Of a stretch of 32,049 bases of DNA, positions 1 through 32,049 are shown in pieces; the stretch's first letter is position 1, and the number at the start of each line of letters is the position of its first letter. The DNA comes from a bacterium (GTDB lineage Bacteria; UBP6; UBA1177; JAKLFG01), in contig JAKQHE010000217.1 of the NCBI GenBank assembly GCA_029573155.1, positions 1 through 32,049 of the forward strand, in the 5' to 3' direction. The notes under the pieces were generated by a model. That model saw only the letters and a program-made list of their open reading frames with translations, ran no database searches and was not told the DNA's origin. The position numbers and the translations under genes were made by a program.

Positions 1-1
1 G

Positions 2-3000
2 ACCTCTTGTACGATATACCCCTCCTGCAGCAAGGACTGCACCGTTAATTTCTCCAAAGTATCGCAGACAAAGTCATGCACGCCCACCTGCGGCGTTCAA
101 ACATGCGAAATACTTTACGGACTTTCCGGTTGCACCGCCTCCTGTCCCGGTCTGTCGAAGCAAGCGGAATGCACCATCACCTACGACAGTGAGTCCAAAA
201 CTAACAGTTGTTCGACCTCCTGTTCTACCAGCACGCAATCTTGTACCCCCGCGACACAGGCCGGTTGTCCGTACGGGGTCGGTTTGACCGCTCCGGTGGA
301 ATCCGGAAATTGCGATCATCCGTATTCGGGGACAATTTCCGCAAGTAAAACGAACAGTTGCACTCCTTCCTCCTGCACCGTTGATTGCATGGCTACCTGT
401 TGGGCCACCAACTGTACCCCTCCGGGCGTAGGCAAGACCTGCACCGCGAGTTGTACCCCGACCTGCGCGGTGGGAGGTCCTACCCGTAGTTGCACGAGAG
501 AGTGTACTCCCGGCTCGCTCACGGCGAAACCCTCCTACACCTGTTCAAAAACCTTGTACGGAGACGATCGACCTGAGGAATGTGACGGCGGCGACGGAGG
601 GAGCGGCGATCTTCAAGAGTGCCACGAACTCAATGCGAAATACTATGACCGCGAAGTGACCGCCGACTGCAATTCCGATTGCCGCATCGCCACCACGGTC
701 GATCTGGACGATATCTGTCCGTGGTGCGGCAACAATATCGTCGAGGAAAATTACACGATAGATACGGTCCCGGGAGGCGAGGTATGCGACCCGACCGTTC
801 CCGACAGCATGTACTGCATCAATCTGAACCACCCCACGATCCCTTCGTTCCTCGACAATGGCGGTGTGGTGGCGAACTGCGCGACCTGCGCCCCGGCCGA
901 GGATGATATCCGGGATAATTGCCGGTGGTGCGGCGACAACAGGTTCACCGACATCTCCCCGGAGATGTGCGACCCGACCACGACGGAAGATCAGAATGTG
1001 TACGGCGGCCCGAAAATAAAATGCAGTGTCTGGGGCGCCAAGAGCGGCTTTGTCTACTATGACGATCTCCTGCTTACCTGTCCCGATAACTGCACCCAGT
1101 ACACCGCTGACGGTAACCCCTCCTCGGGAGCGGGCGACCCGGACAATCCGCAGGCATACTGCCATTATTGCGGTGACGGGGTATTAACTCCGAGCAAAGA
1201 GACCTGCGAAACGCAGCCGCTTGCCGTGGGTGACCCTTACAATATACCGCCCTACATCGGTAAAGACTGCGGCGACTATGGCGCCAACAACCTGACCGAT
1301 CCCGCCGCCTTCCCGTACTGGCCTTCCTATACCCCTCCCGGTTATCTGAATCTCGCCGCCTGTGTCGCGTGCGGCCCTTCATACGATTACACCACCTGCG
1401 ACTACTGCGGCGACGGCGATATCAATGGCCCCGAGACCTGCGAGTTGGGCGATTGGGTGCGGTGCGTCGATATCACGCCCAACCCCGGGTACTATGCGAC
1501 GAACGACGGTGTTACCGGCGACGGGAGCGACACCGTCACCTACTGCAACAACAGTTCCAATGCTGACCGGCACTGTAAAGAATGGTGCGTCGGCGATCCG
1601 GCCGTGACCGGTTGTCCGGCGGAATGGATCTGCCCGTATTGCGGGGATGGCCTGTACACCTCGCGGGCCGAGACCTGCGATCCTTCGTCTCCCATCGCCG
1701 GCATCGGCGGCGGGGTGATAACCTGCGCCGTTTATTGGAACAACCGTGCCGATGTGCCGCTGGACGGCATTGCGATGACGAGTGGAGAGTTGCCCAAATT
1801 CCACCCGTACGGCGATACGCTGGTGGAATGCCGCCCGGGCTGTATGAACCACTACACCCAACGCACCCTGTGTCGCTATTGCGGCGATGGTCTTACCCAG
1901 GACGATGCGATCGGGAAGGAAGAATGCGATCCGACGGACACCAGTAATACCCATTACTGCAAGGAACTTGACGACACAACGGTGAATCCGCCGAAGATAT
2001 TCTATCCGCTCTTCACGGTCGGTTGCGCCCCTGACTGTACGCTTCAGGATCCCGACGATCCCTCCTTTACCGGCTGTCCGCGCTGTGGCGACGGCAAATA
2101 TACGGCGGATTACACCGCCGCCGGACATCCCGAACTGCCTCTCGAAAAATGCGATCACAACGCCACCGACGGCTTTGATTCGTTCGGGTCCCGCGAGATA
2201 TACTGTACGCTTTGGTGCTCGCAGGACGAAGACGCGACATTGAGGAATTGCTATGACTATCCGGGCGCGACGCGACGGACGGTGACCTGCAGTGAAACGC
2301 CCAAAGACTGCTCCCTCTACGAACAGTCGTCCGAGGCCGCCAAGAAATGCCGTGGATGCGGCGATGGGGAAAACCTCCTGTATAACAGCGATCTGGTCAT
2401 GGCTCTCCATTTCGAGGAGCCGAGCGGCACCACGCTGTATGACGCCGCGCCCGGTACCGCCGCCAACGCGGTGCCCGCCGCCGGCGCTTTTTCCGGCGTC
2501 ACGCTCAATCAGAGCGGTCGCCGCGCTCAGGGCAAGGCGATATCCTTTACGCACAGCAACAATCTCCGGATAAACGATGCCGCCAAACTCGACCTTTCCG
2601 GCGACATGACCTTTGCCTTCTGGTTCAAACAATCCGCCTTCTATACGCCGCCCATCGCGGGGGCGCCGTATCCCATACTCGTCAAGGGACATGGCTGGGA
2701 GTCGAACTACGGGTTCTGGATGCATAATGATGGGGTGAACAATATCATCAAGTTCTCCTTCCATTCGGCTGAGGTCACCGGTTGCGGCATCACCACCACC
2801 GCACAGGATTGGACCCAATGGACCCATGTCGCGGCGGTACGCAGCGGTCAGCAACTGACCATGTATGTGAACGGTGCGCAGGTGAACACGATATCGTGCG
2901 CGACCATTAATCCGCCGGTGAACAGCCACCCCATCACGATAGGGGAGGACACTCCACATCCGATGCATAACAATGTGAATTACGGCGTCACCGGTTACAT

Positions 3001-6000
3001 GGATGAACTGTTCCTCTACAAACGGGCCCTTTCTCAGCCGGAGGTCACCTTCCTCGTCAACCGCGGGGCGTCTGTCGCCGCGGAGTATGAATACTGCGAC
3101 GATGGCAACGTCTCTAACGGCGACGGGTGCAATAGCAACTGCGGGATAGAGACCGACTATGTCTGTACCGGTTCTCCGTCGGTCTGTACCGTGCCGAGCG
3201 GCCTTACCTGCGAGGCCGGTTGGACCTACAACCCCACAACGCAGAAGTGTTATAAATACTTCTCGACAGCAAGAATCTTCACGGCCGCGCAGGCGGACTG
3301 CGGCACCAATTCAGGCAATCTCGTTTCGATGGCCGATGCGACCGAGAATTCCTTTGTTCGCACCAGCGTCGTCGATCCGGCCTCGTCGGGCGCTCAATAC
3401 TGGATCGGCCTCCGGCAACCTGAGACGGCGGTCGGCACGGTCGAGACCTACAATGCCGGGAGTACATATAACAAGATCTACTGCGGCACCACCACCACCA
3501 GCCTCGGCGAAACTTATTCGTACAACGACACGGCCTTCACATGGGTTGCGCCGGTGACCGGCTACTATACCTTCAGGGTCGGGACCACCACCTCCTCCTT
3601 CGACATCTACTTTGCCTATTATGACGGTTACATGGGGTCTTATTACACCGCTGATGCTTACGGCGAGGGTGAGAGCGAAACGCTCTCCTACCAGTATATG
3701 TACGCGGGATACACCAACACGATCTATGTCGGCGGATACAACAGCGCCGATGCCGGTCAGTTCTGTCTTGACATCATCTATCCCTACACCAGCGAGGTTC
3801 CGTGGGAATGGACCGATGGCGCCGCTTATGTCTATGGCGGCTGGGCCGGCGGACAACCCGATAATGCCGCCGCCGTCCAGAATTGTGCTTATGTCCCCAG
3901 CGGTGCCGGTGTGACCACATGGGACGATCTGGCTTGCAATTCCTCGATACCCTATGTGTGCAAGAAAGGGAGCGTCCCGTCTATCTGTGGTGACGGCACC
4001 AAGACCCCGGACGAAGAGTGCGATAACGGTGCCTCGAATGGTCCCTGTGGCTCTTGTACCTCGGCCTGTAAAAATCAGGCGTTCCCCCCCTGTGGCGACG
4101 GTACCCTCTGCGCCGGAGAGACCTGCGAGGACAATCTGCCGGGACAACCGGCCGATTGGGCGACCGGCGCCGATGCCTACGACGGCTGTTTCGAAGGCTG
4201 TGTGGCGGGCTATCATCCGATCGGTATCCACCGGGCCGCCTCGACCGCGCTTAACGGGATCTCCGGCTGGGCCTGCGATCCGGACGAATGGAGTCAGCCG
4301 GTAACGGTCTATGTGGAATTGCGCTACACCAACCAGAACGCGAGTGAAACCTGCGCGAACGACAATCCGTCGAGTCCGACACCGCCCTGCACGGTGGCGG
4401 TCCAGTCATATCTCGACAATTTCCCCGTGAATAAAGTATCCTCCGCGGAGGTCGTCGCCGCCTGTGGCGGTTCGACGGACGGCGGGAGTATCCACGACTT
4501 CGCCCTTTCGGTCAGCGACTTCTCCAACCCGGCCTTGACCGTGGCCAGATCGCCGTACTGGGCGAAGGTGTACGCCATCGATCCGGCCGCGCCTACCGAT
4601 AGTAGACTTAAGCCGCTCAACGATACGCCGCTGCACATCAACATCTGCGGCGACGGTATCGTGGCCGAGGGCGAGGAGTGCGACGAGGGCGCCGCCGGCT
4701 TCAGCGATGAATGCGACGGCTGCACCAGCGACTGCAAGGTGATCCCCGCCTACTCCTGCGGCGACGGCGTGGTCTGCACCAACCACGGCATCATCGAGGA
4801 ATGCGACGACGGCGTAACGAACAACAGTTACGACAAACCCTGCACCGAAGACTGCCGCATCAATCCGTGCGCGTACGGCTCCGGCTGGTACTTCAATGTC
4901 GCCAACGACCGCTGTTACGCGATGACCCCCGGCGGGAGCGCTCAGAGTTTCTACAACGCGCTCAATGTCTGCACCAATGCCACCCAGCGGTCGAACCTCG
5001 TTTCGCTCAACGACGCGGCTGAGGAATCGTGGCTCCGGAGCGTGTTCCCCACCATGTCCACCGCCTACACCATCATCGGCGGCTCCGAGGTGTGGGATTC
5101 CTATCAGCGTTCTTCGGCGAATGCATGGGTCGAAGAGGTGTGGGCCTACCCGGTCACCAACCGGGTCTACTACGGCAACTCGACCGGCCGGGCGAACAAC
5201 TTCAACATCGGCACCTACGACGGGCTCGATATCCGCTACACATGGCGCGTTCCGGCGACCGGCACCTATCGGGTGAACCTCATCCCGTACTCCTCGACCT
5301 ACGACGCGGTCCTGTCGATATACGACTACCAGACCTTCGCGTGGATCCACTACAACGCAAAGGGGATCGGCTCCGGCACCGCCTATATCGAAACGACCGG
5401 CGATGTGGCGCTCACCGCGGGCCACACCTACGAATTGATCGTGGACGGCGTCACCGTCGCCGCGTACAATTACCTCCTCGAGATATTGCAGAACAATACC
5501 CAGCCCACCGACGGCTACACGAAATGGACCGACGGTTCCGCCTTCTCCTACACCAACTGGCTTGCCGGTCATCCGACCTTCGCCAGCAACACCTACCGCT
5601 GGACCGCTGCGAACAACATAAGCAATACTTGGAACGACGGCGGTCTCAGCACCTACCAGTATCTCTGCGAAAAGCCGGGCTACGATGTCTGCGGCAACGG
5701 CTACAAATCCGCCACCGAAGGGTGCGACGACGGCAACACCATCGCCGGCGACGGCTGTTCGGCGGCCTGTGTCGTCGAAGCGGGCTGGAACTGTTCGGCG
5801 ACCTATATGCCGACGCGCTGTTCCCGGTGCGGCAACGGCGCACGGGAATGGTACGAACAGTGCGACGACGGCAATACGACCGCAGGCGACGGCTGTTCGG
5901 CGACCTGCACCATCGAGAGCGCCGCGTGGCACTGCAACGGCGCGACCCCGACCGTCTGCCGCAACTGCGGCAACGGCATCATGGAAGGGAACGAGTTCTG

Positions 6001-9000
6001 CGATCCCGGCATCATCGTAACTTGTGCGTCGAGGAGCGATCTCGTGCCGCCGCAGGGAGGCACCGTCACCGGCAATATCGTCTGCGACGGATGCACCTCG
6101 CTGGTGACCGCGAACAACTGCTTCAAGACCTACACCTGCTCGGCGGGCCTGCCGGCGAACGCCTGCTGGTACAACTGCGAGGCCGTGGCGCCTTTCTCCA
6201 CGACCTACACCTATAACCAGACCTGGAACGGTTCGGCGTGGGTGAACGCCGACAACTACCTGTTCGGCTTCAACGCGAGCCCGGCGGCGAATTCCTGCCA
6301 GTTCAAGTGCCGGCCCAATTACACATGGAACGCGGGCACCTCGACCTGCGATCAGAATCAGCAGAGGGTCAGTTGCGGCGCGAAACCGCGGAGCGACACC
6401 TACGAACTCTGGAACGACGGCGAAAGCGGCGCCAACATCGGGACCTATCTCCAGACATGGGATGGCGTCAGCGGTACTTGGCAGCCGGTCCTTTCGCCGC
6501 ACTATGACGCCGCGATCGGCCCCTGTCATTTCAAATGCGCCGCGGGCGCCGTGTGGGATGCCGGGCTGGGCCAGTGCCGGATATGCGGCGACAACATCAA
6601 GGAGGGTATCGAGGCGTGCGACACGAGCCAGTTCGGCACCTCGACCTGCCAGAACACGGTCACGCCTCCGGAAGGTTCCGCGACCGGCGGATCGCTTTCC
6701 TGCAACCTTTCCTGCGGTCTTATCACCACCGGTTGCACCAAGTCGTGGAACTGCGTCAACAAACCGGTAGGAACGGTGTACTACGGCGGCGGCGATACAT
6801 ACAGTTATGGTCAGGCATGGAACGGCTCGGCGTGGGTGAACCCGAACAATTACTTGGACGGGTATGTCGCCAGTCCGGCCGTGAACACCTGCCAGTACAC
6901 CTGTGCCGGTGCCGGCTATGTGTACGACGGACTTGCCTGCTCCAAATGCGGCGACGGTGTGCCGACCGGCATGGAGCCGTGTGATGACGGCGATCTCCGC
7001 AACGACAACGCCTGTAAGAACAACTGTACTTGGAACACCTGCCGCGACGGCTATGTCCTCACCGGCACCGAGGCCTGCGATGACGGCAACGCGGTCGACA
7101 CCGACTACTGCCGCAACAACTGCTCTTGGAACACCTGCGGCGACGGCGCGCTCAAAGCGACCCCGGTGAATATGACCCACCTGCTCCCCTTCGACGGGAA
7201 CGCGAACGACGCGTCGGGCAAGGGGAACAACGGCACGCTCCTGAACGGCGCGACCTATGTGGCCCTCGGCGGCATATGGGGCTCCCACGGGCTGAGTCTC
7301 GACGGGATCGACGACCGCGTCAGCATCCCGACGACCGGCATGTCGAACCTGCAGGGGACCATCGACTACTGGATAAAGCCGAACGGCTGGAGCGGCGGGG
7401 CCCTCGGCGCGGCGAACCGACACGGCTCCTTCCAGACCATCGCTTCGTGGTCCAACGGGGCGCGCGGGCAGATGATGATACTCGATAACTTCGAGGGCGC
7501 CTTCTACTTCCGCATCGTGGATGAAACGGCCGCTTCGGTCGATGTCTCGTTCGCGAACAACACCTACTACACCAGCGGCAACTGGACCCGCGTCACCGTC
7601 ACTTGGAGCAGGATCACCTCGCGCATGAAGGTCTATATGAACGGCGGGTTCGTGGCTGAGACCGTCTGGAACCAGCCCATAGCGACGCCCTTCGAGTCGA
7701 CCGCCTACATCGGTATCGGCCACGGCAACCCGCAACTGGGCGTCATAGATCATTTCCGCATACTCAATCGCGCCCTCAGCGACGCCGAGATAACCAACAG
7801 CATGTGGCAGTCGTTCGACGGCACCTCCGCCGGCGTCGATTTCTCCCACCGCGCCAACAACGGCACGCTCGTCAATGGCCCGACCGTCGTCGCCGGCAAG
7901 GTGGGCAACGCCCTGTCGTTCAACGGTTCGAACCAGTATGTCACGGTGCCCGACGACGCGTCGCAGATGCGGCTCGGCACCGCCATGACGGTCGAGACAT
8001 GGGTGAAGATCGCGGCCAACCCGGGCGACTGGGTACGCATCGTCGGCAAGAGCGATACCGATGCGTCCTGCTCCAACCGCAACTACGGTCTGTGGATAGC
8101 CAGCACCGGCCAGATACTGTTCCAGATAGGGGGCTCGACCGGCATCTGGGGCAATGTCATGTCGGTGAGGACCGTGACCAATAATGTGTGGCGTCATGTG
8201 GCCGGTACCTACGACGGTGCCAATATGCGGGTGTACATCGACGGCGTCCTCGAGGGGCAACTCGCCTATACCCAGACCCCGATAACCTCGGCGGGGCCGC
8301 TTACCATCGGTTCCGCGGTCGGTTGCCACGGCTATCTCAACGGCCAGATGGATGAGACGAGGATATATCAACGCGCCCTCACGCAGGCCGAGTTGCAGAA
8401 CAGCATCGAATACTGCGACGACAGTAACGGGACCAACACCGACGCCTGTACCAGCGCCTGCGTCGGCAGCACCTGCGGCGACACCATCGTCAAGTCCACC
8501 GCGCCGGCCGAGGTCTGCGACAGCGGGTTCCTCTACAACGGTGCCTACGGTTACTGCAAATCCGATTGTTCCGCCATGGGCCCGCGGTGCGGCGACGGTA
8601 TCTTGACCTTTACCACCGCCAGCATGGTCCTGCGGCTCAACATGGACGAAGGGAGCGGTACCACCGCCAACGATTCCGCGGGAACGGCGCAGAACGGCAC
8701 CATCACCAGCCCGTGGTGGGTCGCGGCGGGCAATCCCTACTCGACCAAATTCAACAACGCCCTCTACTTCGACGGCGGCGCCCGTTATGTCACCATGGCG
8801 AACCATGCAGACCTGCAACTAGGCGCGTCAAAAGCATCGTTCACCGTGTCGGCGTGGGTCAACTTCCCGGCGGGAGCGGCGGGCACCCGGTTCCCCATCA
8901 TCACGAAGGGTACCGGTAGCACGCTGAACTACGCTCTCTGGCTCGAGCCGCTCATCGGCACCAGTCCCGCGGGACATGTTTCGTTCGTGTTCCATCCCGA

Positions 9001-10123
9001 CCCGACCGGGTGCGGCGCGCACTCCGACATCGCCGTGACCGACGGCGCATGGCATCATGTCGTCGGTGTCTATGACGGGTCTTATATGCGGATCTATGTG
9101 GACGGTACGCAGCGGAGCGCTCAGCAGTGCGCGTCGACCGCCGCGCCCGCGCAGACCGATGCGGCGCCGCCGTCGGGCGACACCAATCCGCTCTACATCG
9201 GCTATGTGCTCCCCGGGGGCTACCCGTATATGTCGGGGTACATCGACGAAGTGCGCATCTACAAGGGCAAGGCGCTTTCGCCCGCCGAGATCCTGTCCGA
9301 CTGGGACAATCGGTACATTATGGAGGCGTGCGACGATGCCGGCTGTAAAGCCGACTGTTCCGGCCCGGCCTGTACCGCCTCGACATACACATTCACCACG
9401 GTGGGCTCCACTACTTGGGCAGTGCCCGTTGACGGCAATTACCAGATAGAGGCGTGGGGTGCGAACGGAGGTCAGTATAGTTCCGGTCGCGGTATCGGCG
9501 GTTACGCAAAAGGGACAACGGCCCTATCCGGAACAGTATATGTCTATGTCGGTGGCGCAGGCACCTACGCGGCAGGTTCCTGCACCGGAGGGGTTAACGG
9601 TGGCGGTTACGCATACGGCTATACCTCCGGCGCATATGCCTCAAGTGGCGGCGGAGCCTCCCATGTGGCTACTGCCAGCGGCACCCTCTCCTCCCTAGTC
9701 AGTAACAAGACCGCGGTAAAAATCGTTGCCGGCGGCGGCGGTGGCGCCGGATATTATTCCACGACAGCGTATGTTGGCGGTGCCGGTGGCGGGACCACAG
9801 GAGGAACTGGGACCACATACTCGGGCTATACAACGGCAGGCGGAGGGACGCAATCAGCCGGAGGTGCCGCAGGCACAAGTAGCTCTTATTCTCAGGCCGG
9901 ATCTTTTGGACAGGGAGGCAATCAGACCGCAACCTCCGGTAACTGGAACGCCTGTGGCGGCGGCGGCGGCTGGTACGGCGGTGGATCCGGCGCGGCAGTC
10001 GGGAGCGGCGGCGGTGGTGGCTCGTCTTATGTTACCGGCCTCAGCAACGCCTCAACGCTTTCCGGCCAGGATGCCGGCAATTCAAACAACGGAAAAGTCG
10101 TCATTACCCGGGTGTGTCCGTAG
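2..10123 (+). CDS. Giant Cys-rich modular secreted/surface protein, 5' truncated by window edge: DUF4215-like repeats, LamG x4, C-type lectin-like x2, C-terminal ALK/LTK-like glycine-rich domain
   Basis: Frame 2 is open from nt 2 (TSCTIYPSCSKDCTVNFSKVSQTKSCTPTCGVQTC...) through the called TTG at 284 to TAG at 10121-10123; dense CGDG/ECD Cys repeats; LamG and CTLD motifs; Gly-rich C-terminus. Confidence 0.92.
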   Translation, partial: TSCTIYPSCSKDCTVNFSKVSQTKSCTPTCGVQTCEILYGLSGCTASCPGLSKQAECTITYDSESKTNSCSTSCSTSTQSCTPATQAGCPYGVGLTAPVESGNCDHPYSGTISASKTNSCTPSSCTVDCMATCWATNCTPPGVGKTCTASCTPTCAVGGPTRSCTRECTPGSLTAKPSYTCSKTLYGDDRPEECDGGDGGSGDLQECHELNAKYYDREVTADCNSDCRIATTVDLDDICPWCGNNIVEENYTIDTVPGGEVCDPTVPDSMYCINLNHPTIPSFLDNGGVVANCATCAPAEDDIRDNCRWCGDNRFTDISPEMCDPTTTEDQNVYGGPKIKCSVWGAKSGFVYYDDLLLTCPDNCTQYTADGNPSSGAGDPDNPQAYCHYCGDGVLTPSKETCETQPLAVGDPYNIPPYIGKDCGDYGANNLTDPAAFPYWPSYTPPGYLNLAACVACGPSYDYTTCDYCGDGDINGPETCELGDWVRCVDITPNPGYYATNDGVTGDGSDTVTYCNNSSNADRHCKEWCVGDPAVTGCPAEWICPYCGDGLYTSRAETCDPSSPIAGIGGGVITCAVYWNNRADVPLDGIAMTSGELPKFHPYGDTLVECRPGCMNHYTQRTLCRYCGDGLTQDDAIGKEECDPTDTSNTHYCKELDDTTVNPPKIFYPLFTVGCAPDCTLQDPDDPSFTGCPRCGDGKYTADYTAAGHPELPLEKCDHNATDGFDSFGSREIYCTLWCSQDEDATLRNCYDYPGATRRTVTCSETPKDCSLYEQSSEAAKKCRGCGDGENLLYNSDLVMALHFEEPSGTTLYDAAPGTAANAVPAAGAFSGVTLNQSGRRAQGKAISFTHSNNLRINDAAKLDLSGDMTFAFWFKQSAFYTPPIAGAPYPILVKGHGWESNYGFWMHNDGVNNIIKFSFHSAEVTGCGITTTAQDWTQWTHVAAVRSGQQLTMYVNGAQVNTISCATINPPVNSHPITIGEDTPHPMHNNVNYGVTGYMDELFLYKRALSQPEVTFLVNRGASVAAEYEYCDDGNVSNGDGCNSNCGIETDYVCTGSPSVCTVPSGLTCEAGWTYNPTTQKCYKYFSTARIFTAAQADCGTNSGNLVSMADATENSFVRTSVVDPASSGAQYWIGLRQPETAVGTVETYNAGSTYNKIYCGTTTTSLGETYSYNDTAFTWVAPVTGYYTFRVGTTTSSFDIYFAYYDGYMGSYYTADAYGEGESETLSYQYMYAGYTNTIYVGGYNSADAGQFCLDIIYPYTSEVPWEWTDGAAYVYGGWAGGQPDNAAAVQNCAYVPSGAGVTTWDDLACNSSIPYVCKKGSVPSICGDGTKTPDEECDNGASNGPCGSCTSACKNQAFPPCGDGTLCAGETCEDNLPGQPADWATGADAYDGCFEGCVAGYHPIGIHRAASTALNGISGWACDPDEWSQPVTVYVELRYTNQNASETCANDNPSSPTPPCTVAVQSYLDNFPVNKVSSAEVVAACGGSTDGGSIHDFALSVSDFSNPALTVARSPYWAKVYAIDPAAPTDSRLKPLNDTPLHINICGDGIVAEGEECDEGAAGFSDECDGCTSDCKVIPAYSCGDGVVCTNHGIIEECDDGVTNNSYDKPCTEDCRINPCAYGSGWYFNVANDRCYAMTPGGSAQSFYNALNVCTNATQRSNLVSLNDAAEESWLRSVFPTMSTAYTIIGGSEVWDSYQRSSANAWVEEVWAYPVTNRVYYGNSTGRANNFNIGTYDGLDIRYTWRVPATGTYRVNLIPYSSTYDAVLSIYDYQTFAWIHYNAKGIGSGTAYIETTGDVALTAGHTYELIVDGVTVAAYNYLLEILQNNTQPTDGYTKWTDGSAFSYTNWLAGHPTFASNTYRWTAANNISNTWNDGGLSTYQYLCEKPGYDVCGNGYKSATEGCDDGNTIAGDGCSAACVVEAGWNCSATYMPTRCSRCGNGAREWYEQCDDGNTTAGDGCSATCTIESAAWHCNGATPTVCRNCGNGIMEGNEFCDPGIIVTCASRSDLVPPQGGTVTGNIVCDGCTSLVTANNCFKTYTCSAGLPANACWYNCEAVAPFSTTYTYNQTWNGSAWVNADNYLFGFNASPAANSCQFKCRPNYTWNAGTSTCDQNQQRVSCGAKPRSDTYELWNDGESGANIGTYLQTWDGVSGTWQPVLSPHYDAAIGPCHFKCAAGAVWDAGLGQCRICGDNIKEGIEACDTSQFGTSTCQNTVTPPEGSATGGSLSCNLSCGLITTGCTKSWNCVNKPVGTVYYGGGDTYSYGQAWNGSAWVNPNNYLDGYVASPAVNTCQYTCAGAGYVYDGLACSKCGDGVPTGMEPCDDGDLRNDNACKNNCTWNTCRDGYVLTGTEACDDGNAVDTDYCRNNCSWNTCGDGALKATPVNMTHLLPFDGNANDASGKGNNGTLLNGATYVALGGIWGSHGLSLDGIDDRVSIPTTGMSNLQGTIDYWIKPNGWSGGALGAANRHGSFQTIASWSNGARGQMMILDNFEGAFYFRIVDETAASVDVSFANNTYYTSGNWTRVTVTWSRITSRMKVYMNGGFVAETVWNQPIATPFESTAYIGIGHGNPQLGVIDHFRILNRALSDAEITNSMWQSFDGTSAGVDFSHRANNGTLVNGPTVVAGKVGNALSFNGSNQYVTVPDDASQMRLGTAMTVETWVKIAANPGDWVRIVGKSDTDASCSNRNYGLWIASTGQILFQIGGSTGIWGNVMSVRTVTNNVWRHVAGTYDGANMRVYIDGVLEGQLAYTQTPITSAGPLTIGSAVGCHGYLNGQMDETRIYQRALTQAELQNSIEYCDDSNGTNTDACTSACVGSTCGDTIVKSTAPAEVCDSGFLYNGAYGYCKSDCSAMGPRCGDGILTFTTASMVLRLNMDEGSGTTANDSAGTAQNGTITSPWWVAAGNPYSTKFNNALYFDGGARYVTMANHADLQLGASKASFTVSAWVNFPAGAAGTRFPIITKGTGSTLNYALWLEPLIGTSPAGHVSFVFHPDPTGCGAHSDIAVTDGAWHHVVGVYDGSYMRIYVDGTQRSAQQCASTAAPAQTDAAPPSGDTNPLYIGYVLPGGYPYMSGYIDEVRIYKGKALSPAEILSDWDNRYIMEACDDAGCKADCSGPACTASTYTFTTVGSTTWAVPVDGNYQIEAWGANGGQYSSGRGIGGYAKGTTALSGTVYVYVGGAGTYAAGSCTGGVNGGGYAYGYTSGAYASSGGGASHVATASGTLSSLVSNKTAVKIVAGGGGGAGYYSTTAYVGGAGGGTTGGTGTTYSGYTTAGGGTQSAGGAAGTSSSYSQAGSFGQGGNQTATSGNWNACGGGGGWYGGGSGAAVGSGGGGGSSYVTGLSNASTLSGQDAGNSNNGKVVITRVCP
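2357..3142 (+). other. LamG-like domain (LVMALHFEEPSGTTLYDAA...YMDELFLYKRALSQPEV) within a CGDG...EYCDDGN repeat
   Basis: LamG/concanavalin-like signature; flanking CGDGENLLYN and EYCDDGNVSNGDGCNSNC. Confidence 0.75.
3209..3970 (+). other. C-type lectin-like domain 1 with ~115-aa beta-sandwich (PPC-like) insertion
   Basis: CEAGWTYNPTTQKCYKYF...AQADC...YWIGL ... WEWTDG...GGQPDN...CAYV...WDDLAC...PYVCKKG. Confidence 0.75.
4869..5680 (+). other. C-type lectin-like domain 2 with PPC-like insertion
   Basis: CAYGSGWYFNVANDRCYAM...SNLVSLNDAAEESWLRS...YTKWTDGSAFSYTNWLAGHP...WNDGG...YLCEKPG. Confidence 0.68.
7136..8461 (+). other. Tandem LamG-like doublet within a CGDG...EYCDDSN repeat
   Basis: HLLPFDGNANDASGKGNNGTLLNG...LSLDGIDDRVSIP and MWQSFDGTSAG...NNGTLVNGP...ALSFNGSNQYVTVPD...MDETRIYQRALTQAEL. 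Confidence 0.75.
8588..9359 (+). other. LamG-like domain 4 within a CGDG...MEACDDAGC repeat
   Basis: MVLRLNMDEGSGTTANDSAGTAQNGT...ALYFDGGARYVTMANH...YIDEVRIYKGKALSPAEIL. Confidence 0.75.
9384..10120 (+). other. Glycine-rich domain resembling PF12810 (ALK/LTK glycine-rich domain family)
   Basis: YTFTTVGSTTWAVPVDGNYQIEAWGANGGQ...GGYAKGTTALSGTVYVYVGGAG...NGGGYA...GGGASHVAT...GGGGGAGYYS...GGGGGWYGGG...GGGGSSYV...GKVVITRV. Confidence 0.7.
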
Positions 10124-10188
10124 CGTAGAGTATGAAAGGGTTTAGGTATATTGTCGTTTGTTCAACAACCATCCATGAGGAGGTATCC

Positions 10189-13100
10189 ATGTCTTCGCTG
10201 AAACTGTCCCCCCTGTTCCTTCTGCTTCTTTTCGCGGCGCTTTTCACCGCCTGCGAGGAGAGCCCCAAGAAAGAGGACCCGTTCAAACAGGGTTCGCTCT
10301 GGGGCCCCTGCTACGATGACGGCACCTGCGACGCGGGGCTCGTCTGCAAGGAAGATGTCTGCTGGGAGGCGAGCGACAGCGATCTCCTGACCGACGACCT
10401 CATCCCCGACGAGGAGGAGGATGACGCGAAGACCGACACCGATAAGGTGGACACCGACAAGGTCGATACCGATACGACCGATGTCGATGCGAAGGACACC
10501 GATACGACCGACGACGATGTCGTGACCGGCCCCTGCGCCGCCGACCCCTGCGCGGCGGTCGAACATTCCGACGGTGTCTGCACCGTTGACGGCGACGACT
10601 ATACCTGCGGCTGTATCGAACACTACTCGTGGGATGGCGATAACAAACTGTGCGCCGCCGACATCCAGCGCATCGATTGCGTCAATATCCCCGACAACGC
10701 TCACGGTATAGGTGACAACGCCGATGGCAAATTCGAACAGGAATGGGACGGCGATTCATGGGAACCGGTATCGTTCTTCTGTGAATGGGTGTGCGACGAT
10801 AACTACGCGCTGAACGAGGATGAGGACGGTTGTATCGGTGCTACGCGCCGAGTGGACTGCGCCGATATCCCCGATAACGCGCACGGCACCGGCGACAACG
10901 CCGACGGCAAGTTCGCGCAGACATGGGACGGCGACAGTTACGAGCCGGCGACCGTTACCTGTACATGGGCGTGCGACCTGAACTACACATGGGATGCCGG
11001 GAACGAGCTCTGTCTCGCCGACACCCGGCGTGCCGACTGTACGAACATCCCGGCGAACGGTCACGGTACCGGCGACAATGCCGACGGAAAGATAGACCAG
11101 ACATGGGGCGGCTCGGCGTGGTTGCCCGCCGCCGATACCTGTACTTGGGAATGTGACCTCAACTATACCGCGAACGGTCAGGTCTGCGATGCCGACACCC
11201 AGCGGGTTGACTGCACGAACATCCCGGCGAACGCCCACGGCACCGGCGACAACAGCGACGGCAAGTTCCTCCAGACATGGGACGGCTCGGACTGGCTTCC
11301 CGGCTCGGTCGTCTGTACATGGGCGTGCGACACCAACTTTACCGAGAATCCCGACGGCGACGCCTGTGTCGCCGACACGCGCCACGCCCCCTGCGCCAAT
11401 ATCCCCGATAACGCCCACGGCATAAACGATAACGATCAAGGCACCTTTCGGCAGACATGGGACGGCGACAGTTGGGAACCGGCGACCTACGCCTGTGAAT
11501 GGGATTGCGACGAGCATTTTACACGGGTCAACGATCTTTGCGAGGCCGATACCCAACGCGTAGCCTGCACGAACATCCCGGCGAATGCCCATGGCACCGG
11601 TTACAACTTTGACGGCAAATTCGAACAGGAATGGAGCGGCACGGAGGATATGTGGCTTCCCGAGACCTTCGAGTGCACTTGGGAATGCGACACCAACTAT
11701 ACCCAGAACGGCAACGCCTGCGATGCGAACACCCGTGAGGCGGATTGCGCCAACACCCTTCCGGCCCACGCGGGTTGGAGCGGGGACAACGAGAACGGCA
11801 CCTTCACCCAGACTTGGAGCAGTGCCGACAATGACTGGCTGCCGACGACCTTCGATTGTTTGTGGACCTGCGACGAGAATTATTCGCTCAATGCCGCCGA
11901 GGACGGCTGTGATGCCGACGAGCGGATCGTTGACTGTGAAGGTACGCCGCCCGAACATGCCTCGTGGAGCGGCGATAACGCCGACGGCAAGATAACGCAG
12001 GTATGGGACGGCGACAGTTGGGAACCGGCGGCCACCACCTGCACTTGGGCATGCGACGAGAACTATTCTCTGAATGACACCGAGGACGGCTGTGACCCCG
12101 ACACCCGTCGCGTCGATTGCGAGAATGCTATACCGGAACACGCGGCATACTCCGGCGCCAACGACGATGGCCAGTTCGCCCAGACATGGGACGGCGACTC
12201 GTGGGAGCCCGCCACCTTCGAATGCGCTTGGGTCTGTGCGTATCAGTACGAATGGAACGAAGGGACCGAACTCTGTGACCTGCGTCCCGTCATCTATGTG
12301 GATCTGAACGCGACCGATGGCGCGAACACCGGGTATTCATGGGCCGATGCGTTCGTCGATCTGCAGGACGCGCTGGATTCGATCGTCGACGGTCAGGAGA
12401 TATGGGTGGCCGCCGGCATCTACACGCCGACCGCCTGCCCCTACTATGTCACCTGCACCGAAAAACAAAAGAGCTTCAATCTCGTCAACCGCCGCAGCGA
12501 CATGATACACTATCGGTTGTACGGCGGCTTCGACGGCACCGAAACGGCGCGCGATGAGCGCGATTGGGCCGCCCATGAGACCATCCTGTCGGGCGATATG
12601 AGCGGCGATGACGCGTGGGATGACCTGAACGGCGCGTGGACCAACCGGGAGGACAATACCTACCATGTCCTGCTGTTCGATCCGCTCCCGATCGAGGATG
12701 CTCTCACCATAGACGGCTTCACCGTTACCGGCGGCGAAGCGACGGGTGAGGAAGGCGAGCAGCGTGACGGAGGAGGTTTTTCACTTTCAAATCACACGGT
12801 TACGATCCGCAACCTGACCTTTATCGGCAATTCCGCCGCGGTGAACGGCAACGCCCTCTCCTGCAACGGTTGCGATGTCACCGTGGAGGATAGTTATTTC
12901 TACCGCAATATCTTCCCCGATGGCACGACCGGCGGCGGCACCGTTTCCGTTTCCGGGACGCTTTCGATAGCCCGTGTCACCTTTGAAGAGAACCGCGGTC
13001 CCGTTGGCGCCGTGTCTTTTAACGCCCCGACCGGCGGAACGCTGATCGTTGCCGACACCGATTTCTTAGACAACAGCGCTTCGGTCGGCACGGCCGCGAT

Positions 13101-14517
13101 ATCGGGCGCCGGCGGCGCGGCAATACTTACCGGTTGTGCTTTCATCGGCAATGTCGGTTATGCGGCCGGCGCGGTGGCCCTTAATAATGTGGAATCGGCG
13201 ATGCTCGATGCCTGCTATTTCGAGAACAATGCGGCCTCTTCGATCGAGCCGGGCAATGAAGGCTCCGCCGGCGCCCTCAGCGTGAGCGAAGGTTCGTTCT
13301 CCATCACCGATTCGCAGTTCATAGGGAACACCGCGTACCGTAATGCGGCGATATCGCTTTACAATATCGGTAACGCGACGGTGCTCGGCGTTGATTTCAT
13401 CGACAACATTGGTTATACGAATGGCGCTCTCGGGGCGCCCACTACCGTTCTGACGGTGGGCGGCTGTGTTTTCTCCGGGAACGAGGCGACATCGAATGAA
13501 GAGGGTAAATGGGGTAACGGTGGCGCGATATCCTGCGGGGAGGGCGCCCTGACCGTGACCAATTCGACCTTCTCCGGCAACAGCGCCTTTACCGGCGGCG
13601 TGATACAGGCCCACAATGCGGCGCTTTCGATATCGAATTCCTCGTTCGACGCGAATGTGACCCACGCTCCCGATCAGGGAGGTAATGTTTCTGCGGATGC
13701 AGGAACGGCGGAACTTTTGATAGAGGGCTCCTCCTTCACGAACAACCTCGGCGCGGCGGTCACCGCGGGCGGCGGTCAACTCGTTCAGATATTCGGCTCC
13801 CTCTTTTCCGGGAATCACGCGGTCAACTCGGCCGCGATCGCGGTGCAGAGCGGCAGCAGCGCCATCATCGCCGATTGTCGTTTCATCGACAACGCGGCGG
13901 ATGCTCCCGGCGAAGGCTTCGCGGGACTCGGCGGCGCGATAATGGTCAACGGGATGGACGACGAGACCGGCGGCCCGGTAGAGGGCGTCGATATCTGGAT
14001 CGCCAACTCGGTCTTTGCCGGCAATCGCGCCAATCTGTGGGGCGGCGCGATATTCTCGCTCCTGCTCCATCCGGTCATTACCAGTTGTACCTTCCATGAT
14101 AATCTCGACAGCGGTAACGATGCCATCGTGTTCGTCATGAGCGATGCTGTCATCGACAACAGCGTCATTTGGGACAAGATGTCGGTCCTTGAGGGCGAGG
14201 TCGGTCCCTTCAATTTCGGACCGAGTAATCCGACCTTCAGTTACAGCGATGTACGGTATAGCGGCGGCAGTGGCAACGACTGCGGCGGCGGTAGCGACCC
14301 CTGCTGGGTCCTGCCGTTCGGCACCGACGGCGGCGGCAATATCGACGCCGATCCGTTGTTCGTCGGCTCGGGCGACGACCCGTTCGACCTGCAAGGCACT
14401 TCGCCGTGCATTGACGCCGGAAGCAACGCGCTGGTGCCGGAAGGCATTGATTTCGACATCCTCGGCGATGCCCGGATACAGAACACCGCGGTCGATATGG
14501 GGGCGTATGAGCAGTAG
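10189..14517 (+). CDS. Lipoprotein with Asp-rich linker, nine ~60-aa four-Cys modules and C-terminal right-handed beta-helix/choice-of-anchor-Q-like region
   Basis: ATG 10189 with SD GAGGAGG (~10177-10183) is a better start than 10132; MSSLKLSPLFLLLLFAALFTAC lipobox; repeats RxDCxNIPxNAHGxGDNADGKFxQTWDGDSWEPA; C-term GDARIQNTAVDMGAYEQ. Confidence 0.9.
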   Translation: MSSLKLSPLFLLLLFAALFTACEESPKKEDPFKQGSLWGPCYDDGTCDAGLVCKEDVCWEASDSDLLTDDLIPDEEEDDAKTDTDKVDTDKVDTDTTDVDAKDTDTTDDDVVTGPCAADPCAAVEHSDGVCTVDGDDYTCGCIEHYSWDGDNKLCAADIQRIDCVNIPDNAHGIGDNADGKFEQEWDGDSWEPVSFFCEWVCDDNYALNEDEDGCIGATRRVDCADIPDNAHGTGDNADGKFAQTWDGDSYEPATVTCTWACDLNYTWDAGNELCLADTRRADCTNIPANGHGTGDNADGKIDQTWGGSAWLPAADTCTWECDLNYTANGQVCDADTQRVDCTNIPANAHGTGDNSDGKFLQTWDGSDWLPGSVVCTWACDTNFTENPDGDACVADTRHAPCANIPDNAHGINDNDQGTFRQTWDGDSWEPATYACEWDCDEHFTRVNDLCEADTQRVACTNIPANAHGTGYNFDGKFEQEWSGTEDMWLPETFECTWECDTNYTQNGNACDANTREADCANTLPAHAGWSGDNENGTFTQTWSSADNDWLPTTFDCLWTCDENYSLNAAEDGCDADERIVDCEGTPPEHASWSGDNADGKITQVWDGDSWEPAATTCTWACDENYSLNDTEDGCDPDTRRVDCENAIPEHAAYSGANDDGQFAQTWDGDSWEPATFECAWVCAYQYEWNEGTELCDLRPVIYVDLNATDGANTGYSWADAFVDLQDALDSIVDGQEIWVAAGIYTPTACPYYVTCTEKQKSFNLVNRRSDMIHYRLYGGFDGTETARDERDWAAHETILSGDMSGDDAWDDLNGAWTNREDNTYHVLLFDPLPIEDALTIDGFTVTGGEATGEEGEQRDGGGFSLSNHTVTIRNLTFIGNSAAVNGNALSCNGCDVTVEDSYFYRNIFPDGTTGGGTVSVSGTLSIARVTFEENRGPVGAVSFNAPTGGTLIVADTDFLDNSASVGTAAISGAGGAAILTGCAFIGNVGYAAGAVALNNVESAMLDACYFENNAASSIEPGNEGSAGALSVSEGSFSITDSQFIGNTAYRNAAISLYNIGNATVLGVDFIDNIGYTNGALGAPTTVLTVGGCVFSGNEATSNEEGKWGNGGAISCGEGALTVTNSTFSGNSAFTGGVIQAHNAALSISNSSFDANVTHAPDQGGNVSADAGTAELLIEGSSFTNNLGAAVTAGGGQLVQIFGSLFSGNHAVNSAAIAVQSGSSAIIADCRFIDNAADAPGEGFAGLGGAIMVNGMDDETGGPVEGVDIWIANSVFAGNRANLWGGAIFSLLLHPVITSCTFHDNLDSGNDAIVFVMSDAVIDNSVIWDKMSVLEGEVGPFNFGPSNPTFSYSDVRYSGGSGNDCGGGSDPCWVLPFGTDGGGNIDADPLFVGSGDDPFDLQGTSPCIDAGSNALVPEGIDFDILGDARIQNTAVDMGAYEQ
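10669..12288 (+). repeat. Nine tandem ~60-aa (about 180-nt) four-Cys modules
   Basis: Manual alignment of nine consecutive units, 540 aa total. Confidence 0.9.
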
Positions 14518-14518
14518 G

Positions 14519-14717
14519 GGCGTGAGTCGTGAATCGTGAATGGCGAGAAGAAAAACCGAATTGTAGGGGCGGGTTCGCCCGGCAACACCCTCCGTCGCTT
14601 CGCGCCACCTCCCTGCGACAGGGAGGCGATATACGGAAGGCCCCCTGTCGCAGGGGGCTCCGCAACGCGGCGGGGGTGTTAATTGTGTAGGGCGCAATTC
14701 ATAGCGCCCTGTTGAAA
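14519..14717. repeat. Composite intergenic repeat: 'gtgagtcgtgaatcgtgaat' + gtaggggcgggttcgccc + ~100-nt inverted-repeat (MITE-like) element + 46-bp palindromic unit
   Basis: Arms AACACCCTCCGTCGC...CTCCCTGCGACAGGGAGGC and GCCCCCTGTCGCAGGGGGCTCCGCAACGCGGCGGGGGTGTT are imperfect reverse complements; last ~46 nt recur at 15571-15616. Confidence 0.75.
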
Positions 14718-14733
14718 GTGTAGGGAGTTCCCA

Positions 14734-15120
14734 ATGCTCGATGTCGCGCTGATCATGCCGTTGTTGAAAAAGGAGCGACGGATACTGGCGGCCTACCTTC
14801 TGGGGAGCGCCGTGAATGGTACCCTGCGCCCCGACAGCGACATCGACATCGCCTTGATGTTCCTGCCGGGAAAAGGCATGACGGGCATCGAACGGGGTGA
14901 ACTTGCCGCCGAACTTTCGCTCATCCTGCGACGCGAGGTCGATCTGGGCGTCATTTCTTCCGGCAATCTGGTCTATGCCCGCGAGGCGATCCTGACCGGA
15001 CGACGCATATTCTCGCGTAACGATGGCATCGCCGATCTGTATGCGGCGACCCTGCTGGGACTCTACGCGCAATTCCACTATGAACGACGGGAGATCCTTC
15101 ATGGCTATCTTGCCCGATGA
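14734..15120 (+). CDS. mntA: MntA-like minimal nucleotidyltransferase antitoxin (type VII TA)
   Basis: LLGSAVNGTLRPDSDIDIALMF matches GSx10DxD NTase motif; overlaps downstream HepT-like gene. Confidence 0.88.
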   Translation: MLDVALIMPLLKKERRILAAYLLGSAVNGTLRPDSDIDIALMFLPGKGMTGIERGELAAELSLILRREVDLGVISSGNLVYAREAILTGRRIFSRNDGIADLYAATLLGLYAQFHYERREILHGYLAR

Positions 15121-15532
15121 TGTGATACTTAACAAGGCCGCCGTCATTGAACGGGCGCTCCGCCGTATGCGGGAAGAGTACGCATTCGATCCGGAACTGA
15201 AGAGTTTTACCCACATCGATGCCATGACGCTCAACATCGAGCGGGCGGCGCAGGCGGCCATCGATCTGGCTATGCATCTGGTGTCGCGAGACCGGCTGGG
15301 GGCGCCGCAGACGAGTGGCGACGCGTTCCGCCTGCTTGCCGAAGCCGGTGTTGTATCGCCGGAAACGCTTCGCGCCATGACCGCCATGATCGCATTCCGC
15401 AATATCGCCGTTCACGAATATCAGGAAATGGATCTGTCGGTCCTGCGGAATATCGCCGGGGATCGGTGGCGATCGCTCGTCGATTACTGCGCCGAGTTGG
15501 GAATAACGATAACCGTAGATCGTGGGAAGTGA
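15101..15532 (+). CDS. hepT: HepT-like toxin (HEPN family, type VII TA)
   Basis: RNIAVHEY = RX4HXY HEPN motif; ATG 15101 preceded by GGGAGAT and overlapping mntA by 20 nt; called start 15023 is too early. Confidence 0.88.
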   Translation: MAILPDDVILNKAAVIERALRRMREEYAFDPELKSFTHIDAMTLNIERAAQAAIDLAMHLVSRDRLGAPQTSGDAFRLLAEAGVVSPETLRAMTAMIAFRNIAVHEYQEMDLSVLRNIAGDRWRSLVDYCAELGITITVDRGK

Positions 15533-15570
15533 GTCGTGAGTCGTGAATTGTGTGTTTGTAGGGGCGAACC

Positions 15571-15616
15571 GGGGTGTTAATTGTGTAGGGGCGCAATTTA
15601 TAGCGCCCTCTTGAAA
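15571..15616. repeat. 46-bp palindromic repeat, second copy (direct repeat of 14673-14717)
   Basis: ggggtgttaattgtgtaggggcgcaatttatagcgccctcttgaaa vs ggggtgttaattgtgta-gggcgcaattcatagcgccctgttgaaa. Confidence 0.85.
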
Positions 15617-15674
15617 TGACGAGGACCGTATGTGCATAGATGGATCGAAACCACACTTTTTTCGGAGGTTGACC

Positions 15675-18600
15675 ATGTGGCTTCTCAGGAACTTTTTGAC
15701 GCTTGTCTTCATGTTTTCGCTCGTTTTCCTCGCCGCCTGTGACGGCACGAAGACGACCCCCGGCACCGATGCGCTCACCGACGGTATCGCGGCCGATGAC
15801 GATCTCATCACCGACGACCTCATCCCCGATGAAGAGGAGCCGGATGAGGCCGACATCGACACGAAGCCGGATCCCGACAAGGTCGAGGCCGACATAGTGG
15901 ACGGCGATATCGCCGATGTCGAACCCGACGACGATATCGTGACCGGGCCCTGTGCCCCGAATCCCTGCGAAGAGATGACCGGGAGCACGGGCGAATGCAC
16001 CGTGGACGGCGACACCTTCATCTGCGGCTGTGCGGCGAATTACACATGGAATGCCGAAGAAAAAGAGTGCGCGGCCAACATGCGGCGAACGAACTGCGCG
16101 AACATCCCGCAGAACGCGCACGGTATCGGTGATAACGCCGACGGCAAGTACGAACAGACATGGAACGGCGAGGCGTGGCTTCCCGCGTCGGTCGTCTGTA
16201 CTTGGGAGTGCGACAATAACTATTCGCTGAACGAGGAAGAGACCGGTTGTCTCGCCGATATCCAGCGGACCGACTGTACGAACATCCCTGACAACGCGCA
16301 CGGCGTGCTCGCTAACGCCGACGGTAAATTCCAGCAGGTCTGGAACGGCGAGAGCGAAAGTTGGGAACCCGCTTCCTTTACCTGCGCATGGGTTTGCGAC
16401 GACAACTACACGAAGAACGGCGAGGTCTGCGATGCGAATACGCGGCGGGTCGCCTGCGTCAACTCCCTGCCCGATAACGCGCATTGGGCCGACCCGAATG
16501 CCGACGGCAAATTCCTGCAGACTTGGAATGGTTCGACGGACGAATGGGAACCGTTGACCTCGGTGTGCGCGTGGGCGTGCGACGAGAATTTCTCCCTGAA
16601 TGACGAAGAGGATGGCTGTGTCGCGAATACGCGGCGGACCGATTGCGTGAGCGCGAAACCGGACCACTCCCACTACAGCGGTGAAAACGACGACGACAAG
16701 TTCGAACAGACATGGGATGCCGGAAGCAACGATTGGACGCCGGCGTTCTTCACCTGCAAATGGGACTGCGACGACAATTATACTTTTGATTCGATGGGGC
16801 CCACCTGTGTCCCCGATACCCGGCCTGAAGAGTGTACGAATACCTTGCCCGACAATGCGTACTGGATCGATCCGAACGCCGATGGTACCTTTGAGCAAAC
16901 ATGGGATGGCGACAGTTGGGAGCCGGCGACCTTCTCCGACTGTGCATGGGAGTGCGATGAACACTACACCCAAAATGGCCTTGTCTGCGATCCCAAAACG
17001 CAACGGGCCGATTGCGTCAACCAAATACCGGATCATGCCTTTTACAGCGGCGCGAACGACGACGGCAAGTTCGAACAGACATGGGACGGCGGGATCGAGG
17101 ACTGGACCCCGGCGCCCGAAACGGTCACCTGCGAGTGGGAATGCGATAAGGGATACCCGATCAATGAGGCGGAAGACGACTGCGTATTCCAGCCGATCGT
17201 GTATGTCAACCATGCCGCGACCGACGGCGAGAACACCGGGTATTCGTGGGCCGATGCGTTCACCGACCTGCAGGACGCCCTGAAACAGGTCATCGCCGGT
17301 CAGGAGATATGGGTCGCCACAGGCACCTATAAACCGTCCCGTTGTCCCTACTTCGACGGCTGCGACGATAAGGAAAAAACCTTTATGATGTTCCGTGATA
17401 CAGGCGTCGATTTCGTTCTGTACGGCGGCTTTGACGGTACCGAGACGACCCGCGATCAACGCGATTGGGAGACGAACGAGACCATTCTGTCGGGCGATAT
17501 TACCGGCGACGATGCCTGGGATGATGTCAACGGCGGCTGGCTGAACCGTACCGACAATGTCTATCGCGTACTGGTGTTCGATCCCGCCATGCCTTCAAAC
17601 ACGCTACTCTTGGACGGGTTCACCGTCAGCGGTGGACATAGCGAAGGCATGGATAATCGGGGTGGCGCCGTTTCTTCCACCAACCATGCCGTTGAGGTGC
17701 GCAACTGCGTTTTCCGTGGCAATGTCGCTTCGGGTGGCGGCGCCATATTTGTCATCGATGGCCAACTGACCGTCGATAACTCCTTTTTCTATCGCAATGC
17801 GGCCGATCCTTCTTCTTCTGGAAGCGGTGGAGCGATAGCCACTTTGAATGCCCCCCTCTCCCTGACCGACTCGGTCTTTGATGAGAACTTCGCCGGCGAT
17901 AACGCCGGTGCGGTCAACTGCAATGGCAATGTGACGATTTCCGGCTCTTCTTTCCTCAATAACCATGCCGCAGGAAACGCCGCCGCCCTTTCTATCGGGA
18001 ATGCGACTTTGGCAACTATCACCGACACCGATTTTGTCGGGAATACCTCTGGCTTCGGCGGTGCCATCGGCATAAATACCACCACTTCGGTTGTCGTTGC
18101 CTCCTGCTATTTCGAGGCGAATGAGGCGACCGACGAAAATGGAAGCGGTGGAGCGATCAGCGTTAACGCCGACTCCTTCTCCCTTTCCAATTCGCAGTTC
18201 GTTGACAACAGCGCTTCCATGGGTTCCGCGGTGAAACTCTGGACGGTCGCCGACGCGACGGTGACCTCCGTCACTTTCACGGGAAATACCGGTTCCGCGA
18301 TCTCCGCCCAAGGTGGTGCGTTGGTCATCACCAATTCTACCTTCACCGACAACACCGCCGCCGTGAACCGTGTTTCCGCCATCGAGATGCAGGATGCCTC
18401 CTCCCTTTCCATAAGCAGTTCGTCGTTCCTGTCGAATGAGGCGGACAGAAGCACCATTAATGTCAGAGACACCCTCCTTTTCTCCGTAAATGACTGTTCC
18501 TTCCAGAATAACAATGGATCGGCAATAAATATGGAGGGAACTCCTCTACAGATGACCGACTGTGATTTCATCGGCAACCATGCCGCTTCCGGAGCCGCCG

Positions 18601-19274
18601 TCAACCCCGGCGATGGCGATCACACGATAACCAACTGCCGTTTCAAGAACAATGCCGCCGACCTGCCGGGAGAGCCGGATGACATTTTCGCCGGCTGGGG
18701 CGGCGTCATGGCCATGATGGGGGCGAACATGACGGTCATCAACTCGGTCTTCGAGGGAAACACCGCGGCCGAATCGGGCGGCGCCGTCGCAGCCATCTGG
18801 TCCACGCTTTCCTTTACCAACTGCACTTTTACCGGCAACACCGACCTTAACGGCGACGGCATCGTCTACATCGGAACGAACGGTCCTGTCAACAACACCA
18901 TACTTTGGGACACGGTGGAAGAGGTCACCACTCTCACGGTCGGAGAGGATGTGTACGACATGGGACCGAGTAACCCGACCTTCAGTTACAGCGATGTCTA
19001 TGGAAGCGGCGGCTCAGGCAACGATTGCGGTCCCAGCGCCGACGAATACTGCTGGGTCCTGCCGTTTGGCACCGACGGCGGCAACAACATAGATCTCGAT
19101 CCGCTCTTTGTCGGCTCGGGCGCCGACCCGCTCGACCTGCAGGCGACATCGCCGTGCATCGACGCCGGAAGTAACGCGCTGGTGCCGGAAGGGATTCTGT
19201 ACGACATCCTTGGTGATGCCCGGATACAGACGGGACCAGCCGGTGTGGTCGATATGGGTGCGTATGAACAATGA
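15675..19274 (+). CDS. Lipoprotein paralogue with six ~60-aa four-Cys modules and C-terminal beta-helix/choice-of-anchor-Q-like region
   Basis: ATG 15675 with SD CGGAGG; MWLLRNFLTLVFMFSLVFLAACDGTK lipobox; module repeats; GDARIQ...VDMGAYEQ end. Confidence 0.9.
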   Translation: MWLLRNFLTLVFMFSLVFLAACDGTKTTPGTDALTDGIAADDDLITDDLIPDEEEPDEADIDTKPDPDKVEADIVDGDIADVEPDDDIVTGPCAPNPCEEMTGSTGECTVDGDTFICGCAANYTWNAEEKECAANMRRTNCANIPQNAHGIGDNADGKYEQTWNGEAWLPASVVCTWECDNNYSLNEEETGCLADIQRTDCTNIPDNAHGVLANADGKFQQVWNGESESWEPASFTCAWVCDDNYTKNGEVCDANTRRVACVNSLPDNAHWADPNADGKFLQTWNGSTDEWEPLTSVCAWACDENFSLNDEEDGCVANTRRTDCVSAKPDHSHYSGENDDDKFEQTWDAGSNDWTPAFFTCKWDCDDNYTFDSMGPTCVPDTRPEECTNTLPDNAYWIDPNADGTFEQTWDGDSWEPATFSDCAWECDEHYTQNGLVCDPKTQRADCVNQIPDHAFYSGANDDGKFEQTWDGGIEDWTPAPETVTCEWECDKGYPINEAEDDCVFQPIVYVNHAATDGENTGYSWADAFTDLQDALKQVIAGQEIWVATGTYKPSRCPYFDGCDDKEKTFMMFRDTGVDFVLYGGFDGTETTRDQRDWETNETILSGDITGDDAWDDVNGGWLNRTDNVYRVLVFDPAMPSNTLLLDGFTVSGGHSEGMDNRGGAVSSTNHAVEVRNCVFRGNVASGGGAIFVIDGQLTVDNSFFYRNAADPSSSGSGGAIATLNAPLSLTDSVFDENFAGDNAGAVNCNGNVTISGSSFLNNHAAGNAAALSIGNATLATITDTDFVGNTSGFGGAIGINTTTSVVVASCYFEANEATDENGSGGAISVNADSFSLSNSQFVDNSASMGSAVKLWTVADATVTSVTFTGNTGSAISAQGGALVITNSTFTDNTAAVNRVSAIEMQDASSLSISSSSFLSNEADRSTINVRDTLLFSVNDCSFQNNNGSAINMEGTPLQMTDCDFIGNHAASGAAVNPGDGDHTITNCRFKNNAADLPGEPDDIFAGWGGVMAMMGANMTVINSVFEGNTAAESGGAVAAIWSTLSFTNCTFTGNTDLNGDGIVYIGTNGPVNNTILWDTVEEVTTLTVGEDVYDMGPSNPTFSYSDVYGSGGSGNDCGPSADEYCWVLPFGTDGGNNIDLDPLFVGSGADPLDLQATSPCIDAGSNALVPEGILYDILGDARIQTGPAGVVDMGAYEQ
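16083..17195 (+). repeat. Six tandem four-Cys modules (~62 aa each)
   Basis: Manual alignment of NIPxNAHG...QTWxG...WEPA...CxWxCDxNY...C units, 371 aa total. Confidence 0.88.
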
Positions 19275-19282
19275 TGATGTAG

Positions 19283-19302
19283 GGGCGCAATTCATTGCGC
19301 CC
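19283..19302. repeat. Palindromic intergenic repeat (GGGCGCAATTCATTGCGCCC)
   Basis: 8-bp perfect stem; same family as 14690-14709 and 15589-15608. Confidence 0.85.
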
Positions 19303-19326
19303 GGTTGACCGTTGCATGATCCATGG

Positions 19327-19354
19327 GGGCGCGACCTGTCGCGCCCTCTTTTTT
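19327..19354 (+). terminator. Intrinsic-terminator-like hairpin (GGGCGCGACCTGTCGCGCCC + TCTTTTTT) just upstream of an SD
   Basis: 8-bp GC-rich stem, CCTG loop, T-rich tail ending just before GAGGAGG. Confidence 0.6.
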
Positions 19355-19368
19355 GAGGAGGTTTTCCC

Positions 19369-21744
19369 ATGTGTTCTCTCAGACATCCTTTGATGGGTAT
19401 TCTTGTGCTCTCTTTTCTGTTCCTCGCCGCCTGTGACGGCACGAAGACGACGAAGAGCGACGCCGACCAGTTGCCGACCGATGACATCGCGGTCGACGGC
19501 GATCTGCTGACCGACGACCTCATCCCTGACGAGGAAGAGCCGGACGATGCGGACATCGACACGAAGACCGACACGAAACCGGACGGCGATAAACTCGACG
19601 GCGACATGCCCGATACCGACACGGTCGATGTCGAGCCCGACATTGACGAGCCGGTGACCGATGATATGGTCACCGACGATGTGGTCACCGACGATGTGGT
19701 CACCGACGATGTCGTTGTTGATGATGTCGTGACCGACGATATCCTGACCGACGAGGACACGGTCCCCGTGACCCGGCGCACCCTCTGCCTGAACATCCCC
19801 GAAAATGCGCACGGCATCGGCGCCAACGCCGACGGCAAGTTCGAACAGACCCAGAACGGCGCCGTTTGGGAGCCCGAGACCTTCGAATGTGCGTGGGAAT
19901 GCAACAAGAGTTACCTGCCCAACGAGGCCGGCGACGCCTGTTTTTTCCTCGCGACCATCTATGTCAACCACGCCGCGACCGACGGCGCGAACAACGGATC
20001 GTCATGGGAGAACGCCTTCACCGACCTGTCGGATGCGATAGAGGAGGCGCTTGACAACAGCCAGCAGGAGATATGGGTCGCGCAAGGGACCTACACGCCG
20101 ACCTTCTGCTTCACCTCGCCGCAGGAGACCTGTCCCTTCCTGCCGCGCAAACAGACCTTCACGCTGAAACCGGGCGTCGGCATCTATGGCGGCTTTGTCG
20201 GTGACGAAACGGCGCGTGACGAGCGCGACTGGGAGGCGAACGAGACCATCCTTTCGGGCGATCTTGACGGCGACGACGCATGGGACGATCTCAACGAAGA
20301 GTGGCTGAATCGGGACGAGAACGCCTACCATGTCATACAGATCATATGGGATGACCGCCATCAGGCCGACGCGGTGCTCGACGGTTTCACGGTGACCGGC
20401 GGGGTCGCGATCGACGAGGATGACGAGGGCATCGAGGATAAGGGGGGCGGCCTGCTCGCCGGCGACAACGAGGATTCGGCCGACTTCACGGTGCGTAACT
20501 GCCGGTTCGTCGCCAACACCACCGCCGGGGGCGGCGGTGCCATCGCCGTGCTGGAGATGTCCCCGACCATCGAGAACTGTACCTTCATCGACAATAGCGC
20601 CCTTGTTAACGGCGGCGCGGTAATGCTCGCCGAGAGTCCCGCGACCGTGACCGGATGCCGGTTCGAGAACAACTTCACGACCGGGACGACCGGTTCGTCG
20701 GGCGGCGCCATCGCCGCGCTCAACAACAGCGCGCTGACGGTCGTCGAGAGCGATTTTATCGGGAACCGGTCGGTAAAGGTCGCCGCCATCGATGCCGGCG
20801 GGCCCTCGCTGACCATAAACTACGGCTATTTCCAAGGTAACGAGGGGGCGGCCGGGAACGAGGCGAACGGCATCGTGACGATGCAGGCGGGCGGGACGAT
20901 CGAGGTGTTCGACAGCACCTTCGAAGAGAATGCGCCGGTGGTCATAGAGGTCAGGGACGCGACGCTGACGGTAGCCGGATCTTTCTTCACCGGGAACGAG
21001 GGGCCATCCATATCCACCAGCGGCGGCTTGGCGACGATAACGGGCACCATCTTCGAGAACAACGCGGCGGTGAACGGCGGCGCCATAGAGAACTCCGGGA
21101 GCGATATGGCCATCGTGCGATGCCGGTTCGTCGGCAACCACGCCGATCTTCCGGGAAGCGGCTTTGCGGGCATCGGCGGCGCCATATTCGCTACGATGGC
21201 GGGCACCATGACCGTTGCCGACACCGTTTTCGATGGTAACAGCGCGGCGCTGTGGGGCGGCGCGGTGGCGCTCATCATGTCGTCGCCGATCTTCCTCAAC
21301 TGTACCTTCGACGGCAACAGCGATTCGACCGGTGACCGGGCGATATTCATGGCGCAGAGCGACCCGACCTTCGACAACACGATACTCTGGGGACTCGTCG
21401 GCCAGCATGTCGGCGAACTCGGCCCCTTCGATTTCGAGGAGAGCGTCCCGCTGTTCCGGTACAGCGATGTAAAAGACAGCGGCGGTTCCACCAGCGACTG
21501 CGGCATCGGCGGCGACGAATACTGTTGGGTGCTTCCGTTCGGCACCGACGGCGGCGGCAACATCGACGAAGATCCACTCTTCGTCGGTTCGGGCGATGAC
21601 CCGCTCGACCTGCAGGCGACATCGCCGTGCGTGAATACCGGCAACAACGATCTCGTGCCGGATGAGGAATATGCCCTGTACGACCTTCTCGCCGCCGACC
21701 GCATACAGAGCGTCACGGTCGATATGGGGGCGTATGAGCAGTAA
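19369..21744 (+). CDS. Lipoprotein paralogue with one four-Cys module and C-terminal beta-helix/choice-of-anchor-Q-like region
   Basis: SD GAGGAGG then ATG; MCSLRHPLMGILVLSFLFLAACDGTK lipobox; TDDLIPDEEEPDD; one module (19774-~19956); VDMGAYEQ end. Confidence 0.9.
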   Translation: MCSLRHPLMGILVLSFLFLAACDGTKTTKSDADQLPTDDIAVDGDLLTDDLIPDEEEPDDADIDTKTDTKPDGDKLDGDMPDTDTVDVEPDIDEPVTDDMVTDDVVTDDVVTDDVVVDDVVTDDILTDEDTVPVTRRTLCLNIPENAHGIGANADGKFEQTQNGAVWEPETFECAWECNKSYLPNEAGDACFFLATIYVNHAATDGANNGSSWENAFTDLSDAIEEALDNSQQEIWVAQGTYTPTFCFTSPQETCPFLPRKQTFTLKPGVGIYGGFVGDETARDERDWEANETILSGDLDGDDAWDDLNEEWLNRDENAYHVIQIIWDDRHQADAVLDGFTVTGGVAIDEDDEGIEDKGGGLLAGDNEDSADFTVRNCRFVANTTAGGGGAIAVLEMSPTIENCTFIDNSALVNGGAVMLAESPATVTGCRFENNFTTGTTGSSGGAIAALNNSALTVVESDFIGNRSVKVAAIDAGGPSLTINYGYFQGNEGAAGNEANGIVTMQAGGTIEVFDSTFEENAPVVIEVRDATLTVAGSFFTGNEGPSISTSGGLATITGTIFENNAAVNGGAIENSGSDMAIVRCRFVGNHADLPGSGFAGIGGAIFATMAGTMTVADTVFDGNSAALWGGAVALIMSSPIFLNCTFDGNSDSTGDRAIFMAQSDPTFDNTILWGLVGQHVGELGPFDFEESVPLFRYSDVKDSGGSTSDCGIGGDEYCWVLPFGTDGGGNIDEDPLFVGSGDDPLDLQATSPCVNTGNNDLVPDEEYALYDLLAADRIQSVTVDMGAYEQ
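19652..19755 (+). repeat. 15-bp tandem repeat (gtggtcaccgacgat) encoding VTDD[VM] linker
   Basis: VTDDMVTDDVVTDDVVTDDVVVDDVVTDDILTDE. Confidence 0.85.
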
Positions 21745-21749
21745 AAGAA

Positions 21750-21869
21750 TACCTCATCCCTCCCTTCTCCTTGAAAAAGGAGAAGGAGTAAAAGGTAGGG
21801 GCGAGATTCATCACGCCCTCCTTGCCCTCTCCTCTTGCAAGGAGAGGGCGGCAAAGCCGGGTGAGGTAT
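21750..21869. repeat. Composite inverted-repeat element with an internal GTAGGGGCG palindrome and two internal hairpins
   Basis: Outer arms acctcatcc ... gggtgaggt; hairpins ttctccttgaaaaaggagaa and ccctctcctcttgcaaggagaggg; inner gtaggggcgagattcatcacgccctcc. Confidence 0.72.
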
Positions 21870-21871
21870 GT

Positions 21872-23575
21872 GTGTGTCGGGGCGCGATCCATCGCGCCCT
21901 CGTTCTTTTATCCCTGTTCCTCATCGCCTGCGGTGGCGGCAACACGGCCACGGCTGATGCCGATCAGGCCGATCAGACCGATCAGGCCGATCAGTCGGAC
22001 CAGTCGGACCAGTCGGATCAGTCGGATCAGACCGTCGACGACGATCTTATTGATCTACCCGACACCGACGAGCCCGACATCCCGCCGACCATCCTCTCCC
22101 TTTCGGTCGTGATGAACCCGAACGAGGCGGCGCCGCTTGTCGGCGTCATCACCGCCACGACCGAACCGGCGACCCGCCTGCGGGTGACGCTCGAAAGCGA
22201 GGAGGGGACGGAAACCCTGCGTTATGCGGCGCTTGCTACCCAGCACCGCCTGCCGATACTCGGTCTTTTGCCGGGGGTGACCTACACCGTTACCGTGTCG
22301 GTCGAAACGACATCCGGTGCCCAGATCGCATACCCCGATACTTTTACATTGGTCGCGCCACCGCTTCCCGACAATTTTCCGACGATACAGCATGTCTTCT
22401 CTCGTCCCGTCGCGGAACGGGAGCCGGGGTATCTTTTCATCGTGCTCAGCATGGCGCAGGGGATCGCCGGACCGTTCGGTTTCCAGGTGATAGCCTTCGA
22501 TATCGCCGGCAAGGTCCGCTGGCTGAGGCGCGACGCTGATTTCCAGCACGGGATGACGACGCTTCCGAACGGCGATCTCCTTTTTCAGTTCAACCAGAAG
22601 ATCATAGAAGTGAACATGTTCGGCGACATCGTCGGTGAATGGCGACCCGAGGGGGTGGTCGGTGGTCCGCTTGCGGTCGATCTGCCGGGTGTTCAGCGCT
22701 TTCACCATTCGGTGATGGAAGCGACCGATGGCGCCATGGTCGCGCTGGACACCGAGTTCCGCATGATGGACGATATGCCGACGAGCGATACCGACCCCGA
22801 CGGGCCGAGAGATACGGTGATGGTGCTAAGCGACGCCATCGTCGAGTTCGATCGCGACGGCGCCATCCGGTCAAGGCGTTTATTGCTTGATATGCTCGAT
22901 CCCGGACGCTTGGGCTATCTTTTCATTCCCGGTTACCAGTGGAGCCACACGAATTACGCCCTGCCGATACCGGAGGACGATAGCATGCTTATCTCGGTGC
23001 GGCACCAGTCGTGCGTCGTCAAATATGACCGGACGACTGGCGTGATCAAGTGGATACTCGGCAATCATGACAACTGGTCCGCGGAATTCCAGCAGTACCT
23101 TCTGACGCCGGTCGGAACTCCGTTCGAATGGCAATGGTACCAACATAACGCCAAATTGACGCCGGATGGCACCATCCTCATGTTCGACAACGGCAATTTC
23201 AGGGCTATGCCGTACGATACGCCGATACCTGATGAGGATAACTGGAGTCGCGCGGTCGAGTATCGGGTGAACGAGACCGATATGACGGTCGAACAGGTGT
23301 GGGAATGGCGTCTGGAAGGAGAGGATCGCATCTTTTCCGACTCGCTCGGCGATGTCCACTATTTGCCCCAGACCGGCAATGTCATCGTGAATTTCGGTCA
23401 CATTGCTATCGGCACAACAGTAAAAGCCCGCATCTTCGAGGTGACCCACGCGAATCCCGCCGAAGTGCTTTATGAACTACGGATAGACGATGCATCGGTG
23501 AATGATACCGGCTGGATGGTCCACAGTTCTGAATTCCGCCTCTCGCTGTACCCCGACGGGATGCTGGAAGAATAG
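21872..23575 (+). CDS. Lipoprotein arylsulfotransferase (ASST, PF05935-like)
   Basis: GTG start with GAGG SD; MCRGAIHRALVLLSLFLIAC lipobox; RFHHSV, QWSHTNYALPIPEDDSMLISVRHQ, WYQHNAKLTPDGTILMFDNGN motifs typical of arylsulfate sulfotransferases. Confidence 0.85.
   Translation: MCRGAIHRALVLLSLFLIACGGGNTATADADQADQTDQADQSDQSDQSDQSDQTVDDDLIDLPDTDEPDIPPTILSLSVVMNPNEAAPLVGVITATTEPATRLRVTLESEEGTETLRYAALATQHRLPILGLLPGVTYTVTVSVETTSGAQIAYPDTFTLVAPPLPDNFPTIQHVFSRPVAEREPGYLFIVLSMAQGIAGPFGFQVIAFDIAGKVRWLRRDADFQHGMTTLPNGDLLFQFNQKIIEVNMFGDIVGEWRPEGVVGGPLAVDLPGVQRFHHSVMEATDGAMVALDTEFRMMDDMPTSDTDPDGPRDTVMVLSDAIVEFDRDGAIRSRRLLLDMLDPGRLGYLFIPGYQWSHTNYALPIPEDDSMLISVRHQSCVVKYDRTTGVIKWILGNHDNWSAEFQQYLLTPVGTPFEWQWYQHNAKLTPDGTILMFDNGNFRAMPYDTPIPDEDNWSRAVEYRVNETDMTVEQVWEWRLEGEDRIFSDSLGDVHYLPQTGNVIVNFGHIAIGTTVKARIFEVTHANPAEVLYELRIDDASVNDTGWMVHSSEFRLSLYPDGMLEE
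21956..22036 (+). repeat. 9-bp tandem repeat (gaycagncg) encoding a DQA/DQT/DQS linker
   Basis: DADQADQTDQADQSDQSDQSDQSDQTVDDD. Confidence 0.85.
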
Positions 23576-23584
23576 GAGATACCC

Positions 23585-24523
23585 ATGCAACGGATACTCG
23601 TGACCGGCGGTGCCGGCTTCATCGGTTCCCACCTCTGTAAGCGCCTGCTCGAAGAGGGGGCCGAGGTCCTGTGTCTCGACAACTTCTCGACCGGGAGCCG
23701 CCGCAACATACGCCCGCTTCTCTCGCATCCGAACTTCGAACTCATCACCCACGACATCACCGTGTCGATATCGCTCGAAGTGGACCGGATATACCACCTC
23801 GCCTCGCCCGCATCCCCGGTCCGTTACCAGCATCAGCCGGTCATGACGGTGCGGACCAATGTGCAGGGGTCGCTGACGGCGCTCGACCTCGCGCGCGCGA
23901 CCGGCGCGACCATCCTGCAGGCATCGACGAGCGAGATATACGGTGACCCGGAGGTCCACCCGCAGACCGAGGATTACTGGGGTCGCGTCAACCCCATCGG
24001 CCCGCGCAGTTGTTACGACGAGGGCAAACGGTGCGCCGAGACGCTCTTTTTCGACTACCGCCGGCAGTACGGTATCCCCATCAAGGTCGCCCGCATATTC
24101 AACACCTACGGGCCGCACATGGCGGCCGATGATGGGCGCGTGGTCAGCAACTTCATCGTGCAGGCGCTCGCCGGCGACGACATCACGCTCTACGGCGACG
24201 GCTCGCAGACACGGTCGTTCTGCTTCGTGGCCGATATGGTCGAGGGGCTCGTGAAACTCATGGCGACCCCGGAAAGTTTCACCGGCCCGGTCAACCTCGG
24301 CAACCCGCACGAGGTGACGATGCGCGAACTCGCCGCGTCCATCATCCGGCTCACCAACTCGCGGTCGCGCCTGACCTTGCTCCCGCTCCCGCAGGACGAC
24401 CCGAAACGGCGGTGTCCCGACATCGGGCTCGCGAAGCGGGAACTCGGCTGGGAACCGCGCACCCCGTTCGAGGAGGGGCTCGCCGCGACGATAGCGCATT
24501 TCAAAAAAGAGGGGCGCGACTAG
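23585..24523 (+). CDS. UDP-glucuronate decarboxylase/UDP-xylose synthase-like extended SDR
   Basis: [75 protein letters not shown]. Confidence 0.92.
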
Positions 24524-25524
24524 CGCTCGAAGAATCGTTGCCCGCCGGGCAGTCGTTTTGCCGTGATGAACAGCCGATAGAGCGTATCCTGCATGCCGGG
24601 AAAGCGTTCAAGCAGCGAGAACAGCCGTTCCTGTTTTTTCTTGAAGGCCAACAGTCGCGCCAGTTCGGGCATCGCGTAGCGCCTGTCTTTCAGTTTACGG
24701 CCTATCTCGCGACCGCTGACGACCGCAGTGGATATCCCTTCGCCGGTCGCCCGTAACGCCAGTCCCGCCGCGTCGCCGATGAGATAGATCCCCTCGTGTT
24801 CGACGCCGGCGTACCGGTGCGCGACCCAGCCGCTTTTCGGCGGCGATACGGGCATGCCGGGGAACCGGCGCGCTATCTCTCCGTCGAGCAGACCCCGGGC
24901 GACGGCGGGGGCAAGCCGCCCCGGATCGAAATAGATGCCGATATTCACCCGGTCGCGGTGAGGAAAGGACCAGAGGTAGCCGGTGCCGTAGCGCGCCGCG
25001 TCGAGCAGGAGCGCGTAATCCTTCGAAATGGTGCGTACCTCGCGATATATGCCCAGAGATCGGCGCGTCGGTAGGCCGAGCGACCGGCGGACGATCGAAA
25101 GAGCGCCGTCGGCGCCCACGATGCTGTCGGCCGACCATTCGTCCCCGCCATCGGTCGCGATGGTGTGGCGGTCCCTCATCCGGGCCCGGACGCCGAGCAT
25201 GATTTCCACCCCCGCCCCGTTGGGTATCTTCGCCAGTTGATAACTCGCGAGTGTCTCGCGGGGGATGGTGAACCGTGGCGTTTCGAGGCGGAGGCGGTGC
25301 TCTTTTCCCGCTATCTCCACGACCTGTTCGTCGAACCGGAGGGCCGAGGGAGGCGTAAGATCGGCTGGCATCAGCCGCGAGAGGGCGCCGGCGCAGGCTT
25401 TCGGGCCGACGGCCCGCTGCCTTTCCAGCACTACCACCGACGCGCCCGAACCGGCGAGTTCCGCCGCGCAGGAAAGCCCGGCTGGGCCGGCGCCGAGGAT
25501 GAGTATGTCACACCGTTCTTTCAG
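24520..25524 (-). CDS. Geranylgeranyl-reductase-family FAD-dependent oxidoreductase
   Basis: [23 protein letters not shown] motif; [40 protein letters not shown]; likely CTG start at 25524 with GGAGG 7 nt upstream. Confidence 0.85.
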
Positions 25525-25605
25525 AGGGGATCCTCCCGTTTCGCTCTCCGCGCATGGTGCCCTGTCCGCCGGTGAAAAGCAAGAAAGGAGGGTATCCGGG
25601 TTTGA

Positions 25606-25634
25606 TTGACTCTTGCGGCGCCGGGCGATATACT
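25606..25634 (+). promoter_or_regulatory. Near-consensus sigma70-type promoter TTGACT-N17-TATACT
   Basis: -35 TTGACT 25606-25611, 17-nt spacer, -10 TATACT 25629-25634, 26 nt before ATG 25661. Confidence 0.7.
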
Positions 25635-25660
25635 GACGCGCGTAAAAGGGAGTTCTCCTT

Positions 25661-27736
25661 ATGTCCGTCATGACCCCGGCCCGCCTCGCCCTGTTCCGGG
25701 CTATCGTCTACGCGACGCTCTGCTCGTCGTTGCAGGTGCTCACCGTGCGGATGCTCTCGTATGTCTTCCCGTTCCAGATGATATTCGCGATATCGCTGAC
25801 GGCCGCCTTCTCCATCCTGTTCACCGGTCTCGGTGCGCTTTTGGCGAATCGCCTGCGCCGCCGGATCATTTTGGTCATGACGATGACCGGCGCGCTGTTC
25901 TTCGTTTCGTTCCTCCTCATATCGCTCGGTACCCTGCTCCCCAAAAGCGTCATGTTCGCCGTGACGCTCGATAATGTGCTCGCGCTCCTGCCGGGCGGCA
26001 TGGTGGCGAGCATACCGCTGGCGGCGGCGGCCGTCGCCGCGCCGCTTGTGCTGTCGGGCGGACTCGCCGGCGGGTTCTATCTCACGATACTCGAGGAGGA
26101 CCGGCCGCTCCTGCGGTGGTTGGTCGCGGGGATCGCCGTCGGGTTCTTTGTCGGCTATGCCGGGACCGCGTTCCTCATGGGACTGACGGGGATATGGAAC
26201 CTCATACTCGTCGTTTCCGCGCTTGCGGCGGTCGGCTTCCTGAAGCCGCTCCGGTTCGCGCTCGCGGCGTTCGCGCTCATTGTAACGGTCCTTGTCGCCG
26301 ATCCCGACCGGTATCTGTTCGACGCACTGGGGCGCGAACCGCTCATCTGGAGTCAGGGCGGAAAGCCCTCCCGCGTCGCGGGATTCTGGTCGCCCTACGC
26401 GCGGCTCGATTTCTACGATGTCGGCGAGGAACGGCTGGCGGGGCTCTACAACGGCATCCAGTGGTGGCTCACCGGCGACACGACGCATGATCTGTCGGTC
26501 CGGCGGGAACTGTACCGTCATATCGCCGGCGATGTGCTGATCATCGGATCGGGTGGCGGTCACGGCCTGCTCTCCTTGGCCGGCGCATCCTCGATAACGG
26601 CGGTAGAACTCGACCCCGGGGTCATAGAGACGCTCAAAGGTCCGCTCGCCGGATACAACGACGGCGTCTACAACCGCGTGGATACCTACGCGATGGAGGG
26701 GCGCGCTTTTCTCGATCTCACCGACCGGCGGTTCGATGTCGTGGTCTATGAGGCGCCCGAGTTCGTGTTCGCCAACTCCGAGAAAAGTTTCGTGAGCATG
26801 GAGAACTACCTCTACACCCTAGAGGGTATCGGTCGCGCCTTCGAGCGGTTGCGGCCGGGCGGTACGCTCATCGTTTATCACACCTATGGACTCATACCGA
26901 CCGAACGGTTCGTGAAGGCCTATCCCCCCGGTACGCGGTGGGCGGTGTTCCGCGCGGAGGCCGAACTGATACGGAAGGTGCAGGTGGCCTTCGCGGTCGC
27001 TTCGCGCGAGGAGGCGACGATCGAACGGTGGCGCGAGGTGTTCCTGCGGGGCGGAGCGGAGGAACTGTCGACGACCCCCGCATTCGCCGCGTCGCTCGCC
27101 GCCGCCGCGCCGGTGACCGATGACCGGCCGCTTCTCCATTTCCGCGACTGGCGACAGGCCCTGCCGTTCATCGTGAGCGCCTTGCTGGTGGCGGTGTTGC
27201 TCGGACTCATGCTGTACCGCCGGACGCCGCGTCGCCTGCCGATCTTCTTCGCGCTGGTCGGGGTCGGCTTCATCATGACCGAACTCGCGGTCATCAACCT
27301 CCTGCGCTCACTGCTCGGCGGTTATGTCGAAACGACCGGTGTCGCACTCGGTTCTCTCATGCTTTCCTCGGCCGTCGGCGCGCTGTTCCACGAAAGGATG
27401 CGGTCGAAGTGGCTGGTGCCGCTCTGCATCGCCGGTTTCGTGGTCATGTTCCTGCTCCTGCGATATCCGCCGGTCGCGGCGCCGTGGATCGTCAAGGTCC
27501 TGTGGATCGGCGCGGCGGTCGCGCTCCCCGGCGCCGTCACAGGGGTTTTCTTCCCCGCCGGCCTCGCCGCCGGGGCCGCCGCCGAGTCCTCCTATTTCTA
27601 CGCGGTGGACACGGTGGCGACCGCGCTCGGGTTCCTCGTGTTCTATCTGGTCATACTCGCCGCCGGTTTCACGGGCGCCATCGCGACGGCCCTGCTCTGC
27701 TATCTCGTTGCGGCACGCATCTTCTCGCGGTCGTGA
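25661..27736 (+). CDS. Membrane-embedded spermidine-synthase-like protein (TM segments - Rossmann/SAM fold - TM segments)
   Basis: N-terminal hydrophobic helices; DVLIIGSGGGHGLLSLAGASSITAVELDPGVIETLKG; FDVVVYEAPEF; C-terminal hydrophobic helices. Confidence 0.82.
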   Translation: MSVMTPARLALFRAIVYATLCSSLQVLTVRMLSYVFPFQMIFAISLTAAFSILFTGLGALLANRLRRRIILVMTMTGALFFVSFLLISLGTLLPKSVMFAVTLDNVLALLPGGMVASIPLAAAAVAAPLVLSGGLAGGFYLTILEEDRPLLRWLVAGIAVGFFVGYAGTAFLMGLTGIWNLILVVSALAAVGFLKPLRFALAAFALIVTVLVADPDRYLFDALGREPLIWSQGGKPSRVAGFWSPYARLDFYDVGEERLAGLYNGIQWWLTGDTTHDLSVRRELYRHIAGDVLIIGSGGGHGLLSLAGASSITAVELDPGVIETLKGPLAGYNDGVYNRVDTYAMEGRAFLDLTDRRFDVVVYEAPEFVFANSEKSFVSMENYLYTLEGIGRAFERLRPGGTLIVYHTYGLIPTERFVKAYPPGTRWAVFRAEAELIRKVQVAFAVASREEATIERWREVFLRGGAEELSTTPAFAASLAAAAPVTDDRPLLHFRDWRQALPFIVSALLVAVLLGLMLYRRTPRRLPIFFALVGVGFIMTELAVINLLRSLLGGYVETTGVALGSLMLSSAVGALFHERMRSKWLVPLCIAGFVVMFLLLRYPPVAAPWIVKVLWIGAAVALPGAVTGVFFPAGLAAGAAAESSYFYAVDTVATALGFLVFYLVILAAGFTGAIATALLCYLVAARIFSRS

Positions 27737-27743
27737 GGCCGTC

Positions 27744-29162
27744 ATGAAGATAGCGCTCGTCCAGCCGTGGCCGCGGGATCCACTGCCGGGGCCCTTACCT
27801 GCGTCGATAGGGGAAGGTTCCGAGGTCATGCCGCCGCTTGGATTGCTGTACCTGGCGGGTTATCTGCGGGAACGGTCATCGCATGAGCCGTTCGTGCTGG
27901 ACGCATGGGCAGAACGGCTGAACGATGCCGACATCGTGACACGATTGCATAAGGCGGCGCCCGACATCATCGGTATAACGGCGATGACCCATACGCTCCG
28001 TGACGCTCTCACCGTCGCACGGGCCGCGAAACGGGCGTTCCCGCAGGTTCCCGTCGTCATGGGAGGTCCGCACCCGACGCTCTACCCACGGGAGACGCTC
28101 GCGCTGTCAGGCGTCGATATGGTCCTCGCGGGTGAAGGAGAGCGACCGCTCGCGATGCTACTCGACGCGATCTTGTCCGGCGGGCGACTCGAAGAGGTGC
28201 CGGGACTCGGCTGGAAAAAAGACGGGGTCATCGTTGTGAACGATGAATGCTGGTCGGCCGATCCACTCGATGACCTGCCGTTCCCCGCGTTCGATGCGGT
28301 ACCTGTCGAACGGTACGGGTCGGTGCTCGCCGTACGCCGCCCGGTGATGAGCATGGTCACCTCGCGCGGCTGTCCCTATCGGTGTTCCTTCTGTGACCGC
28401 CCGCTCCTCAAGGGGAGCCGGTGGCGCGCCCACTCCGCGGAACGGGTGGTCGCCGAGATGGAACGGCTGGCCGGACTCGGCGTTCGCGAGATCGCGCTGT
28501 ATGACGACACCTTCACCGTCGATCGGCAACGGGTGCTTGACATCTGCCGCATGAAGAGGGAGCGGTCGCCGTCGCTCCTTTTCAGCGTCCGGACCCGTAC
28601 CGATCTGGTTGATGAGGATGTGCTCGCCGCGCTTGCCGCCGCGGGGTGTGTCGCGATGCACTACGGCATCGAATCGGGATCGCCGCCGGTCAGGGAGCGG
28701 ATAGGGAAAGGGAGCGGTATCGAAGAGGCGATAACGGTTTGTGACCTGACGCGACGGTACGGGATGGAGACGCTCGCCTATTTCATGATAGGGAACCCGG
28801 GGGAGACGCCGGAAGATATCGCGGCGACCGAGCGTCTGATCGAACGGCTGTCGCCCGATTACCTGCATCTGACGGTGTTGATGCCGTTCCCGGGTACGCC
28901 GATCTATCGAGAGATGCTGGGAAAAGGGCGATTAGCGGAGGATGTGTGGCGGCGATTCGCGATTGACCCGTCGCGTGATATCGAACCGCCATTGTGGGAA
29001 GAACATCTTTCCCGCGCCCAACTGCTGGCGTGCCGTCGCCGGATATATCGTCGATTCTACGGTCGCCCCGGGTATATCCTTTCACAGTTGCGCGGCGTGT
29101 CTTCGTTGCGCGAACTGGGGGCGAAAGCGATCGCCGGGATCCGGCTCCTCACGATGCGGTGA
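27744..29162 (+). CDS. B12-binding-domain/radical SAM protein
   Basis: MKIALVQPW...PPLGLLYLAGYL; VVMGGPHPTLYPRETL; RGCPYRCSFCDR (CX3CX2C); ATG 27744 (27324 call is an overlong extension). Confidence 0.9.
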   Translation: MKIALVQPWPRDPLPGPLPASIGEGSEVMPPLGLLYLAGYLRERSSHEPFVLDAWAERLNDADIVTRLHKAAPDIIGITAMTHTLRDALTVARAAKRAFPQVPVVMGGPHPTLYPRETLALSGVDMVLAGEGERPLAMLLDAILSGGRLEEVPGLGWKKDGVIVVNDECWSADPLDDLPFPAFDAVPVERYGSVLAVRRPVMSMVTSRGCPYRCSFCDRPLLKGSRWRAHSAERVVAEMERLAGLGVREIALYDDTFTVDRQRVLDICRMKRERSPSLLFSVRTRTDLVDEDVLAALAAAGCVAMHYGIESGSPPVRERIGKGSGIEEAITVCDLTRRYGMETLAYFMIGNPGETPEDIAATERLIERLSPDYLHLTVLMPFPGTPIYREMLGKGRLAEDVWRRFAIDPSRDIEPPLWEEHLSRAQLLACRRRIYRRFYGRPGYILSQLRGVSSLRELGAKAIAGIRLLTMR

Positions 29163-30000
29163 GGCGTATCATCAGGAACGCCAATCCGGCGCCGAGAAAA
29201 CAAAGACGGTAACGGGTACGGTGGACGATCATCCGCCGTGAGGCGTAGGGCGTCGGCACGAGCGTTGCGGCCGAAAGCGACTGAAGGGCAGAGGCTGTCA
29301 CGAAAGGCGCCGCCCAGACAAAAGAGAACAGCCCGAAAAAGGACAGCAGGAGCAGAAGACAAAGGGCGCCGAGCGTTATCGCGAGGTGGAGCGCCGTCCA
29401 GAGCCGTGGCCCGAACCGGACCGCGCCGCTTGCGATGCCCGCCGTCTTGTCGGCATCGTGATCTATCAGTTCGTGGTTCACATGACCGGCGGCGAGTATG
29501 AGCGCGAAATAAAGGGAAAGGAATAGCGACCGGTCGTCGGGCTTGCCGATGAGCGCCCAGCCCTGCTGGAACTGGACCATGCCGACGGCGACATGCACGA
29601 TGGTCCCGGCGAACGGGACATATTTTGCACCGTACCGTGGGAACGAATAGATGCCCCACAGGAAGAAGATGCCCAGTGCGTACGGGACGGCGGCGGGCCG
29701 CAGGAAGGCGAAGATAGTCAACGCTGTTGCGAGCGTTAGAGCCGAGACGACCGCATAATCGCGGCCCGAGGTAAGTCCCGCCGCCGCCAGCCGGGGGTTG
29801 GCGGCGTCATCGCGCAGCCCGGCCCAACTGTTGAACGCGTATATGGAAACGATGAGCAGATACGAGGCGAAAAGACCCCCCCAGAGGCCCGGGTCGAAAA
29901 GCGAAGCGAAGCGGGGCGCCGCCATGATGGTCCCGATGATAGTGAAGCCGGTGATGAGGAGCGCTTCGGGGAGTCGGTAGGGGGTCAGGATCGCTTTCAT
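29149..30000 (-). CDS. UbiA-family prenyltransferase
   Basis: NSWAGLRDDAANPR and NHELIDHDADKTAG Asp-rich motifs; multiple hydrophobic helices. Confidence 0.85.
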   Translation of the reverse strand: MKAILTPYRLPEALLITGFTIIGTIMAAPRFASLFDPGLWGGLFASYLLIVSIYAFNSWAGLRDDAANPRLAAAGLTSGRDYAVVSALTLATALTIFAFLRPAAVPYALGIFFLWGIYSFPRYGAKYVPFAGTIVHVAVGMVQFQQGWALIGKPDDRSLFLSLYFALILAAGHVNHELIDHDADKTAGIASGAVRFGPRLWTALHLAITLGALCLLLLLSFFGLFSFVWAAPFVTASALQSLSAATLVPTPYASRRMIVHRTRYRLCFLGAGLAFLMIRLTAS

Positions 30001-31775
30001 CGAACTTCCGAAAAGCGGAACACGACGGTGTCCGGTCCCTCGAACACCTTCTCGAGATGGGGTGAGCCCTCCAGTTGCGAAAGGGAGAGACGATCCTTTT
30101 TAAGTTCCATCCCCTTATGGTAGACGAGCGCCGTGACGCCGTACGCACGAAGCCGGGCGATCGCCTCCGCCTGCGGGAGTTTCATGGTCCAGTGGTAGAA
30201 AATGACGCGCGGGGTCGGAAAGTAGCCGTTGAGGCCGCTCACCGTCGAGCGGCGGTGGGAGGACTGCCAGTAGAGATAGATGAGTTCGCGGTTGTACTGG
30301 AACAGGTCGTCCCAACTGCTCGTGAACATCGAGACCTCCCGGATGACCGGGCGCGGCTGATGTTCCGAGCGGGTCACGAACTCGCGCGGGTCTATCCGTT
30401 CCCACGCGGCGGGATCCTCAAGGTCCATGTTAAAGGTGGTCGGCAGGTCGACGAAGACCTCGCTGGCAGCGGTCGTCGCGGCGAATTCGAGGTAATCGGC
30501 GGGAGCCGGGATGTAGGCGGCGACGGGCCAGCGTTTGAAGGGCATCGGGGTGTTCTCGACGCCGTGGATGAGGAAGACGGCGGTGACGAGCCCGAAGGCG
30601 GCGCCCCGTTTCTTCTCGAGACACCGGGCGAACAGCCGGTCGAGCGACAGTCCCGCGCAGACCGAAAGGGCGAACAACACAAGGAAGTAGGCCCGATTGG
30701 TGACGCGCAGGTAGGAGAGTATCGGCAGCCAGGTGTAGAAGGGGTACAGCGGCGCAGGCGGCTGGATCTTCGCCTGCGGGTGGTACAGGAAATTGGGGCC
30801 GAACGCAAAAACGAAGCCTCCGATGAGGATGAGCAGGAACAGCCATCGGTCACGGTTCCATGTCCGGAGCCCGTAGACGCCGAGGAGCGTGAGCAGTATC
30901 CCGATGAAGTTGCGGTGCCGCACGAACCCCCAGTTCTGCGGCAGGTCGATAAGACCGCCGTACAGCGGATTTTCAGGCAGGGCCGCAACGAAGTCGAACG
31001 GCATGAGCGAGGTCATCCGCGCGGTGTAGAGCAGTTGGAACGGATCGTTGTAGTGGAGGGAAAGAGCGGTATGCAGGTAGAAGAGCAGATAGGGGAGCGG
31101 CAACAGGAGGTAGAGCGCGACCGGAGCGACCACCCGGCGGAGCGGTATCGTGATGCCCCGCTTCCAACGGTGAAATACGATGATGGCCGCCAGAAGCACC
31201 GTCTGATAGATGAAGACATACAGCGAGAAATATATCTGCATGCCGCCGAGCGCCGCAACGCCCCACAACAGGGCGTCGTTCCGTTCGCGGAAGTGGCGTA
31301 TCAGGAGCGTTGCCGCCGTCAGCGGAAGAAGATAGAAATAGATGATGGAGTCGTCGATATGGGCGAAGGTCATGTTGCAGCAGGAAAAGGCGAATCCGGC
31401 GAACAGGGCGCCGGGGAACGGCCGCATGAACAGCTCCGCGAACCGGTACACCGCCCAAGCGGTGAGCGCGAAGATGAAGGTGAGGTACAGGTAATAGGTC
31501 CAGATATCGGTAAGACCGAACAGTTTAAGGAGCAGAAAGAGGGCGCAGCAACCGGGGGTCGCCTCGCCGTAGGAGAACACCTGCGGCACCGGGTACATCG
31601 CAAAGCCGATGGCGGGGTCGAACAGGCGCTCGAAAAAGAGACGGTACTGGTGGGATATGGCGATAAGCAGCCAGGAGTCACAGTTGCCCGGAAGTGCCCC
31701 GTTCAGCGGGAACTGGAGAAAGAGCAGGCCGAAAAAGGAGAGATAGGCGAGGAAGATGAGGATATCCCGTTTCAT
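29997..31775 (-). CDS. Multi-TM membrane protein, GT-C glycosyltransferase-like
   Basis: Many hydrophobic helices; soluble C-terminal part; ATGA overlap with downstream UbiA gene. Confidence 0.7.
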   Translation of the reverse strand: MKRDILIFLAYLSFFGLLFLQFPLNGALPGNCDSWLLIAISHQYRLFFERLFDPAIGFAMYPVPQVFSYGEATPGCCALFLLLKLFGLTDIWTYYLYLTFIFALTAWAVYRFAELFMRPFPGALFAGFAFSCCNMTFAHIDDSIIYFYLLPLTAATLLIRHFRERNDALLWGVAALGGMQIYFSLYVFIYQTVLLAAIIVFHRWKRGITIPLRRVVAPVALYLLLPLPYLLFYLHTALSLHYNDPFQLLYTARMTSLMPFDFVAALPENPLYGGLIDLPQNWGFVRHRNFIGILLTLLGVYGLRTWNRDRWLFLLILIGGFVFAFGPNFLYHPQAKIQPPAPLYPFYTWLPILSYLRVTNRAYFLVLFALSVCAGLSLDRLFARCLEKKRGAAFGLVTAVFLIHGVENTPMPFKRWPVAAYIPAPADYLEFAATTAASEVFVDLPTTFNMDLEDPAAWERIDPREFVTRSEHQPRPVIREVSMFTSSWDDLFQYNRELIYLYWQSSHRRSTVSGLNGYFPTPRVIFYHWTMKLPQAEAIARLRAYGVTALVYHKGMELKKDRLSLSQLEGSPHLEKVFEGPDTVVFRFSEVR

Positions 31776-31779
31776 GCGT

Positions 31780-32040
31780 TCAGAACCTCAACGGCATGAG
31801 ATGGATGGCGAACAAGAGTATCAACGAGAGTGCCGCGTAGTAGCCGGTGAACAGTTTGCCCGCCGGTGGGACGGCGCGGGAAAGAAGGAGGATCGGCGCC
31901 ACGGAAAGAAAGAATATCGGCGTCGTGACGGCGACAAGGTCGACCCCCGTGAAGGGGCGACCGTACGGCGGGGCGGCCACACCGATGAAAAGGGCGTACC
32001 AGAGGACGATAGCGGCGATGACCGCGACCACGCCGCGCAA
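31780..32040 (-). CDS. Small or edge-truncated membrane protein
   Basis: Hydrophobic ORF on same strand 4 nt upstream of the 31775 ATG; called start TTG 32040 is at the window edge and frame remains open. Confidence 0.5.
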   Translation of the reverse strand: MRGVVAVIAAIVLWYALFIGVAAPPYGRPFTGVDLVAVTTPIFFLSVAPILLLSRAVPPAGKLFTGYYAALSLILLFAIHLMPLRF

Positions 32041-32049
32041 CGAGAGAAG

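Follow-up and report, generated by a model that had tools for sequence, protein, structure and literature searches.

Between 2 paralogous lipoprotein genes, the window (by which we mean the whole 32,049-nt stretch of DNA that was analysed, contig JAKQHE010000217.1) carries a predicted toxin-antitoxin (TA) pair, mntA-hepT, with near-identical direct repeats on its 2 sides. A sequence-only reading of this DNA had described the arrangement as a repeat-delimited cassette of about 0.9 kb, and had raised the ideas that the pair moved together with its repeats, that recombination between them could excise it, or that it may stabilise the array against loss. The question is whether the repeats delivered the pair to this site, or whether they took their present form around a pair that was already there. 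To our knowledge, the movement of small chromosomal TA modules between intergenic sites without a transposase is poorly understood, and we found no earlier description of the repeat-bracketed TA pattern in the open-access literature, which is limited evidence of novelty. The genome of the window, called G000, has 2.69 Mb in an assembly that is about 93% complete. It is compared with its relatives G001 and G002, all 3 assemblies being fragmented and at least 2 of them MAGs.

The gene pair and its setting

Lipoprotein gene A (10186-14517), the first of 3 tandem paralogues, was delineated as an open reading frame, with paralogy and synteny assessed by tblastn. It is followed on the same forward strand by mntA (14734-15120), hepT (15104-15532), lipoprotein gene B (15630-19274), which is a beta-helix paralogue of A matching PF13229, and lipoprotein gene C (19369-21744), a paralogue with the same Pfam match. 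Across 10186-21744, the 3 lipoprotein genes share a Cys-containing unit of about 60 amino acids, NAHGxGDNADGKFEQTWDGxSW, in 16 DNA copies, and they have beta-helix C-termini; the number of paralogues and their divergence differ among relatives. An Rfam search of window positions 14400-19500 returned no known structured RNA, and scans for promoter and terminator consensus sequences gave no score above those of shuffled sequence.

The predicted antitoxin MntA is an MNT nucleotidyltransferase by its matches to PF18765 (4e-16) and PF01909 (4e-9), and the predicted toxin HepT is a HEPN ribonuclease by its match to PF01934 (5e-22). The 2 reading frames overlap by 17 nt, and hepT is single-copy in G000. 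Class I HEPN/MNT systems are described by the motifs GSX10DXD in MntA and RX4HXY in HepT (PMC7641770). The first of these appears in the translation of mntA as GSAVNGTLRPDSDID, and HepT carries the second as RNIAVHEY, with no variation at R99, H104, and Y106 among 8 homologues. The dN/dS of about 0.05 for mntA and hepT (G000-G002) indicates that both genes are under purifying selection, and suggests that both have been kept functional. In systems of this class the toxin inhibits growth and is adenylylated by the antitoxin, activities that are predicted for this pair and indirectly supported by the low dN/dS. With PF01934 next to PF18765/PF01909, the antitoxin gene first, and both motifs present, the pair is predicted to be an ordinary Class I HEPN/MNT module (PMC7641770), with nothing new in the TA proteins; it is unlike the described systems in its setting only, which is a slot bracketed by repeats and situated between paralogous lipoprotein genes.

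The two spacers as probable copies of one

The direct repeat occupies 14673-14717 on the left of the pair and 15571-15616 on the right, both on the forward strand, and it aligns over 46 columns at 93.5% with 2 substitutions (C/T and G/C) and one 1-nt gap, just as the sequence-only reading had it. The Smith-Waterman score of the left spacer against the right is 39, with a maximum of 18 in 1000 shuffles, and the repeat-delimited cassette of about 0.9 kb is real. The likeness extends farther out, and here too the earlier description holds, in that heptamers and a GTAGGGGCG fragment are found on both sides in the same order. On the forward strand, a degenerate heptamer array (GTGARNN), GTGAGTCGTGARTCGTGAAT, lies at 14522-14541 and at 15529-15548, and GTAGGGGCG starts at 14563 and at 15558. 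The order common to both spacers runs from the heptamers to GTAGGGGCG, then to GGGGTGTTAATTGT, then to a second GTAG palindrome, and ends in TNTTGAAA. There is also a GTAGGGGCG over the stop codon that ends lipoprotein gene A (14514-14522), and the first GTGA of the right heptamer array includes the stop codon of hepT.

In the left spacer, the first palindrome (REP1, 14563-14580, GTAGGGGCG-GGTTCGCCC) lacks one inner arm, the left inner stem, and a palindrome of about 100 bp that we call element B (about 14577-14679, AACACCCTCCG...GCGGGGGTGTT, no strand assigned) is intact; element B is of the same family as the repeats around DUF559 genes. The left 46-bp copy consists of the element B tail, the linker AATTGT, REP2 (GTAGGGCGCAATTCATAGCGCCC), and TGTTGAAA. 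In the right spacer, the REP1 remnant (15558-15570, GTAGGGGCGAACC) keeps the other inner arm, element B is reduced to its last 8 nt (GGGGTGTT), and REP2 of the 46-bp copy reads GTAGGGGCGCAATTTATAGCGCCC. The repeat is a composite spacer of GTGARNN heptamers, GTAG-tagged REP palindromes (GTAGGGGCG-stem-CGCCC), and a longer palindrome on the left only. Since element B is present on the left and survives on the right as an 8-nt stub, the homology is that of the whole spacer with different deletions, not that of one element, and in our reading the left and right spacers are probably copies of one ancestral spacer that underwent complementary deletions, not separate landings.

Separate landings would mean that the GTAG-REPs and the heptamers spread independently, by RAYT-type transposition and slippage, and came to lie in the same order by chance behind lipoprotein gene A and behind hepT. 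These are indeed dispersed elements in this family of genomes, and it counts for such an origin that REPs sit just downstream of ORFs (PMC3733652). Nevertheless, the shared stretch crosses element boundaries, taking in the 8-nt element B stub, the AATTGT linker, and the TNTTGAAA tail with the order of the modules kept. Bracketing is moreover rare elsewhere in the G000 sample, being found for 0/282 genes and for 11 of 18,300 random 0.8-kb windows, and the Y1 transposases of G000 have other ends, so we regard independent accrual as improbable.

REP elements in G000 and its relatives

Members of the GTAG-tagged REP superfamily have an unpaired GTAG tag next to a 6-13-bp stem with a short loop (Di Nocera 2013, PMC3733652). 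The REPs of the window resemble them in the tag, in a constant 5-bp stem with a variable complementary inner stem, in the short loop, and in being intergenic, downstream of ORFs, and found as opposite-orientation dimers. Unlike that superfamily, they are of low copy number, with 18 exact matches in G000, they adjoin heptamer arrays and a longer palindrome, and duplicate copies stand on either side of a TA pair. The exact matches number 19 in G001, 46 in G002, and 42 in G004, versus 1, 2, 2, and 3 matches of a reversed control pattern in G000, G001, G002, and G004, and there is no match in members of the well-sampled genus g4 of the same order. Over 50 distinct copies from the 4 genomes, the inner stem forms 158 pairs, where shuffling gives a mean of 87 and a maximum of 112.

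GTGARNN heptamer runs are as sparse as the REPs and are present in the same 4 genomes, with 0-1 matches to a control pattern. This sparseness, with 18 exact REPs in 2.69 Mb, rules out the possibility, named earlier as one that would undo the cassette, that the repeats stand in every intergenic region. In a 626-kb sample of G000 (contigs from among C1-C84, of which C18 and C21 were known beforehand to hold copies), the GTAG-headed copies are confined to C18 and C21, all of them intergenic and none in coding DNA. A literature search with the repeat sequence returned unrelated primers only. An inverted REP pair (AATCTTGTATT with ATCCTCGTGAT stems) lies at 12280-12338 of G000 contig C93, and similar pairs are found in G002 (C112) and G004 (C75); this recurrence in 3 genomes suggests that some REP dimers have been kept or spread as units.

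Two Y1 transposase genes are present in G000, on contigs C188 and C110 (L033 and L034), with TIRtron-like ends, which are GGGGTCAGTCCTTCATTTTACGG and its inverse for C188 and GCGCCCTGACCCC for C110, both unlike the GTAG-REPs of the window. As described for the RAYT/TIRYT transposases of TIRtrons (PMC3733652), these Y1_Tnp genes lie between ends that include inverted repeats, and in the C188 copy GGGGTCAG agrees with the GGGGWSAS motif. Because the ends are unrelated to GTAGGGGCG, mobilisation of the window's repeats by these transposases is unsupported, and in G000, at about 93% completeness, no cognate RAYT flanked by GTAG repeats was found, both Y1_Tnp genes having other ends.

Genes for DUF559 (PF04480, a Vsr-like endonuclease) are flanked by palindromic repeats of the type CCTCACCC..CCCTCTCC..GGAGAGGG..GGGTGAGG, related to element B (14577-14679). 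Direct repeats bracket such genes in 9 of 10 cases in relatives (L200-L210) and in 7 of 20 in diverse genomes (L212-L237), and within 450 bp of the gene the motifs have about 7 times the density that they have beyond 900 bp. The DUF559 nuclease may mobilise these element-B-related repeats, with the reservation that hits are also frequent among control windows in TA-rich loci (29/156).

The locus in G001 and G002

The order lipoprotein gene, mntA, hepT is kept in G001 and G002 at 86-97% amino acid identity, with HepT at 91% in G001 (L044/L098) and 95% in G002 (L043/L095), and G001 continues downstream as the window does, with lipoprotein genes B and C, ASST, and epimerase. The spacers around mntA-hepT are unrelated among all 3 genomes. 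In G002 the 2 flanks match each other over 99 bp at 96%, and in G001 they have no match to each other. Retention of the pair at the orthologous site with different spacers had been named beforehand as the outcome that speaks against movement of mntA-hepT with its repeats, and it is what both relatives exhibit. What stands of the earlier reading as a whole is the repeat-delimited cassette and the turnover of the array; what lacks support is the movement of this TA pair with these repeats.

The dS of mntA and hepT is 0.25 and 0.52 for G000-G002 and 0.28 and 0.51 for G000-G001, much greater than the divergence of about 4% between the repeat copies, hence the repeats probably acquired their likeness after the lineages had separated. 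The present repeats are then probably younger than the residence of the cassette at the site, approximately speaking, since a repeat of 46 bp with 2 substitutions is short and dates imprecisely, and REP stems may change at a lower rate than synonymous sites do. Repeats younger than the residence did not deliver the pair to the site in the common ancestor.

We lean towards a resident TA pair in a slot whose spacers recombine locally. A HEPN/MNT module would have been long resident in the spacer between tandem paralogous lipoprotein genes, with both flanks being copies of one composite spacer that held heptamers, GTAG-REPs, and originally also the longer palindrome. Copies of these repeat-rich spacers would recombine with one another locally, whether by gene conversion, by unequal exchange, or by template switching. 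Judging from the likeness of the sequences, such exchange would re-equalise the 2 flanks of the TA cassette, and occasionally an entire cassette might be gained or lost together with one copy of the spacer. A repeat-to-repeat deletion would remove antitoxin and toxin together, and our conjecture is that lingering toxin selects against such deletions, so that conversions would be the survivors. The lack of a match between the mntA-hepT flanks of G001 counts against this reading.

The main rival is re-insertion, in which homologous recombination through the spacer brought the cassette and one spacer copy into the site, for the first time or again, in each lineage, from a source such as the DNA of a relative or a circle, each event leaving a fresh pair of direct repeats. 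Its footprint is similar to that of gene conversion. G000 and G002 belong to different genera, and their MntA and HepT are 97% and 95% identical versus 60-77% for ASST, GGR, MFS, SAM, UbiA, and GT, which speaks for re-insertion, as do the AbiEii-like cassette described below, which plainly changes place, and the repeats behind hepT at L051 and L059, decayed 3'-end copies of the gene upstream of mntA. On the other hand, identical position and order in 3 genomes is easier by descent, the TA dS to G001 is equal or higher, some other genes have similar values (Epim 0.26, LpC 0.38), and no integrase, transposase, or circle was found. Among the genomes compared there is also no empty site, that is, no lipoprotein A-B junction without mntA-hepT. 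Horizontal exchange of the TA pair between G000 and G002 is possible, the dS values not separating it from descent, and re-insertion as the explanation of the window's repeats seems to us unlikely.

On a further proposal, mntA-hepT would be a cassette within a sedentary chromosomal integron and the repeats would be attC sites. Chromosomal-integron TA cassettes are likewise small, lie between genome-specific repeats, and are gained or lost singly, so that TA cassette arrays with such repeats recall superintegrons, and 5 distant genomes hold an integron integrase. The window's family is unlike these systems in having no integrase and no attC core in its repeats: no integron integrase over the cut-off was found in G000, G001, G002, and G004, the best TIGR02249 score in G000 being 23.5 bits against a cut-off of 265, and the RYYYAAC/GTTRRRY core pair is absent from every bracketing repeat examined. 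For this family the missing integrase and the missing core refute an integron cassette, and we give the proposal hardly any credence.

A neighbouring cassette that turns over

In G001, an AbiEii-like nucleotidyltransferase gene (PF08843) and a small upstream partner with no family match lie between lipoprotein genes B and C, inside 193-bp direct repeats of 90% identity. The same pair is found in G002 directly behind hepT, between 62-bp repeats of 97%. The genome search finds the AbiEii-like gene absent from G000, where the gap between B and C (19275-19368, forward strand) is one short spacer with 2 REP hairpins, at 19279-19302 and about 19325-19347, the second resembling the hairpin that precedes C in G001; it is the empty counterpart of the G001 site. 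The comparison of filled and empty sites that the sequence-only reading had called for is borne out for this neighbour, whose site is filled, moved, or empty with gain and loss not told apart, and not for mntA-hepT. By these sequence comparisons, the array gains, loses, or moves TA cassettes, and turnover is real for the AbiEii-like pair. The locus is a natural comparison across 3 genomes, in which one TA cassette is fixed with remade flanks and the other is in place, relocated, or missing.

Elsewhere in G000, 52-bp direct repeats on contig C18 (L103, 4673-7931) enclose a canonical AbiEi/AbiEii pair (5913-7234, minus strand) together with a gene for a hexapeptide transferase; immediately behind AbiEii there is a cluster of heptamers and GTAG-REPs.

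Bracketing at other mntA-hepT loci

Bracketed cassettes are found at 6 of 22 HepT loci, where random windows drawn from these loci predict 0.39; with the window's own family removed, the count is 4/19 versus 0.29 (p about 5e-5). Repeat bracketing of mntA-hepT may be general across phyla. The copies behind hepT at L051 and L059 are the decayed gene-end duplicates already mentioned, and several other bracketed segments near HepT loci hold TA genes too: AbiEii-like, ParE, PIN with Phd, MazF, YafQ, and MNT. A tentative idea is that many TA modules form cassettes with no integrase of their own, each composed of the TA genes and one copy of a local spacer or of a gene 3' end. If so, recombination at direct repeats would bring them in and remove them, with their own toxicity guarding them against deletion. 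The window, G001, G002, and several distant loci would then exemplify a single general cassette system able to work with any repeat present. The excess of 4/19 makes this idea testable at large scale.

Two of the loci hold TA modules in series. At L059 (5400-9200), MntA/HepT, a nucleotidyltransferase-like gene, and Phd/VapC form an array with GTAGGGACG palindromes in between, followed by an ORF with no Pfam match that resembles a REP-associated Y1 transposase by eye. At L064 (4650-7614), VapC, MntA/HepT, and MazF-like modules stand in a row, with MntA/HepT between 99-bp repeats (96%) and the MazF segment between 272-bp repeats (82%).
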